Assembly (NCBI GenBank): GCA_017470985.1
Contig: JAFUXA010000005.1
Span: 42,312-106,311, forward strand
Reading direction: 5' to 3'
Source of the DNA: Lachnospiraceae bacterium
GTDB taxonomy: Bacteria > Bacillota > Clostridia > Lachnospirales > Lachnospiraceae
DNA length: 64,000 nucleotides
The notes below the pieces were generated by a model that ran no database searches, was not told where the DNA came from, and saw only the letters and a program-made list of their open reading frames with translations. Within the stretch, counting starts at the first letter, position 1. Each line of letters opens with the position of its first letter. The position numbers were made by a program, and so were the translations under genes. This document shows, piece after piece, positions 1-64,000 of the stretch.

Positions 1-13
1 CCAACAAACTCAT
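1..13 (-). CDS. Start of a downstream gene, probably the permease partner of the MetN-like ATPase (partial)
   Basis: The last bases of the ATPase gene form an ATGA overlap: its TGA stop is at 10-12 and an ATG lies at 11-13 on the same strand. The four codons visible read Met-Ser-Leu-Leu before the window ends. A four-base overlap with an ABC ATPase is typical of a permease gene such as MetI, but the protein itself is not visible, so the identity rests on position alone. Confidence 0.35.
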
Positions 14-792
14 ATTCCCTCTCCTTCCGAAAAACTAATATTTTGAAACTCTTGTAACACTTTGGCAAACAAAGCTCCTGTACGGCTTGTTGGATTACTG
101 AAAATGGACTGTACACTGCCTTTTTCAATAAACTTACCATTTTCCAACACGGCCATCTGGGAACAACAGTATCTGATTGCCTCTAATTCATGGGTAATCA
201 TCAAAATTGTTATACCGGATTTCTTGTTAATTTCTTTCAACAAATCCAGAATCTGTATGGTAGTCTGAGGGTCCAGTGCTGATGTAGCTTCATCAGATAT
301 TAATATATCCGGCTTGTTAACCAGGGCTCTGGCTATACCAACTCGCTGCTTCTGCCCGCCGGACAATCCACCGGGATATGCATCAAGCTTATCTGAAAGT
401 CCAACCATCTCTGCAGTCTCCAAAACCCTCTTGTGTATCTCAGATTTGGACACACCACTTATCTCTAAGGGATAAGCAATATTCTTATAAACTGTTCTTG
501 AATCAAACAGGTTAAAAGTCTGAAATACCATGCCGATTTTCTTTCTCTGCTCTAAAAGTTCGCGCTTATTCAATTTCAGAATATCCACGCCTCCCACTAC
601 GACGCTTCCGCCGTCCGGGCTTTCCAGGCGATTTATACATCTTGCCAAAGTGGATTTTCCGGCCCCACTGAAACCGATGATTCCGAAAATCGAACCCTTC
701 TCTACATCCAGGTCCACGCCCTTGAGCACTTCCAGTTCTCTGCCATGCACTTCAAAAGTCTTCTTCAAATCTCTTATCTCTATATAACTCAA
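10..792 (-). CDS. MetN-like ABC transporter ATP-binding protein without the C-terminal sensor domain
   Basis: ATPase of a methionine-type ABC importer. Of 260 residues, the Walker A motif GFSGAGKST is at about 40-48, the Q-loop Gln at 91, the LSGGQ signature at 143-147, Walker B ILISDE at 163-168 and the H-loop His at 201. The run of sequence between these motifs is characteristic of MetN. Typical MetN proteins are about 340 residues and end in an NIL/ACT-like domain that lets methionine shut the transporter down; this one stops soon after the ATPase core, so that control is absent. The reading frame opens with TTG at 792 and no in-frame ATG is available; a weak ribosome site precedes it. The gene follows the nitrogenase-like operon on the same strand after an 88-bp gap and overlaps the next gene, so it may import or export a small sulfur compound used or made by that enzyme. 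The substrate is inferred. Confidence 0.85.
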   Translation of the reverse strand: MSYIEIRDLKKTFEVHGRELEVLKGVDLDVEKGSIFGIIGFSGAGKSTLARCINRLESPDGGSVVVGGVDILKLNKRELLEQRKKIGMVFQTFNLFDSRTVYKNIAYPLEISGVSKSEIHKRVLETAEMVGLSDKLDAYPGGLSGGQKQRVGIARALVNKPDILISDEATSALDPQTTIQILDLLKEINKKSGITILMITHELEAIRYCCSQMAVLENGKFIEKGSVQSIFSNPTSRTGALFAKVLQEFQNISFSEGEGI

Positions 793-824
793 AACAACTT
801 CATCGTGGTCGTATACAGTTCCAC
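789..824 (-). other. Possible short leader ORF coupled to the MetN-like gene
   Basis: A GTG at 822-824 sits just after an AGGAAAGGAG ribosome site and opens an 11-codon frame (MELYTTTMKLF) whose TGA at 789-791 overlaps the TTG start of the ATPase gene. This could give translational coupling. A small inverted repeat, GATGTG (837-842) with CACATC (849-854), lies immediately upstream. The alternative is a one-base deletion in the TTTT run at 791-794: one more T would put the ATG at 801-803 in frame with the ATPase. Confidence 0.25.
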
Positions 825-880
825 TTCTCCTTTCCTGATGTGCTATAACACATCATATTTTCTATTAATGATTATTTGCA

Positions 881-2161
881 TCAGCCATGGCTGAAGGTCT
901 CCACTGCTTCCACATCTCTGTCCTTGTACAGTTCAGAGTGCAAATCCTTGCCCTTTCCCGGAATTCCAAGGGCATCTGCACGACAATGCTTACAATGACG
1001 GAATACCTCCAGATATTTTCCTGCCTCAGCTCGCACCTTATCAAGCATCACACAGTCCGGGGCTGGTATATCTTTCATACCATTCTGAGGAATCAATGGA
1101 ATGATATTCAAAAGTGAAGCTCCAAGTTCTGATGTAACCCTGGCCACTTCTGCAATGTGATGATCATTCACACCAGGCACTAGAACCGTATTGATCTTGA
1201 TTACAATTCCTAACTCAGCTGCTCTCTTAATACCTTTTAACTGATTATTAATAAGGAGTTTCGCACCTTCTACTCCGGAAGTTTTTACTCCATTTTCATC
1301 AATTACAAATTCATTAATCTGAGCTTCAATCTCCGGATCAACAGCGTTTACTGTTACTGTAATTGTCTCAATACCAATTTCTGCTATCTCCTCCACTCTA
1401 TCAAGGAGGCGGAAGCCATTGGTTGACAGACAACATATCAACTCCGGAAACTCTTTCTTCACCAGGGCAAATGTATCCAGGGCATGTCTTGTAGCCAATG
1501 TATCTCCAGGGCCGGCAATTCCAACCACTGATAACTCAGGACACAATTCCTTGGCTCGCTTGATAACATCCACTGATTCTTCCGGTTTCAGTACCAGAGA
1601 ACTTACTCCAGGTCGAATCAGAGACTTGTCAAATTGTCTTGTACAGAATTTACACTGTATATTACATGCCGGGCTTACCGGTAGATGAATTCTTCCGGCT
1701 GACACATTGGCCTCGCCACCCATACATGGATGTCTCTTTTTCAAATGTGCAAATCTAATCTCGTTCAGCTCTGTCACTTCAGCCTGAGGTCGAATATTAT
1801 CCACCAGACGCTTTTCATCAATCAGCTTCACTTTGCCATATAAAATGTTATCTATGACCTCATCTATCCCTCTCTCCACATCTACAATCTGTATACCTTT
1901 GGAGCTTAAAATGCTTTTTGCTCCGGGGCCACTACATTCAGCAAATACCACGTGACAATCAATTAATCGATTTGCCACATTTTCCATTCTCACATCGTGA
2001 TGCTCATGATTGAGACAAGCTTTATCCACCTCTCTTACCTCTATATAACGATAGGTCTTGTCCCCTGTATTCACTTCATATATGTCAAATCTATCTGCCG
2101 CACCAAAATGTCTATCAATGTCTAGTCCATTACTGGATGCGAATGCTGTCTTTATAATCAT
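881..2161 (-). CDS. nifB: NifB-like radical SAM cofactor maturase with an N-terminal NifX-like domain
   Basis: NifB builds the carbide-centred Fe8S9C precursor (NifB-co) of nitrogenase-type cofactors. The frame can open at GTG 2170, but ATG at 2161 has an AGGTGG site five bases upstream and is preferred (426 residues). Residues about 1-110 resemble the NifX/NafY cofactor-binding fold (FGAADRFDIYEV). From about 140 the NifB core follows: an HPC motif (Cys146), the SAM-cluster motif CNIQCKFC (Cys166, 170, 173), RPGVSS, GIAGPGDTLA, STNG, TVTVNAVDPE, and HCKHCRADA near residues 389-397. These are the cluster-ligand motifs of genuine NifB. In usual two-domain NifB the NifX-like part is C-terminal; here the order is reversed. 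It lies 17 bp after nifH in the same operon, so it presumably supplies the cofactor for the neighbouring D/K-like subunits. Confidence 0.9.
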   Translation of the reverse strand: MIIKTAFASSNGLDIDRHFGAADRFDIYEVNTGDKTYRYIEVREVDKACLNHEHHDVRMENVANRLIDCHVVFAECSGPGAKSILSSKGIQIVDVERGIDEVIDNILYGKVKLIDEKRLVDNIRPQAEVTELNEIRFAHLKKRHPCMGGEANVSAGRIHLPVSPACNIQCKFCTRQFDKSLIRPGVSSLVLKPEESVDVIKRAKELCPELSVVGIAGPGDTLATRHALDTFALVKKEFPELICCLSTNGFRLLDRVEEIAEIGIETITVTVNAVDPEIEAQINEFVIDENGVKTSGVEGAKLLINNQLKGIKRAAELGIVIKINTVLVPGVNDHHIAEVARVTSELGASLLNIIPLIPQNGMKDIPAPDCVMLDKVRAEAGKYLEVFRHCKHCRADALGIPGKGKDLHSELYKDRDVEAVETFSHG

Positions 2162-2178
2162 TGTTACCACCTGTAAAA

Positions 2179-3063
<885 letters not shown>

Positions 3064-3077
3064 CTAATCACTAAATC

Positions 3078-4412
3078 TTATCTATATGTGGCAAGTACTC
3101 TGTCATAGATATCCTCTATAGCTCTAAGTCCGCCTTCATAACCTGTATAACCACAGTTCATAATCAATCTGTACTGAACTGGAGGTGATACAATAAGCAA
3201 ATCCGCATTAAGCTTACTTGCCAGATTCTTGTCCCATGCACTTCCGAGAATTAGTATTCTTTTGTCCTCATAATTCTTGGCATCCTCTTCCAGCTTTTTC
3301 TGAGAATTTCCTGCATCCGGATCAAATACAACTTCGATCTCTCTCTTATTTCCAAGTTCAGAAATATTTTCAAACTGATCTAATACATACTTCTGATATT
3401 TCTCAGGAATGTCATCTACGATGAACTGTGTTCCTGGAATAATTCCAAGCTCATTTAACAGAAACTTCGAAAATCCCAATGAGTAAGAGCTGTCAGCAAT
3501 TGAGTACACTCTACGAGGAATACCATATCTGAACTCCAACATGAAGGAAGCCATCTTCTCGATATGCTCATAGTATTTTGCCTCTTCACGCTCGATATAT
3601 CCCTCAACCTTGTCCTTATCCAATCCTGCGAACTCGCCAACTTCCCGCAGGAATCTGGATGTCTCTATAGCGCCGATTGGCAGGTATGGGAACTGGAGAA
3701 ATGGTTGCTGATATTTCACCTTGAGATGCTTGGCAGCCTTCAATCCTACCCATGGACCAATTACAATATTGAACTGGGCATTTGGAATTGTCTTCCACTC
3801 GCTTACACCTTCTGATTCTCCGCCAAATAATATATTTACCTTCAAACCAATGTCTGTCAGTATCTTCTTAATGCCTTCCAGGTTTCCATTCCAATATGGG
3901 TCCTGATAAGGAATAGAAGCAAATACATTTACAAGGCCTTCTACCTTCTCATCACTTTCATGGAATTTATCAACATACTGATCAATAATGGCATTGAGTA
4001 ATCTGTCATGAGCAGCGTAATTGTTGCTCTTAAAACCGCCTTCTTCCACATATACAATCGGCTTGTCTTCTTCCTGAAATTCTCCTGTGACAGCTGCTAC
4101 ATCATCACCTGTTATAGCCGCTGTACAACCGGTAACTACTACGAATAATTCTCCGTCTATTACCTTGAAAGCATTCTCTATAACGCTTCTAAGTTTCTTC
4201 TCGCCGCCAAATACAACATCCTGTTCCTCTGCATTTGTACATGGAGCTGTGGAACCACCTGCGTAGCCCTCACCCTGCCCGATAATGCGATTAACCTGCC
4301 CACCGCAGCCAGGTCCGGAATGTAGAATCGGCACTCCTTTCTTTATTGCTACAACGCTCTGATATGAACCCAGAGCACAAGTAAATCTTGGTTGTTCTAT
4401 TGCCTGTGACAT
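3078..4412 (-). CDS. Nitrogenase-like component 1, NifK/NifE-type subunit
   Basis: A 444-residue protein of the nitrogenase component 1 family. Cysteines in the places of the three beta-subunit P-cluster ligands are visible: Cys12 (FTCALGSY), Cys36 (GPGCGGQV) and Cys96 (VVTGCTAAITGDDV); an additional Cys58 lies between them. The GGEKKL segment at 69-74 is also a family hallmark. The protein is shorter than NifK (about 520) because it lacks the long N-terminal extension. An ATG at 4412 follows a GGAG site, and the gene starts 9 bp after the stop of the D-like subunit, suggesting a coupled heterodimer. Its pairing with only one partner, NifH and NifB matches simple nitrogenase-like enzymes and not the NifDK plus NifEN set needed for nitrogen fixation. 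The substrate cannot be read from the sequence. Confidence 0.88.
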   Translation of the reverse strand: MSQAIEQPRFTCALGSYQSVVAIKKGVPILHSGPGCGGQVNRIIGQGEGYAGGSTAPCTNAEEQDVVFGGEKKLRSVIENAFKVIDGELFVVVTGCTAAITGDDVAAVTGEFQEEDKPIVYVEEGGFKSNNYAAHDRLLNAIIDQYVDKFHESDEKVEGLVNVFASIPYQDPYWNGNLEGIKKILTDIGLKVNILFGGESEGVSEWKTIPNAQFNIVIGPWVGLKAAKHLKVKYQQPFLQFPYLPIGAIETSRFLREVGEFAGLDKDKVEGYIEREEAKYYEHIEKMASFMLEFRYGIPRRVYSIADSSYSLGFSKFLLNELGIIPGTQFIVDDIPEKYQKYVLDQFENISELGNKREIEVVFDPDAGNSQKKLEEDAKNYEDKRILILGSAWDKNLASKLNADLLIVSPPVQYRLIMNCGYTGYEGGLRAIEDIYDRVLATYR

Positions 4413-4421
4413 CGTTTTCTC

Positions 4422-5900
4422 CTATCTGCATCCGCCGCTTCGTCCACCTTGAAAATACCCTGGTTCCTGTGTCAGCCACCACTCGGTATATGGGTTGGAT
4501 GAATGCTTCGAAAAATTCTTAATAAATTCTATTGAATCAAGTGTCTCGTCGATTCGTCTCGCGTAATTAAGTGCCCCTTGATATCCAATTCCAAACTGCT
4601 CATCACCAATCAACAATGTCGGTATACCAAGCTTCGCTCCCCATAATGTCATACCGCCGTGTCGAGCCATAATGAAGTCCGGTTTATTTCTAATAAGTGC
4701 ATTTACAAGCTCACAGCTCTGCTTGTTACATACACGGTAATCTTTGACATCACCGTAGGTATTAACTGCATGAGCCAATACATCCAGCTCTCTATCCTCA
4801 CTATCGTAGATTGGATCGTGGTGGAATACGCTTGCACCAATTACTTCAAAGCCCAATTCGTTCAACAGATGTATCAAAGCCTGTCCATGAGCAGCACCTG
4901 CTGTTACATATGCTTTCTTACCTTTGAAGCGCTCCTTCAGCTTCTCGATCTGTGGCACATACTTCTCATGTCCCTCTCGAATTATTTCTTCTGCTATATC
5001 TTCCTTACCAAGAACCTTTCCCAAAGCTCTAAGCCATCCATCTGTACCATCTATTCCATAAGCTGGGGGAGCAGTTATCTCCGGCACTCCATATAACTGA
5101 GATAATCCTGCGCCCATGTATGTAGACAGTGAAGGACATATATGCACTGTTGCTGCCGCCTCACTTACATGCTCAAGCTCCTCAATAGAAGCAAATGGCA
5201 TAATGTACTGAGCTTCATAACCGAATCTTTCAAATATCTCATCAAACACATGGCTTCCCCAGAAGTTGACTACATTTATCTTGTTGGTCTTCTTCTCAGG
5301 CGGCTTTACGATTCCTCTCAAAACTGTGTGATATGCTGCATCAAAACCTGTTGTCCATACCTTTGATCTAAATCCTTCGCAGGAACATGTAACCACTGGA
5401 ATTCCCAGCTCCTCTGTGGCTTTATCAGCTACAGATTCAATATCCTCTCCAATAATTCCTGATGCACATGAGGTTGTGATAAATATTGCCTTGGGATTAA
5501 CTCTCTCGTAAGCAAGCTTTATTGTCTCCTCCAATTTCTTGGTGGCACCGAATACTGTGTCCTTCTCCTGAATGTTGGTTGAGAAATATCTTCCAATATC
5601 CTCTGGCAAATCTCTCTTATCCTGCTCAATTCTATAAGTGAAGTTGAAATCTGCAAACTCTCCGGCACATCCTATAGGTGCATGATTTATTACTGCCACA
5701 TCCTTTATCATTGCCAACTGGCAAAAGGCCTGCTGGGCATTACATCCCAAACACTGTGAAAATTTTCTTTTTGCATCACGCAATGTTCCATCCTGAGATT
5801 GCTGTACAATCTCTGCTGCTGTTCCGGTAAATGCATTTATTGTTCCAAGTCTTTTCTCTCGTATCATTACGCTTGGCTCTGCTAAATTAATGGATGGCAT
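4422..5900 (-). CDS. Nitrogenase-like component 1, NifD-type subunit
   Basis: First gene of the operon, 492 residues. Candidate P-cluster cysteines are Cys50 or Cys53 (QCLGC), Cys78 (APIGCAGEF) and Cys145 (TTSCASGIIGEDIESV); their spacing of about 25 and 67 fits NifD (62, 88, 154 in Azotobacter). Cys255 in VHICPSLSTYMGAGL aligns with the NifD cysteine that anchors the cofactor. The region where NifD has its cofactor histidine (consensus HSWDYSGPYHG) reads LLIGDEQFGIGYQG here, so that His is not seen. ATG 5900 has a strong AAGGAGG site. Group assignment within the nitrogenase-like family is open: absence of nifE, nifN and nifV in view argues against nitrogenase, and the B-H-D-K gene content resembles methylthio-alkane reductase (Mar) loci. 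That last step is inference. Confidence 0.88.
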   Translation of the reverse strand: MPSINLAEPSVMIREKRLGTINAFTGTAAEIVQQSQDGTLRDAKRKFSQCLGCNAQQAFCQLAMIKDVAVINHAPIGCAGEFADFNFTYRIEQDKRDLPEDIGRYFSTNIQEKDTVFGATKKLEETIKLAYERVNPKAIFITTSCASGIIGEDIESVADKATEELGIPVVTCSCEGFRSKVWTTGFDAAYHTVLRGIVKPPEKKTNKINVVNFWGSHVFDEIFERFGYEAQYIMPFASIEELEHVSEAAATVHICPSLSTYMGAGLSQLYGVPEITAPPAYGIDGTDGWLRALGKVLGKEDIAEEIIREGHEKYVPQIEKLKERFKGKKAYVTAGAAHGQALIHLLNELGFEVIGASVFHHDPIYDSEDRELDVLAHAVNTYGDVKDYRVCNKQSCELVNALIRNKPDFIMARHGGMTLWGAKLGIPTLLIGDEQFGIGYQGALNYARRIDETLDSIEFIKNFSKHSSNPYTEWWLTQEPGYFQGGRSGGCR

Positions 5901-5949
5901 AATGTTCCTCCTTGTATTTTGTACATTCTTGTTTTTTTACTTGCGTTCC

Positions 5950-5978
5950 ATTATATCCTCAGAGTTAAGCCTTGTATA
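5950..5978 (-). promoter_or_regulatory. Predicted sigma-70 promoter of the nitrogenase-like operon
   Basis: On the minus strand TATACA (5973-5978) is separated by 17 bp from a consensus TATAAT (5950-5955), placing transcription start near 5943 with a leader of about 40 bases. No sigma-54 element (TGGCAC-N5-TTGC) and no long riboswitch-like leader is visible, unlike NifA-controlled nif operons. Confidence 0.55.
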
Positions 5979-6020
5979 ATACATGGTTACTATTGCCCGT
6001 TATAAATAATATTTATCACA

Positions 6021-6058
6021 AAACAAAAAATCCTGAGCAGTAACACCTACTCAGGATT
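6021..6058 (-). terminator. Rho-independent terminator of the nitroreductase gene
   Basis: Arms AATCCTGAG (6029-6037, read on plus) and CTCAGGATT (6050-6058) form a 9-bp stem; on the minus strand it is followed by a T-run. It separates the nitroreductase gene from the nitrogenase-like operon. Confidence 0.8.
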
Positions 6059-6105
6059 ATTTCAAATAACATATTTAATTATAAATAATCAATGATTTTA
6101 TCAGC

Positions 6106-6915
6106 TTAATTTATATGTACACTAACTATGTACTCTGCATCTGATGGAATCTCAATTTCTGGATTCAAGAACTCTAACTCCACAGTTTTGCCGATGTTTT
6201 CAAATCCCAAAACCAGGTGGCTAAGAGCAATTCCCACATCAATTTTCTGCAAGTCTCCAGTGTTTGGTTTATCATATCCCTTGTCCTTTTTCTCGAAGAG
6301 ATGATATACACCATCCTTGCAAATGATTCTCCATGGCTGCTTATTCACTGCTGAAGGAGCCCATTTCACCATCTCAAATACATCTGCTAAATCATCACTG
6401 ATTTCAAGAGGATTACCCCACTCATTTGCAAAGAACAATTTGCTGTTATCAAATCTTGAATCTGCTCCAATACCTTTTCTCATCATGGTATCCTTTACAG
6501 ATCTCTTCTTTGCCGGATATCCAAGAGGGCTGATACATGGCATGATCTCACCATCTGCCACACCTGCCGCTGCCTCGAACAACTCTCTCTTCATTGTTCC
6601 ACCAATCATTACCGAACCTACTCCCAAAGACCACGCGTGAAGTAAAACCTTTTCAAAGGTATATCCAAACGCAATATCTGCGTGAGGTTTCTTCTCCACT
6701 TTGCCGGCGATATATAACTTTTCCCCTGTTAATACCGGGCTGGATAATCCATTTTCTTCAGCATCAAGCAGCACGAATTTCACAGGGATATCAAAAGGAT
6801 TTGACACTTCCTCCATATATTTTGCTATGCTGCATCTATCTTCTTCACTAATTTGATTACCATCAAATGTACGCACGCTTTTGCGTGTTTTTATTAAATC
6901 TAATAATTCACTCAT
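6106..6915 (-). CDS. Nitroreductase-family flavoprotein (TM1586-like)
   Basis: A 269-residue protein with the two-lobed layout of the TM1586-type nitroreductase family: an N-terminal TRKSVRTFDG segment at about 10-19 typical of FMN-binding nitroreductases, and a second lobe with WAPSAVNKQPWR near residues 186-197. Members probably use FMN and NAD(P)H; natural substrates are mostly unknown. The start has a GGAGG site seven bases upstream. It is monocistronic between two hairpin terminators, directly upstream of the nitrogenase-like operon but not cotranscribed with it, so a functional link would be speculation. Confidence 0.8.
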   Translation of the reverse strand: MSELLDLIKTRKSVRTFDGNQISEEDRCSIAKYMEEVSNPFDIPVKFVLLDAEENGLSSPVLTGEKLYIAGKVEKKPHADIAFGYTFEKVLLHAWSLGVGSVMIGGTMKRELFEAAAGVADGEIMPCISPLGYPAKKRSVKDTMMRKGIGADSRFDNSKLFFANEWGNPLEISDDLADVFEMVKWAPSAVNKQPWRIICKDGVYHLFEKKDKGYDKPNTGDLQKIDVGIALSHLVLGFENIGKTVELEFLNPEIEIPSDAEYIVSVHIN

Positions 6916-7032
6916 CTTGATACCTCCATTATCGGATTACTTTTTCTTGTGCCCCATTATATTGCGCGCAACTTAATCTGTCAAGATAATCATTCATTTC
7001 CCTTATTCCTAACACTCCCCCTATAAACAAGC

Positions 7033-7066
7033 AATGGGTCAGATGACCATTATCATCTAACCCATT
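7033..7066 (-). terminator. Terminator after the M18 aminopeptidase gene
   Basis: Long stem with arms AATGGGTCAGATGA and TCATCTAACCCATT at 7033-7066, followed on the minus strand by GCTTGTTTATAG. The T-run is interrupted, so the hairpin is clear but the terminator strength is uncertain. Confidence 0.65.
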
Positions 7067-7078
7067 ATTCATTAATCA

Positions 7079-8383
7079 TTATTTAATAATATAATCGCAG
7101 CCAGATACATTTTCCAAAACTGACTCATAGAATTTTGTTGCCACCTTCAATAAGTACTCTGTATCCTTGGTTCCTGCTGTCTCATATGGAGAATGCATTG
7201 CAAGCTGCGCCAGACCAATATCCACACCATTGATAGACACATGAGCATTGGAAATATTTCCCAATGTAGAACCACCTGCCATATCTGAACGATTTACAAA
7301 TGTCTGATATGGAACATGGGCAGCGTTACAGATCTCAGTAAATATTCCAAATGAAAGTCCATCAGTCATATATTTCTGATTTGCATTGAATTTAATGACA
7401 ATACCCTCGTTCATAAATACCTTGTTGGTAGGATCACTCTTCTCTGGATTATTTGGATGAATTGCATGGGCGTTGTCAGCTGATACCATAAATGAATTGG
7501 CAATAGCTGTAAGTAAAGTAGAATTATTTCCACCCATAGCCTCATTAATTCTAACCAGTGTATCATATAAGAATGTAGAATCAGCCCCCTGCTTGGTTCC
7601 GCTTCCTACTTCCTCGTTGTCAAATGTCACATGAATCTGCACAGCATTCTCTGAATTATTGGCATTAATCAGTCCCATCATAGAGCTGTAAGAGCACTGT
7701 AAATCATCAAGTCTTCTAATGGAGATGAACTCGTCTGCTGCCCCCCATACCTTTCCAGGCTCCCTGTTGTACAAGAAGAGGTCTGAACCGACTATATCAT
7801 CTGCTGTTATATCAAGTGTAGCTGCCACCAGCTTCTTGAGACAGAAGTCCTCATCCATGGAGATAAGTGGCAACATGTCCTTCTGGGCATTGTACTTGAA
7901 TCCATCATTAGCTTCACGATTCATATGAATTGCCACAGATGGAAGCATGCACAAATCTTTATCAAGGTCTACAAGCTTGGTCTCAATACCATTTTCCGTT
8001 TTCACAATGGCACGACCTGCAATAGACAGAGGTCTATCAAACCATGGCGCCATTAGCATACCACCGTATTTCTCAGTGTTGAGCTTCACATAATGGCCTT
8101 CCTTCATCTCTGGCATTTCCTTGATTCTAAAACTTGGAGAATCGCTGTGGGATGCCATGATCATAAAGCTCTTGTAAGCTTGCTGTGGCATTCTAAAAGC
8201 CAGAATAGATGAACCATTTCTAGTGACGAAATAATTCTTGCCAAGCTCTAATTTCCACTCCTTTGCCTCACTTAATTCCTCAAATCCTGCCTCGAGAAAT
8301 CTAGCTCTCTCATTTGCCACTACATGAAACTGAGATGGGCTCTTCTCTATAAATTCAAATAAACCTTGTACTGTCTTATTCAT
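7079..8383 (-). CDS. apeB: M18 family aspartyl aminopeptidase
   Basis: Cytosolic metallo-aminopeptidase of the M18 family (yeast aminopeptidase I/human DNPEP relatives), which removes acidic or neutral N-terminal residues from peptides. The 434 residues fit the bacterial family size. Metal-ligand motifs include MASHSDSPSF (about 76-85), the DNEEVGSG segment (about 255-262) with the catalytic and zinc-binding acidic pair, SADNAHAIHPN (about 300) and the C-terminal MHSPYETAGTKD. A good ribosome site precedes ATG 8383. It is preceded and followed by unrelated genes and seems to be transcribed alone. Confidence 0.92.
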   Translation of the reverse strand: MNKTVQGLFEFIEKSPSQFHVVANERARFLEAGFEELSEAKEWKLELGKNYFVTRNGSSILAFRMPQQAYKSFMIMASHSDSPSFRIKEMPEMKEGHYVKLNTEKYGGMLMAPWFDRPLSIAGRAIVKTENGIETKLVDLDKDLCMLPSVAIHMNREANDGFKYNAQKDMLPLISMDEDFCLKKLVAATLDITADDIVGSDLFLYNREPGKVWGAADEFISIRRLDDLQCSYSSMMGLINANNSENAVQIHVTFDNEEVGSGTKQGADSTFLYDTLVRINEAMGGNNSTLLTAIANSFMVSADNAHAIHPNNPEKSDPTNKVFMNEGIVIKFNANQKYMTDGLSFGIFTEICNAAHVPYQTFVNRSDMAGGSTLGNISNAHVSINGVDIGLAQLAMHSPYETAGTKDTEYLLKVATKFYESVLENVSGCDYIIK

Positions 8384-8468
8384 TTATACTTCCTTCTTTC
8401 TATATCTAATTGCCGCAAATCGCCATATAAATCATGGCTGCGACTTACTAATATTTCACATAATAATA

Positions 8469-9614
8469 TTAATACTCATCCAGAAAATGATGACGCTGAC
8501 CATGCTTCTTATAAGCAATAACTGTATCTACATTAACATTTTCTACGCTCTTGAAAATGTTGGACTCCACATAAGGGTTGACCTCCTTAAGTTGAGCAAT
8601 CAATTTCTTGGTCTCAAGACGCTTTGATGAAGTCGTTCCATCCTCGTGACAAGTTGAACAAGTATCTGTAAAATGGCATGCGCATTGTAAGAAATGTAAA
8701 TTGTTATAATCGCGCCATGCACATATGTCACTTTCTCTCACCAGATAGAGAGGACGGATAAGCTCCATTCCCTCAAAGTTGGTACTGTGAAGTTTCGGCA
8801 TCATGGTCTGAACCTGTGCGCCATATAACATGCCCATAAGAATTGTCTCAATAACATCATCATAATGATGTCCAAGGGCAATTTTGTTGCAGCCCAACTC
8901 CTTGGCCTTGTTATATAGATAACCTCTGCGCATTCTGGCGCATAGATAGCATGGATTCTTGTCAATGGTATCTACCGCATCGAAAATATCACTTTCGAAT
9001 ATTGTAATTGGAATGCCTAAAGCCTTGGCATTGCTTTCTATCAATGCTCTGTTATCCTTGTTATAACCCGGATCCATTACCATAAATGTCAATTCAAAAT
9101 TGCACTGTCTATGCTTCTGTATCTCCTGAAAGAGCTTCGCCATAAGCATAGAATCCTTGCCGCCTGAGATACATACCGCAATATGGTCTCCCTCTTCTAT
9201 AAGTCTGTATGTCTTGCAGGCTTTGGCAAATGGTGTGAAAAGCTGCTTGTGAAACTTCTTCTGAATGCTCCTCTCCGCACGCTCTCTGCGCTCTTCCAAA
9301 GAACTGTCCTCAGAAACCTGGGCACACACATATCCCGTGTAACCACCCTTTAGACTGTAGCACTCTCGACCTTTAAGTATATCTGTCACATCCATGTCTC
9401 TGGTCTTTCTGCCAAAATCACAATAGAAAACCAATTTCTTGTCTGCAGGAATGGCCTCTATTGCTGATATTGTCTCCTCTGTCATCTCATCCATAGATAT
9501 AGCTATAGCCCCAGGCATCATACCGTATTCCCTGGCATTCTCATCTCTGATATCTATGAATACATATGCATCTTCAGGTAATTGTTCCAACCTGTCTAAT
9601 GTAATCTCAATCAT
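8469..9614 (-). CDS. Rhodanese-TtcA-type ATP pyrophosphatase fusion, probable tRNA thiolation enzyme
   Basis: A fusion of two sulfur-handling domains in 381 residues. Residues about 1-100 are a rhodanese domain with the persulfide cysteine Cys65 in FYCDFGRKT. Residues about 125-325 are a PP-loop ATPase of the TtcA/TilS superfamily with SGGKDS at 150-155, Cys222 and Cys225 in NPCYLCARMRRG, and a cysteine cluster at 311-322 (CAC, CSTC). TtcA installs 2-thiocytidine at tRNA position 32 using an iron-sulfur cluster. Fusing a rhodanese suggests that sulfur is delivered in the same polypeptide. The exact tRNA position modified cannot be told. The start has a rather distant AAGGAG site. Confidence 0.82.
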   Translation of the reverse strand: MIEITLDRLEQLPEDAYVFIDIRDENAREYGMMPGAIAISMDEMTEETISAIEAIPADKKLVFYCDFGRKTRDMDVTDILKGRECYSLKGGYTGYVCAQVSEDSSLEERRERAERSIQKKFHKQLFTPFAKACKTYRLIEEGDHIAVCISGGKDSMLMAKLFQEIQKHRQCNFELTFMVMDPGYNKDNRALIESNAKALGIPITIFESDIFDAVDTIDKNPCYLCARMRRGYLYNKAKELGCNKIALGHHYDDVIETILMGMLYGAQVQTMMPKLHSTNFEGMELIRPLYLVRESDICAWRDYNNLHFLQCACHFTDTCSTCHEDGTTSSKRLETKKLIAQLKEVNPYVESNIFKSVENVNVDTVIAYKKHGQRHHFLDEY

Positions 9615-9693
9615 TTCTATCTATAATACTCCTTATACCTATATGCGTATAACTCGCCCCGCTTATTTGATACTTAAGTAGTCTACCACAAAT

Positions 9694-10461
9694 CTAATGA
9701 AATTTCCGCAAAACATCTAAGCCTAATAACAAAGCTTTCTCGTGAGATGCTATTCCAAAATCTCTGGCATCATATTCATGCACATTTGCTAGGGAATCTG
9801 CGGTAAAGAGAAACTGTCCAAACTCCGCACCCTGCTTTCTACAGACACTGGCCAGAGCAGCACACTCCATTTCTACAACCGAGCAGCCTTCTTCCAAACG
9901 ATATTTTACCATATCCTGTGTCTCTCTAAAAAATCCATCTGTAGTCCAGGTTGTGCAAGTGACAAATGGCAGGTTGTGAGACTCAAAAATCGCTTCTATT
10001 GCAGCAATAGGTGCTTCATCCAATTCTATATACCTCTCAGCCGGTAAATATTTATAAGATGCACCCTCATCTCTCATCGCTTTTACCGGAACTATAAAAG
10101 CATTTTCCTGAAACTCTGCCAATACACCACACGAGCCCACTGCAATTATTTTGCGACAACCGCATGCTATTAAATAATCCATAAGAGATGCTGCTGCCGG
10201 TGCTCCAATTGTGGGCTGAACCAGACAGACATCTTCCCCATCTTCATGTAAAATATAAACCTTAATAATATGGGAAAATGTAATAAACTCATCAACGATT
10301 TCTGCATTATGCTTTTCGGCATATTCATGAACTGTATCTCCGAGAAACGCAAAGAGACATTTCTCTGGTAAATGCACATTGACACTATCATGATTAGGCG
10401 CAATAACCGGCGCTGATGAATCATCATATTCTAGTATTGGTATTTCGTTCTTAATAATCAT
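9694..10461 (-). CDS. Nucleoside phosphorylase (uridine phosphorylase-like)
   Basis: PNP/UDP-type phosphorylase of 255 residues that splits a nucleoside with phosphate into base and ribose-1-phosphate. Family signatures include the phosphate-site GSCGVL (about 128-133) and the ribose-site VVEMECAAL (about 197-205). The Met-Glu-Cys sequence resembles uridine phosphorylase-like proteins, but the base specificity is not certain. An AGGAGG site lies just upstream of ATG 10461. A separate nucleoside uptake operon with a uridine kinase occurs at 39-45 kb, consistent with pyrimidine salvage in this organism. Confidence 0.85.
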   Translation of the reverse strand: MIIKNEIPILEYDDSSAPVIAPNHDSVNVHLPEKCLFAFLGDTVHEYAEKHNAEIVDEFITFSHIIKVYILHEDGEDVCLVQPTIGAPAAASLMDYLIACGCRKIIAVGSCGVLAEFQENAFIVPVKAMRDEGASYKYLPAERYIELDEAPIAAIEAIFESHNLPFVTCTTWTTDGFFRETQDMVKYRLEEGCSVVEMECAALASVCRKQGAEFGQFLFTADSLANVHEYDARDFGIASHEKALLLGLDVLRKFH

Positions 10462-10604
10462 GATAGTACCTCCTGATAATATATTATTGGCATATCTACA
10501 CTGTCAATTTCTTTGTAATTGTTATTTATAACATAATCTCTTCTATAATTGTATATATTTTGCGACATTATTGCCACGAATGACATATTTCATTAAAATA
10601 TTTC

Positions 10605-10643
10605 TAAAAAAAGAACTCAACACCTATTTTGTGCCGAGTTCTT
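10605..10643 (-). terminator. Terminator after the membrane-anchored protein at 10659-11474
   Basis: A 13-bp stem with G-U pairs (arms at 10611-10623 and 10631-10643) is followed on the minus strand by a run of seven T. Confidence 0.85.
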
Positions 10644-10658
10644 CATACCACTCAAATA

Positions 10659-11474
10659 TTAATCAAGTTCAATTAGTTCTTTTACAATTCTTTCCTCTAT
10701 ATCTTTTTGCTGTGATGCTGTTAAATAATCTGAAACTCTAATTAAACAGGTACCTACTACATCCCTAGAGCCCGCAGAATAGAATATATCAACACTATTA
10801 ATATATTCAGCTCTTTTTTCAGCATCTTGCGGATTTGCATAAACCTCTATACATCCTCCGCCATCAGTTCCTTTGTCTACAATATCTATATAATCACCAT
10901 CTGCTTCAATTCCCTCATACTCAAAATAAATACTTGCAGTATAACCACCTTGCTTATTCAGTAAACCATTTGGATCATTATCCTCCGTAACTGCCTCTAT
11001 TCCTTTCACTCCCTCAACTCGACTTAGTCTTTCTATAATAAATTTCTCATTTGGATTTGTAACCTGCTTTAATTGCTTTATACTGTTTTCTAGATTTACT
11101 CGTGCAACTCTTAATCCATGAAGTATGTCATAATAGTCGACATCTACATTAATACTTTCAGTTGCCGCAATAATATCTTTTGTTCTCCATGGCATTTTTT
11201 CTGGCAAGACAACTTTCGTCTTCTCTGCAGTTTGCAACTCTTCTAATGCATTAGTTTTATATATTTCTTCAAACGGCTGTTCACCAGAATCAATTATTTT
11301 TTGTAATTCATTAATCGATGCATCCAATGATTTATTCTTTTCATACACGCAATTATATGCATCATCATATTTCTTTACAGCCTCATTATGTGGTTTCACA
11401 ACAAACATATATCCTAATGCTATTATTGCTATAACTGCTGCAATCAAAATAATTATTTTTGTTACTCTTTTCAT
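10659..11474 (-). CDS. Membrane-anchored protein of unknown function, predicted MerR target
   Basis: Not recognised as a named family. The frame is open from 11519, but Met16 at 11474 has an AAAGGGGAA site and the upstream ATG lies inside the predicted -10 region, so 11474 is chosen (271 residues). After MKRVTK comes one transmembrane segment (about 7-26), then an extracytoplasmic part with a helical stretch (about 30-150) and a C-terminal alpha/beta region with EGVKGIEAVTEDNDPNG and an acidic IDIVDKGTDGGG segment. The promoter carries a MerR-type dyad shared with the merR gene about 2 kb upstream, so it probably belongs to that regulon. Confidence 0.7.
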   Translation of the reverse strand: MKRVTKIIILIAAVIAIIALGYMFVVKPHNEAVKKYDDAYNCVYEKNKSLDASINELQKIIDSGEQPFEEIYKTNALEELQTAEKTKVVLPEKMPWRTKDIIAATESINVDVDYYDILHGLRVARVNLENSIKQLKQVTNPNEKFIIERLSRVEGVKGIEAVTEDNDPNGLLNKQGGYTASIYFEYEGIEADGDYIDIVDKGTDGGGCIEVYANPQDAEKRAEYINSVDIFYSAGSRDVVGTCLIRVSDYLTASQQKDIEERIVKELIELD

Positions 11475-11517
11475 TTCGCTTTCCCCTTTGATTATTATAT
11501 ATGACATCCTATATAAC

Positions 11518-11548
11518 ACTTTAATCTATGACACTGTGTCACAGTCAA
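11518..11548 (-). promoter_or_regulatory. Promoter with MerR-type operator in a 19-bp spacer
   Basis: On the minus strand TTGACT (11543-11548) and TAAAGT (11518-11523) are exactly 19 bp apart. Within the spacer lies a dyad, CTATGACA (11526-11533) and TGTCACAG (11537-11544). The overlong 19-bp spacer with an internal dyad is the hallmark of MerR-activated promoters. The half-site matches the one before the merR gene at 13685-13715. Confidence 0.7.
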
Positions 11549-11569
11549 CCGTAGGTGTAATAATCATTT

Positions 11570-12340
11570 CTATAAAAATTCAACTTCAAGCTTTACACTT
11601 GGCGCGAGTTTTGAAATCAATGGCTGATACATTTCCCAAATAGTCATTTTAGCAAAGCGATTTGCATACTCATCCTGACCAGTTTCAGTAAGCTTTGCCT
11701 CCATTTTTTCTCTTGCACCATTTTCCAGTTTTGTAATATCTTCAGGCTTAATATTAATATCGCCAAGTGCCAACAATCCCTTCTCAGGATCGTTATATTG
11801 TATTTTATCAGCCGGTATATTAATCTCTTCACGCTCTGGTTTTGGTATATACATGGTTACAACTTTATTCTGTTCATCATAATCGATGCTAGCCTTGTTC
11901 AATTTAGCTAAGTCAACTGTATAAACCACTGTTCCGTTATATGTAAGAACCTGAGACTTGTTAAATATTTTAAAATTTAATAATCCTGTATCAGTCAAAG
12001 TCACAGCATCACTCACCTGTGCCTGGTAAACTTCTACTTTCTTTAATTGCTCCGTATCGCCCAAAACTGCCTCTGCGAAATCTGCAGATGTATAGCCTCG
12101 AAGTCCATCATCATCTAGAACTAAATCATGAGAATCTGCTGCCGCCCCCTGCTTTAATTGATCCTTTACATCATTTTTCTTTTTGATAAGGAAAAAATAT
12201 CCACATAACAACAAAGCAACCACAACCACCACCGGTATCACTCTAGTTAATAGAAATCGCTTAAGATTTTCATCTCTCATGCCTTTCTTGACTGTCTCTT
12301 CAACATCCTTTAATAAATCTTCTTTTTCCTTCTTTTCCAT
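11570..12340 (-). CDS. DUF4230 membrane-anchored protein
   Basis: A 256-residue protein with a charged N-terminus (about 1-25), one transmembrane helix at about 29-50 and an outside domain of the DUF4230 type: a beta-rich stretch with VVYTVDLAKLNKASIDYDEQ and VTMYIPKP, then a helical end. The function of DUF4230 is unknown. The gene lies 37 bp after the Mor-like regulator gene and is probably cotranscribed with it. It ends just before the MerR-type promoter of the next gene. Confidence 0.75.
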   Translation of the reverse strand: MEKKEKEDLLKDVEETVKKGMRDENLKRFLLTRVIPVVVVVALLLCGYFFLIKKKNDVKDQLKQGAAADSHDLVLDDDGLRGYTSADFAEAVLGDTEQLKKVEVYQAQVSDAVTLTDTGLLNFKIFNKSQVLTYNGTVVYTVDLAKLNKASIDYDEQNKVVTMYIPKPEREEINIPADKIQYNDPEKGLLALGDINIKPEDITKLENGAREKMEAKLTETGQDEYANRFAKMTIWEMYQPLISKLAPSVKLEVEFL

Positions 12341-12377
12341 GTTTAAACTCCTCTTGCTTTATTTATAAAAATTTATA

Positions 12378-12653
12378 TTATGGCTTCTTCTTTATATCGC
12401 TTGCAATTTGCCGAACTCTTCGTTCTGATAGCCCCACAGTTCTTGCTATCTCAGAAGCAGACATATCTCCCCAATTATCTCTGATAAATTCTCTTGTATA
12501 TTCCTTGGAATACAATCTCTGCGGAAATGTCACATTTGTACCTGAAAATTGCTTCCATATTTTATTAACCGCAGCATCTCCAAGTATTTCTGCCAGTTCG
12601 CCATATATGCCGGCATACCGCTTTGGACTTTCCTTCAATCTCGCCACCTCCAT
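12378..12653 (-). CDS. Small Mor-type helix-turn-helix DNA-binding protein
   Basis: A 91-residue protein similar to the Mor transcription activator fold: an N-terminal helical part (YGELAEILGDAAVNKIWKQF) and a C-terminal helix-turn-helix at about 63-86 (SASEIARTVGLSERRVRQIA). Mor was first known from phage Mu, but stand-alone copies are common on clostridial chromosomes. ATG 12653 has no upstream ribosome site; a GGAGGT inside the frame points to the TTG at 12638 as an alternative start. No phage genes are nearby, so it is not taken as prophage evidence. Confidence 0.7.
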   Translation of the reverse strand: MEVARLKESPKRYAGIYGELAEILGDAAVNKIWKQFSGTNVTFPQRLYSKEYTREFIRDNWGDMSASEIARTVGLSERRVRQIASDIKKKP

Positions 12654-12769
12654 TATCTTTTTAAGTTTACATTTTCCGCAGTCTCAATATCCTCTGTTAA
12701 TTACATATGAAATTTGCTCTACTAATTTCCCATTTCTCATTTTTGACCTCCCCCGCAATTTACCAGTAT

Positions 12770-12811
12770 CAAACAAAATATAGGCGCATACTCGTCACTG
12801 AATACGCGCCT
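12770..12811 (-). terminator. Terminator after the merR operon
   Basis: A 12-bp stem (arms 12782-12793 and 12800-12811, core GGCGC/GCGCC) followed on the minus strand by ATATTTTGTTTG. It ends the merR-membrane protein operon. Confidence 0.75.
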
Positions 12812-12844
12812 GCTTTAATCTCATTATGTTAAGTCAAACAAATC

Positions 12845-13336
12845 CTACATAGCTTCTATCATTTTCTGCTCCACTCTCAGCATAACTTCTGTATAATACT
12901 TCATCTCTGCATCATTAAGATCAGTTTTCAATTCCTCTGATGCTTGTACGAAATCAGAGTATTCCTGCATCATATCCGCATACTCCATTATCATCGATGT
13001 ATCAGCAGGATTTTGTTTATACTTCTTCATAAAATCCACATACTCATCCATGAATGACTCATAACTATCTAAGAATTCTTTTACATCTGGAGATATTTCT
13101 TCATTACTTGGTTCTGTTTCATTCTCAAGCTCCTCGAAATCATCCCCATTTGCTTCTTCATTAGTCTCAGCAGACCATGAAGACATATTTTCTTCCATTA
13201 TTCTATAGAAGTCATCTGTAGCCTTTTGTTCTGCTTTTAACTTCTCCATTTTATAATGATATACTCCTACTCCCACTACTCCTGCGATTATTGCAACCAC
13301 AACAATTGCAATAATAACGATTGTCTTCTTTTTCAT
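12845..13336 (-). CDS. Membrane-anchored acidic protein, DUF6591-like
   Basis: A 163-residue protein with a transmembrane segment at about 6-26, a very acidic linker (about 55-85, rich in Glu, Asp and Asn) and a helical C-terminal domain (about 88-163) with EFLDSYESFMDEYVDFMKKY, which resembles DUF6591. Function unknown; such domains are usually exported and single-pass. Its ATG overlaps the merR stop by four bases (13333-13336), so the two are cotranscribed and the protein is probably induced by the MerR signal. Confidence 0.75.
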   Translation of the reverse strand: MKKKTIVIIAIVVVAIIAGVVGVGVYHYKMEKLKAEQKATDDFYRIMEENMSSWSAETNEEANGDDFEELENETEPSNEEISPDVKEFLDSYESFMDEYVDFMKKYKQNPADTSMIMEYADMMQEYSDFVQASEELKTDLNDAEMKYYTEVMLRVEQKMIEAM

Positions 13337-13674
13337 AATAAATCTCCTCCATTTTGCTTGATAATCTGTTTAGTAACATTAATATTTTCTTGTAAATATG
13401 CTTCTTCATTTTGCAATTTACATAAATGTTCCTGCATTAGTTTAACATCATAATAATTAGGTTTATCCAACAACTCCCTAATTACTTTTACAGGAACCTT
13501 GGCTCGGCGATATTTTATAACCACCTTCAGTCGGGTTAGGTCTTTCTCATCATAAACTCGATATCCGTTCTCCTTTCTTCTTGGAACAACCAAACCCATT
13601 TCGTCATAATAATGTAGCATTCTCGTAGATATATTCAGCATCTTTACTACATCTTTTGCCATCAATTCTTTCAT
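13333..13674 (-). CDS. MerR family transcriptional regulator
   Basis: A 113-residue regulator. The winged helix-turn-helix is at about 6-75 with the typical ISTRMLHYYDEMGLVVPRRKENGYRVYDEKDL sequence features (family consensus RxYDxxGL and YRxYxxxDL), followed by a dimerisation coiled coil at about 80-105. There is hardly any C-terminal effector domain, so the inducer is unknown; no metal-binding cysteine pair is seen apart from one Cys. It appears autoregulated, since its own promoter carries the dyad. It forms an operon with the DUF6591-like protein. Confidence 0.9.
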   Translation of the reverse strand: MKELMAKDVVKMLNISTRMLHYYDEMGLVVPRRKENGYRVYDEKDLTRLKVVIKYRRAKVPVKVIRELLDKPNYYDVKLMQEHLCKLQNEEAYLQENINVTKQIIKQNGGDLL

Positions 13675-13684
13675 AGCACCTCCG

Positions 13685-13715
13685 ATTCTAAACTATGACA
13701 CGATGTCATAGTCAA
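13685..13715 (-). promoter_or_regulatory. merR promoter with operator in a 19-bp spacer
   Basis: On the minus strand TTGACT (13710-13715) and TAGAAT (13685-13690) are 19 bp apart. The spacer contains the perfect dyad CTATGACA (13693-13700), three bases, TGTCATAG (13704-13711). Layout and half-sites match the promoter at 11518-11548. Confidence 0.75.
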
Positions 13716-13740
13716 TAACTACGAGGACAAATCCCTCACA

Positions 13741-13940
13741 TAGGGGGTTGAAATTCTTGCGAACTTTTCCTCATATCGGAAGTTGAAATTTTTGCGAAGC
13801 ACTTCTCTATATTAGAAATTGAAAATTTCGCGAAGTATTTCTCTATATCAGAAATTGAAAATCCTGCGAAGTTTTCTCTGCATCAGAAGCTGAAAATCCT
13901 GCGAAGTTTTCTCTGCATCAGAAGCTGAAAATTATACGAA
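13741..13940. repeat. Degenerate 35-36 bp tandem repeat, about six units
   Basis: The landmark GCGAA (ACGAA in the last unit) recurs at 13759, 13794, 13830, 13866, 13901 and 13936, i.e. every 35, 36, 36, 35 and 35 bases. The unit reads roughly GCGAAGTTTTCTCTGCATCA followed by GAAGCTGAAAATCCT; the last full copies are almost identical and the early ones have diverged. There are no spacers between copies, so this is not CRISPR. Stop codons and the 35-bp period argue against a coding repeat. It fills most of the gap between the rpiB terminator and the merR promoter. Confidence 0.85.
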
Positions 13941-13946
13941 CAAAAA

Positions 13947-13987
13947 CGCAAAAAAGAACACGCAAACCGTTAGGCTTACGCGCTCTT
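13947..13987 (-). terminator. Terminator of the RpiB-like gene
   Basis: A 15-bp stem rich in G-U pairs (arms 13954-13968 and 13973-13987, loop of four) with a run of T following on the minus strand. Confidence 0.85.
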
Positions 13988-14023
13988 AATTATTTTTACT
14001 CTCTATTTAATTAACACACTCTT

Positions 14024-14485
14024 TTATGACAAGCTCTTACACAACTCATCATTTATTTCTTTTACTTTATCTCTTCTGCGGACATATTTCTCTGCTGTGA
14101 GCGGTTCAGTACACATCCATGTCTTCACTATTTCCATTGCTATCATTTCACCAATAAGCTTTCCACCCAGACACAATACATTGGCGTCGTTATGCTCTCG
14201 TGATAGCTGTGCGCAAAATGGATCCTGACATACGCAGGCGTAGATTCCCTTTACTTTGTTGGCAATCATGGCACTTCCATAACCAACACCATCAACAAAT
14301 ATTCCTCGGTCACACTCACCTTTGCCCACAGCCATTGCTGCAGGATATACATAATCCGACAAGTCACAGGATTCTCCATCATATGTTCCAAAATCTTTCA
14401 CCTCATGACCTTGTGACTCCAGATAATCTTTGATTACATTTTTCAAAGCTGTTCCTGCATGATCATTTGCCATTGCTATCTTCAT
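14024..14485 (-). CDS. RpiB/LacAB-family sugar-phosphate isomerase with Asp in place of the catalytic Cys
   Basis: A 153-residue aldose-ketose isomerase of the RpiB/LacA/LacB family. It keeps the NDH motif (Asn7-Asp8-His9), the REHND loop with His98 and the GVGYGSAMIANK phosphate-binding loop. In Escherichia coli RpiB the base is Cys66 in ICGTG; here the same place reads VDGVG with Asp65. Mycobacterial RpiB also lacks this Cys and uses a nearby Glu, so activity is plausible, but ribose-5-phosphate may not be the substrate. A good ribosome site precedes ATG 14485. It is monocistronic with its own terminator. The function call is family-level only. Confidence 0.8.
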   Translation of the reverse strand: MKIAMANDHAGTALKNVIKDYLESQGHEVKDFGTYDGESCDLSDYVYPAAMAVGKGECDRGIFVDGVGYGSAMIANKVKGIYACVCQDPFCAQLSREHNDANVLCLGGKLIGEMIAMEIVKTWMCTEPLTAEKYVRRRDKVKEINDELCKSLS

Positions 14486-14517
14486 AATGCCTACCTCCTT
14501 TTTTCATATATTAATAG

Positions 14518-15972
14518 TTACATTTCCATTATGGTATAAGTATCTCTGCTCTTCTTAGATTCATATAGCGCCTCATCAGCTACACTAATCATATTATTTA
14601 CAAGATCTGTTCCCAGAGCACACCCAAAACTCATGGACAAATGTATCTCAGGATGGTTGTTAATTTTCAACGTCTTCACCTTAGATCTCAGATACTGAAG
14701 TTTCTCTTCCATAATTTCTTTGGTAATATCAGAAAATACCATCATAAATTCATCACCACCATAGCGAAGTACCACATCATCTTTTCTGACTGAATGTTCT
14801 AGAAGCTCCGCTACTTTTTGAATGGCTTCGTCTCCAGCCTGGTGTCCGGCGCTATCATTTACCATCTTGAAATAATCAATATCTGCCATAACCACAGAAT
14901 TACAAGGCTCAAATATAAGCTTCTCATCCAGATATCTTCTATTGCGCACCTTGGACAGAGAATCGATATAAATCTCAGCTTCATACTCAGAAATCATCTT
15001 CTGCTGGGCCATATACTGTAGCTTCGTCTCTGTTGTGTCCTGGCAACCATATACTATGTGAGCAATACTTCCATCCTCATTTCTATCACCTACCAGGAAT
15101 ATTCCAGTAAACCAACGATTTGCACCTTCACTATAAAACTCCATACTACTAGAGCCATTTTCCGCAACAGCTTCTATTATTTTATCCTTATCCAACCACT
15201 CATAAAGACTCTGACGAAAACTCTCCGCCACCGAAGCATCCACATTGTTCCTAAGAAACTGAAATGCATCAGGAACCTTTTCCACCATTTCCACATATTC
15301 GTTGGTGCTTATCATACGATAGCTCATATCCTGCACATCAATAAAGATTGAGAAATTAAATGCTCTTCCCAGAGATTCCACGATTTTCAGATAATCCTTC
15401 AAATCTTTCTGAGCCGTAATATCTCTATAACAACCCATGTATATTTCCAGGGAACCATCCTCCGGACGTCTAACAAATCTACCTGCGCCTGTCACCCAGA
15501 TAATACTTCCATCCTTTTTTACCATGCGATATGTGGCATGAGTTATGTCCGGCAGACTACGATGAATACGAACTGAATCCCAGAATAATTTAACAAGACC
15601 ATCTCGCTCCTCTGGAACCAATGTCTTGACCCAGCTATCAAACTCATTTGGCAAATCATCTAATCCCTCGTATCCCAGCATCATTCTAGTTTCGTCATTA
15701 AATTCAAAGCTTGTGAGATTCTCGTCGCGATCAAATGTGCAGAAATACATACCAGCCTTCAAACCTTTGGCAAACATGTCCTCTCTAATTCTGGCAATAC
15801 GGCATTTTGCATTGGCCTCCTCGATTCTGACATTACATTCCTTCAGAATATCACGCTGACTCTCAGGATAAGATTCTATGTCAAATAATGGTACATCGTC
15901 CTCCAGAAATATACTCTCTTCAGCATCAAACTCTCCTACACCATTATCAATATCATATCGCTTTTCACTCAT
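14518..15972 (-). CDS. PAS-GGDEF diguanylate cyclase
   Basis: Makes the second messenger cyclic di-GMP. The frame is open from 16029, but Met20 at 15972 has a GGGAGG site and is taken as the start (484 residues). A PAS-like domain with a PAC end (WVTGAGRFVRRPEDG, CYRDITAQK) lies at about 65-200, a second sensor-like region at about 205-325 ending in YGCQDTTETK, and the GGDEF domain at about 330-484. The active-site GGDEF is at 405-409 and an inhibitory site RKDD lies five residues before it, so product feedback is expected. No signal peptide or membrane helix is seen, so sensing is cytoplasmic. Confidence 0.9.
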   Translation of the reverse strand: MSEKRYDIDNGVGEFDAEESIFLEDDVPLFDIESYPESQRDILKECNVRIEEANAKCRIARIREDMFAKGLKAGMYFCTFDRDENLTSFEFNDETRMMLGYEGLDDLPNEFDSWVKTLVPEERDGLVKLFWDSVRIHRSLPDITHATYRMVKKDGSIIWVTGAGRFVRRPEDGSLEIYMGCYRDITAQKDLKDYLKIVESLGRAFNFSIFIDVQDMSYRMISTNEYVEMVEKVPDAFQFLRNNVDASVAESFRQSLYEWLDKDKIIEAVAENGSSSMEFYSEGANRWFTGIFLVGDRNEDGSIAHIVYGCQDTTETKLQYMAQQKMISEYEAEIYIDSLSKVRNRRYLDEKLIFEPCNSVVMADIDYFKMVNDSAGHQAGDEAIQKVAELLEHSVRKDDVVLRYGGDEFMMVFSDITKEIMEEKLQYLRSKVKTLKINNHPEIHLSMSFGCALGTDLVNNMISVADEALYESKKSRDTYTIMEM

Positions 15973-16066
15973 ATAACTCGCCTCCCAATGTCCGTCTCTT
16001 ACGTCCTTTTTCCAAATCCAGAGACGCAAGCAACTTATAAGTCTCTCTATATAATCTCAGTCTACA

Positions 16067-16783
16067 TCACGGCAATATTTTAATACCTTTACTATCCAAA
16101 AATACAATAACAAAGAAAATGCCCCATACAGCAATGAAAAAAACTATAAATACTTTCAGAAACAAATCATTTCGCAAATGGCAAAATGGCAACTTCCCTA
16201 CTCCAATAAGAAGCATCCATAATCCCAACAAAAATAACAATGCAAAAATAACTTCTAATGCAATCAAACCTATGTTTAAAAGCCCAACAAATAACCAGCA
16301 TGATACGATCATAAACAAAAATCCTACCCCGCGAAATTGTGTTCCTTCTTCTTTGCTCATGTAGACACAATTCCACACGCCCGGCTTATATTTAAAGCCA
16401 TGATCCATTAGATAATGCTCTATTATAGAGCTCAACTTATCTATATCATGTCCAATTTGAGCTCTATCCTCCACCTTTACTCTCTTGCGCCATATGGGAT
16501 TCTCATCTACCGGAGAAGCTGAATAATAGGTCGTTTTTACTGTTTCCGTTGCATGTCCATACTTCGTCCTATTCAATTTAATCTCTCCGCCGGAAAATGT
16601 ACCATCTTTTCTCAGCTTATATCTCATACAAAACTTTTCCAGTTCCTCTCTATCCTCATCCTGGGAGATGCTTTCCGGCTTCCATTTGACCACAATAGTA
16701 TTTCTCACTATTTTTAAAGAAAACGGATACTGGTCAGATTTTAAATCCTTAACAATAGCCTGCTTTAATTCTTCCAAATTCAT
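16067..16783 (-). CDS. Hypothetical membrane protein with cytosolic N-terminal domain
   Basis: Not recognised. The frame opens at 16807, but Met9 at 16783 follows a GGGGAG site and is preferred (238 residues). Residues about 1-140 are soluble and charged, with a beta-rich start (YPFSLKIVRNTIVVKWKPES); residues about 150-230 hold three or four hydrophobic segments. Nothing in the neighbourhood (GGDEF protein, M42 peptidase) explains it. Confidence 0.6.
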   Translation of the reverse strand: MNLEELKQAIVKDLKSDQYPFSLKIVRNTIVVKWKPESISQDEDREELEKFCMRYKLRKDGTFSGGEIKLNRTKYGHATETVKTTYYSASPVDENPIWRKRVKVEDRAQIGHDIDKLSSIIEHYLMDHGFKYKPGVWNCVYMSKEEGTQFRGVGFLFMIVSCWLFVGLLNIGLIALEVIFALLFLLGLWMLLIGVGKLPFCHLRNDLFLKVFIVFFIAVWGIFFVIVFLDSKGIKILP

Positions 16784-16851
16784 ATAAATATGTACTCCCC
16801 ATGCCATTTTAATTAACTAGATATCTATAATAATACCACTTTCTTCAACAA

Positions 16852-17904
16852 CTATAAGGCATATCCTATGAGAAGCTTAAGAGTATTTTCCACACCATCT
16901 CTATGACTTCTCTCGTAACCATGAGATGCATATACTCCAGCTCCAATCAGACCATGCTTCACATCGAATCCAGCTCCAAGTGTAGCTTCAACATCAGAAC
17001 CGTAATGAGGGTATACATCAACGGCAAAGTCAGCCTCCATCTTCTTGGCAGCTTCCATTAATCCCTTCACTACAGAATATGCATAAGGACCACCTGAATC
17101 CTTGGCACAGATAGATACCTGACGCTCAGTGCATGATAAGCCTTCGCCAACACATCCCATATCAACGGAGATTGCTTCTGTAACTCCTTCTGGTACTGAT
17201 GCGCAACCACCGTGTCCTACCTCTTCAAATACTGTGACATGTGCATATAATGCTCTTGATGGTGTGATGTCATGATCCTTAATATATTTCGCAAATCCCA
17301 GCAATATTCCAACAGATAATTTATCATCTAAGAATCTGCTCTTGATATATCCACTCTTTGTGATTCTGGTATTTGGCTCGAAGCAGACAATATCTCCCAC
17401 ACCAATTCCAAGCTTCTCTACATCTTCCTTGGATTTCACATCTTCATCTAAAACCACTTCGCATGTATCAAAAGAACGCTTCACATCATCATACTCACCA
17501 TTTACATGAATAGACGCATTTTCCAACTGAAATGTACCCTCATATTCGCCGTTAAACTTTGTAACGACGCGGACATTTTCTGTCTCTGCATTGTTGGCAT
17601 TCATTCCACCCAAAGGTGTGATGGCAAGACGCCCTGTAGACTTAATGGACGAAACCATTCCACCTAAAGTATCAGTATGCGCTTCAAGAAACAGACCATT
17701 GTCAGCATCTGTTCCTGTTAGATTCACAAGCACTCCACCCTTCTTGGTGATAGATGCCTCATAACCCAAATCTTCAAACTCTTTTTTCACCCAGGCTGCC
17801 GCGTCATCTGTATAGCCCGTAGGCGAGTCAATATTCAACAGTTCCACGGTTTTATTCATAATAAAATCTGTATATTCACTAAATTTATTTGCTCCCATTT
17901 TCAT
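16852..17904 (-). CDS. M42 family metallopeptidase (glutamyl aminopeptidase/PepA-type)
   Basis: Cobalt- or zinc-dependent aminopeptidase of the M42 family, which forms large tetrahedral shells that trim peptides. The start at 17904 (MKMGANK) is chosen for its AAGGA site rather than the upstream in-frame ATG at 17943 (350 residues). Metal ligands appear in EAHTDTLGG (about 78-86), DDKLS (about 203), the catalytic pair in EEVGHGG (about 233-239), VDMG (about 250) and a late ASHGYERSHRDG. A PDZ-like insert domain separates the halves as in the family. The gene is preceded by the terminator of the GH43 locus and seems monocistronic. Confidence 0.92.
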   Translation of the reverse strand: MKMGANKFSEYTDFIMNKTVELLNIDSPTGYTDDAAAWVKKEFEDLGYEASITKKGGVLVNLTGTDADNGLFLEAHTDTLGGMVSSIKSTGRLAITPLGGMNANNAETENVRVVTKFNGEYEGTFQLENASIHVNGEYDDVKRSFDTCEVVLDEDVKSKEDVEKLGIGVGDIVCFEPNTRITKSGYIKSRFLDDKLSVGILLGFAKYIKDHDITPSRALYAHVTVFEEVGHGGCASVPEGVTEAISVDMGCVGEGLSCTERQVSICAKDSGGPYAYSVVKGLMEAAKKMEADFAVDVYPHYGSDVEATLGAGFDVKHGLIGAGVYASHGYERSHRDGVENTLKLLIGYAL

Positions 17905-17967
17905 AGTCCTTCTTTCATTTTTATCGCAATGTAAGTATACCACAATTTTATCAACTCCGTTCCTGTA

Positions 17968-18005
17968 AAATAAAAAGGCACCAAAAAGATATTCTCTTTG
18001 ATGCC
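17968..18005 (-). terminator. Terminator after the GH43 pseudogene
   Basis: Stem between 17977 and 18005 (outer arms GGCACCAAA and TTTGATGCC, with G-U pairing) followed on the minus strand by TTTTTATTTT. It ends the glycan-utilisation operon. Confidence 0.8.
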
Positions 18006-18053
18006 CTAATAGAAATTATTCATTTTTCATTGTTTCTCGCTTCCTCCTTCTGT

Positions 18054-19196
18054 TCAAAAGTTTTTATCAAAAGCGATTTCCAACAAGTCGCACATGGTAT
18101 CCCCATTTGTCTTTAAATACAATGCATGAACCCCCTGTTTTTCGAAGGTTAGGAGAGTTCTCGCCCATGTATCCGATTGTCCTAGAAGAAGTTCTCCTAG
18201 TTTCTCGTCATCGGCATACACACTTAACTTCCCGTAACCACGATAGGTAATATAAAGTGTCGTTTCTCCCTCAAATGAAAAGTACTTGTATCCAACCACC
18301 GCACCATCACAAAGCTCTGCAACAAAACGTTCCCCTTCCCGACAGGTCACATATGGCATACGTTTGCTATTTCCAACAATCGGTGTATGCCCTTTCTTTC
18401 TCGTCTTGGCATTAAACAGATTGCAGCAAATAGCGGCTGGGTAGGACCCTTTAGCGACAAGTGGGCCATCATTTAATCCCTGACTAGTCATCTCCACCTG
18501 TGGAATGCTTCCATCTGGCAAAATCTCTATTTTTTCCGCACATCCCTGTCTGCTATAGCAGGTCTTATTGGTATGTCTGTGATAGAACATATACCACTGT
18601 CCCGTTACGCACACCATACTTCCGTGATTGTTGCCTGTGATTGCAAGACGTTCCTCAAGCTTTCTGCCCTGATAACCAACATCACCATTGGATATCAGAA
18701 CCCCACCACATTGCCACCTTCAATGCCATATGGCTCTCTTTTAATCTGCTCTTTAGTCTTCTCAAAAAGTTTGGGTCCCACAAAATGCTTACAGATAAAA
18801 GAAGAGAATTTCGTCATAAATTTTGGCACCTTTTGAGTCCCAGTCCCAATAGCCCAGCCATAGTAAAGATAGATTTTTCCATTATCATTTAAAAGTCCTG
18901 GATCAAAGGTGATATCTTCCATCACATCCCTGCACCACGTCAGGTGCATACATGTATTTATCTTTTTTATTATGTCCCGGATCCTGTTCTGCTCGGTATA
19001 TGATACCTTCACTGCGCCAATCAGATAAATCGTCTATAGGAGCAGAAAAGCATTCGTAATCAAGAACACAAAATTCGGTTCCGTTTTCTGCATCGTGGGA
19101 GCCAAACACATAAAGTCTGTCTCCAAACACGTGTGGCTCACCATCTGGAATATAGGTATCCAGTGGTAAATATGGGTTGTAAACTTGTCGTTTCAT
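18054..19196 (-). pseudogene. GH43 family glycosidase, disrupted by two internal deletions
   Basis: Three frames together spell one GH43 beta-xylosidase/alpha-arabinofuranosidase-like protein. The N-terminal part (19196 to about 18955) has IPDGEPHVFGDRLYVFGSHD and APDVVQG, and stops after DGRYHL. A second frame continues with DITFDPGLLNDNGKIYLYYG up to YGIEGGN near 18710. A third frame continues with GGVLISNGDVGYQG, NNHGSMVCVTGQWYMFYHR and TNKTCYS to the stop at 18054; no start codon is needed there. Comparing with intact GH43 enzymes, the stretch between the DGRY and DITFDPG motifs and the FFEASS-to-YGGV stretch are missing, each joint with a frame change. The enzyme cannot be active. It is the last gene of the GPH-GH78-esterase locus. 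Confidence 0.88.
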
Positions 19197-19234
19197 AAAT
19201 AACTATTACCTCCTAAAAAATTTGCCAACCAGAA

Positions 19235-20143
19235 TTAAAAATTCTCAATAAAACAAATTGCATTTTTTAAGGTTTTTTTCGCTTCCGGCATCATTGGTAA
19301 TGTTGCATATGCATGACAAATACCACTAACAACATCCATCTCTACAGGATGTCCTTCTTTTTTTAGTTTTTCATATAAGGTTACTGAATCATCGTATAAC
19401 ACTTCAGCATCAGAAACAGCTAAAAACACAGGTGGCATACCTTTATAATCACCATAGTATGGAGAAATATATGGATGTAACATGATTTCTCTTGGTGGAT
19501 GAGCTACTCCAAATACAGCCTGATTTTGTCTATCACAAAAAAGGGCATTTTTTAACATATAGTCCGTCTTTTCTTTTCCATGGTGACTCTTTAAATCATC
19601 TGCCTGATTTGTAATTGGAGAAAATGCACATACCGCTTTTGGCATTATTCTTCCCTCATCCTTTGCTCTTAAAGAAACCGATAAGACAAGTAAGCCACCT
19701 GCGCTTCCACCCATAAGAACTATATTCTTCATCTCGTATCCAAGTTCTTCTATCCCATCATACATGTCCATACAATCATCTAACTGTGCTGGCCAAATAT
19801 GTTCCGGTGCCAGTCTATAATCGTTTGCAATGACAGTATAGCCAAATTTTTCTGCCAAATAATAAGTACATCCACGACTTTGCTTTGCTGAACCTGTGGT
19901 ACATCCACCACCATGAATAAACCATATTACTTTATCTGCCTTTGGATTAGCTGGTGTAATGACTTCGTATCCAATCCCTTTATATTCTTTTTCAACTACT
20001 TGAATCCCTTTTGGTAGTTTGGGCAGTTTTCGTGCAGCATTACGCGCTCTTTCCGCCACATAATCATGTTCCGTATTAATATCTTCTGCTGGCATACTTT
20101 TAAATATTTGATTTAACATTTTCGCTTGTATACTTAACATCAT
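19235..20143 (-). CDS. Alpha/beta-hydrolase esterase (hormone-sensitive lipase family)
   Basis: A soluble carboxylesterase of about 300 residues. The oxyanion-hole motif HGGG, the nucleophile elbow GGSAGG, an acidic DAEVLYDDS segment and a late catalytic His in ICHAYATLP complete a Ser-Asp-His triad. The frame begins at 20173, overlapping the GH78 stop by four bases, but an AAGGAG site inside favours Met11 or Met12 (20143 or 20140). Lying in a rhamnosidase locus, it may remove acetyl groups from imported rhamnosides or pectic oligosaccharides; the substrate is inferred. No signal peptide, so it acts in the cytoplasm. Confidence 0.85.
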   Translation of the reverse strand: MMLSIQAKMLNQIFKSMPAEDINTEHDYVAERARNAARKLPKLPKGIQVVEKEYKGIGYEVITPANPKADKVIWFIHGGGCTTGSAKQSRGCTYYLAEKFGYTVIANDYRLAPEHIWPAQLDDCMDMYDGIEELGYEMKNIVLMGGSAGGLLVLSVSLRAKDEGRIMPKAVCAFSPITNQADDLKSHHGKEKTDYMLKNALFCDRQNQAVFGVAHPPREIMLHPYISPYYGDYKGMPPVFLAVSDAEVLYDDSVTLYEKLKKEGHPVEMDVVSGICHAYATLPMMPEAKKTLKNAICFIENF

Positions 20144-20169
20144 TCTCTCCTTCCATAAATATGGACGTT

Positions 20170-22740
20170 TCATCCTTCAAAATAATACTGTCCCGGCTCT
20201 AACCATTCTTCCTCTTTTCCATGAAGCCGAATCAGTGCTCTATTATTTGTAGGAATTTCTACATGATATAGAACCTTATCACCTTCATATTTCCACTCAG
20301 AAACGATCTTACCATATGGTGAATCATAACTTGCCTTTGCATATCCCAATCTTTCGTCCGGATACGGCTGAATGGTGATCTGTCCGTCTGTCACATCAAT
20401 TCCTGCCACGCAATCCATGAGCCATCCAACAACCGCTCCATAGGAATAGTGGTTAAACGAACTTAATGGTTTTCCTTCCTCTGAATAGCAATCCCAGCTC
20501 TCCGGAATGGTAGTGCATCCCTTGATTACTGAATATAACCATCCCGGACTTTCCTTCTGAAGTAACAAATCATAGGCTTTTTCATTCTGCCCGTAATGGC
20601 TTAAGCATCTGCTCAGTTCATGAGTCGTTAAAAATCCTGTATTTAAATGATTTCCATTCTCCGTGATCAACGCTGCCAGGTCTCTTGCAGCCTCCATTTT
20701 TTCTTCTTCTGATAAAAGATTATGGGCAATTGGGCGTACATAACGGCACTGTCTCTTCGTTTCAATCACCTTTCCATTACTGGTATATACCTGACGATAT
20801 GCACTACGAGCATGCAAGGCAAGATTATGATAATAAGCCTCATCTTCTTTTTTGCCTAAGATTTTTGCCATCTGCTCCATATAACATAAGTTCATATAGA
20901 AAAATGCTGTACCGACTTCAGGATCACCTTTTTTTACAAGGTTGATGATGTAATCTACCGTCTGGTCCGGTTCTAACCATTCTCCCCACATCCATTCTGT
21001 GTCAATCATATACTGACGGCAATTTTTCGGAAGTAACTTTCTATTGTTGAATCTTGTTTTTTTCGCCCTCTTGATCTCATAAGCCGTCCATTTTTTTATT
21101 GCATCATAATATTCTTCAATCAATGACGTATCACCGTAGCGTTTCATCAAACGATAGGGAACGATTTCAAAAGAATCAGACCATCCAATTCCACCATCAA
21201 GAGGCCACCACGGGATAATTTTTTCCTTCTGATTTGGTCTACTTGACTTCGGACAGACCTGTGGAACCACACCATCTTCATACTGGCCTGCTGCCTGTTC
21301 ACGAATCCATTTTGCATACACACTGAAGCAATCCATCAGATACATGGCCGTATGAATATATGCTTGACAATCCCCCGAATATCCGGACTTTTCACGGGTT
21401 GGACAATCTGTAGGAACGTCAATGAAATTACCCTTCATAGACCATAAAGCATTGGAGAACAGTTGATTCACTTCCCGGACTCCACAGCTAAATTCAGCAG
21501 TTACTCTCATATCAGAATATACTGCGATTGCCTGAAAATCTTTCGAGTCAATTTCAAAATCAGCAACTACTTTCACATATCGAAAGCCCATATAAGTTTT
21601 CGTTGGATGGTAATTATTTCTTCCATCTTTACAAATATAATGGACTTCCTGTTTTACCGGTTTTTTCTCATTTTGGAAATTTTCAATGGTAAAATTCCCG
21701 GCAAAATCTAACGTTTCTCCATGAATCAGCGTCTGTTCCTGTCCTTCCCTTCCTTCGAAATCAAAAGCTATGTATCCCACAATATTCTGGCCAAAATCAA
21801 GGACCTTGTCTCCCTCCGGTGTAACAATCAGCTTGGCGCTAAATATTTCATGGGCGATCATAGGAACTGTATCCACATAAATCAACTGTTCATAGCCGAA
21901 TTTTTCTACTTTTACCGGATGAAAAGCAGCCATACATAAATCTTTTCTGGCATCATATTCTTCACCGTCCATGAAATCATTTCTTCCAATGGGACCATCC
22001 TGGGTCGCTTCCCAGGATTCATCAGAGACTACAAAAACCTTTTGATCTATCTCAAGCTGTAACAGTAATGCAACATCTTCTCCGTACACATTTTTGTTCT
22101 GTCCCATACCCATGGAACCACGATACCATCCGTCTCCCAGAGTAACCATAAGTTCATTTTTTCCTTCCTGTAACAGAGAAGATACATCGAGAGTCTCTAC
22201 CATTAATCGCTTATTATATTGCTGCGTTCCCGGCATAAATAAATAGTCTGAAACTTCCTGCCCATTTAGGTAGATATTCATGATACCATGGCAGGTTGCA
22301 TAGAGATATGCTCCTCTCTTTATCGCAAGTTCCACCATCTCTTTTGAGAACTCTACACTTTTTTTCAGATAGCTGGCTCTTCTAACACCAACCGGTTCCG
22401 TTTTTAATTCCGGATTAATCCATTTTGCCTGCCACTCATTCTTTGCAATACCAGTTACGATAATTATAGAGCTAACTTCACTCTCGTTTTTTTCTTCATC
22501 CCAAACACATACTTGAACATTTACTTTTGTTCTTGTAGGAATTGCTTTCTGCAAAGTGTAATTCATCACTTCGCTCTCTACAACTTTACTTTCCAGTATT
22601 TTCCCATCATAATCTGTAACAACCACTTTAAACGCTGTCTGTTTTTTTCCACCTTCTAAAGACCAGGTCAGGCGAACTTTACTTCCATCAATACCAATCG
22701 GATGATCCAAATGATTCACCTGTAAATTACGTATTTTCAT
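20170..22740 (-). CDS. GH78 alpha-L-rhamnosidase
   Basis: An 856-residue enzyme that releases terminal L-rhamnose from rhamnosides or rhamnogalacturonan fragments. Domain order fits GH78: N-terminal beta-sandwich domains (about 1-300) including WIPAKWINPE-like and GDGWYRGSMG sequences, then the (alpha/alpha)6 catalytic barrel (about 400-780) with DVPTDCPTREKSGYSGDCQAY, WWPLDGGIGWSDS and TEWMWGEWLEPD, holding the acidic catalytic residues, and a C-terminal beta domain with SPYGKIVSEW. No signal peptide is visible, so the substrate must be imported, presumably by the GPH symporter just upstream. Confidence 0.92.
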   Translation of the reverse strand: MKIRNLQVNHLDHPIGIDGSKVRLTWSLEGGKKQTAFKVVVTDYDGKILESKVVESEVMNYTLQKAIPTRTKVNVQVCVWDEEKNESEVSSIIIVTGIAKNEWQAKWINPELKTEPVGVRRASYLKKSVEFSKEMVELAIKRGAYLYATCHGIMNIYLNGQEVSDYLFMPGTQQYNKRLMVETLDVSSLLQEGKNELMVTLGDGWYRGSMGMGQNKNVYGEDVALLLQLEIDQKVFVVSDESWEATQDGPIGRNDFMDGEEYDARKDLCMAAFHPVKVEKFGYEQLIYVDTVPMIAHEIFSAKLIVTPEGDKVLDFGQNIVGYIAFDFEGREGQEQTLIHGETLDFAGNFTIENFQNEKKPVKQEVHYICKDGRNNYHPTKTYMGFRYVKVVADFEIDSKDFQAIAVYSDMRVTAEFSCGVREVNQLFSNALWSMKGNFIDVPTDCPTREKSGYSGDCQAYIHTAMYLMDCFSVYAKWIREQAAGQYEDGVVPQVCPKSSRPNQKEKIIPWWPLDGGIGWSDSFEIVPYRLMKRYGDTSLIEEYYDAIKKWTAYEIKRAKKTRFNNRKLLPKNCRQYMIDTEWMWGEWLEPDQTVDYIINLVKKGDPEVGTAFFYMNLCYMEQMAKILGKKEDEAYYHNLALHARSAYRQVYTSNGKVIETKRQCRYVRPIAHNLLSEEEKMEAARDLAALITENGNHLNTGFLTTHELSRCLSHYGQNEKAYDLLLQKESPGWLYSVIKGCTTIPESWDCYSEEGKPLSSFNHYSYGAVVGWLMDCVAGIDVTDGQITIQPYPDERLGYAKASYDSPYGKIVSEWKYEGDKVLYHVEIPTNNRALIRLHGKEEEWLEPGQYYFEG

Positions 22741-22829
22741 AGGTTTCTCCTTTATTCTATATTTCCTATATCAGGACAGAAAGGGAAACAAATATATGTT
22801 CCCCTTCTTGTTTAAAATATTCTATTTAC

Positions 22830-24236
22830 TTAGTTTTTATTTTCTTTTCTTGCTGCAATCTCTTCTTTCATTTTTGGAAGCTTTGCTTCAAGGTCAAATT
22901 TTAATGTGATTACAAACATGACAATAAAAAGAATTAATGGAATATAAATACCAAAGGTGAATACAGCCTGTTTTACTGCTGGAATTACAACAGTTGCAAA
23001 GCCATCATAGCTTGCAATTGCAAGACACCATCCAACCAACGATGCACCTAAACCAGAACCAATCTTGCTACCAAATCCACTTGCTGCGTTACTGATACCA
23101 ACCATACGTTTTTCATACTTGTATTCGTTGTAGTCAATTGTCATGGCGGTCATAACGCCAAGTAAGCACATCATTGGAATATTTGCAAAAGTTGCAAAAC
23201 ATCCCATAATCGTATTAAACCAGAAGTTGGTTGGGTTAAAGATACGTACCGCTGTGGAAATCATACCAATGAAGAAGGAAACCTTTAACGTCTTTGTTAC
23301 GCCCATTTTCTTAATCATAGGACCAACTGCAATAAATCCTGCTAGAGTTGGAATCATACCAATTGCTCCAAGGATACCAACAAGATTATCATCACCATAG
23401 ATCAACTTACAATAGTAGGTTCCGGATGCTCCACCAATACCATAAGATACATTTGACATAACACCCATCACGAGAATCATAATCCAATATTTATTGTGGA
23501 ATAAGTTAGAAAGAGCTTCTTTAAATGGAACTGGTTCTTCATCATCTTCTACCACAGTAGTAGTTTCTGCACCAGCTTCTACTGCGCATTCTTTTGCTTT
23601 TTTATAGCAAATGAGTAATGCAATTAATAAAACAACTGCAAATCCAATACTAAATTTAATCCATGCAGCCTGATTACCACCAAGCATATTTGTAAGCGGA
23701 ACGGTTACAATCGCAATAATCATACCAGAAGCATAACCAGCTGCTGCACGCCAGATACCCATGTTACCACGTTCTTCCTGGCTATTGGTACGTACTACCA
23801 TAAGTGCAGTATAAGGAATTGCAATTGCTGTATAGATAATTGCGGTTAATAATACGTTTGTAAGGAACATGTAAGCAATTTTTGCCGGTTCTGAAAATCC
23901 TGCCGGTACCGTAAAGAGCATTATCATAATAATTGCTGCTGGAATAGACATCTTTAGTATCCATGGTCTATACTTTTCTTTTCCCGGAGCTGTATGGTCT
24001 ACAATATTTCCCATAATCACATCTGTAAATGCATCAAAGATTTTACAGATAAAAAATACCGTTGCGATTGCACCCGCAGCCATACCAACCTTATCTGTAT
24101 AGAAATATGTAAGCTGTCCTACAAGACCGCTCATTAAATTAAGGGCAAATTGACCTAATGAATCAGCAAAGTAATCGCTTTTACGCATTACCTTTTGTAC
24201 GCCAAATTTGTCCTTTCCAAGTGGTTTTTTTGCCAT
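22830..24236 (-). CDS. GPH family (glycoside-pentoside-hexuronide) cation symporter
   Basis: A 468-residue secondary transporter with about twelve membrane helices. The signatures are the early AFTDVIMGNIVDHT segment (about 71-84) between helices 2 and 3, KYRPWI (about 91), and PYTALM (about 141). Members import sugars or small glycosides with H+ or Na+. It is the first gene of the operon with the GH78 rhamnosidase and esterase, so a rhamnose-containing oligosaccharide is the likely cargo (inferred). A regulatory gene is not present in the locus; the 140-bp leader is AT-rich and I see no certain promoter or cre site. Confidence 0.88.
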   Translation of the reverse strand: MAKKPLGKDKFGVQKVMRKSDYFADSLGQFALNLMSGLVGQLTYFYTDKVGMAAGAIATVFFICKIFDAFTDVIMGNIVDHTAPGKEKYRPWILKMSIPAAIIMIMLFTVPAGFSEPAKIAYMFLTNVLLTAIIYTAIAIPYTALMVVRTNSQEERGNMGIWRAAAGYASGMIIAIVTVPLTNMLGGNQAAWIKFSIGFAVVLLIALLICYKKAKECAVEAGAETTTVVEDDEEPVPFKEALSNLFHNKYWIMILVMGVMSNVSYGIGGASGTYYCKLIYGDDNLVGILGAIGMIPTLAGFIAVGPMIKKMGVTKTLKVSFFIGMISTAVRIFNPTNFWFNTIMGCFATFANIPMMCLLGVMTAMTIDYNEYKYEKRMVGISNAASGFGSKIGSGLGASLVGWCLAIASYDGFATVVIPAVKQAVFTFGIYIPLILFIVMFVITLKFDLEAKLPKMKEEIAARKENKN

Positions 24237-24373
24237 TTTCTTTTCTCCTTTTTTGTAAAAATAGTTTCTTTTTCTTGATATTTATATTTTTAACACATCT
24301 TCGTTTTAATTTATTGTAAACATGTGAATTTTGTTGTAATCTGGGGAATTTATGATAAATAAACAAATGCGTG

Positions 24374-24432
24374 AAAAAACTCCTTTGATTACTAATATAC
24401 ATTTTTGTATATCTCTAGCAATTCAAAGGAGT
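24374..24432 (-). terminator. Terminator of the chemoreceptor gene
   Basis: Outer arms ACTCCTTTGA (24379-24388) and TCAAAGGAGT (24423-24432) enclose a smaller ATATAC/GTATAT stem; the minus strand then has a T-run. Confidence 0.75.
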
Positions 24433-24444
24433 TATCTCTTCTCA

Positions 24445-26175
24445 TTAATTAAATTTTTCAACTTCCGCATTCAGCGCATCCACCGTTGCGCTATTCAAAT
24501 TGGATTGTGTCTGTATATCTGACACAGATAAATGCAATACATTCATATCCTCTGTTGATTTCACCAAAGCCGTCACACTGTTCTCCGTCGCCACACTGAT
24601 TTCCGTCACACTATCCGACAACTGCTTGGTCAAATCTTCCATCTGCCGAGATTGCTGCGAGAACTTCTGCAACAAGTCATTGACATCTGCTATTCCCGCC
24701 TGATTTGCATTAGCATTTTCCACAAACTTATCATAATCCACTAAAACTGTGGTGGTAATATATTCAAGGAGTTCATTGGCATTTGACACCAGTTCATGCA
24801 CAGAATCAAGTACAATCACATTGGTCTCCTGAATATTGGTTGCAATGTCTTTGGTATTTTCCGACAACTGCTGTATCTCTGTTGCCACCACCGCAAATCC
24901 TTTTCCGGCCTCTCCTGCTCGTGCCGCCTCAATGGATGCATTCAACGCAAGTAAATTGGTCTGAGATGATATGTTTAAGATATTCTCTGTCAATTCTCTG
25001 ATTCGTTCCACAGAATTACTCTTTTCAATGGACTCTTCCATTCTTGCGCTAATATCCTCAATCATAAGCTGTGTACTATTCTTATTGGCCTCAGAAGATA
25101 CCTGTACCTCCCTGGCATTTTCCAGCATTTGCGATACCAGCTCATTATTTTTATCTGATTCCTCTCGAATCTCTACTGCCACATTTAATATATCACCGCT
25201 GGACTCATCAATACTCTGCAACGAAGCTGTTATCTCCTCCATATTGGCAGAGACCTCACTTAATCCATCAAATATTGCAGCAGATGTATTTTCACAATCC
25301 GTAATATTTTCACTCATCTTCTGAGTGGCTCCATGAATATTGATTGACCCTTGCTGAATGGATTCTATAACCGCCTGCAATTGCTCAATAAATGCATTGA
25401 TTCCCATTGCAATCTTGCCAACTTCATCCTTATAGAGATATCCGATTCTCACAGTCAAATCTCCGTTACCTGTCTTCAGATCATCTATCATTTTCTCCAA
25501 CTGCTTCTGCATCTGCTCAAGTGGCTTTAACACTGTACGCAGTATAATATATACAGCCAAAATCATAACCAACAGATATACAGCGCCCATACCAATAGTT
25601 ATAATTGTAGCTCTGCTCACTCTGTTATGTACCATAACTTTCTCATGGTCCACCAGCGATTCCATTGTCTGCGTATATACAGCCTCGTCATCTTCCATGG
25701 CAGATATCACCTGCTCTAGCAACTGGTACTCACTTTTTTCTTTTTCTGTTTCTCCGGCATTCATGGCATCAACCACTTTTTCAGCTTGAGCCACGTACTC
25801 TATCAGAGAATTGTAATATGGAGCATATGCTTCTTTTAACTCATCATTCATTTCTGCTTTGGCAAAATCATCAACCAATCCATTGATAGTCTCAGCCTCA
25901 CTTTGAACCGAGGCAACAGCCGCAGCACATTCTGCGGCAGCTTCGCTTGAAGCTTCACGTTTTACAATATACTCCATAGCCGCAGTTTCCACCGTACCTC
26001 TTGCTTTTTCCAGATTAGTCTGCTCTGTTTTCAAACTAATTGTATAATCCGCAAGAAGCTTCGTAGATAACTCCACCTGATTGTTAGTCACTCCACTCAT
26101 TATGGCATTTCCTGCAAATACAAACAGCAATACTGTTAAAACCGCCAAAATCCTACGTCTAATCGATTGTCTCAT
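24445..26175 (-). CDS. Methyl-accepting chemotaxis protein
   Basis: Transmembrane chemoreceptor. The start at 26175 (MRQSIRR) is preferred over 26238 because of its AAGGAG site (576 residues). A first membrane helix at about 7-26 is followed by an outside four-helix bundle sensor (about 30-185), a second helix (about 190-215), a HAMP linker (about 215-270) and a long cytoplasmic coiled coil with the conserved tip [17 protein letters not shown] and [23 protein letters not shown]. The ligand is unknown. No other chemotaxis gene is in the window. It lies next to the glycan locus but is oriented the same way with its own terminator, so a link with sugar sensing is only possible. Confidence 0.93.
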
Positions 26176-26345
26176 AGCAAAAACTCTCCTTAATAACACA
26201 TTGAAAAAACAATACCTTTTCCAATATATTACTACCATAAATCGAAGGCTTATAAACTATATGTGTGATAAATTGTAGAATTTTAAGCATAATATGCAGT
26301 CTCAGAAGCTATTTTATTACAAATATATTTTATTTTATTTTTTAT

Positions 26346-26774
26346 CTATTTCTCCTGATTGATATCCTTTATCGCATTGGCAATCTGAAGAAAATATTCC
26401 TCTTTGAGGATTGCCATTCCCTGATTCTCATCCCCAAGTACGACAAGATTATCTCCTGTGGATATATTAAAAAGTTTTCTGGCTTTGGCCGGTATAACAA
26501 TCTGGCCTTTATCTCCAACAGTTACAATTCCGAACAAATGCTTTCCTTTCGGTGCAAGGCCTAAGCCCAAGTTGTCATCAGGTTCATGATTAACAAGCTC
26601 ATCAAGCGATACCTCAAGTGTCTGCGCCAGGAGCCTGCTCTTTTCAAGATCGGGTACAGACTCTCCCGACTCCCATTTGGCCACAGCCTGTCTTGTAACA
26701 CCGACCTTTTCGGCCAAATCCTCCTGAGTCATATGATGAAGTTTACGCATCTGAACAAGGTTTTCACTAAACAT
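26346..26774 (-). CDS. XRE helix-turn-helix fused to an AbrB/SpoVT-type domain
   Basis: A 142-residue regulator with two DNA-binding folds: an XRE helix-turn-helix at about 1-60 (LVQMRKLHHMTQEDLAEKVGVTRQAVAKWESGESVPDLEK) and a swapped-hairpin AbrB/MazE-like domain at about 85-135 (GIVTVGDKGQIVIPAKARKLFNISTGD). The start at 26774 has an AAGGAG site; an upstream in-frame ATG at 26804 would overlap the acyltransferase gene. It follows that gene by a single base and is presumably cotranscribed. Such fusions are known in clostridia; targets are unknown. Confidence 0.85.
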   Translation of the reverse strand: MFSENLVQMRKLHHMTQEDLAEKVGVTRQAVAKWESGESVPDLEKSRLLAQTLEVSLDELVNHEPDDNLGLGLAPKGKHLFGIVTVGDKGQIVIPAKARKLFNISTGDNLVVLGDENQGMAILKEEYFLQIANAIKDINQEK

Positions 26775-26775
26775 T

Positions 26776-27873
26776 TTATTGGCTCCTTTTTTTGCTGATA
26801 CCAAGCACTGCCCATCTAAAGAACGGGATTCTTGATATGATTGCGTTCATAACATATCCAAAGACAAATGCAAAAACCAAACTTATAAGGTAGATTGCAG
26901 GTGCCGGAAGTGCACGTGTTCTTCCAAGATAATGAGCTACTATCGATATGCCTAAGTAATGGAAAACGTAAAGACCAAAGCTTCTCTTACTCATCCATTT
27001 AGTAAAGCCGTTGCTGAAGTTCGCGTATTTGGCCATTCCACCGATGATTGCAAGTGATGCGAAGTAACCAAAGAAGGCAAAAAGCGGTGTGCGGTTAGTC
27101 GGAGCATCCGCATAGTTGCCGCCAAAGTTCACATAGCAGAAAGCAACGCAAAGGATTATAGACACGCCCGCAAACAAAGGGAACCACTTCTTCAATACTT
27201 CAATCACCTCATCATGAGATAAAACAAAGTATCCCATAAAGAAGGCAAACATATAAAATCCGATTCTGTATACCGCAACGATGGGTGTGTTAAGAATCAA
27301 GCCTGCACCATAGGCTACAACCGAAAGTACAATCAATATGGGAAGATTAACCCTCCTACATACAGGTCTGAATCTGTCTTTTTCAATCTTTCTGACAAGC
27401 ACGAGAAGAATGCAGTAAATCCAGAGAAGCTGAAGATACCACAACACTCCGATGCCTGCTGCCAGGCAAACGAAAACCTTCGCAACTACAGGCATTGTAG
27501 GATCCTGTACAGCATTGTATGAATTAAAATATCCCTGAATAAACTGGAAAGCAAACAAGCCTACAGTAGAGGGAACCAGGATTCTTGTGGTTCTGGTTTT
27601 AACAAACTCTTTGTCGGTATGATTGTCAAGATAAAGCTTTGCGCTAATTCCCGATACCATAAAGAGCAGGAACATAAACCAGGGGTATACGATATACTGG
27701 AAAACATCATAATACTGCACATCCAAGTCTGTTATCTTGCCGACAACACCTAAGATGCCCTCTGCGTTATACATGTAAATCACATGGTAAAAAACCACAA
27801 TCACTACCGTGATCCATCTAATGTTATCAAGGTAGTGTTTTCTGGTATTGGTTGTAATACTTGTACTATTCAT
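26776..27873 (-). CDS. Acyltransferase family 3 membrane protein
   Basis: A 365-residue integral membrane acyltransferase (OafA/YrhL superfamily) with about ten hydrophobic segments. The N-terminal RKHYLDNIRWITVVIVVFYH segment with its His in the first helix is typical, as is SGISAKLY in the next helix. Members O-acylate sugars, peptidoglycan or membrane glycolipids; the substrate here cannot be told. It forms a two-gene unit with the downstream XRE-AbrB regulator, which may control it. Confidence 0.85.
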   Translation of the reverse strand: MNSTSITTNTRKHYLDNIRWITVVIVVFYHVIYMYNAEGILGVVGKITDLDVQYYDVFQYIVYPWFMFLLFMVSGISAKLYLDNHTDKEFVKTRTTRILVPSTVGLFAFQFIQGYFNSYNAVQDPTMPVVAKVFVCLAAGIGVLWYLQLLWIYCILLVLVRKIEKDRFRPVCRRVNLPILIVLSVVAYGAGLILNTPIVAVYRIGFYMFAFFMGYFVLSHDEVIEVLKKWFPLFAGVSIILCVAFCYVNFGGNYADAPTNRTPLFAFFGYFASLAIIGGMAKYANFSNGFTKWMSKRSFGLYVFHYLGISIVAHYLGRTRALPAPAIYLISLVFAFVFGYVMNAIISRIPFFRWAVLGISKKRSQ

Positions 27874-28032
27874 AATTATACCACCTTTCCCGACAGTTAC
27901 AACTTATGCAACTTTCGTTAACATTATTGTAATCATACAGGAATAGGTGGTCCACCAACCAAAGCACACATTTTAGAACGATTTTTGTTCGTTTTGGTTG
28001 CGAAAAGCGAAAATATATTATCATAAAATTTA

Positions 28033-28059
28033 AGAGCCCATCAAAAAATGATGGACTCT
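28033..28059 (-). terminator. Terminator of the greA-lysS operon
   Basis: Stem AGAGCCCATCA with TGATGGACTCT (one G-U pair), short A/T loop, followed on the minus strand by TAAATTTTAT. The T-run is weak but the stem is strong. Confidence 0.7.
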
Positions 28060-28084
28060 CAATTATACATAGTCTCTATTATAT

Positions 28085-30139
28085 TTAGTACAACTTCGCA
28101 CCTGCTGGGATGTGGTTGTCTACCATGAGAAGATGTAATTCCTCTCCATCTGAATCCTTGAGGTTGTTAACTGCTGAAAGCAACATACCACAAGACTCAA
28201 TTCCCATCATTGCACGTGGTGGCAGGTTTGTAATAGCTACAAGTGTCTTTCCAACAAGCTCCTCCGGCTCATAGAACTCATGAATTCCTGAGAGAATAGT
28301 TCTATCTGTGCCAGTTCCATCATCTAGTGTAAACTGTAATAACTTCTTAGACTTTGGAACAGCCTCACATTTCTTAACCTTTACAGCTCTGAAATCTGAC
28401 TTGCTAAATGTATCAAAATCAACCTGCTCCTCAAAGAGTGGCTCAACCTTTACATTTGAGAAATCAATCTTAGAATTTGGTGTGAAGAATCCGTTATTAT
28501 CACCTGCTGATTCCTTCTTTCCCTTCTTGTCTCCATCAAGAGATTTCATAGTTGGGAAAAGTAAAACATCACGGATTGCAGCTGAATCTGTAAGCAACAT
28601 AACAAGTCTATCAATACCGTATCCGATACCACCTGTTGGAGGCATACCGATTTCCAATGCGTTCAAGAAGTCTTCGTCTGTATGCTCAGCCTCATCATCA
28701 CCAGCTGCAGCATTGGCATCCTGAGCTGCAAATCTCTCTCTCTGATCAATTGGATCATTAAGCTCTGAGTATGCATTACACATTTCCCATGTATTGATAA
28801 AGAGCTCAAATCTCTCAACCTTGCTTGGATCACTTGGCTTCTTCTTGGTAAGTGGAGAAATCTCAATTGGATGATCCATAATAAATGTAGGCTGAACCAG
28901 ATTCTTCTCACAGAATTCCTCGAAGAAGAGATTTAAGATATCACCCTTCTTGTGGAAGTCCTCATACTCGATACCCTTCTCATCTGCAAGTGCCTTGGCC
29001 TCTGCCTCATCAATAGCATCAAAATCAACGCCAGCGTACTGCTTTACTGCGTCAGTCATTGTCATTCTGGCAAATGGCTTACCTAAATCAATCTCTGTAC
29101 CCTGGTAAGAAATCTTGGTAGTTCCACATACCTTCTCTGCCAAATATCTAAACATAGACTCTGTCAATTCCATCATACCTTCATAATCAGTATATGCCTG
29201 GTACAACTCCATAAGAGTAAACTCAGGATTATGACGAGTGTCTACACCCTCATTTCTAAATACACGGCCGATTTCAAATACACGCTCCAATCCGCCGACA
29301 ATCAATCTTTTCAAGTAAAGCTCGAGAGAAATACGAAGCTTTACATCTTCATTCAACGCATTGTAATGTGTCTCAAATGGGCGAGCTGCTGCTCCACCGG
29401 CATTGCTTACAAGCATTGGTGTCTCAACTTCCATGAAATCACGATCAGCCAGGAAGTTTCTGATTTCTCTAATAATCTTGGATCTCTTGATAAATACTTC
29501 CTTGCTGTCCTGATTCATAATCAAGTCAACATATCTCTGTCTATACTTTGTATCTGTATCTGTTAAACCATGGAATTTCTCAGGTAATATCTGCAATGAC
29601 TTTGACAGAAGTGTCATCTCCTCAGCATGAATAGAGATTTCTCCTGTCATAGTACGGAAAGCATATCCCTTGATTCCCCAGATATCGCCGATATCTGACT
29701 TCTTGAATGTAGCATACAAATCATCTCCCAAAGCATCCTTAGAAGCATAAATCTGTACTGTTCCCTTTAAATCCTGGATATTGGCAAATGATGCCTTGCC
29801 CATTACACGCTTGAACATCATACGACCTGCAATACATACATGAATTGGCTGCGCATCCATAATAGCTCTACGCTCATTATAATCAGCTTTCTTGGCAGCT
29901 CTCGCATCCTGCTCCTCGAGACCTTCTATGTCTACAGGTTTTCTACCTGCAAGAAGTTTCTCCTCAAGCTCTGTATATAATGCCTTCACCTCATCTGTAT
30001 GATGTGTTACGTCATATTTTGTTATCTCAAATGGATCAGCTCCAGCCTCTTGTAAGTTCTTAAGCTTCTCGCGACGAACCTTCAATAACTGATTTAAATC
30101 CTGCTCTTGTCCATTTGCCAAAGCGTTTTCCTTTGCCAT
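28085..30139 (-). CDS. lysS: Lysyl-tRNA synthetase (class II) with C-terminal tRNA-binding domain
   Basis: Charges tRNA-Lys. At 684 residues it is far longer than ordinary bacterial LysRS (about 500). An N-terminal OB anticodon-binding domain (about 95-185) is followed by the class II catalytic core with motif 2 FEIGRVFRNEGVDTRHNPEF and motif 3 GIGYGIDRLVMLL near residue 495. From about 565 to the end lies an extra EMAPII/Trbp111-type OB domain (DFRAVKVKKCEAVPKSKK, AITNLPPRAMMGIESCGML, IPAGAKLY) like the C-terminus of MetRS. It should bind tRNA non-specifically and raise affinity. It is 57 bp downstream of greA. Confidence 0.95.
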   Translation of the reverse strand: MAKENALANGQEQDLNQLLKVRREKLKNLQEAGADPFEITKYDVTHHTDEVKALYTELEEKLLAGRKPVDIEGLEEQDARAAKKADYNERRAIMDAQPIHVCIAGRMMFKRVMGKASFANIQDLKGTVQIYASKDALGDDLYATFKKSDIGDIWGIKGYAFRTMTGEISIHAEEMTLLSKSLQILPEKFHGLTDTDTKYRQRYVDLIMNQDSKEVFIKRSKIIREIRNFLADRDFMEVETPMLVSNAGGAAARPFETHYNALNEDVKLRISLELYLKRLIVGGLERVFEIGRVFRNEGVDTRHNPEFTLMELYQAYTDYEGMMELTESMFRYLAEKVCGTTKISYQGTEIDLGKPFARMTMTDAVKQYAGVDFDAIDEAEAKALADEKGIEYEDFHKKGDILNLFFEEFCEKNLVQPTFIMDHPIEISPLTKKKPSDPSKVERFELFINTWEMCNAYSELNDPIDQRERFAAQDANAAAGDDEAEHTDEDFLNALEIGMPPTGGIGYGIDRLVMLLTDSAAIRDVLLFPTMKSLDGDKKGKKESAGDNNGFFTPNSKIDFSNVKVEPLFEEQVDFDTFSKSDFRAVKVKKCEAVPKSKKLLQFTLDDGTGTDRTILSGIHEFYEPEELVGKTLVAITNLPPRAMMGIESCGMLLSAVNNLKDSDGEELHLLMVDNHIPAGAKLY

Positions 30140-30196
30140 CTTCTATTACCTCATCTAACAATTATTATCTATTCCGCAATTAACTCCCGCCTATGA

Positions 30197-30673
30197 TTAG
30201 TGCTTAATTGCAAGAATCTTGAACTCTGCAGACTCGCCATCTGGAGTCTCAATAGTTACAACATCTCCCTCAGAATGTCCAATAATAGCACTTCCTACTG
30301 GAGACTCGTTTGAAATCTTGTTGTCCAAGCTGCTAGCTTCTGTAGAACCTACAATCTTGTATGTGTACTCATCATTGAATTCCATATCAAGAATTGTAAC
30401 AGTAGCTCCAATACCAGCCTTTGTCACATCTGTATCTGTCTCATCATGAATCTCAGCATTCTTTAAGATCTGCTCGATTTCCTCAATACGAGCCTCGATC
30501 TCTGCCTGCTCATCCTTAGCAGCATCATACTCAGCATTCTCTGACAAGTCACCCTGAGCTCTTGCCTCCTTTAATTTCTCAGCAACCTCATCACGTCTCT
30601 CGACTTTCAGTGTCTCAAGTTCTTCTTCTAATTTCTCTTTACCTTCTCTAGTTAAAACTGTTTTCTTTTCCAT
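30197..30673 (-). CDS. greA: Transcription elongation factor GreA
   Basis: Binds RNA polymerase in the secondary channel and triggers cleavage of backtracked RNA. The 158 residues show the N-terminal coiled coil (about 1-75) with the functional tip DLSENAEYDAAKDEQ holding the acidic pair, and the C-terminal FKBP-like domain with SNESPVGSAIIGHSEGDVV. Start and length are standard. It heads the greA-lysS transcription unit, a frequent order in Firmicutes. Confidence 0.95.
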   Translation of the reverse strand: MEKKTVLTREGKEKLEEELETLKVERRDEVAEKLKEARAQGDLSENAEYDAAKDEQAEIEARIEEIEQILKNAEIHDETDTDVTKAGIGATVTILDMEFNDEYTYKIVGSTEASSLDNKISNESPVGSAIIGHSEGDVVTIETPDGESAEFKILAIKH

Positions 30674-30740
30674 GGATTTCTCGTCCTTTCTTATTTAATG
30701 GCATATTTCGCCTAGTTTCACACAATAAAAAATATTATAG

Positions 30741-31724
30741 CTAATCTCTCATAAATCTGTCAAATAATTCTTCTAACTGGCTATAAGTTTCCACTTCATT
30801 TATCATGCCTCTCAGCTTTGAAGCATTATGATATCCACCTGTATACCAGGCGGCATGCTTTCTAAACTCTCTGATTCCGGCCAGTTCATCTTCCTTCCAC
30901 TCAATCTGCATAGCAGCATGGCGAAGCATCAACTGAACCATCTCATCCATCGGTGGTTTACCAATAACCTCTCCCGTCTCAAAGAAATGTAGAATCTGTG
31001 AGAAAATCCAAGGATTTCCCTGAGCACCTCTGCCGATCATAAATCCATCGCACTTAGTATGCTCGTACATAGCTTCCACATCCTGTGGGGTAAATATATC
31101 TCCATTTCCTATAACAGGAATATTTACAGCATCTTTTACAGCAGCAATAATATCCCAATCTGCCTTGCCGGAATAATACTGTTCTCTTGTTCTACCATGA
31201 ACAGCAATGGCCGCCACTCCAGCATCCTCTGCAATCTTGGCCATCTCAACAGCATTTACATGCTCATCATCGAAGCCTTTGCGAATCTTAACGGTAACAG
31301 GCTTCTCAATGGCCTTTACCGTTTTGCGCATTATCTCTCCAGCCAGTTTGGGATTTTTCATCAGAGCAGATCCATCACCATTATTTACCACTTTAGGCAC
31401 GGGACACCCCATATTAATATCTAATATATCAAATGGTCTATCCTCTATCTTCTTGGCCATCTCACTGATACAGTCCGGATCAGATCCAAACAACTGCAGA
31501 GATACCGGCTTCTCCCGCTCATCTATTTCCAGCAATTTATAAGTATTTCTATTGTTAAACTGTATGGCTTTGGCACTTACCATCTCCATACATATAAGTC
31601 CAGCTCCCTGCTCCTTACACAGAATTCTAAATGGCAAATCCGTAACTCCTGCCATGGGAGCCAGCACAAGTCTGTTAGACAGGGTTACATTTCCTATCTT
31701 CAGACCGCTCATATTCTGATTCAT
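30741..31724 (-). CDS. dusB: tRNA-dihydrouridine synthase DusB-type
   Basis: FMN enzyme that reduces uridine to dihydrouridine in tRNA D-loops. The 327 residues carry LAPMAGVTDLPFR (about 21-33), DINMGCPVPKVV (about 102-113) with the catalytic Cys, KIRKGFDDEHVN and the GNGDIFTP and IGRGAQGNPWIF FMN-phosphate motifs. A CAGGAG site precedes ATG 31724. It lies just downstream of the coaX gene, probably in the coaX-dusB-greA-lysS run. Confidence 0.93.
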   Translation of the reverse strand: MNQNMSGLKIGNVTLSNRLVLAPMAGVTDLPFRILCKEQGAGLICMEMVSAKAIQFNNRNTYKLLEIDEREKPVSLQLFGSDPDCISEMAKKIEDRPFDILDINMGCPVPKVVNNGDGSALMKNPKLAGEIMRKTVKAIEKPVTVKIRKGFDDEHVNAVEMAKIAEDAGVAAIAVHGRTREQYYSGKADWDIIAAVKDAVNIPVIGNGDIFTPQDVEAMYEHTKCDGFMIGRGAQGNPWIFSQILHFFETGEVIGKPPMDEMVQLMLRHAAMQIEWKEDELAGIREFRKHAAWYTGGYHNASKLRGMINEVETYSQLEELFDRFMRD

Positions 31725-31804
31725 TAATTATCTCCTGATATTTAATACAAAATCCCGCCGGATTATATCCTTATATATCATGATAATCTCTCTATTTGGA
31801 TATA

Positions 31805-32587
31805 TTATTTCTTCTTACGACGGTTTTGCTTATTATATATAAATCTCATACCCTGCAAGGTAAGATTTGGATCGTATACATCTATACAATCTGTGTTTTG
31901 AGCAATCATACTACCCAAGCCACCTGTAGCCACGACCTGGACTTTATCATAGCCAGACTCCTCTATCATATGTTTCACAATATATTCAGTCTGACCTATC
32001 TGACCATATACCAGTCCTGCCTGCATAGAAGAGATTGTCTCCTTGGCCAATATACTATCCGGCTTCTTGATTTCAATCTCAGGCAGCTTCGCAGCATCTT
32101 CCCACAACGCCTTGGCTGATATTCTAATTCCAGGAGCAGTCACTCCTGCTACAAATCCACCTGTAGCATCCACCAGATCATAGGTTGTTGCAGTTCCGAA
32201 GTCGATTACAAGAACAGGCCCGCCATAAAGCTCATAAGCACCAGCCGCATCCACAATTCTATCAGCACCAATCTGCGCCGGGTTATCTGTCAGTATCTTG
32301 ATTCCGGTCTTCACACCCGGCTCCACCAACACTGGATTGATATCCAGATATTTAATAACACCACTCACAAGGGAATGCATAATAGCAGGCACAACGCTGG
32401 CGATTATTACATCCTCTATGTCTGCAATATCCATTCCATTTCTATCCAGTATATCTCTAATTGCCACACCGAATTCATCAGATGTACGAGGCATCTTGGT
32501 AGTCATTCGAAAACTTCCCAGAAGCTTCTCGTACTTAAACACTCCAATTGTAATATTTGTATTTCCCACATCTATAGTCATTAACAT
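31805..32587 (-). CDS. coaX: Type III pantothenate kinase
   Basis: First step of coenzyme A synthesis, phosphorylating pantothenate; type III enzymes are insensitive to CoA feedback. The 260 residues contain the phosphate motif [12 protein letters not shown] (about 6-17), the pantothenate-site [12 protein letters not shown] (about 107-118) and the DFGTATTYD motif with the catalytic Asp (about 129-137). Two nearby ATG codons (32587 and 32581) are possible starts. Confidence 0.95.
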
Positions 32588-32636
32588 GCGACTTCTACCT
32601 TCTTTCCGCTTTAAGTATTACTATGTAAAATAATAA

Positions 32637-32969
32637 CTATTTCTCCTCAAATGGCTTACCCAAAATCATCACCTTGTAATACATCTCCAGAGATTCGAAC
32701 AACTCTGAGTGCTCTCTCTGCATCTGCTTAACTTTGAGGCCGCTTCCAATCTCATCATAACCGAAGTCATTCTCATTATAATCAGTTCTCACATATAGAT
32801 TGCCTTCCTGATCATACACCAGCTGAATTGTACCACCAATCTCTGCTGTAAAGAGTACGCACATAATACGCAACTCTTCCTGTATACTTGTTGGCAACTT
32901 CTCAAAGTCTTTATTCAAATAATATTTCTTGGTATACGCGCTTGCGCCGCACAATACTGTCTCTTCCAT
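32637..32969 (-). CDS. DUF6145 family protein
   Basis: A small 110-residue cytosolic protein of a family found mainly in Lachnospiraceae. It has the family-typical beginning (LCGASAYTKKYYLN), a central IMCVLFTAEIGG segment and DEIGSGLKVKQMQREHSELFESLEMYYK near the end. Function unknown. It lies between argF and coaX with short gaps, so it may be part of a longer transcript. An AGAGG site precedes its ATG. Confidence 0.8.
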   Translation of the reverse strand: MEETVLCGASAYTKKYYLNKDFEKLPTSIQEELRIMCVLFTAEIGGTIQLVYDQEGNLYVRTDYNENDFGYDEIGSGLKVKQMQREHSELFESLEMYYKVMILGKPFEEK

Positions 32970-33002
32970 TTCTTACCTCTGAAAAATATATTTTAGAGAA
33001 TA

Positions 33003-33992
33003 CTAATCCATCAATGTGGCATACATAATCGCCTTGATAGAGTGCATTCTATTCTCTGCCTCGTCAAATACAACAGACTGTGGTCCCTCAAACACCTCAT
33101 CTGTCACTTCCATTTCAGACAAACCAAACTTGGCAAATATCTGCTGTCCGATTCCTGTCTCCAAATCATGGAATGCTGGTAGACAATGCATAAATATCGC
33201 ATCATCCTTGGCATAGCTCATAGCCTGGCCATTTACCTGATATGGCTTCAATGCTTTGATACGAGCGCTCCATACATCGTCAGGCTCGCCCATTGATACC
33301 CACACATCTGTGTAGATAATATCCGCATCCTTGCATCCCTCTTCCACACTCTCTGTAAGAGTAACAGTAGAACCATTTTCCGCAGCACATTTCTTGGCAT
33401 ATTCCACCAACCATGCCTCTGGGAAATATTCCTTATTAGTACATGCCACGAAATCCAAACCAAGCTTCGCACATGTTACCATAAGAGAATTGGCCATATT
33501 ATATCTGGCGTCTCCCATGTAGACAAACTTCAATCCTTTCAAAGTACCTTTGTGCTCCTTGATAGTAAGCATATCAGCAATCATCTGTGTCGGATGTGAT
33601 TCATTGGTCAATCCATTCCACACTGGTACCCCAGCATATTCTGCCAACTCAGTTACAATGGCTTGCTCAAATCCTCTATACTCAATTCCGTCATACATGC
33701 GTCCCAAAACTCGAGCAGTATCTTTGATGCTCTCCTTCTTGCCAATCTGAGAACCTGATGGGTCTAAATATGTACAGCCCATTCCCAAATCAGATGCTGC
33801 CACCTCAAATGCGCAACGGGTTCTTGTACTTGTCTTTTCAAATATAAGAGCAATATTTTTGCCCTCTAACACCTTGTGTGATATTCCCTTTTTCTTCTTA
33901 TCCTTCAACTCAGCTGACAGATTAATCAACTCCATGATTTCATCTGTTGTTAAATCCTTGATGTTTAAAAAACTTCTTCCCTTCAAACTCAT
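33003..33992 (-). CDS. argF: Ornithine carbamoyltransferase
   Basis: Joins carbamoyl phosphate to ornithine to give citrulline (arginine synthesis, or the reverse in the deiminase pathway). The 329 residues show the carbamoyl-phosphate motif STRTR at 55-59, HPTQ near residue 133, and the ornithine-binding HCLPAFHD near 270. The rest of the arginine pathway is not in this window. AGGTATT is the only ribosome site. Anabolic use is more likely because no arcA or arcC lies next to it. Confidence 0.95.
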
Positions 33993-34089
33993 AATAATAC
34001 CTCACTAAATTCGCAATATACTTCAACAAATTTCCTTAAAACTTAAACTTCCCACCGTCTTATATTACCAAACTTTACAACAAATTGCG

Positions 34090-34144
34090 ACAAAACAATA
34101 AAGAAGTGTATCCACAACACCTCTGGCATTACAAATACACTTCT
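34090..34144 (-). terminator. Terminator of the cell-wall hydrolase gene
   Basis: Arms AGAAGTGTAT (34102-34111) and ATACACTTCT (34135-34144) with a long loop; the minus strand continues with TTATTGTTTTG. Confidence 0.65.
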
Positions 34145-34195
34145 ATTCCTTACGTTATTCAATTATTACATTATCAATTTCAAAAACAAAATGCC

Positions 34196-35332
34196 TTAGT
34201 AGAATACATGGTTACCGATAGCCACGCCGCCCTTGCCGGAACTTACTGGAGCAAATCCACTGGCGCCGCCTGTATTGTCAACACCTGCCAATGCTTCTGC
34301 TGCTGCCTGCATACATGAACCCTTTGGTCCTGATGCTGCAACTGAAGCTACACTACCACTTCTAGCTGGTGTAAACTGTCCTCTTGCATAAATAACATCG
34401 TAAAGTGTACCGCCGTAAGCGCCACTGCGAAGTCTGTTTACAACTACAGCTCCTACAGCAACCTGACCTTCATAACATTCATTTCCTGCCTCACACTGAA
34501 TCAATGCTGCAAGTAATGTCTGGTCATCATAGCTTGCTGCCACTGCTGAATTAACCACTGTCTCAGCAGATGAATACTTAGCAGCCTTGGCTGCCTCTGC
34601 CTCCTGAGCGGCCTTGATTGCAGCCTGCTCTGCCTCGATAGTAATTGCCTCTCCTAATTTCTGTTCTACTGTAACGAACTCAGCACTTACATATCCATTG
34701 CCATGTCTAGAAGATACTGCAACCCAACCATCAACTGCTGCTGCATCCTTGTTTACCTCAAGGCTATCACCCTCAGCCATTGTTGTTACAACACTTCCAT
34801 CTGTAGTAGCCTCAGATCTGACTCTGATTCCACCTTCTGTAGCTGTAGCATATGTCTTGCACACTTCCTGAGCAAGATTATATGCGTCTTCACCTGTTAC
34901 ACAATAATCAGCACTGACAAATCCATGTACATCTCCTGATGTAATCTCATACCAACCAGTTGTTGTTGATACAATCTCTGCCACATCGCCCTTATACATC
35001 TTACCAACGATAGAGCTCTCGGCGTCTGCTGATTCTCTAACTGACAAATAATCTGATACATTTGCCATAAGTCTATTCGCCCACTCACTGTGAGCTGATG
35101 CTGTAGCACTAGCTGCTACTACTGTCACGTCTGAAGCTGAAACATCTGCTGTCGCAAATGCGCTAGATTCCATAGCGTATACTGCACTTACAATTCCGGC
35201 CGATCTTAAACTGTTAACTTCTACGGCATTAGCGTCTGTTGTTTTGTTTACTGCTGCTACAGTAATTGATAATGTAAGGGCAACTGCTGTCGCACCTGTC
35301 TGAACCAAACGCTTCTTCCAAGTTGTCATCAT
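34196..35332 (-). CDS. Secreted SH3-domain cell wall hydrolase (SleB-type catalytic domain)
   Basis: An exported peptidoglycan hydrolase, 378 residues. The N-terminus (MMTTWKKRLVQTGATAVALTLSITVAA) is a signal peptide. Two bacterial SH3 domains follow at about 95-155 (DYLSVRESADAESSIVGKMYKGD) and about 165-225 (GGIRVRSEATTDGSVVTTMAEGD), which bind cell wall. An Ala/Glu-rich linker leads to a Hydrolase_2 (SleB/CwlJ-type) domain at about 265-378 with LIQCEAGNECYEGQVAVGAVVVNRL, including the catalytic Glu. SleB opens spore cortex, but this type is also used in vegetative wall turnover. The promoter has four WalR-like half-sites, consistent with wall-stress control. Confidence 0.9.
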   Translation of the reverse strand: MMTTWKKRLVQTGATAVALTLSITVAAVNKTTDANAVEVNSLRSAGIVSAVYAMESSAFATADVSASDVTVVAASATASAHSEWANRLMANVSDYLSVRESADAESSIVGKMYKGDVAEIVSTTTGWYEITSGDVHGFVSADYCVTGEDAYNLAQEVCKTYATATEGGIRVRSEATTDGSVVTTMAEGDSLEVNKDAAAVDGWVAVSSRHGNGYVSAEFVTVEQKLGEAITIEAEQAAIKAAQEAEAAKAAKYSSAETVVNSAVAASYDDQTLLAALIQCEAGNECYEGQVAVGAVVVNRLRSGAYGGTLYDVIYARGQFTPARSGSVASVAASGPKGSCMQAAAEALAGVDNTGGASGFAPVSSGKGGVAIGNHVFY

Positions 35333-35366
35333 AAATAAAAAAACCTCTCTACATACTCTTGGTATG

Positions 35367-35402
35367 TTTACAAATTGTTACATTTGTTACAACTTTGTTA
35401 CA
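35367..35402 (-). promoter_or_regulatory. Array of four WalR-like TGTAAC half-sites
   Basis: Read on the minus strand: TGTAAC (35397-35402), five bases, TGTAAC (35386-35391), three bases, TGTAAC (35377-35382), four bases, TGTAAA (35367-35372). The first pair fits the WalR/YycF consensus TGTWAH-N5-TGTWAH exactly. The array begins at the predicted transcription start, a place suited to repression. Confidence 0.6.
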
Positions 35403-35407
35403 ACGCA

Positions 35408-35437
35408 ATTATAACATGGCTGGTTAGAGGGTGTCAA
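35408..35437 (-). promoter_or_regulatory. Consensus promoter of the cell-wall hydrolase gene
   Basis: TTGACA (35432-35437) and TATAAT (35408-35413), both perfect consensus, with an 18-bp spacer on the minus strand. Start of transcription should be near 35401, giving a leader of about 70 bases. Confidence 0.75.
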
Positions 35438-35464
35438 ATTTCCGTAACATTTTCTTAACTTTTA

Positions 35465-35507
35465 ACCAAAAACGAGCTGATGAAATAGTACAATTCCATC
35501 AACTCGT
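35465..35507 (-). terminator. Terminator of the transketolase operon
   Basis: A long imperfect stem between 35472 and 35507 (outer arms ACGAGCTGATG and CATCAACTCGT) followed on the minus strand by TTTTTGGTT. Confidence 0.8.
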
Positions 35508-35558
35508 CTGTATTTTCCATGTTTTTCACATGATAATTATGCAATTTTACCTAGTATT

Positions 35559-36497
35559 CTATAAGAAAGCTTTAACCTTCTTGTAGATTCCAGCAGCATC
35601 AAGTTTATACTTTTCAAGCAATTTAACAGCTGGACCAGACTCACCGAATCGATCTTCAACACCAATTCGAAGAAGTTTTGCAGGCTGCTTCTCAGCCAAT
35701 ACCTCTGCTACAGCAGAACCAAGTCCGCCAATAATAGAGTGCTCCTCAACAGTTACAACCTTGCCAGTCTTTGCTGCAGTCTTTACGATTAAGTCCTCAT
35801 CCAATGGCTTGATTGTATGAATATTGATTACTTCTACAGATACGCCATCTGCCTCAAGCATCTTGGCAGCCTCAAGAGACTCATTTACCTCAAGACCAGT
35901 TGCAACAAGAGTCACATCTGTACCTTCCTTCAATACAATACCTTTACCAATTTCAAACTTGTAATCATCTGTATCATTAATAACTGGAACAGCAAGACGA
36001 CCAAATCTCAGATAAACCGGGCCTTCCATCTCGTAAGCAGCCTTCACTGCTGCCTTGGCTTCAACATCATCCGAAGGATTGATGATAGTCATTCCAGGGA
36101 TTGTACGCATAAGAGCAATATCTTCATTACACTGATGTGTTGCTCCGTCCTCACCTACTGAAATACCAGCATGAGTTGCACCAATCTTCACATTGGCATG
36201 TGGATATCCAACTGAATTTCTAATCTGTTCAAATGTACGACCTGCTGCAAACATTGCAAATGATGAGCAAAATGGAACCTTACCTGTAAGAGCAAGACCT
36301 GCTGCAATACCTACCATGTTTGACTCTGCAATTCCGCAGTCAATATGTCTATCTGGAAATGCCTTCTTGAAAATACCTGTCTTGGTTGCTGCAGCCAAAT
36401 CTGCGTCCAATACAACTAAATCTTCATGCTCTGCACCTAACTCAGCGAGGGCATTACCATAACTATCTCTTGTAGCGACTTTCTTTACTTCTGACAT
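35559..36497 (-). CDS. Transketolase, C-terminal subunit
   Basis: Second half of a split transketolase (312 residues): the pyrimidine-binding domain with GIAESNMVGIAAGLA (about 56-70, holding the Glu that activates thiamine diphosphate) and the C-terminal domain with TVEEHSIIGGLGSAVAEVL. It transfers two-carbon units between sugar phosphates in the pentose phosphate pathway. It overlaps the N-terminal subunit gene by 13 bp, so translation is coupled and a heteromer forms. Confidence 0.93.
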   Translation of the reverse strand: MSEVKKVATRDSYGNALAELGAEHEDLVVLDADLAAATKTGIFKKAFPDRHIDCGIAESNMVGIAAGLALTGKVPFCSSFAMFAAGRTFEQIRNSVGYPHANVKIGATHAGISVGEDGATHQCNEDIALMRTIPGMTIINPSDDVEAKAAVKAAYEMEGPVYLRFGRLAVPVINDTDDYKFEIGKGIVLKEGTDVTLVATGLEVNESLEAAKMLEADGVSVEVINIHTIKPLDEDLIVKTAAKTGKVVTVEEHSIIGGLGSAVAEVLAEKQPAKLLRIGVEDRFGESGPAVKLLEKYKLDAAGIYKKVKAFL

Positions 36498-37324
36498 AAT
36501 GCTTCCTCCGCCTTCTTTAATTCTTCTACTGCAATAGCATACTCCTCATCATTTGGAGCCTTACCATGCCAACCAACTGCATTTTCCATGTAAGATACGC
36601 CCTTACCTTTTACAGTCTTCATAACGATAGCTGTAGGCATACCCTTGGTCTCTCTAGCTTCCTTAAATGCTGCGCGAAGCTGATCGAAATCATTTCCATC
36701 CTCGACAGCAATTACATGGAAGTTGAAAGCTGCGAACTTATCTGTAATAGGATAAGGAGAGTTAACCTCCTCAATTGTTCCATCAATCTGTAAGTTATTG
36801 TTATCTACAATTACCACCAGATTATCAAGGTTATGAGATCCTGCAAACATAGCTGCCTCCCATACCTGTCCTTCCTGAATCTCACCATCTCCAAGAAGTG
36901 TGTATACTCTATAATCTTCATTTGACAACTTAGCCGAAAGTGCCATACCTGTTGCAACAGATATACCCTGTCCAAGTGAACCTGAAGAAGCATCAATTCC
37001 TGGTGTGTGCTGAATACATGGATGTCCCTGCAAATGAGATCCGATATGACGAAGTGTCAACAGATCCTCAACCGGGAAGAATCCTCTGTTGGCAAGAGCA
37101 GCATATAATCCCGGGGCTGTATGTCCCTTTGATAATACGAATCTGTCTCTATCTGCTTTCTTTGGGTCCTTTGGATCGATATTCATCTCCTCAAAATATA
37201 AATAAGTGAATACCTCTGCTGCCGAAAGAGATCCACCTGGATGACCAGCCTTGGCAGCATGGACACCATCGATAATCCCTTTACGAACCTTGACAGCTGT
37301 TTTTTGAAGTTCAAGATTTGTCAT
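36485..37324 (-). CDS. Transketolase, N-terminal subunit
   Basis: First half of split transketolase. The upstream open frame to 37402 is ignored because MTNLELQ at 37324 has an AAAGGA site eight bases away (279 residues). It contains the thiamine-diphosphate binding domain: AAKAGHPGGSLSAAE, SKGHTAPGLYAAL and the GDG-N motif LLGDGEIQEGQVWEA ... VDNNNLQIDG. Split transketolases are usual in Firmicutes and Archaea. It could also belong to a DXP-synthase-like group, but the gene pair and motifs fit transketolase better. Confidence 0.92.
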   Translation of the reverse strand: MTNLELQKTAVKVRKGIIDGVHAAKAGHPGGSLSAAEVFTYLYFEEMNIDPKDPKKADRDRFVLSKGHTAPGLYAALANRGFFPVEDLLTLRHIGSHLQGHPCIQHTPGIDASSGSLGQGISVATGMALSAKLSNEDYRVYTLLGDGEIQEGQVWEAAMFAGSHNLDNLVVIVDNNNLQIDGTIEEVNSPYPITDKFAAFNFHVIAVEDGNDFDQLRAAFKEARETKGMPTAIVMKTVKGKGVSYMENAVGWHGKAPNDEEYAIAVEELKKAEEALCQK

Positions 37325-37466
37325 TGTGATTGTCCTTTCTCTTATAGAAAATTCACTATTATTCCAACTGCGAGTAGACTTGTATCTCACAGCCTTAATC
37401 ATTCTACTATGCTTAAATTGTTTTTACAATACAGCATTTGATTTATTTTATGTCTAAAATTTGATA

Positions 37467-38909
37467 CTATTTACACATTTCTTCCATCTCAATCAAAATA
37501 ATATTTTTGATTGTAGAAGCTACAGTCTCTGCAGTTTCATTGAACCCATTGTTGGAGCATGCCACATAGAACACATCTCCCTCACGGTTTAGCTGACGGG
37601 TCTTGTCAATAAGGCCTTTGATCTCTGCAATCTCCACAGGATTCTCGTCGTAGAAGCATAGGGTAAATATTGTAGCACTCTTACCTTTGGTCTTACCCAG
37701 GGATACCACATCGAATCCATCTGTTGTTCCGGCCTCGTCATCATTTACCCACCAGTTACCAGAACGCTCTATGGTAAATGGCATATTACCGTTATCACTC
37801 TGTGTCTCTAAATATTCACGACTCATTCTGGTAAGCACATCCTGCATATAGCCATTTAAATCGTTGGCAATATAATTGTCCCAAAGCTCATCCAAACGGC
37901 CATCCATATATAAATCGAAATGAGGCACGATATATTTATACCAGAAAATTACATTGGTATTTACAATGAGATATCTGGTCTTCTTTCTGTTAGATTCCTC
38001 TGTAATAGCATTCTGCTTAGTCACTATTCCAATGGACATCAATGCATTGAGATAAGGAACCACCACGTCCTTTGGCTTCTCAACCTCTGCAGATAGCTGA
38101 TTTACTCGATTCATACCCTTGGCCATAGCTGTCAGTAGACAATTATAATAAGATAATTCTCTCAACTCACTCCCCATAATCTGCTCAGGAAGCAAGGTGG
38201 CATCCTCAGGATTTCCTCCAAATATAACCCCAAGCGCCTCCTTCGGTTCAGCCTGTGCTCTACTCACCTTGACCAACTGTCCAGGTATTCCACCTGTCAT
38301 TCCATAGAGTATAGCCTTGTGAGCTGGTGATGCATAGGACAGGAACTCTCTGGCCTCGTCATATCTCATGGCTCCCAACTCAATATCCAAGTCAATCAAG
38401 CCCTTCCATGGAGACTTCTTGCCTATCACCTGCTTTTCCATCAAGATGTATGCATCTCCTATAAGCAGAAGTTTAACCGGCAGATCCTTCCACTGCTTCT
38501 TCACATATTCAACCAATATACTGTTAAATGTACTATCGGCTTTAACAAAATTGGTATATTTATCAATAACAACCAGCAACTTGCCCTTGCCAGCCCTCTC
38601 AGTAATTTCATCCAGAAGCTGAGGCAGCTCTGTCATAGATGACATTTTGCTTATATTCTTCTTGTTTACTGATTTATTACCATTGGCTCTTATAGTCTCA
38701 CTAATAAACTGCTGCCCCAACATAGAAACCTGCTGCTTACCTGTTGTCTCATAGGCAGTAAAAAACAACACGTCCTTGTCCTCTGCAAAATGACGTGCCA
38801 TTGTAGTTTTGCCCATTCCAAGAGAACCTCTGATGCAAGCCACCTTGCACTCGTTTCCCTCGTAAAAGCCATTTAATAATTCTAATTCCTTCTGTCTTCC
38901 AATATACAT
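37467..38909 (-). CDS. Archaeal-type AAA ATPase (DUF234 family)
   Basis: A 480-residue STAND/AAA-type ATPase. YIGRQKELELLNGFY at the N-terminus and Walker A RGSLGMGKTT (about 25-34) are followed by Walker B-like LLVVIDKY (about 111-118), a winged-helix region (about 230-310) and a C-terminal nuclease-like DUF234 domain with TRYLIVNTNVIFWYKYI and a late KGKSATIFTLCFYDENPVEIAEIKGL segment. The role of this family is not established; these proteins are common and often duplicated in anaerobes. It is single, preceded by a GGAGAG site, with unrelated neighbours. Confidence 0.8.
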   Translation of the reverse strand: MYIGRQKELELLNGFYEGNECKVACIRGSLGMGKTTMARHFAEDKDVLFFTAYETTGKQQVSMLGQQFISETIRANGNKSVNKKNISKMSSMTELPQLLDEITERAGKGKLLVVIDKYTNFVKADSTFNSILVEYVKKQWKDLPVKLLLIGDAYILMEKQVIGKKSPWKGLIDLDIELGAMRYDEAREFLSYASPAHKAILYGMTGGIPGQLVKVSRAQAEPKEALGVIFGGNPEDATLLPEQIMGSELRELSYYNCLLTAMAKGMNRVNQLSAEVEKPKDVVVPYLNALMSIGIVTKQNAITEESNRKKTRYLIVNTNVIFWYKYIVPHFDLYMDGRLDELWDNYIANDLNGYMQDVLTRMSREYLETQSDNGNMPFTIERSGNWWVNDDEAGTTDGFDVVSLGKTKGKSATIFTLCFYDENPVEIAEIKGLIDKTRQLNREGDVFYVACSNNGFNETAETVASTIKNIILIEMEEMCK

Positions 38910-39107
38910 AGCTCTCTCCTTATCGCACTTAATCGCCCTAGATTTTGGTCTGCGACAAGTTTTATTGTAATACGATTCAACTAGAGATTCAATTGATTTT
39001 TACTCCATTTTCAAAACTAGTATATAAATAAATTTCTACCACAATATGTGGGGGCAACGAAAAATGTCACAATGGAATTTCTCATACAAAGCAGGGTTTC
39101 TATTAAG

Positions 39108-39137
39108 TAAAAAACCGACCATCTAAGACGGCCGGTT
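39108..39137 (-). terminator. Terminator of the nucleoside uptake/udk operon
   Basis: Stem AACCGACCATC with GACGGCCGGTT (39113-39137; one A-C type mismatch and G-U), followed on the minus strand by TTTTTTAC. The 270-bp gap between 38910 and 39181 holds only this hairpin and AT-rich leader DNA. Confidence 0.8.
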
Positions 39138-39181
39138 ACTTTACTATGATTTCTATTTGAATACATTTACTTTGTAGCAAA

Positions 39182-39805
39182 TTATTCTGATTTACTTTTC
39201 TTAATTACACTTCTAATCTTGGCAGATACCACATCAAATGCCACATCATTCATTCCACTATTGATTACCACATCCGCCATGGCCTTGGTAGGCTCCACAT
39301 ACACATAGTGCATAGGCTTCACTGTGGTGAGGTACTGATCTACAATACCCTGTAAATCTCTGCCTCGCTCTTCCACGTCACGAATAACTCTTCGCAGAAT
39401 CCTCTCGTCCGCATCAGCGTCTACATATACTTTGATATCCATCTGATTTCTCAATCTCTCATCCTGTAATACCAGAATACCCTCGATAATAATAACAGGA
39501 CTCGGTTTGATTACTGTCACTTCCTTGGATCTGTTATGAATAGTGTAATCATAAATTGGGCACTCTACAGACTCTCCATTTCTCAATTTCTGGAGATGTT
39601 CTAACAACAAATCTGTCTCAAATGCATCCGGATGATCATAGTTCTGCAACTTTCTCTCCTCAAATGGAAGTTCATCCTGTGCCTTGTAATAGTTGTCATA
39701 ATAAATGACTGTTGTATCATCTGCAAAAGCTTCTTTAATCTTGTTGGTAAAGGTAGACTTGCCGGAGCCTGTTCCTCCGGCAATACCTATTATAATTGGT
39801 TCCAT
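39182..39805 (-). CDS. udk: Uridine kinase
   Basis: Phosphorylates uridine and cytidine to their monophosphates (pyrimidine salvage). The 207 residues contain Walker A GIAGGTGSGKST (about 7-18), YYDNYYK (about 35-41), NYDHPDAFETDLL (about 54-66) and DYTIHNRS (about 84-91), all diagnostic of Udk. It lies 12 bp after the last permease of a nucleoside ABC transporter, which makes uptake plus trapping by phosphorylation the obvious role of the operon. Confidence 0.95.
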   Translation of the reverse strand: MEPIIIGIAGGTGSGKSTFTNKIKEAFADDTTVIYYDNYYKAQDELPFEERKLQNYDHPDAFETDLLLEHLQKLRNGESVECPIYDYTIHNRSKEVTVIKPSPVIIIEGILVLQDERLRNQMDIKVYVDADADERILRRVIRDVEERGRDLQGIVDQYLTTVKPMHYVYVEPTKAMADVVINSGMNDVAFDVVSAKIRSVIKKSKSE

Positions 39806-39817
39806 TGTATATCCTCT

Positions 39818-40759
39818 TTATCTAGCGCCCTTATCGTACGGAATACCTTCCGCCTTTGGAGCTGCAGAATTTTTCGATGTAAGAGCAAGTACAATAAGTG
39901 AAATAATATATGGAAGCATGATATATACAGCATTTGGAATATGCAGATTATTTAACCAGCCAATTCCCATATATACACTTGATAATGCTCTAAAGAATCC
40001 AAACAACAATGATGCCAAGAAGATGTTCTGAGGTTTCCATTTACCGAAAATCATAACAGCTAATGCAAGGAAACCATATCCACATACACCTGTATTAAAT
40101 TCACACTCACCATTGTTGATTGCGATATAAGTCAATCCCCCTAGACCGCCAAGCACACCTGAAATCAAAACTCCGGCCCAGCGCATCTTATATACATTGA
40201 TACCTACTGAATCAGCAGCCTGTGGATGTTCTCCACAAGCCATAAGTCTAAGGCCGAACTTAGTCTTGTATAATAAAACAAATGAAATAATAACTGCTGC
40301 AAATGCAATAATCATAAACCAGCTAAGTCTCATTGAGCCAATCTTGATTACAAAATAGGACTGTGCAGTTCTATATTTTACAGCTGCAGATACATTGCTT
40401 GAATCATGTGAGAGGTTGATAGCCTTTACTACTACAGTAGCGAAAGCTACACCAAGCATATTCATAGCTGTACCTACAAGTGTCTGATCTGCGTTGAAAT
40501 GAATCGCTGCAACTGCAAGAAGCATGGTATAAACCAAACCTGATAGAGCCGCACTTATAAGAGCTATAAGAACTACCATCAATCCAGGCAATGTTCCTTC
40601 TATTGCATTCATTGTGAGAGCTCCACCCAAAGCTCCAATTACCATTGTTCCCTCAAGTCCTAAGTTGATTACTCCGGAATGCTCTGAGAAACAGCCACCG
40701 AGAGCAACCAGGGACAAGATGCTGGCATATACTAATGTATATTGTATTAATATAGTCAT
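39818..40759 (-). CDS. Nucleoside ABC transporter permease 2 (NupQ/BmpC-like)
   Basis: A 313-residue inner membrane permease of the branched-chain-type (BPD_transp_2) family with about eight or nine helices. LGLEGTMVIGALGG (about 34-47) and a mid-protein YKTKFGLRLMACGEHPQAADSVGIN loop are typical of the second permease in Bmp/Nup-type nucleoside importers. Its ATG overlaps the previous gene stop by one base. It partners the permease at 40759-41847. Confidence 0.9.
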   Translation of the reverse strand: MTILIQYTLVYASILSLVALGGCFSEHSGVINLGLEGTMVIGALGGALTMNAIEGTLPGLMVVLIALISAALSGLVYTMLLAVAAIHFNADQTLVGTAMNMLGVAFATVVVKAINLSHDSSNVSAAVKYRTAQSYFVIKIGSMRLSWFMIIAFAAVIISFVLLYKTKFGLRLMACGEHPQAADSVGINVYKMRWAGVLISGVLGGLGGLTYIAINNGECEFNTGVCGYGFLALAVMIFGKWKPQNIFLASLLFGFFRALSSVYMGIGWLNNLHIPNAVYIMLPYIISLIVLALTSKNSAAPKAEGIPYDKGAR

Positions 40760-41847
40760 TACTCTTCGCCCCCTTTCTTAGTATCACGGCGTTTGTTCAT
40801 TACATATTTCATAAATCCTACGAATCCACAGAGGTAGATAATAATAGCTGAAATCATGTCAGACACCTCTGGGCAGTAAGTTGTAAGATCCAAATGACTT
40901 CCGCCCTGCATAATATGCTCTAAGAAATATGAAGCAAAAATTGTTCCGATTGGATTTAGTCCTCCAAGGAATGCTGCTGCAATTCCGTTGAATCCCATGT
41001 CTGGAACTGAGTTAGCTCCAAGGAACCACTGTGTTATATCTGTCAGATACAGGAATGCTCCTCCCAATCCTGCAAGTCCACCACTGATGGCGAGAGTAAG
41101 CACGATATTCTTCTTCTCAGCCATACCCGCGTACTTAGCAGCATTCTTGTTGCATCCTGTAGCCTTTAACTCATAACCCAACTTTGTCTTGTCTAATACA
41201 ACCCATATTACAATTGCAAATAAAATAGCCAATGGAAGAGCAAGACCAGCATAAGGTGATTTGAACATCTTGTCTAATCCAATACTTGGAATAACTGCGC
41301 TATCTGCATATTTCGCAAGTGAATAAGTATAAGGTGAACTAGGCATCTTGGCTGCCCCAAGAACAATATTGGTAATATACAAACCAATCCAGTTCAACAT
41401 AATACCTGAGATAACTTCATTAACATTACAGTAAGCCTTGAGCAGACCTACAATAACGGCCCAGATAACACCGGCTGCAGCTGCAAGAAGCATACATGCA
41501 AACCAGCCCCAATGTAAAATCAAAGCTGCATATATTGCTGCTGCCACGCCAACTACATACTGTCCTGCCGCACCAATGTTGAACATTCCAACTTTGTAAG
41601 AGAACAGAATTGAAAGTGAACACATAAGAAGTGGTGCTGTATATACCAATGTGTTGGCAAAATATTTGGTTCTTGCCACATCTGAACTATAACCCATGAA
41701 GTTCTTGATGATAGCAAGCATACCGTCAACAGCTCCCGACGGTTCAATAATAAGTAAGGCAATAAAGCCCACAAGCAATCCAATCAAGATACAAATAATA
41801 GATGCAATAAATGACTGGAATCCATCATTCTTTAAAATCTTTTTCAT
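40759..41847 (-). CDS. Nucleoside ABC transporter permease 1 (NupP/BmpB-like)
   Basis: A 362-residue permease with a longer N-terminal helix (about 12-34) and about nine helices in total. FNIGAAGQYVVGVAAA (about 89-104) and LGYELKATGCNKNAAKYAGM (about 225) are the family motifs; the latter is the loop that contacts the ATPase. Its start overlaps the ATPase gene by four bases (41844-41847). Together with the second permease it forms the membrane channel for nucleosides, as judged from the udk neighbour and the Bmp-type binding protein. Confidence 0.9.
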   Translation of the reverse strand: MKKILKNDGFQSFIASIICILIGLLVGFIALLIIEPSGAVDGMLAIIKNFMGYSSDVARTKYFANTLVYTAPLLMCSLSILFSYKVGMFNIGAAGQYVVGVAAAIYAALILHWGWFACMLLAAAAGVIWAVIVGLLKAYCNVNEVISGIMLNWIGLYITNIVLGAAKMPSSPYTYSLAKYADSAVIPSIGLDKMFKSPYAGLALPLAILFAIVIWVVLDKTKLGYELKATGCNKNAAKYAGMAEKKNIVLTLAISGGLAGLGGAFLYLTDITQWFLGANSVPDMGFNGIAAAFLGGLNPIGTIFASYFLEHIMQGGSHLDLTTYCPEVSDMISAIIIYLCGFVGFMKYVMNKRRDTKKGGEE

Positions 41848-43385
41848 TTCACAGTCACCTCATCTCTCTTTGCTCCGGACATGTAAAGTCCTAATTCATC
41901 TTCAGTGACTGTCTTTGGATCGAATTCTCCTACAATCTCACCTTCATACATCACCAATATTCTATCTGATACATCAAGTACCTCATCCAATTCAAGAGAA
42001 ACAAGGAGCACGCCCTTACCGGCGTCTCTTTCTGCCACAAGCTGTTTATGTACGAACTCAATAGCACCAACATCCAAACCTCTTGTAGGCTGAACTGCAA
42101 TCAGAAGAGATGGATCTCTCTCTATCTCTCTAGCAATAATAGCCTTCTGCTGATTACCACCTGACATACTGCCTACACGAGTAATTGGGCCCTGTCCTGA
42201 TCGAACATCATAGCCTTCAATTAATTTGTTGGCATAGTCACGGATATTCTTTCTCTTCAAGAAGCCGAATTTATTGACAAATCTCTCCTCGAAATAGTTC
42301 TGTAAAATGAGATTATCTTCCAGAGAATAATCCAATACCAATCCATGCTTATGTCTGTCTTCCGGAATGTGACCGATACCTGCCACATTTCTCTTGCGAA
42401 TAGAATCATGTGTTATATCCTTACCATTTAACACAAGCTTGCCGGAAGCAAGTGGTTCTAATCCGGTAAGTCCATATACAAACTCAGACTGACCATTTCC
42501 ATCAATACCGGCGATACATACTATCTCACCTGCGTGTACGTTTAGAGATACATTATTTACTGCATTCTTCTTGTGAGACTTAGAAGCTACAGTCATATTT
42601 TCCACAGATAAAACAACATCAGCAGGCTTTGCCGGCGCTTTCTCAACATGGAAATTTACATCACGACCAACCATCATGGCTGACAACTTCTCCATTGTTG
42701 TCTCTGATGTATTCACTGTGCCGATGTATTTACCCTTGCGAAGTACACTACATCTGTCAGCAACTTCCATAATTTCTGCAAGCTTATGTGAGATGAAGAG
42801 AATACTCTTACCCTCTGCAGCCAGATTTTTCATAATCTGCATAAGCTCTTTGATCTCCTGTGGTGTAAGAACAGCAGTAGGTTCATCAAAGATCAATATC
42901 TCATTATCTCTATAGAGCATCTTGAGAATCTCTGTACGCTGCTGCATACCTACAGTTATATCAGAGATAAGTGCATCCGGATCTATTGCCAGACCATACT
43001 TATCTGATAATTCCATAACCTTCTTGCGGGCATCATCCTTCTGTAAAATGCCACCCTTGGTAGTTTCTACACCCAGAATAATATTTTCCAAAACAGTAAA
43101 GCACTCAACCAATTTAAAATGCTGGTGCACCATTCCAATACCTAAATCATTGGCATCATTAGGATTATTGATCTTGACCTCTCTACCGTCCTTCTTTATT
43201 ACGCCTTCCTCTGGTGGATACAAGCCAAACAACACACTCATCAAAGTAGACTTTCCTGCACCGTTCTCCCCTAACAATGCATGAATCTCGCCCTTCTTCA
43301 ATTGAAGAGATATATTGTCATTGGCAACTATCCCTGGGAACCTTTTTGTAATATTAAGCATTTCTATTACGTATTCTTGTTCCAC
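41844..43385 (-). CDS. Nucleoside ABC transporter ATPase (NupO/BmpD-like, two nucleotide-binding domains)
   Basis: A 513-residue duplicated ATPase. The first half has Walker A GENGAGKST (about 38-46), the signature-like VGMQQRTEILK (about 144) and ILIFDEPTAVL (about 163). The second half has a divergent P-loop GIDGNGQSE (about 293-301), SGGNQQKAIIAREI (about 409) and LLIAVQPTRGLDVG. One full and one degenerate site is the rule in sugar/nucleoside-type ATPases. The gene lies between the binding protein and the permeases. Confidence 0.93.
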   Translation of the reverse strand: MEQEYVIEMLNITKRFPGIVANDNISLQLKKGEIHALLGENGAGKSTLMSVLFGLYPPEEGVIKKDGREVKINNPNDANDLGIGMVHQHFKLVECFTVLENIILGVETTKGGILQKDDARKKVMELSDKYGLAIDPDALISDITVGMQQRTEILKMLYRDNEILIFDEPTAVLTPQEIKELMQIMKNLAAEGKSILFISHKLAEIMEVADRCSVLRKGKYIGTVNTSETTMEKLSAMMVGRDVNFHVEKAPAKPADVVLSVENMTVASKSHKKNAVNNVSLNVHAGEIVCIAGIDGNGQSEFVYGLTGLEPLASGKLVLNGKDITHDSIRKRNVAGIGHIPEDRHKHGLVLDYSLEDNLILQNYFEERFVNKFGFLKRKNIRDYANKLIEGYDVRSGQGPITRVGSMSGGNQQKAIIAREIERDPSLLIAVQPTRGLDVGAIEFVHKQLVAERDAGKGVLLVSLELDEVLDVSDRILVMYEGEIVGEFDPKTVTEDELGLYMSGAKRDEVTVK

Positions 43386-43450
43386 TTTGTTACTCCTCTC
43401 TTAGCCATAATTTAAATAATTATATCATGATTCCACACTATTTACCACGC

Positions 43451-43487
43451 AAAAAAGAGAGCAAATCCTTGCAGATTCACTCTCTTT
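43451..43487 (-). terminator. Internal terminator between the binding-protein and ATPase genes
   Basis: A strong stem (arms about 43454-43467 and 43474-43487, core GAGAG/CTCTC) with a T-run on the minus strand lies between bmpA-like and ATPase genes. Partial termination here would give excess binding protein over the membrane parts, a common arrangement. Confidence 0.7.
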
Positions 43488-43536
43488 CAAATCAACCTAT
43501 ATCATTACTGTCGAAATAATTATTTCAAAACTGAAA

Positions 43537-44736
43537 TTAGTCTGTTGTAATAATTGTTCCGAGATCCTTTACAGTGATATTGTCTGTCTTTGGCATTGCT
43601 GTAATGTCGTTAGAAACCTTTACCTCGCCCTTGAACATTGAAGCAACAAGCGCCTTGTAGTCATCCTCTGTAAATCCATCAGCAAACTGAGTAGACTCAC
43701 CAAGCTGTACATAGTTAGCAGATGGATCATCACCAGATACCATTCCAAGGCAATCAATCTTGCCAAGGTACTTAGCCCAGTTACCATTGTTGATGCAGTC
43801 ATCTAATGTATCCTTTACTGTAGGAGCAAGACCCTTCATAGCAGAAGTAACTGTCATTCCTTCTCCGTACTCAGCATCAATTACAGGACCCTGATCACTA
43901 TCAACACCGATTACCTTCTTACCGTTGTTCTTTGCTGACTCACATACATCCTTGAAGATTGAACCACCACAAGCGAAGATAACTTCTGTACCACCTGCAT
44001 ACATTGTGTCGCAAGCAGAGATTACCTGCTGGTTACCAGCACCGAATGTTCCGCCGTATGCGTACTGTACATCTACAGCAGCACCTGTCTCAGCAGCTGC
44101 AGCATCAGCACCCTGAAGGAATCCATAACCATATCTCTCAACAGCTGGAACTGACATTCCACCCATGAATCCAAGCTTAGTATATCCAAGCTTAACAGCT
44201 GCATATCCTGCCAAGTATCCAGAAAGCTCTTCCTGGTATGTTACACAGTATACATTGTCCATATATACTCCGCTCTCTTCGAGATCCCAGTTATCTGGTG
44301 TATAATCATACTTGTCTCCCAAAGCAGCCTCGAGAAGGTCACCCTTTGAGCAGTCAAGTGCGATGAATTTAACATCAGAATATGTCTCTGCAAGATCTAC
44401 GATTGTACCTGCAAATAAGTATCCTGGCATAACAATTACATTGAATCCACCGTCAATAGCTTCCTCAACAGATGCATCACGTGCAGATGTTGTATCCTCG
44501 CTTGGCTTGAAATACTGGAACTTAAGCCCATTTGCCTCACAAAATTCCTTAGAAGCTTCATATGTAGACTGATTAAATGACTGGTCTGTAATATCACCTG
44601 AGTCAGTAATCATTGCTACACTGTACTCTGTATCTTCACTAGAAGAAGCATTGTCTGAGTTGCTCTTTGAACAACCAGCAAAAATTGTTGCTACCATTGC
44701 AGTAGCCATTAAAATAGCTATTAGTTTCTTTTTCAT
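43537..44736 (-). CDS. BMP family nucleoside-binding lipoprotein
   Basis: Extracellular solute-binding lipoprotein of the Bmp/PnrA family, 399 residues. A signal peptide ends in the lipobox IFAGC with lipidated Cys22, followed by a Ser/Asn-rich linker. The mature domain begins with YSVAMITDSGDITDQSFNQS (about 43-62), the typical PnrA start, and has GFMGGMSVPAVERYGYGFLQG and VIFACGGSIFKDVC further on. PnrA-like proteins bind purine and pyrimidine nucleosides. It is the first gene of the operon and has a GGAGGG site. Confidence 0.92.
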   Translation of the reverse strand: MKKKLIAILMATAMVATIFAGCSKSNSDNASSSEDTEYSVAMITDSGDITDQSFNQSTYEASKEFCEANGLKFQYFKPSEDTTSARDASVEEAIDGGFNVIVMPGYLFAGTIVDLAETYSDVKFIALDCSKGDLLEAALGDKYDYTPDNWDLEESGVYMDNVYCVTYQEELSGYLAGYAAVKLGYTKLGFMGGMSVPAVERYGYGFLQGADAAAAETGAAVDVQYAYGGTFGAGNQQVISACDTMYAGGTEVIFACGGSIFKDVCESAKNNGKKVIGVDSDQGPVIDAEYGEGMTVTSAMKGLAPTVKDTLDDCINNGNWAKYLGKIDCLGMVSGDDPSANYVQLGESTQFADGFTEDDYKALVASMFKGEVKVSNDITAMPKTDNITVKDLGTIITTD

Positions 44737-44925
44737 AATACCCTCCTTATTAATTTAAAACTAATTCCACTATAGTTTATGATTTTTTAAAGATTTAATC
44801 AACCGAAAAATTGACCATTTTCCACGGATAATTTTATAAATAGTGTCAAAAAACATGGGGTTGTGTTATATTTTGTATATAGGGGATAACAATAAAATAT
44901 TTTATTTCCAAAGGGGGGATTTATT

Positions 44926-45891
44926 ATGCCTGGATTTACAACACACTACCTGTTTGGTGAAAATATAAAAGACGAAATTGATGACAAGCACATTGTAAGA
45001 ATTATCAAAAACCACGATAAATGCTTTAATCTCGGATTGCAAGGTCCTGATATTTTCTTCTATTATTTACCAGCATATTTTGCAAAGAGAAATATCGGAA
45101 ATGTAATGCATGATACCAACACTTTGGATTATTTTGAAAATCTAATCGACGCTCGAAATGAGATTAAAAATCTGGAAATCAGAGAAAAGGTTGATGCCTA
45201 TATACTGGGATTTATAGGCCATTATTCTATGGATACTATTTGCCATCCTTATATATACAGTCGCAGTCATTATGTGAAATACAAGGATGACAAGAGCAGA
45301 GACTTCGGCAACCATGTAGCTCTTGAGACAGATATCGACAAGACAATGCTTGGCACATGTCTCGGAAAGCGTCCTACTGACTTCAATCCTGATGAGACAA
45401 TTCATCTCTGCGAGAAAGATATGATTGATTTGTCCCATGTCATCTTCAAAGCTATAAGACGCACATATCCAAAATTTTTTATATCACCTTTTAGAATAAG
45501 AAATGCCATGCGTTTTATGAGATTAGAAAATAAATGGATGAAAGACAAAACCGGTATCAAGAAGTTCACTCTGCGTTCCATTGAACAGATTCTATACAAG
45601 CACAGTTTCATATCTTCAATGATTCCAAGTGACAAGATTACTAGATACAAGGATTGCTGCAACGAGAGACACTCTACATGGAGAAATCCCTGGGATGCGA
45701 CTCACTCTCGAAATGATAGTTTCTTCGAGCTGGTGACTCAGGCTTCCAACGACTACCTCAGAAGAATAGAACTGTATGCTGAGGTTATGGCATGCAAGCC
45801 CGGTATGGATTCCAATGAGAGATTCCATTCTATAAACCAATTATTGGGCGACTTAGGGGACTGCTCTTATCTAAGCGGCCTGCCACTATAA
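44926..45891 (+). CDS. Zinc-dependent phospholipase C-like family protein
   Basis: A 321-residue protein of the bacterial zinc-dependent phospholipase C/S1-P1 nuclease-like family. It begins MPGFTTHYLFGE with an early His, followed by LGLQGPDIFFYYLP (about 37-50), GFIGHYSMDTICHPYIYSRSHY (about 95-116) and NHVALETDIDKTML (about 127-140), which supply His and Asp residues placed as in metal-binding members. There is no signal peptide, so it is probably cytosolic and a true lipase role is not proven. One of only two protein genes on the plus strand; GGGGGG-type ribosome site. A likely promoter is TGTCAA-17-TATATT about 60 bases upstream. Confidence 0.85.
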   Translation: MPGFTTHYLFGENIKDEIDDKHIVRIIKNHDKCFNLGLQGPDIFFYYLPAYFAKRNIGNVMHDTNTLDYFENLIDARNEIKNLEIREKVDAYILGFIGHYSMDTICHPYIYSRSHYVKYKDDKSRDFGNHVALETDIDKTMLGTCLGKRPTDFNPDETIHLCEKDMIDLSHVIFKAIRRTYPKFFISPFRIRNAMRFMRLENKWMKDKTGIKKFTLRSIEQILYKHSFISSMIPSDKITRYKDCCNERHSTWRNPWDATHSRNDSFFELVTQASNDYLRRIELYAEVMACKPGMDSNERFHSINQLLGDLGDCSYLSGLPL

Positions 45892-45923
45892 TTGATTTAT
45901 CAAATTATATTAATCCAAAACAA

Positions 45924-45974
45924 AACCCTTCAGGATGTGTTCTTTTAAAATGAACCATAATTACCTGAAGGGTT
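45924..45974. terminator. Bidirectional terminator between convergent genes
   Basis: Arms AACCCTTCAGG (45924-45934) and CCTGAAGGGTT (45964-45974), with A-rich and T-rich flanks on either side, between the phospholipase-like (plus) and yitT (minus) genes. Confidence 0.8.
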
Positions 45975-45990
45975 ATTATTTTCTAAAATC

Positions 45991-46890
45991 TTAACTCCAT
46001 TTCTCCACGAAGCCTTCGCCCATAGCTTCACTGATTGTACCCACAACAAAAAATGCTTTCTTATCGTATTTCTTTACAATCTTCTTCAAATCCGGCAAAT
46101 CTCGTGTAGAACATACGCAAATCAATATATTCTTATCTTCATTTGAATACATGCCGACTCCAGGAACTGATGTAGCTCCTCTATCCAAATCATATAAGAT
46201 ATCATGAGATATCTCCTGATACTTATCAGAAATAATAAGTGCAATCTTGGCTTTCTTACCTGCATCCAACACCTTGTCTGTAACAAGACCTGTAACATAT
46301 ACAGATACTATGGCAAATAATGTGTGCTCCAAATCAAAGGTAATAGCACCGATAATGACAACTATACCGTCCAATATCTGTATCATTCTACCCATACTGA
46401 TATGAGGCAGATACACATGTAGAGATTTTCCCAACATATCTGTACCGCCCGATGTAGCTCTTGCCTGAAGCAAGACTCCAGTTCCCAAGCCGAAGAACAA
46501 TCCACCATAAATTGCTGTCAGAAACATATTGTCTGTCTTCAAAAATTCAGGGCATGGTGGCATGATGGCCAGTTCAATCGACATGATAATCCATGAAAGC
46601 CCTGTTCTGATCACACTTCTGCGACCTTCCGCAATTATGGCAAATATAAATATAGGAACATTTAACACTACGTTCCAAAACCACAGTGGTACTCCACCGG
46701 GATAAATATTTTCTGAAATATTTTTCAAAACGATAGAAAGACCTGACACTCCACCTGTAACCATCTTTGCCGGATCAAATATATATTGAACTGCAATTGA
46801 CACAAGGGTAGTTCCAATAAATATAAGCAAGGCGTCTTTCATTCGCATCTTTGTGATTATACGGTGCTCTCCACCACTCCAGATTCCCAT
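45991..46890 (-). CDS. YitT family membrane protein with DUF2179 domain
   Basis: Integral membrane protein of the YitT/UPF0750 family. Met7 at 46890 has a GGGAG site and is chosen over 46908 (299 residues). Five or six helices cover residues about 20-205, including YIFDPAKMVTGGVSGLSIVLKN, ATSGGTDMLGKSLH and FGLGTGVLLQARA; a soluble DUF2179 domain (about 210-299) follows with SVPGVGMYSNEDKNILICVCSTRDL. The transported substrate is unknown. Confidence 0.88.
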   Translation of the reverse strand: MGIWSGGEHRIITKMRMKDALLIFIGTTLVSIAVQYIFDPAKMVTGGVSGLSIVLKNISENIYPGGVPLWFWNVVLNVPIFIFAIIAEGRRSVIRTGLSWIIMSIELAIMPPCPEFLKTDNMFLTAIYGGLFFGLGTGVLLQARATSGGTDMLGKSLHVYLPHISMGRMIQILDGIVVIIGAITFDLEHTLFAIVSVYVTGLVTDKVLDAGKKAKIALIISDKYQEISHDILYDLDRGATSVPGVGMYSNEDKNILICVCSTRDLPDLKKIVKKYDKKAFFVVGTISEAMGEGFVEKWS

Positions 46891-46964
46891 TTGTTTTCTC
46901 CCATCCATCTTATGTAAATATACTCTAAAGCCACATTTTCAGAGATTATACTCTCTATTTTCCT

Positions 46965-47013
46965 AAAAAATAAAGAGCCAATCACATATCTATCCAGATA
47001 TATAATCGGCCCT
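46965..47013 (-). terminator. Terminator of the tmRNA gene
   Basis: A 17-bp stem with several G-U pairs (arms 46974-46990 and 46997-47013) followed on the minus strand by TTATTTTTT. Confidence 0.8.
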
Positions 47014-47110
47014 TGCAAATTCATATACTTGCGGCTTCTTCTCAAACCAATAGTTATTGTATCTTTAGTTTATAGTTTTGTAAATATATAATTTTGCAAT
47101 TATTATAGAG

Positions 47111-47450
47111 TGGACTAGACGGGAGTCGAACCCGTGTCCAAAAATCAATCCCCTGTACTTCTACGAGTGTAGTTTGTTATTTAACATTCCCTCCGCGGCA
47201 CGGAAACAAACATCCAAACCGCTTTAGTAGCTTCATGATACGCCCACCATCTCAAAGCTTTGATGATGTCGTTTCCTACATGTTTGAAGCCTGGGTCCTA
47301 ATGTGTAGGTGCACTAGGTCAGACTACTGCCGAAATTAGGCAGCGTAAGCTAAATTATCTTCAGCGTTTAATTTTAATTTTGCCATTTAACGCATTGCAT
47401 ACGACTCGCTTCTCCAGCTTCACAATCCCTGTCGAAACCATTACTAGCCC
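47111..47450 (-). ncRNA. ssrA: tmRNA (ssrA)
   Basis: Transfer-messenger RNA that rescues stalled ribosomes. The 5' end GGGCTAG (from 47450) pairs with the 3' CTAGTCC (47112-47118), followed by discriminator A; CCA is not encoded. GGTTTCGACAGGG near the 5' end and GGTTCGACTCCCG near the 3' end are the conserved tRNA-like parts. The resume codon GCA is at 47381-47383 and the tag frame ends with TAA at 47336-47338. The encoded tag is AKLKLNAEDNLAYAA, ending in YAA instead of the usual LAA. Its helper protein gene smpB lies 200 bp upstream on the same strand. Confidence 0.95.
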
Positions 47451-47649
47451 ATATTAAATTTCTGGTGACTCACGCCACTATATAAATAATAGAAATGCTT
47501 CTAATATTTATCTCAAAAGCAACACATATATTATCATAGGTTGTCCGTTTTTTCCATATTATTTATCGGCACCTGTGACATATATTATAATCGAAAGCCC
47601 CTATTTTCTCATTAAACCTGTAGTTGATTCCGGCTTTCCATAAACATTT

Positions 47650-48120
47650 CTAGCGCATGCGCACCTTGAAGTCGCGCTCTGCTTCTCGTCTCATGTCTTT
47701 CTTGGCAATGTCCGCACGCTTGTCATAAAGCTTCTTACCTTTGGCAAGGCCGATTTCCACCTTTACCAAGCCGCCCTTGAGATATACCTGCAAAGGCATA
47801 ATTGTATAGCCCGTCTCCTTGATTGCCTGCTCAAGCTTGCGAATCTCTGACTTGTGCAGGAGCAGCTTCTTCGGTCTCAGTGGATCTCTGTTGAATATAT
47901 TTCCCTTTTCATAAGGAGAGATATGCATCTGATATACATAGACCTGACCATTTTCTATTCTGACAAATGCCTCCTTCAAGCTACATTTGCCCATGCGAAG
48001 GGATTTCACTTCTGTTCCATGAAGTTCCACCCCTGCCTCATATTTATCTTCTATAAAATATTCATGATATGCTTTCTTGTTGTTGGCTATGAGCTTAAAG
48101 CCCTGATTGTCCTTTGCCAT
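47650..48120 (-). CDS. smpB: SsrA-binding protein SmpB
   Basis: Binds tmRNA and takes it to stalled ribosomes. The 156 residues show the family core [27 protein letters not shown]-type start (family hallmark EAGIxLxGTEVKS), [10 protein letters not shown], and the basic C-terminal tail [26 protein letters not shown] that inserts into the mRNA channel. It starts 13 bp after rnr stops, so it is in the secG-rnr-smpB region, and is followed by ssrA. Confidence 0.95.
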
Positions 48121-48133
48121 ATCAATTCCTCTC

Positions 48134-50383
48134 TTACTTCTCGTCTAACAACTTGAAGTCAATAGTTCTGGTGTCGCGATTGCACTCTACCACTTCGATA
48201 TCCAACACCTGCCCTAAAGTATAGTGCTTATTGAACTTCTCGCCTACCAACTCGTAGTTGTCCTCTACGAAATTATAATAGTCATCCTTTAAGCTTGCAA
48301 CAGGAATCATACCCTCGATAGTATTTAGCAATTCCACATAGATGCCCCACTGGGTCACCCCGGATACTGTTCCTGTGAAATGTTCTCCAATATAGTCACT
48401 TAGGTATTCCACCTTCTTCAGCTTATCAACCTCGCGCTCCACTTCCTCTGCGCGACGCTCCAACTTGCTGGTCTCATTTGCCACCATTGGAAGCAATGAC
48501 TCGTAATGCTCTTTCCTCTTGGCATTATATCTGCCTCGCAGGTTCTCCTTGATTATTCTATGAATCTGCAAATCAGGATATCTTCTGATAGGCGAAGTAA
48601 AATGGCAGTAATACTCTGCAGCCAAACCGAAATGACTGGAATCATCCACTGTATATCTGGCCTGCTGCATAGAACGCAATGCCACCTTGGATATAAGTTC
48701 CGCCTCTGGCTTCCCTGCAACCTGCTTCAATAATTTCTGTAATTCCTTTGGCTCCAAATTCTCTCGGTCTCCGTTGAGATGATAACCGAAATTACCCAAG
48801 AAAATTGACAGCTTCTCTATCTTGTCTCCATCTGGCACTCCATGATTTCTATAGAGAAATGGTATCTCTAAATCATAGAAATGCTTAGCCACTGTCTCAT
48901 TTGCCGACAGCATAAAGTCCTCAATTATCTTGGTAGCCATATTTCTCTCACGGAGCAATATATCAGTTGGATGTCCATCCTCATCCACAATAATCTTGGC
49001 TTCTGGGAAATCAAAATCTATTGCACCTCGCTTGTCACGCTTCTTGCGAATTATCTCCGACAACTCTCTCATCATGACAAACATATCCACAAAATCAGCA
49101 TAAATATCCATCTCTGGAGGACGGACTGCCTCATCATTTTCCTTGTTGCTATGTTCTACATAATCAAGAATTGCGGCCACAGCAGTATAGGTCATTCTAC
49201 GGTCAATATTTACCACAGTCTCTGCAATTTCATGATCTATAACCTTGCCATGCTTATCAATTGTCATAATACAGCTCAATGCCAGACGGTCCTCCCCCTG
49301 GTTCAGAGAACAGATACCATTTGACAGAGTATGAGGAAGCATAGGAATTACTCGGTCAACCAGGTAGACACTTGTTCCACGCTTCTTGGCTTCCACATCA
49401 AGGGCACTATTTTCCTGCACATAATTGGTTACGTCTGCAATATGTACTCCAAGCTTATAATTCTCTCCATCCTTCTCAAGAGAAATTGCATCATCCAAAT
49501 CCTTGGAATCCTCACCGTCAATGGTAACCATTGGCACATTTCTCAAATCAAGTCGACCTGCCATGTCCGCCTCAGATACATCCTTGGCCACATTGGTAGC
49601 CTGCTTCAGAACTTTGTCTTCAAATTCTGTAGGCACACCATATGCCTTGATGATAGACATGATATCCACACCCGGATCATTTCTATGGCCTAATATCTCA
49701 GTTATTACACCTTCCGGATTCTTACCGGCCTTGCCATACTTGGTAATCTGACATACTACAATATGTCCATCAACTGCACCCAGATCCTTGCCCTGCGGAA
49801 TAAATATATCCTGATTGATTCGCACATTGTCAGCTACAACAAAACCGAAATTCTTCTGTTTCTGGTACTGACCAACAACCATATCGATCTCATGATCTAC
49901 AATCTCCACAACCTTGGCTTCCTGGCGCTTGCCGCCCTTTCTCTCAGGAAGAAGTTCCACCTTTACCACGTCTCCGTGAAGAGCTGTTTTGACAAATGAT
50001 TCCGGAATATAGAGATCTTCCTCCCGGCCTTCTATTTCAACGAAGCCAAATCCCTTTGGGTGACTGATGAATTTACCTTCCAAAGCCTCTTTCTTTACTT
50101 CCTTGGCTTTCTGATATTTACCACGCTTATTTATCTCAATCTTGCCCTCGATAATAAGCTCCTCTAATATTCTATCCAAGTCAGCTCTGTCGTTTTTGCT
50201 AACATTTAACACGGTAGCCAACTCTTTGATTTTCATTGGCACATATAAATCATCGCACATCAGACCATAAACCTTGTTCTTGCGCTCATTAAATAAGGCC
50301 TTCTTGTTTTTTGTGATTTTAGTTTTTGAAATTTTGCTTTTTATATATTTGTTCTTCTTTTTAGTTTTTACATTTTTACTCAT
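48134..50383 (-). CDS. rnr: Ribonuclease R
   Basis: Processive 3'-5' exoribonuclease (749 residues) that also degrades defective mRNAs in trans-translation, fitting its place next to smpB and ssrA. Domains in order: a very Lys-rich N-terminus (about 1-30), a helix-turn-helix-like domain (about 35-95), two cold-shock domains (about 98-240), the RNB catalytic domain (about 255-600) with [14 protein letters not shown] holding the Mg-binding aspartates, and an S1 domain (about 665-745) with [17 protein letters not shown]. Confidence 0.95.
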
Positions 50384-50458
50384 AATTAATCTATCCTTAA
50401 ATTACTGTCCCTTTTATTAAGTCATATATTTATCATGGTATTATTTCCCACAGATGTG

Positions 50459-50484
50459 AAAAAAGCCACCGCTTTCGCGATGGC
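50459..50484 (-). terminator. Terminator of secG
   Basis: GCCACCGC-TTTC-GCGATGGC stem-loop (50465-50484) with a GAAA-type tetraloop on the minus strand and six T after it. Confidence 0.85.
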
Positions 50485-50501
50485 CATTAAATCATTTCGT
50501 C

Positions 50502-50744
50502 TTAGAAACTTCCAATATTAAGAACCGCTGCCAAAACAAAGAATACAATTACTAAACAGCTAGTAAACTTAACCATTAAGCCTTCCTTTGTTCTACCTTT
50601 GTTCTTATTGTAATATGTCTCTGTACTCTGTCCGCTAAGAGAACCAAGTCCTGCAGACTTGCCTTCCTGCAACAAAATGATAATTGTAATCGCTACACTT
50701 ACAAATATAAATAAAACCATTAATACTGTCTTTAAAATTTCCAT
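50502..50744 (-). CDS. secG: Preprotein translocase subunit SecG
   Basis: Small membrane partner of SecYE. The frame is open from 50777, but MEILKTV at 50744 follows a GGAGG site (80 residues, normal for SecG). A first helix (about 3-22) with VLMVLFIFVSVAITIIILLQEGKSAGLGSLSG, the diagnostic LLQEGKxxG loop, and a second helix (about 57-78). SecG-rnr-smpB-ssrA is a conserved order in many Firmicutes, though here a terminator separates secG from rnr. Confidence 0.92.
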   Translation of the reverse strand: MEILKTVLMVLFIFVSVAITIIILLQEGKSAGLGSLSGQSTETYYNKNKGRTKEGLMVKFTSCLVIVFFVLAAVLNIGSF

Positions 50745-50904
50745 GATAACCTCCGACCTATTATCGCGAATCCCCACTCGCTAGTCATTTCATCTATAAA
50801 AACAATGCTGTAAAAAATTACAGCTTTTATAATATACCACAGCAAAGGAAGTTTTTCAAGTTTTTCTGGATTTACACTAAACCACCTTGCACAAACGGTA
50901 AAGA

Positions 50905-50936
50905 AAAAGCTAGGAGTGGCATCTCCTAGCTTTTTT
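50905..50936. terminator. Bidirectional hairpin terminator upstream of secG
   Basis: AAAAAGCTAGGAG (50905-50917) and CTCCTAGCTTTTTT (50923-50936) pair; A- and T-runs flank both sides. It is well placed to stop the transcript of the lipoprotein at 51091-51789. Confidence 0.8.
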
Positions 50937-51090
50937 GTCATTTTGCATCGATATAATAATATCTTTCCTTTGCCTAACTATATTATACATGCTCGACAGT
51001 TTTTGTCAATTGACCTCTTACAAATGATTTTGCAGAAATTCTTCATTGTAGCAGAACGACTATTAATAAATATATAGCCTTAAACGAGTT

Positions 51091-51789
51091 TTACTCTGTT
51101 TCCACCTCGGTTATACCTTGTTGGTCATAATGTATCATATATTTAACGCTATCTCTTTGTCCATCCTGAATTGAACTTACTATAATTTCAATCTTGCCAT
51201 AATAAGCTGCGTCATTTAGGTACAATTCTTTTCCATTCTCCAAATAATTCCAGTCAAGACCATATGATATCCAAATTTTGCTATCTTCCATTTCTAAGAC
51301 TTTGTCTATGGCTCGGGCCAAGTCCTCATCATTTGCACGAAGTTTTCCTGTAATCGTATCCCTGTTGGGAAAAGCCTTGATAAGGCTTACCGTATCGTCA
51401 TAATCTGATGCAAAAACAAACGGATTAGACTCGCCCTCTTGATATGCGGAATAAAGATACTGTATAAGCTGATCAGCCATGCAATTGAATTCTATTCCGA
51501 AAAGCTCATTATTATCAGGTCCGTTTTCCGCTAAGTATGAAGTATCCACTCCGTACGCACTTGGAATCTGTAGATTCAAACTGTATACATACTCTTCATA
51601 AGTCCCATTTGTACTTGCTGCATTCGCAGAACCTAAATCTGTCGTATCTACTGTTTCCTCAACACCTGTTTCCTCAACCTCTCCTGATTGCGCTTCTTCC
51701 TTCTGCCCGCAGCCAACAGTTGAAATCACCATCAGACAAGCAAGTGTAACCGTTAGGATACTCTTCAATTTCAACATTTTCTTTTTCAT
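51091..51789 (-). CDS. Lipoprotein of unknown function
   Basis: A 232-residue exported lipoprotein. Start at 51789 (MKKKMLK) is taken for its AGGAGGG site. The signal peptide ends in VISTVGCGQKEEAQ with lipidated Cys at about 27, then an acidic Glu/Thr-rich linker. The mature part has YVYSLNLQIPSAYGV and a C-terminal region with WISYGLDWNYLENG and an IEIIVSSIQDGQRDSVKYMIHYD beta pair. No known domain is recognised and the neighbours (gdhA upstream, secG downstream) give no clue. Confidence 0.75.
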   Translation of the reverse strand: MKKKMLKLKSILTVTLACLMVISTVGCGQKEEAQSGEVEETGVEETVDTTDLGSANAASTNGTYEEYVYSLNLQIPSAYGVDTSYLAENGPDNNELFGIEFNCMADQLIQYLYSAYQEGESNPFVFASDYDDTVSLIKAFPNRDTITGKLRANDEDLARAIDKVLEMEDSKIWISYGLDWNYLENGKELYLNDAAYYGKIEIIVSSIQDGQRDSVKYMIHYDQQGITEVETE

Positions 51790-51886
51790 TTCTGCCCTCC
51801 TATTTATACATAAAACCATACAAAACATTATATATATATATGCGATTATGCAAGAAAAATCTGTAAAACTGCTGATTTATCTCACT

Positions 51887-51920
51887 AAAAAACCTCGCAG
51901 GATTTAATTACCTGCGAGGT
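51887..51920 (-). terminator. Terminator of gdhA
   Basis: Perfect stem CCTCGCAGG (51893-51901) with CCTGCGAGG (51911-51919), then TTTTTTAG on the minus strand. Confidence 0.9.
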
Positions 51921-51949
51921 CCTTGATAATATATTTAACCTAAAAAGAA

Positions 51950-53332
<1,383 letters not shown>

Positions 53333-53379
53333 TTACTTATAACATTGCTTTGTACTTCAATAACAAAACTCATGGTTGC

Positions 53380-53408
53380 ATTATACACTTTATCACTTTA
53401 AAGCGCAA
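53380..53408 (-). promoter_or_regulatory. Predicted gdhA promoter
   Basis: TTGCGC (53403-53408) and consensus TATAAT (53380-53385) with a 17-bp spacer on the minus strand. The rest of the 310-bp gap to 53622 is AT-rich and holds only the hairpin at 53573-53595; no other gene or element is seen in it. Confidence 0.55.
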
Positions 53409-53572
53409 TGAATTTTTATTATTAAAAGTTGCAAAATTCATGGGGTTTATAAGCTTTGTTTTGTGAAAAATGATATTTTTGCAAGTTTTGAAGGAGAAAC
53501 TTGCATTTTGCAGGCAATTTCAATGATCTTTTTTGGGGGTTGGGTAATATCGTTACATTATATAAAAGTAAG

Positions 53573-53595
53573 ACCCATCTCATATCGAGATGGGT
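53573..53595 (-). terminator. Hairpin after the 53623-54171 gene
   Basis: ACCCATCTC with GAGATGGGT, loop of five; the minus strand continues with CTTACTTTTATA, so the T-run is poor but the position fits a terminator. Confidence 0.6.
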
Positions 53596-53622
53596 TTGTG
53601 TACTAATTTGTTATTTAATTTC

Positions 53623-54171
53623 TTAATTGATTGGATAACCATAACAATCTTGCATATCTGCATATGTAAAACTGTACTGTGAGTCTAAATTATCATGCTC
53701 TGCCAAATAGTAACCAGCCATAGCATTAGTTTCTTTACCTGCAGAATATCTTATTCCAGTTGGCAGTATCATATTATGATAATAAACTTTGCCTGTTCTG
53801 GTATCAACGATACATTTAGCACCTTTGTCTGTTGTTTTTTCAACTAGGTAGTCCTCATTATATCCTGTTCCACCAGTTGGAGGTGCATCGGTTGGACCAT
53901 ATGTACCATAAACACTGAAGTCATCCCAATACTTCTGATATTCTCCCCACTTCTGAACCTCATAATCATCCTGTCCGTTAGGAAACATATCGGATGGTGC
54001 TTCTGCTTCACCAAACTTATTCATGGAATCATCGTTGGCTAAATCCTCATTACCTACCTTTTCCTCCCCCGCAGACTCCTTTACCGCATTATTTCTAATA
54101 ATAACAGCGGTGATTACGCCGGCTATTATTAAGCAAACTATAGCTATCCCAATAATTAATTTCTTTTTCAT
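53623..54171 (-). CDS. Membrane-anchored exported protein of unknown function
   Basis: A 182-residue protein not recognised as a known family. One N-terminal membrane segment (about 4-24, MKKKLIIGIAIVCLIIAGVI) is followed by an acidic linker (about 30-75), a Pro/Gly-rich turn (YGPTDAPPTGGTGYN) and a C-terminal part with GAKCIVDTRTGKVYYHN and two Cys (about 120 and 177). It is alone in its transcription unit. Two copies of an unusual palindrome flank its promoter, so its expression is probably under a dedicated repressor that is not obvious in the window. Confidence 0.65.
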   Translation of the reverse strand: MKKKLIIGIAIVCLIIAGVITAVIIRNNAVKESAGEEKVGNEDLANDDSMNKFGEAEAPSDMFPNGQDDYEVQKWGEYQKYWDDFSVYGTYGPTDAPPTGGTGYNEDYLVEKTTDKGAKCIVDTRTGKVYYHNMILPTGIRYSAGKETNAMAGYYLAEHDNLDSQYSFTYADMQDCYGYPIN

Positions 54172-54200
54172 CCATCTCTCCTCAATTCGATTATCAACTG

Positions 54201-54224
54201 CAAAATGTAGAATTCTACATTTTG
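54201..54224. promoter_or_regulatory. Perfect 24-bp palindrome, operator copy 1
   Basis: Arm CAAAATGTAGAA (54201-54212) is followed directly by its exact reverse complement (54213-54224), with an EcoRI-like GAATTC centre. It lies in the predicted leader of the 53623-54171 gene, just after the transcription start. Confidence 0.7.
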
Positions 54225-54232
54225 ATGTATAA

Positions 54233-54261
54233 AGTGTACCCCGAGGCTATTTTTTTATCAA
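54233..54261 (-). promoter_or_regulatory. Predicted promoter of the 53623-54171 gene
   Basis: TTGATA (54256-54261) and TACACT (54233-54238) with a 17-bp spacer on the minus strand, framed by the two palindromes. Confidence 0.45.
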
Positions 54262-54263
54262 GA

Positions 54264-54285
54264 AAAATGTAGAATTCTATCTTTT
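54264..54285. promoter_or_regulatory. Second, imperfect copy of the palindrome, operator copy 2
   Basis: AAAATGTAGAATTCTA is shared exactly with copy 1; the right end reads TCTTTT in place of CATTTT. The centres of the two copies are 62 bp apart, close to six helical turns. It abuts the -35 box. Confidence 0.65.
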
Positions 54286-54296
54286 GTAGTTGCCTA

Positions 54297-54330
54297 TAAA
54301 AAATGTCTTGCAATAAATGCAAGACATTTT
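54297..54330 (-). terminator. Terminator of the purB gene
   Basis: Stem AATGTCTTGCA with TGCAAGACATT around a short loop (54302-54329), followed on the minus strand by TTTTTATAG. Confidence 0.85.
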
Positions 54331-54357
54331 CCAATCAACAAATCTAAACTTCTATCC

Positions 54358-55809
54358 TTACACATTAATCTCAGCTGTGAGGCCAAGTACATCTTTATTG
54401 GCATCAAGTACGGGCTGTACTTCTTCGCGGAGATATACTTCAACCTGGCGAGGAGCGCGACCTACATACTTACTTGGATCCATTGTCTCCTTCAAGTCAT
54501 CAAGTGTGAGGCCGAACTTAGGATCAGCAGCAATAAGCTCTAAGAGGTTGTTGTCGCCACCATTTTCTTTAACATTGGCTCCAGCCTGCATAGAGAGTTG
54601 TCTGATTTCCTCGTGCATCTCCTGACGATTTCCACCATTTTTTACAGCATCCATCATAATATTCTCTGTTGCCATAAATGGAAGTTCAGACATAAGTCTC
54701 TTGGTAATAACCTTATCATATACCTTCAATCCATCTGTTACATTGAGGCACAGATCAAGGACACCATCAGTAGCAAGGAATCCTTCTGCTACAGATAATC
54801 TCTTGTTAGCTGAGTCATCAAGAGTTCTTTCAAACCACTGTGTTGCTGAAGTAATAGCAGGATTCAAAGCATCAATCATTACATAACGAGAAAGAGAAGC
54901 TATACGCTCAGAACGCATTGGATTTCTCTTGTAAGCCATAGCTGATGAACCAATCTGATTCTTCTCAAATGGCTCCTCAATCTCTTTGAGATGCTGAAGC
55001 AATCTGATATCATTACTCATCTTGTGAGCTGAAGCTGCAATACCAGCAAGAACATTGCATACTCTTGTATCAACTTTTCTAGAATATGTCTGACCAGATA
55101 CAGGCATGCATTTCTTAAATCCCATCTTCTCAGCAATCATTGGGTCAATCTTGTCAATTGTCTCATGATCTCCATTGAATAATTCAAGGAAAGAAGCCTG
55201 TGTTCCTGTTGTTCCCTTTGAACCCAGAAGCTTAAGAGTTGAGAGAACATAATCCAAGTCCTCCAAATCCATCATAAACTCATTAATCCAAAGTGTAGCA
55301 CGCTTACCAACTGTAGTTGGCTGAGCAGGCTGAAAATGTGTAAATGCCAATGTTGGCATATCCTTGTACTCATCAGCAAATTTTGCAAGAGCTGCAATAA
55401 CATTTACCAGCTTCTGTCTAATAAGTAGAAGTCCATCACGCATGATAATCATATCTGTGTTGTCACCTACATAACAGCTAGTTGCTCCCAGGTGAATGAT
55501 ACCTGCTGCCTTTGGACACTGCTGGCCATATGCATATACATGGCTCATTACATCATGGCGCACTTCCTTCTCTCTGGCCTTGGCAACATCATAATTGATG
55601 TCATAGATATGTTCCTTCATCTCGTCAATCATGTCCTGTGTAATTACAGGCTTGCCATTCTCAGAAAGGCCTAACTCCATCTCTGTCTCTGCAAGTGCAA
55701 TCCATAACTTTCTCCATGTAGAGAACTTCTTGTCCTGAGAGAAGATATACTGCATCTCCTTGCTGGCATATCTCTCTGAAAGTGGGCTTGAATATCTATC
55801 TGTACTCAT
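54358..55809 (-). CDS. purB: Adenylosuccinate lyase
   Basis: Acts twice in purine synthesis: cleaves SAICAR to AICAR and adenylosuccinate to AMP, releasing fumarate. The 483 residues have SSPLSERYAS at the start, ATSCYVGDNTD (about 110), the HFQPAQPTTVGKRA motif (about 158-171) with a catalytic His, and the signature loop QIGSSAMAYKRNPMRSER (about 297-314) with the catalytic Ser. It lies immediately after purF and purC on the same strand, completing a small purine gene group. Confidence 0.95.
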   Translation of the reverse strand: MSTDRYSSPLSERYASKEMQYIFSQDKKFSTWRKLWIALAETEMELGLSENGKPVITQDMIDEMKEHIYDINYDVAKAREKEVRHDVMSHVYAYGQQCPKAAGIIHLGATSCYVGDNTDMIIMRDGLLLIRQKLVNVIAALAKFADEYKDMPTLAFTHFQPAQPTTVGKRATLWINEFMMDLEDLDYVLSTLKLLGSKGTTGTQASFLELFNGDHETIDKIDPMIAEKMGFKKCMPVSGQTYSRKVDTRVCNVLAGIAASAHKMSNDIRLLQHLKEIEEPFEKNQIGSSAMAYKRNPMRSERIASLSRYVMIDALNPAITSATQWFERTLDDSANKRLSVAEGFLATDGVLDLCLNVTDGLKVYDKVITKRLMSELPFMATENIMMDAVKNGGNRQEMHEEIRQLSMQAGANVKENGGDNNLLELIAADPKFGLTLDDLKETMDPSKYVGRAPRQVEVYLREEVQPVLDANKDVLGLTAEINV

Positions 55810-55886
55810 TCTAAACTCCTTTTTTGTAAAATGTTCTATCTATTATCACCGCTTATAAACCCGCGATAACTATTTTAATATGGAAA

Positions 55887-57389
55887 CTACATTCTATCTA
55901 ACTTCTTCTCCAGATCGGCTTCCTTGTCAAAATATTCTCCGCGGATATCTTCCTTTGGAGGCTCCATAGGATATTTACCATTGAAACATCCTGTACAAAT
56001 CGGCAATCCCTCTGAGAGTTCCAAGAGTCTGCTCTCATCAAGATAAGCCAGAGAATCTGCTCCAATAATCTCACATACTTCATCTATAGTTCTATTGTAT
56101 GCGATTAATTGCTCCCTCTCCGGTATATCTGTTCCGAAGTAACATGGCCACAGAAATGGCGGAGAAGAAATTCTCACATGAACCTCTGTAGCTCCAGCTT
56201 CTCTTAGCATACGCACGATTCTATCAGAAGTTGTACCACGCACTATAGAGTCATCAATCATAATAACTCTCTTGCCATTTACAGCTTCCTTCAAAACATT
56301 TAACTTAACCTGCACGCTTGATTCTCTGCTGCTTTGCTTTGGTTTGATAAATGTTCTTCCAACATAACCATTTTTCACAAATGCCGTTCCATATGGAATT
56401 CCTGATTCCAGAGAATATCCCAATGCGGCAGCATTTCCTGACTCAGGTACGCCTGTTACCAAATCCGCCTCAACATAAGAATCCTTGGCCAGATATTTTC
56501 CAGCCTTTATTCTACTTGTATATACGCTGACACCATCTATATGACTATCCGGTCTGGCAAAATATATATATTCAAATATACATCTAGCCTCTTCTTCCTT
56601 TGGTCTGCACATACTTTTGTCAGATTTGATTCCCTCAGTAGGGCTGATTGTAACCACCTCTCCAGGCTCCACATCTCTGACAAACTCCGCTCCGATTGTA
56701 TCTAAAGCGCAAGTCTCTGAGGCGAGAATATATGCATTATCACGCTTACCAATACACAGCGGCTTGAATCCAAATGGATCTCTGGCTCCGATTAATTTAC
56801 GAGGGCTGGCAACTACAAGGGCATATGCACCTTTTAATTTCTCACAGGCTCTGCGAACCGCATCCTCTGCTGTGTGACAGTTAAGTCTCTCACGAGCTAT
56901 ATGATATGCAATTACCTCGGAGTCAATTGTGGTCTGGAAAATGGCTCCTGAATAAGCCAGTTCCTCCCTCAACTCATTGGCATTTATAAGATTTCCATTG
57001 TGAGCCATTGCCAATGTTCCTTTGACATAGTTCAATACAAGAGGCTGAGCATTTTCTCGAGTTGATGCTCCTGCAGTAGAATAACGCACATGACCTACTC
57101 CAATATCACCCTTGAGCTTCTCTAAATGCTCGCCTTCAAACACTTCATTTACCAGGCCCATTCCTTTGTAAGAAGATACCTTACCCTTGGGACCATTGGT
57201 GTCACTTACAGCAATACCGCAACTTTCCTGACCTCTATGCTGCAAAGCAAAGAGGCCATAATAGATGGAAGATGCCACATCTGCTCCATCGAAATCATAC
57301 ATGCCAAAGACACCACATTCTTCATGAAGACCTGTGTCACAGGATTTGTCATAACTCAATTCCTTGCTCTGTTCTGACATATTTCCCAT
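55887..57389 (-). CDS. purF: Amidophosphoribosyltransferase
   Basis: First committed step of purine synthesis. The 500 residues begin with a propeptide ending before Cys25 (GLHEECGVFGM), the glutaminase nucleophile freed by self-cleavage as in the Bacillus-type enzyme. The glutaminase domain (about 25-260) is followed by the PRTase domain with the PRPP loop VIMIDDSIVRGTTSDRI (about 365-381). Cysteines near 257, 410, 463 and 466 (with CTGCFNGKYP) match the ligands of the structural 4Fe-4S cluster of the oxygen-sensitive type. The gene starts three bases after purC ends. Confidence 0.95.
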   Translation of the reverse strand: MGNMSEQSKELSYDKSCDTGLHEECGVFGMYDFDGADVASSIYYGLFALQHRGQESCGIAVSDTNGPKGKVSSYKGMGLVNEVFEGEHLEKLKGDIGVGHVRYSTAGASTRENAQPLVLNYVKGTLAMAHNGNLINANELREELAYSGAIFQTTIDSEVIAYHIARERLNCHTAEDAVRRACEKLKGAYALVVASPRKLIGARDPFGFKPLCIGKRDNAYILASETCALDTIGAEFVRDVEPGEVVTISPTEGIKSDKSMCRPKEEEARCIFEYIYFARPDSHIDGVSVYTSRIKAGKYLAKDSYVEADLVTGVPESGNAAALGYSLESGIPYGTAFVKNGYVGRTFIKPKQSSRESSVQVKLNVLKEAVNGKRVIMIDDSIVRGTTSDRIVRMLREAGATEVHVRISSPPFLWPCYFGTDIPEREQLIAYNRTIDEVCEIIGADSLAYLDESRLLELSEGLPICTGCFNGKYPMEPPKEDIRGEYFDKEADLEKKLDRM

Positions 57390-57392
57390 GAA

Positions 57393-58259
57393 TTACTCTC
57401 CAAACTTCTTTCCTGTAAGCATCTCATATGCTTCCTTATACTTCGCAATTGTCTTGTCGATTACTTCCTGTGGAAGGAGGTAGTCACTATCAGGATTAGC
57501 CTTTAACCAATCACGAACGAACTGCTTGTCAAATGATGGCTGACCCTGTCCTGCCTGATATCCATCCAATGGCCAGAAGCGTGAGCTATCTGGTGTAAGC
57601 ATCTCATCTGCAAGAACTACATTGCCTTCCTCGTCCAAACCAAACTCAAACTTAGTATCAGCAATAATGATACCCTTTGTTAAAGCATAATCTGCACATT
57701 TCTTATAAAGCGCAATTGTTGCATCCTTGATCTTAGTTGCATACTCAAGACCTTTGCCAGGAAATTCTTTCTCAAGAACTTCTACAGACTGCTCGAAAGA
57801 AATGTTCTCATCATGTAATCCGATCTCCGCCTTGGTAGATGGTGTGTAAATTGGCTCAGGCAACTTCTCAGACTCAACTAAGCCTTCAGGTAACTTAATG
57901 CCACATACAGTACCATTTTCCTTGTAACTTGCCCAGCCACTTCCTGTGATATATCCTCTTACAATACACTCGATTGGAAGCATATTTAACTTCTTTACCA
58001 TCATGGATTTTCCTTCATATTCCGGTGTCTGGAAAAACTCCGGCATATCCTTGGTGTCAACGGAAATCATGTGATTAGGTACAATATCCTTGGTGTAATC
58101 AAACCAGAACTTTGACATCTGTGTGAGAATAGCTCCCTTGTCCACAATCTTGTTCTTTAAGATTACATCAAATGCAGATATACGGTCTGTTGCAACCATA
58201 ATGATGCTATCTCCATTGTCATATACCTCACGAACTTTTCCTTCCTTAATTGGTTTCAT
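57393..58259 (-). CDS. purC: SAICAR synthase
   Basis: Phosphoribosylaminoimidazole-succinocarboxamide synthase, joining aspartate to CAIR with ATP. Met7 at 58259 follows a GGAGG site and is chosen over 58277 (288 residues). Motifs: KEGKVREVYDNGDSIIMVATDRISAFD (family signature region), ECIVRGYITGSGW (about 85-97), IADTKFEFG and ADEMLTPDSSRFW (about 206-218). It heads purC-purF-purB. No PurR-type CCGAA box or purine riboswitch is seen in the short leader. Confidence 0.95.
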   Translation of the reverse strand: MKPIKEGKVREVYDNGDSIIMVATDRISAFDVILKNKIVDKGAILTQMSKFWFDYTKDIVPNHMISVDTKDMPEFFQTPEYEGKSMMVKKLNMLPIECIVRGYITGSGWASYKENGTVCGIKLPEGLVESEKLPEPIYTPSTKAEIGLHDENISFEQSVEVLEKEFPGKGLEYATKIKDATIALYKKCADYALTKGIIIADTKFEFGLDEEGNVVLADEMLTPDSSRFWPLDGYQAGQGQPSFDKQFVRDWLKANPDSDYLLPQEVIDKTIAKYKEAYEMLTGKKFGE

Positions 58260-58301
58260 CTGTAGATCCTCCATCATATAAATTTTATTTTAAATCAGCA
58301 G

Positions 58302-58329
58302 AAGCAGACCTGACGAATCAGATCTGCTT
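58302..58329 (-). terminator. Hairpin terminator of gpmI
   Basis: AAGCAGACCTGA with TCAGATCTGCTT (58302-58329) around a CGAA loop. The T-run on the minus strand is weak (CTGCTGATTTAAAAT). Confidence 0.6.
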
Positions 58330-58348
58330 GCTTATAATTTAACACTAT

Positions 58349-59893
58349 TTACTTAACTACAAGAAGTGACTCGCCTGTCATATCTGCCGGCTTTGTCATT
58401 CCCATAACATCAATAAGAGTTGGTGCAATATCTGCAAGACGGCCACCTTCTCTCAATGACCAGTTAGGCTCTCCATTTACAAGAATAAATGGAACCGGAT
58501 TTGTAGTATGAGCTGTATGAGGTGCACCTGTCTCATAATCAATCATCTTCTCTGCGTTTCCATGATCAGCGCAGATAAACATTACACCATTTACTTCCTT
58601 CAAAGCTTCTACAGCTTTACCGATAAGTCCATCAACTGTCTCAACAGCCTGAACAGCAGCTGGAATAACTCCAGTATGACCTACCATATCAGGGTTTGCA
58701 AAATTAATTACAATTACATCATATTTATCAGATTTAATTGCATCAACAAGCTTCTCACCTACTTCAGGTGCGCTCATCTCAGGCTTCAAATCGTATGTAG
58801 CAACTTCCTTTGGAGAGTTTACAAGGATTCTGTCCTCATCCTTGTTAGGCTCTTCCACACCACCGTTGAAGAAGAATGTAACATGAGCATATTTCTCTGT
58901 CTCAGCAAGACGGAGCTGCTTAAGCCCATTGTCTGCAAGGAACTGACCAAATGTATTCTTGATATCTTCCTTCTCGAAAGCAATTACCTTGTTAGGGATT
59001 GTCTCATCATAATCCTTGAAACATACAAATGTTGTTGCAATAAATTCTCTATCAAAACCTGTGAACTTGTCATCACAGAATGCTCTTGTCATCTCACGAG
59101 CTCTGTCAGGACGGAAGTTAAAGAAGATTACAGAATCTCCTTCCTTCACAAGTGAAAGAGGCACATCATTGGCATCCACAATAACAGTTGGCTCTACGAA
59201 CTCATCAGTTACATCCTTGGCATAAGAATCTGCCATAGCCTGCACTGCATCTGTTGCATGTACTCCCTCGCCTGTTACAAGAGAGTTGTAAGCCTTCTCT
59301 ACTCTATCCCAGTTGTTATCTCTATCCATTGCATAATAACGACCAGAAAGTGATGCAATCTTACCAACACCAATTTCATTCATCTTGTCCTGAAGCTCCG
59401 CAACATAATCCTTGCCTGATGCAGGAGGTGTATCACGACCATCTAAGAAAGCGTGTACATATACATTTTCCAAACCATTCTTCTTGGCCATCTCAAGCAA
59501 ACCGTAGAGATGAGTATTGTGGCTATGAACTCCACCATCTGACAGAAGTCCCCACATATGAAGGTCTGAATTGTTCTTCTTGCAGTTTTCCATCGCCATA
59601 AGGAGCGCTTTGTTCTGGAAAAATGTTCCATCTTCAATATCCTTGGTAATTCTAGTGAGATCCTGATAAATAACTCTACCAGCACCAATGTTCATATGAC
59701 CTACTTCAGAATTTCCCATCTGACCATCTGGTAATCCTACTGCAAGACCTGATGCCTGTCCCTGAACGAAAGGACAATTTGCCATAAGATCATCCATTAC
59801 AGGAGTCTTGGCCATAGCAATTGCATTTCCCTCAGTCTTATCATTAAGACCATAACCATCAAGTACCATTAATACAACTGGCTTCTTACTCAT
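58349..59893 (-). CDS. gpmI: 2,3-bisphosphoglycerate-independent phosphoglycerate mutase
   Basis: Glycolytic enzyme that interconverts 3- and 2-phosphoglycerate using two Mn ions. The 514 residues match the family. Asp12 in LDGYG and the phospho-carrying Ser62 in QMGNSEVGHMNIGAGR are at the standard places. Further motifs are HAFLDGRDTPPASG (about 148), NFRPDRARE (about 255), NFANPDMVGHTG (about 402) and ADHGNAEKM (about 443). It is alone in its unit. Confidence 0.96.
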   Translation of the reverse strand: MSKKPVVLMVLDGYGLNDKTEGNAIAMAKTPVMDDLMANCPFVQGQASGLAVGLPDGQMGNSEVGHMNIGAGRVIYQDLTRITKDIEDGTFFQNKALLMAMENCKKNNSDLHMWGLLSDGGVHSHNTHLYGLLEMAKKNGLENVYVHAFLDGRDTPPASGKDYVAELQDKMNEIGVGKIASLSGRYYAMDRDNNWDRVEKAYNSLVTGEGVHATDAVQAMADSYAKDVTDEFVEPTVIVDANDVPLSLVKEGDSVIFFNFRPDRAREMTRAFCDDKFTGFDREFIATTFVCFKDYDETIPNKVIAFEKEDIKNTFGQFLADNGLKQLRLAETEKYAHVTFFFNGGVEEPNKDEDRILVNSPKEVATYDLKPEMSAPEVGEKLVDAIKSDKYDVIVINFANPDMVGHTGVIPAAVQAVETVDGLIGKAVEALKEVNGVMFICADHGNAEKMIDYETGAPHTAHTTNPVPFILVNGEPNWSLREGGRLADIAPTLIDVMGMTKPADMTGESLLVVK

Positions 59894-60004
59894 TTTATAA
59901 TCCTCTTTCTTCTTTATTTAATCATGCGTTACGCAATTATTATCTTATTTAGCACAAATACATTTACATTCTATATATATAGGTAAAAGTATTCAATGGA
60001 CACA

Positions 60005-60034
60005 ATACCCAAAATTCAAAAGAATTTTGGGTAT
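60005..60034. terminator. Hairpin between gpmI and the CapA-like gene
   Basis: ATACCCAAAATTC and GAATTTTGGGTAT form a perfect 13-bp stem with a four-base loop. There is no T-run on either side, so a terminator role for the CapA-like gene is likely only by position. Confidence 0.5.
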
Positions 60035-60091
60035 CTACTTGACATTCATTTTATTTATTTTTCAAAACAACATTCTATTAAAGCCTCGACT

Positions 60092-61516
60092 CTAGTAAGA
60101 AGTAATATATCCTTCATTATTAATGTATACTCCTTCAGAGTAACTTGCCACATCTCTTAGAATTCTCTGGTAATCTTCACCATCTGTAAGCATCTGGATA
60201 TAACCGTTTGAGAATCTGCAAGGAATCAGTTTGGACTCTATAGTTCCATCCTTTTTGATCACAAGCTGGGCTATGGCAGTATCATAATCTGCAGGCATTG
60301 AACCTAATTCTGTGAAATAGAAATTTCCCAGACTATAGAAAACCGGCACATCCTCTTTCACTTCAATTCCCTGTAGGCAGTGAGTATGACCTCCAATAAT
60401 AGCATCCGCTCCGGCTTCTATATAAATATTTGCCAGACCCTTCTGATCATTTTCCTGTATATTCTTGCCCTCTGTGCCCCAATGAACAAAACATATTACA
60501 TAATCCGACTTGGATTTTGCCTCTTGAATAGCTGCAGCATATTTGCTGGCTTCCTTGGTCTTTAGGACTCCCGGAGTTGTCTCTGTAGCTTCCTTTGTAT
60601 AATTGTAGAATCTCTCAATCTGTGTTGCAGCTACGATAGCGATTTTTCTGCCATTTATTATGTAATAAACTGCATCATCAGCTTCATCTATATTTCTTCC
60701 TGCTCCAATTCGAGGAATGTTATTTGCATCCAAAGTATCCAAGGTATCAAGCAAACCTATCTCTCCAAAATCATATACATGATTATTGGCTAGGCCTGCA
60801 ACATCGCAGCCCAACACTTCCAGCTGGCTTGCATACATAGGATTGGATCTGAAGGTAAATGGCTTGCCCGGCAATGCCTCTCCCCGAGTTGTATATGTAG
60901 TCTCATTATTCATTGTGAGAATATCTGCGCTTCGCATCTCATTTAACAATTGAGGCGAGAAGAATTCCGATATATCATTATTAACATTTGCCTTATAGAA
61001 CTCACCCACTCCAGTGCCGTCAGCAAGAGAGAAATCTCCTGTGAAATCTAATACTGTCTCATACTCTGAGTTCGCCTGACGAGTGTAAGTATTTTTAAAT
61101 GATTGCAGATTGTACCCCGTCTCCTGACAATAGTTGTACCACAACACATGTATGCTTGAACCAGAATGTTCAAACCATATATCAGGGTCCGATAGTTCCG
61201 AATAAGAAGCAATTCCCTTCAAGGTCTCAACGCCATATTTGGACGCAAACCAAGAGAGAAAGCTCTCATCCAATGTGTAATTTCCAATAAATTCTCTTGA
61301 TGATTTGTTTAAAATTGCATCGTAAGCTTCCTCAGCTGATTTAATATCCAGTACTACTGGTTCTGCCTGAGCTTGCCCGAATAGACCTTCTCTAACACTC
61401 TTGAAGTGTGGTCGTATAATTGCATATCCAAAAAATGCATACCACACAACCATGGTTATAACAAAGATTAAACTAAAAGAAAAAATCCATGCAAACTTAT
61501 GTGTTTCCTTTTCCAT
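60092..61516 (-). CDS. CapA-like membrane-anchored metallophosphatase-fold protein
   Basis: A 474-residue protein of the CapA/PgsA family (poly-gamma-glutamate synthesis or polysaccharide-linked enzymes). One N-terminal membrane helix at about 10-30, an extra outside region of about 120 residues, then the CapA domain (about 150-445): LDFTGDFSLADG, LTMNNETTYTTRG, GLANNHVYDFGEIGLLDTL, FVHWGTEG and GADAIIGGHTHCLQG, which hold the metal-binding Asp, Asn and His residues. No capB or capC lies nearby, so it is probably not part of a poly-glutamate capsule machine. Confidence 0.88.
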   Translation of the reverse strand: MEKETHKFAWIFSFSLIFVITMVVWYAFFGYAIIRPHFKSVREGLFGQAQAEPVVLDIKSAEEAYDAILNKSSREFIGNYTLDESFLSWFASKYGVETLKGIASYSELSDPDIWFEHSGSSIHVLWYNYCQETGYNLQSFKNTYTRQANSEYETVLDFTGDFSLADGTGVGEFYKANVNNDISEFFSPQLLNEMRSADILTMNNETTYTTRGEALPGKPFTFRSNPMYASQLEVLGCDVAGLANNHVYDFGEIGLLDTLDTLDANNIPRIGAGRNIDEADDAVYYIINGRKIAIVAATQIERFYNYTKEATETTPGVLKTKEASKYAAAIQEAKSKSDYVICFVHWGTEGKNIQENDQKGLANIYIEAGADAIIGGHTHCLQGIEVKEDVPVFYSLGNFYFTELGSMPADYDTAIAQLVIKKDGTIESKLIPCRFSNGYIQMLTDGEDYQRILRDVASYSEGVYINNEGYITSY

Positions 61517-61635
61517 CCCCGTATCCTCTAATTTCTCAAAGTCATAACCATTTTACCATATATATTTTACTTTTTACAGAAAATCCCATAAATATAATGC
61601 TCATATGCAAAATTTAATTGTAATTATATAAAATA

Positions 61636-62568
61636 TTACTTCAAGAAATCCTTGATCTGGTTATAAATAATATCCATTAATCTCACTCTTGCTTCTATAC
61701 TTGCCCAAGCAATATGTGGTGTAATGATTAATTTCTCTGGATTTTTGATTTTACGAAGTGGGTTATCCTCTCTCATTGGCTCAACATCAAGTACATCTAC
61801 TCCAGCTGCAGCAATAATATTATTTTCCAAAGCATCTGCCAATGCCTGCTCATCTATAATCGGTCCGCGACCAACATTTAACAAAACAGCAGTTTCCTTC
61901 ATCTTCGACAATGCATCTGCACCAATAAGATGGAATGTATCATCTGTAAGTGGCGCGTGTATTGATACAATGTCCGACTCTCTCAGAAGCTCATCAAGCT
62001 CCACTCGTGGATAAGTATCATCTGTATGATTTCCAGTAGTGGAAAAATATGATACATCGCACCCAAATACTGTAGCAATATCAGCAACCTTCTTGCCAAT
62101 ATTTCCCAGACCGATAATCCCCCACTTCTTTCCAGCAAGCTCATTAAAATTCTTAGCAAAATGTGTAAACATCTCATCATTTACATATTTCTCAGATTTA
62201 ACATAGTTATCATAATAAGCCAATTTCTCATATACATATAGAAGAAGAGCAAAGGTGTGCTGAGCAACTGAATCAGTAGAATAGCCCGCAACATTTCTCC
62301 ACTCTATTCCTGCTTCAGCCAGATATTCCTTATCCAGATTATTAGTTCCTGTTGCAGTTACACATACAAGCTTCAGATTCTTGGCCTCTCCTATTGTATC
62401 TCTGTTAATAGGGGCTTTGTTTAAAATAATAATATCCGCATCCTTCACTCGCTCAGGGATATCCTCAGGATTTGAGAAATTGTACATTACAACTTCACCA
62501 AAATCATTGAATTTATCAAGGTTTAAATCCTCTCCGATGGTCTTGCGATCCAAAAATACTATTTTCAT
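61636..62568 (-). CDS. NAD-dependent D-2-hydroxyacid dehydrogenase
   Basis: Start at 62568 (MKIVFLDRK), after a GGAGG site; 310 residues. The NAD-binding motif is GLGNIGKKVADIA (about 143-155). The catalytic Arg, Glu and His appear as LNVGRGPIIDE (about 226), the following conserved Glu region, and ITPHIAWAS (about 281-289). Related to hydroxypyruvate/glycerate and D-lactate dehydrogenases; the substrate is not determined. Monocistronic, divergent from the aldolase gene. Confidence 0.9.
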   Translation of the reverse strand: MKIVFLDRKTIGEDLNLDKFNDFGEVVMYNFSNPEDIPERVKDADIIILNKAPINRDTIGEAKNLKLVCVTATGTNNLDKEYLAEAGIEWRNVAGYSTDSVAQHTFALLLYVYEKLAYYDNYVKSEKYVNDEMFTHFAKNFNELAGKKWGIIGLGNIGKKVADIATVFGCDVSYFSTTGNHTDDTYPRVELDELLRESDIVSIHAPLTDDTFHLIGADALSKMKETAVLLNVGRGPIIDEQALADALENNIIAAAGVDVLDVEPMREDNPLRKIKNPEKLIITPHIAWASIEARVRLMDIIYNQIKDFLK

Positions 62569-62774
62569 TTTCTGTTCCTCCAAAACTGCCAATCAATACT
62601 TTGATTAATTATCTGTGATATATCAAGTTAAATCAATAGGTATGTCAAATGTTTTCGAAATATTGACTACTTCATGGCATTTTTTTGCGAAGTACGCCCT
62701 TTCCTATTGTAAATAAATATTCTGATAAATAGAATGAAGATAATAACAAACACGATTTATAATGGAGGTTGAAA

Positions 62775-63431
62775 ATGAAAATATTTATCGATACAGGTAA
62801 GATTGAAGAAATCAGAAAAGCAAATGATATGGGAGTCATCTCTGGAGTAACTACAAATCCATCTCTTATTGCAAAAGAAGGTGGACGTAGTCAGGAGGAA
62901 ATACTACAGGAAATCGCATCAATTGTTGATGGACCAATCTCAGGTGAAGTTAAAGCTACTACAGTAGATGCAGAAGGCATGATTAAGGAGGGCCGTGAAA
63001 TAGCTGCTCTTCATCCAAACATGATTGTAAAAATTCCTATGACAATCGAAGGATTGAAAGCCGTAAAAGTACTTAGTGCTGAAGGAATCAAAACAAATGT
63101 GACACTGATCTTCTCAGCAAACCAGGCTATATTGGCTGCTGAGGCAGGAGCTACTTATGTATCACCTTTCCTTGGGCGTCTCGATGACATTAACCAACCT
63201 GGTATCGATTTGATCAGAGATATCGCTGAGATTTTTGATATCTATGGATATGAGACAGAGATTATTGCTGCTTCTATCAGAAATCCAATTCATGTAACAG
63301 ACTGTGCTCTTGCAGGTGCTGATATCGCTACAATCCCTTATGGTGTAATTGAGCAGATGACAAAGCATCCACTTACAGATCAGGGAATTGAAAAATTCCA
63401 GAAAGATTATATCGCTGTATTTGGAAAATAA
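62775..63431 (+). CDS. fsa: Fructose-6-phosphate aldolase/transaldolase-like (FSA/TalC)
   Basis: A class I aldolase of the short transaldolase family, 218 residues. The frame can be read from TTG 62769, but ATG 62775 lies six bases after GGAGG and is the start. Motifs: [22 protein letters not shown] (about 23-31), the Schiff-base Lys in IVKIPMT (about 84-90), [29 protein letters not shown] (about 108-136). It may act as transaldolase in the pentose phosphate pathway together with the split transketolase, or as FSA. One of the two plus-strand protein genes. Confidence 0.92.
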
Positions 63432-63465
63432 GACATAAAGCCTTTTTATAAAATACTCAATCAGA

Positions 63466-63503
63466 CAATAGCCAAGTAGGAAAGAATCCTTACTTGGCTA
63501 TTG
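63466..63503 (+). terminator. Terminator of the aldolase gene
   Basis: CAATAGCCAAGTA-GG (63466-63480) pairs with CCTTACTTGGCTATTG (63488-63503), one bulge, followed by TTATATTTTA on the plus strand. Confidence 0.7.
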
Positions 63504-63601
63504 TTATATTTTATAATCGCGTCCATTCATTTCCACACACAAAACTTCTGGTATAGCTCCACCAAATATAAAACAGAGACTGTATTTATGTAAATAAATA
63601 A

Positions 63602-63629
63602 ACAAAAAAAGCAATGCCATAAGCATTGC
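63602..63629 (-). terminator. Terminator of the tRNA operon
   Basis: GCAATGC (63611-63617) and GCATTGC (63623-63629) form the stem, followed on the minus strand by seven T and TGTTTA. The rest of the stretch 63504-63652 shows no gene. Confidence 0.85.
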
Positions 63630-63652
63630 TAATAAATCTAATAAATAAAAAA

Positions 63653-63725
<73 letters not shown>

Positions 63726-63730
63726 ATGAG

Positions 63731-63804
63731 TTGCGGGAATAGGATTTGAACCTATGACCTCCGGGTTATGAGCCCGGCGAGCTTCCAGACTGCTCCATCC
63801 CGCG
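63731..63804 (-). tRNA. Initiator tRNA-fMet (CAT)
   Basis: A 74-base cloverleaf with anticodon CAT. Position 1 C faces position 72 A (unpaired), and the anticodon stem ends with three G-C pairs (GGG/CCC), the two identity marks of the initiator. CCA is not encoded. Confidence 0.95.
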
Positions 63805-63830
63805 ATATTAATTTATATACCCGTAGGTAA

Positions 63831-63912
63831 TGGGTGGTGGTGGATTCGAACCACCGAAGCAATGTGCAGCAGATTTATAGTCTGTCCCCTTTGGCCACTC
63901 GGGAAACCACCC
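63831..63912 (-). tRNA. tRNA-Tyr with an unusual ATA anticodon
   Basis: An 82-base class II tRNA with long variable arm; body sequence GGTTTCCCGAGTGGCCAAAGG is that of tRNA-Tyr, acceptor GGGTGGT/ACCACCC and discriminator A. The anticodon loop reads CTATAAA, giving A at position 34 (anticodon ATA) where bacterial tRNA-Tyr has GTA. The first anticodon-stem pair (27-43) is also an A-C mismatch. CCA is not encoded. Possible explanations are a real mutation, a second degenerating copy, or a sequence error. Confidence 0.88.
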
Positions 63913-63937
63913 ATACTAACAATATTAAATTGTCAGA

Positions 63938-64000
63938 AGCCGATGGGGGGACTCGAACCCTCAACCTGCTGATTACAAATCAGCTGCTCTGCCAATTGAG
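63938..64000 (-). tRNA. tRNA-Thr (TGT), cut by the window end
   Basis: The 3' part of a tRNA on the minus strand. The anticodon loop TTTGTAA gives TGT; T-arm GGTTCGAGTCC and acceptor CATCGGC with discriminator T are intact. The first 10 or so bases of the 5' end lie beyond the window. Confidence 0.93.

Follow-up and report, generated by a model that had tools for sequence, protein, structure and literature searches.

The window (the whole 64,000-nucleotide stretch of DNA analysed, from a rumen bacterium) holds a nitrogenase-like operon at its start, with all five open reading frames on the minus strand. The leading gene encodes a D subunit, a NifD homologue sister to that of methylthio-alkane reductase (Mar) (492 aa, 4422-5900, PF00148 at 281 bits), and is followed by genes for a MarK-like K subunit (444 aa, 3078-4412, PF00148 at 202 bits), a NifH-type Fe protein, H (280 aa, 2179-3021, NCBI nifH equivalog), a fusion of a NifX-like domain with a NifB-type radical SAM maturase (429 aa, 881-2170) and a MetN-type ABC ATPase (260 aa, 10-792), with intergenic gaps of 9 bp (D/K), 56 bp (K/H), 8 bp (H/NifB-type) and 88 bp (NifB-type/MetN). 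Gene calls and family matches confirm the compact D-K-H-B operon with adjacent MetN that an earlier note had described. Upstream of D, a promoter-like TATACA-N17-TATAAT site (5950-5978, minus strand) matches the pattern at 10 of 12 positions, a conserved ATA-repeat element directly precedes it, and a terminator-like hairpin (6029-6058, minus strand) is found between the upstream nitroreductase gene and the operon. The scan by itself gave the promoter-like site no significance (3 sites found against 2.0 expected), but among 12 aligned sequences 9 conserve its -35/-10 pair ahead of D. Known RNA regulators (SAM riboswitch, T-box) were rejected, with no Rfam matches in the nine loci submitted.

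The first codons of MetI (1-13, minus strand) also fall within the window, the gene running past base 1. Extension of the locus past this point showed that MetN opens a complete MetN-MetI-MetQ transporter, in which it is followed by MetI (236 aa, L010 5615-6325) and MetI in turn by a MetQ/NlpA-type lipoprotein (280 aa, L010 4690-5532). A search for a NIL domain in the window MetN found none.

D and K are closest to Rhodospirillum rubrum MarD (43% identity) and MarK (42%). Against solved structures, D matched MarD at 427 bits and the best nitrogenase at 131 bits, K matched MarK at 391 bits and the next structure at 60 bits, and D shares only 22-25% identity with NifD and NifE of Lachnospiraceae. 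All six P-cluster cysteines are present (66, 91 and 158 in MarD and 32, 56 and 121 in MarK numbering), and D keeps the cluster-site residues Cys270, Arg428 and His429 together with Trp195, Phe199, His375, Cys73 and Gln74 (MarD numbering); Trp and Phe occupy the Gln191/His195 positions of NifD, following the equivalence given in PMC12552129. Throughout the 96 D proteins of the window clade Cys66, Cys91, Cys158, Cys270 and Arg428 are invariant and His429 is present in 95, whilst the Arg428-His429 pair of Loop I, a possible Mar hallmark (PMC12552129), is absent from all 14 nif-group D/E proteins. This conservation supports a predicted Mar-type [Fe8S9C] site in D, in line with the carbide-type cluster site that the earlier note had suggested for the D/K pair. 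One position departs from Mar: His194 of MarD is Val in window D, and His occurs here in 8 of 8 Mar proteins vs. none of the 96 window-clade proteins, which carry Val, Met or Ile instead. In Mar, His194 sits beside the S2B site and close to where the substrate binds; with this residue replaced, the window enzyme cannot be taken to share the chemistry of Mar.

In the phylogenies neither subunit falls in a clade of proven function. Window D branches outside the Mar clade (node 100/100 without window D), in a sister clade whose node in the D tree reaches 92/83, below star level; K falls in a 16-row window-type clade (node 100) outside the Mar rows, with a weak deeper window-clade node (28) and one window-type K outside it. 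The window pair is orthologous to heliobacterial NflDK1, and the tree rules out a NifEN paralogue. Among the matches listed in a plasmid search with MarD, two shared 43-45% identity (Chlorohelix, Treponema) and the other 38 shared 24-29%.

H exceeds the cut-off of the NCBI nifH equivalog (451 bits against 394), shares 72-82% identity with the NifH proteins from six nif loci, and has C. pasteurianum NifH (1cp2, 477 bits) as its best PDB match, with the MarH chain 9fmg_D at 283 bits. The 'full NifB' of the earlier note requires qualification: radical SAM and NifX-like parts are both there, but their order is inverted, with NifX-like residues 1-125 preceding the radical SAM domain (140-429), and the protein scores 312 bits, under the NCBI cut-off of 344.

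The absence of NifE and NifN, which the earlier note had reported for the genes in view, extends to the whole assembly (88.8% complete): a search for NifEN and true NifDK elsewhere found none, and the only PF00148 proteins are the two of a single pair, by which a true nitrogenase with nifEN elsewhere was rejected. Eight of ten relatives searched (D at least 77% identical) likewise encode exactly two PF00148 proteins, G798 and G799 having four, and single-pair strains in culture include Agathobacter ruminis JK623 and Butyrivibrio MB2005 and WCD3002. More widely, 52 of 397 Lachnospiraceae genomes have a protein over the NCBI NifH cut-off, and only 12 have NifE. No NIR_SIR sulfite reductase match was found in the own genome or in four clade isolates (0/5), whilst two more distant clade members retain sulfate-assimilation genes (PF01077 and PF01507 in G801, PF01507 in G806). 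The own genome also has a SufS-like gene at another locus (L171).

To describe gene context, loci took the clade of their nearest representative in the tree, and D proteins no longer than 400 aa and K proteins no longer than 390 aa were dropped ahead of the counts; one set of 80 loci comprised the best 80 of 180 confirmed, and contig ends shorten some loci. Of 96 window-type D genes, 71 have a gene for cystathionine lyase, O-acetylhomoserine (OAH) sulfhydrylase or CysK within 8 kb, vs. none of 14 nif D/E genes (from seven loci), although the 96 count some genomes twice (e.g. L041/L091, L042/L095, L043/L093) and include many rumen MAGs that are nearly identical. A fairer count comes from the 13 clusters formed at 75% identity, of which 9 have such sulfur PLP genes in at least one member, a cluster being scored if one member has the gene. 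Neighbours were counted by similarity to a member of confirmed identity and not by length; of six neighbours of ~430 aa tested, two were not OAH sulfhydrylase, one being an enolase and the other a protein without assignment. Other nitrogenase-like clades share this context (Mar 4/7, Mar-sister 3/4, CLB 6/12, NFLe 10/16), and it is not special to the window clade. The gene context supports the sulfur link that had been proposed for the operon. The window locus itself has MetNIQ but, like 25 of the 96, lacks any sulfur PLP gene within that distance; OAH sulfhydrylase or cystathionine lyase (CGL) is immediately upstream of D in only seven, and in both heliobacterial loci an OAH sulfhydrylase gene ends ~10 bp before D. 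Three genomes (L119, L170, L210) carry both a Mar pair and a window-type pair within a single sulfur gene cluster, so the two are probably not redundant.

MetNIQ genes lie within 8 kb of 29 of the 96 window-clade D genes (7 of 13 clusters at 75% identity) vs. 0 of 14 nif D/E genes, are placed in several gene orders, and adjoin the Mar pair as well in L170. The linked MetN usually lacks a NIL domain, in a length count restricted to MetNs with 48% or more identity to that of the window, a limit that left out longer ones; a MetN of 353 aa with a NIL domain is found beside the window-type D of L102. By a loose similarity criterion, 7 of the 13 window-clade clusters have SsuC-like permeases within 8 kb. 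A literature search combining nitrogenase-like proteins and MetNIQ found no paper on the two together.

Gene content, homology, residue conservation, phylogeny, context and the finding of no NifEN together indicate that the operon probably encodes a two-component nitrogenase-type reductase, sister to Mar, which carries out reductive C-S cleavage for sulfur scavenging. The NifB-type enzyme would build an [Fe8S9C] L-type cluster, which would pass directly into the Cys270/His429/Arg428 site of D without NifEN, molybdenum or homocitrate. H would hydrolyse ATP and deliver electrons through the P-cluster to the D cluster, where a small organosulfur compound would be cut reductively at a C-S bond to give a thiol or sulfide. 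Import of the substrate, most likely an amino-acid-like thioether, would fall to the linked MetNIQ-type transporter, and the product could enter methionine or cysteine through O-acetylhomoserine sulfhydrylase, CysK or cystathionine lyase. Of the three options that the earlier note had left standing (Mar, a sister enzyme with a new substrate, a minimal nitrogenase), the sister enzyme fits best, and we favour a substrate different from that of Mar. A bolder version, which we put forward tentatively and at somewhat below even chances, is a separate, as yet unnamed nitrogenase-cluster enzyme class, a reductase of an imported amino-acid thioether often linked to NIL-less MetNIQ and working beside Mar on another substrate, which together with related clades would account for most Lachnospiraceae 'nifH' and would make NflDK1 a sulfur enzyme.

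The operon could instead encode Mar proper, the enzyme by which methylthio-alkanes are reduced to methanethiol plus a hydrocarbon, in a diverged lineage and acting on 2-methylthioethanol, dimethyl sulfide and ethyl methyl sulfide. The like operon content and cluster ligands, the five further D residues shared with MarD and the MetNIQ beside the Mar pair of L170 all agree with this, yet the separate clade of window D, the absence of His194 throughout that clade and the occurrence of both pairs in one gene cluster make it unlikely, and volatile substrates would make a MetNIQ-type importer hard to explain. We regard as distinctly improbable a minimal nitrogenase of group IV-A ('Nfa'), in which the L-cluster reduces N2 without NifEN. 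The active-site residues are of Mar type, with Trp/Phe for the nif Gln/His and Arg428-His429 present, Mar with the same site did not reduce N2 (PMC12552129), and the neighbours are sulfur genes, not nitrogen genes. For a nitrogenase speak the NifH-type H and the orthologous NflDK1, which has been grouped with NfaDK of E. proavitum and is predicted to fix N2 (PMC9147875), although the link of the window pair to NfaDK runs only through heliobacterial NflDK1. Further, the L-cluster on NifEN or NifB is able to reduce N2 (PMC13245594), and N2 fixation is reported to have been shown in E. proavitum, whose NifD lacks the usual His (PMC11257099, PMC4995403).

The SsuC-like permeases would suit a sulfonate or sulfoxide reductase with a physiology like that of Isr and SsuABC-type importers in some members. 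This we consider very improbable, as the window operon has MetNIQ and no SsuABC, the own genome shows no NIR_SIR match for the use of sulfite, and two of the P-cluster Cys, as well as the equivalents of Cys275 and His442, are missing from IsrD (PMC11423573), whereas the window operon keeps every P-cluster Cys and Cys270 and encodes a NifB-type maturase; isethionate reductase itself is ruled out by these residues.

The Mar-sister reductase favoured here bears on how protein scaffolds direct related clusters. [Fe8S9C]-type clusters have so far been described in nitrogenase assembly proteins, Mar and the MCR activation complex, and the nitrogenase cofactors are close relatives (PMC12552129, PMC13245594). 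A widespread Mar-sister clade with a changed active-site residue makes scaffold control of N2 vs. C-S chemistry testable in the single-pair cultured strains. In the rumen, putative nitrogenase genes are numerous among the bacteria, yet fixation of N2 is negligible (PMC6776011), and 'pseudo-nifH' is abundant in Clostridia (PMC8597730); operons broadly of this type could account for the many gut bacteria with the nitrogen-fixation marker gene but no other nitrogenase genes.

Among known systems, MarBHDK of R. rubrum (PDB 9FMG, 9D9U) shares with the window operon the NifB-type and H companions, the sulfur context, the P-cluster Cys, Cys270, Arg428-His429, Trp195, Phe199 and His375; it differs in clade, in His194 and in an H of MarH type, and the inverted NifX-NifB fusion is noted here as a feature of the window protein. 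Mo-nitrogenase (NifHDK with NifENB) has the P-cluster Cys and high NifH identity in common with the operon, but differs in NifEN, none of which was found in the window genome, and in the Gln191/His195 positions. Isr (IsrBHDK) is likewise nitrogenase-like, with a proposed C-S cleavage for sulfur assimilation; unlike window D, IsrD has one of the three NifD P-cluster Cys, and IsrB is BciD-like (PMC11423573) where the window has a NifB-type protein. NflDK1 of Heliophilum fasciatum and Heliobacterium mobile belongs to the same clade, with D 61-62% identical to that of the window, and the sulfur gene cluster that surrounds it includes OAH sulfhydrylase; the H. fasciatum H (L207) is 51% identical to window H and groups with MarH (PMC9147875), and its NifB (L207) has the usual domain order, unlike that of the window. 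NflDK1 has been grouped with NfaDK and is itself a predicted nitrogenase, in a diazotroph that lacks both nifDK and nifEN (PMC9147875). In H. fasciatum, reported to be diazotrophic, the only NifH over the cut-off adjoins the pair orthologous to that of the window; our comparison calls into question the assignment of H. fasciatum NflDK1 as a nitrogenase.

In the operon singled out by the earlier note, the genes for D (4422-5900), K (3078-4412), H (2179-3021), a NifB-type protein called as a NifX-NifB fusion (881-2170) and a MetN-type ATPase (10-792) all lie on the reverse strand. Base 1 of the window falls inside this operon, and fetching the contig leftward recovered MetI, overlapping MetN by 4 bp, and, 82 bp beyond MetI, a gene for a MetQ/NlpA-type lipoprotein, so that the transporter is complete. 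The source assembly (2.38 Mb, 35 contigs, 88.8% complete) contains exactly two PF00148 proteins, window D and K, and one strong NifH-family match; the operon is also carried by a genus-mate genome (G139). Just upstream, with a terminator-like hairpin in between, lies a TM1586-type nitroreductase (6106-6915), no homologue of which was labelled in ten close-relative loci (L091-L100), and an ORF at 8469-9614 looks, on its translation judged by eye, like a fusion of a rhodanese domain with a TtcA-like (PP-loop) domain. Three conserved ATA blocks of fixed spacing stand directly upstream of a TATACA/TATAAT promoter-like site (5950-6020 in the window, and likewise before D in L091-L102), placed as an activator site might be, and LysR-like and CymR-like regulator genes occur near several of the loci.

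Among solved structures, window D scored 427 bits against MarD of the Rhodospirillum rubrum methylthio-alkane reductase (Mar) and 131 bits against the best-matching nitrogenase, window K scored 391 bits against MarK and 60 bits against its next match, and identity to the R. rubrum proteins was 43% (D/MarD) and 42% (K/MarK). A careful IQ-TREE phylogeny of 49 D proteins recovered the Mar clade (100/100) and Mar with its sister group (100/99), with window D outside both, in a clade of 21 (92/83, below star level) that has an inner clade of 18 (100/99); the closest rows were Clostridium sp. DSM 8431 and the Clostridia MAG Lapin-001. In a quick K tree, window K fell in a 16-row window-type clade (100) nested in a clade of window, Mar and Mar-sister proteins (98), the next deeper window-clade node being weak (28) and one window-type K lying outside. 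Clostridia hold several other nitrogenase-like DK clades, which we refer to as CLB and CLD (L058, L060, L062, L076), CLC (L064-L066, L218) and NFLe (L069-L071, L078-L080), with four loop variants among them, each in a single clade (Arg428-His429 without His194; Arg-Ala-His; no loop; His without Arg), and some genomes carry three or more such pairs.

Unlike D and K, window H does not resemble its Mar counterpart most closely: among solved structures it scores highest against NifH of C. pasteurianum (477 bits; MarH 283 bits). It scores above the NCBI curated nifH cut-off, and the NifB-type protein scores below its own. The latter fusion is inverted, with the NifX-like domain first (window 881-2170; L091-L100, L102, L104), an order shared by close relatives and by a single protein next to a different clade (L078, 2816-4003), while radical SAM comes first in two nif-operon fusions (L074, L075) and in Heliophilum fasciatum (L207). 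Two deeply separate Fe proteins serve the one DK clade (L207, L226 and L107 vs. L010 and L103), with H. fasciatum, Chlorohelix and a Coriobacteriales MAG sharing one type and the Clostridia having the other, which is NifH-type; this points to H gene replacement, in a quick tree that carried a long-branch warning and did not include MarH.

NifH exceeded the curated cut-off in 52 of 397 Lachnospiraceae genomes and NifE in 12, all within the 52, so the curated nifH model seems to exaggerate the number of nitrogen fixers in this family about fourfold. A nitrogenase-like D match was obtained in 60 genomes, which include all of the remaining 40; only 10 of these 40 hold a window-type D (at least 50% identity), the others belonging to different clades. 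Two reports describe ‘pseudo-nifH’ in Clostridia (PMC8597730) and a NifH-based nitrogenase count of 23% of 501 rumen genomes, with rumen N2 fixation termed negligible (PMC6776011); what is new here is the operon types to which such H genes belong. Titles and abstract openings, with subscription journals mostly outside coverage, yielded no literature about the operon in bacteria of the rumen or gut.

Sulfur gene context was scored within 8 kb of D, and per cluster at 75% identity, one member being enough to score. Homologues of cystathionine lyase, OAH sulfhydrylase or CysK lie near 71 of 96 window-clade D (9/13 clusters) vs. 0 of 14 nif-group D/E (NifD/NifE; 12 clusters, 7 loci), and at least two of MetN, MetI and MetQ near 29/96 (7/13 clusters) vs. 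0/14. Sulfur context recurs in Mar (4/7), Mar-sister (3/4), window-outgroup (1/2), CLB (6/12), CLD (3/6) and NFLe (10/16), with none in CLC (0/4) or the Isr-like clade (0/2), and is thus a mark of a wider group, not of the window clade. MetNIQ is more frequent in the window clade than in any other, and its place relative to the reductase genes (before, after or between them) varies with genus, which argues for function over inherited order. The 27 linked MetNs with an identity of at least 48% all measure 259-299 aa, and none of six tested has a Pfam NIL domain, the methionine-sensing domain, which was found in the two longer MetNs used as controls (one encoded in the window's own genome, one beside window-type D in L102); the importer is therefore in most cases a specialised MetNIQ. 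Neighbouring genes took the name of their top NCBIfam hit, which mostly scored below the cut-off of that family (CGL-type, 552 bits against 594; SsuA family, 93 against 164; four OAH sulfhydrylases, 458-501 against 495, one passing), with cysteine synthase (352 against 351) and the Rrf2 superfamily (90 against 73) above it. No PLP gene lies within 8 kb of window D, though MetNIQ is present, and several genes of PF01053 occur in the genome, a CGL-CysK-MetQ-MetN-MetI cluster (L171) among them.

Mar-clade and window-clade pairs share one sulfur gene cluster in Ruminococcus (L119), Pectinatus haikarae (L170) and genome G569 (L210), directly adjacent in the latter two (gene order in P. haikarae, CGL-CysK-MetNIQ-Mar DK-window DK-OAHS), and both occur in H. 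fasciatum on separate contigs. The simplest reason for keeping both in the same genomes is that they differ in substrate. Of seven window-clade genomes surveyed for sulfate assimilation, NIR_SIR (PF01077) was found in Clostridium sp. DSM 8431 only, and PAPS reductase (PF01507) in three, this strain, R. albus 8 and, as a short match, Lachnospiraceae G11. Both were missing from the window's own genome, A. ruminis JK623, Butyrivibrio MB2005 and WCD3002, which seem dependent on sulfide or organic sulfur (absence from an 88.8% complete genome is weak by itself and is strengthened by the isolates); more distant clade members need not be. Gene set, ligands, phylogeny and context are directly supported; beyond these, NifB would build an L-type cluster inserted without NifEN, H would deliver electrons in an ATP-driven manner, the reductase would cleave a C-S bond, and OAHS or CysK would capture the thiol or sulfide. 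Methionine is the usual MetNIQ substrate, and the MetNIQ-type importer suggests an amino-acid-like thioether as the reductase substrate, the least certain step.

A different function has been predicted for one member: a heliobacterial study puts NflDK1 together with E. proavitum NfaDK, predicts that this pair acts as the H. fasciatum nitrogenase, and gives gene numbers on contig 07 that place D1, K1 and NflH consecutively, then pairs 2 and 3 (PMC9147875). This gene order recurs in L207/L208 of genome G446, very probably H. fasciatum, whose window-type D (61% identical to window D) accordingly belongs to NflDK1; a spacing of 9 between two pairs in H. mobile (L106) matches the NflDK4-NflDK1 accession-number difference, again making the window-type pair NflDK1. 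Against a sulfur role, H. fasciatum is reported to fix N2 and the sole NifH above cut-off in its genome adjoins NflDK1; however, both heliobacterial loci have sulfur genes beside the pair, an O-acetylhomoserine sulfhydrylase gene ending ~10 bp before D in each, with MetNIQ near D in L106 and SsuABC-type and CysK genes in L207, and the nitrogenase prediction therefore calls for testing. As Mar also reduces acetylene, and not N2, according to its description (PMC12552129), acetylene tests alone would be no decider.

For the C-S-cleaving reductase proposed here, Mar is the closest point of comparison. The same source gives MarD Cys66, 91 and 158 and MarK Cys32, 56 and 121 as P-cluster ligands, MarD Cys270 and His429 as binding the [Fe8S9C] cluster, Arg428-His429 of Loop I as what may be a Mar hallmark, and His194, Trp195 and His375 as ringing a possible substrate site (PMC12552129). 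Window D and K keep all of these except His194, which is Val. Arg428 is present in 96/96 and His429 in 95/96 window-clade D, whereas the Arg-His pair is missing in all 14 nif-group proteins. Residue 194, in contrast, separates the clade from Mar: across the 165 D-type proteins compared, it is His in 8/8 Mar-clade D and in 0/96 window-clade D (V 46, M 38, I 10, G 1, L 1).
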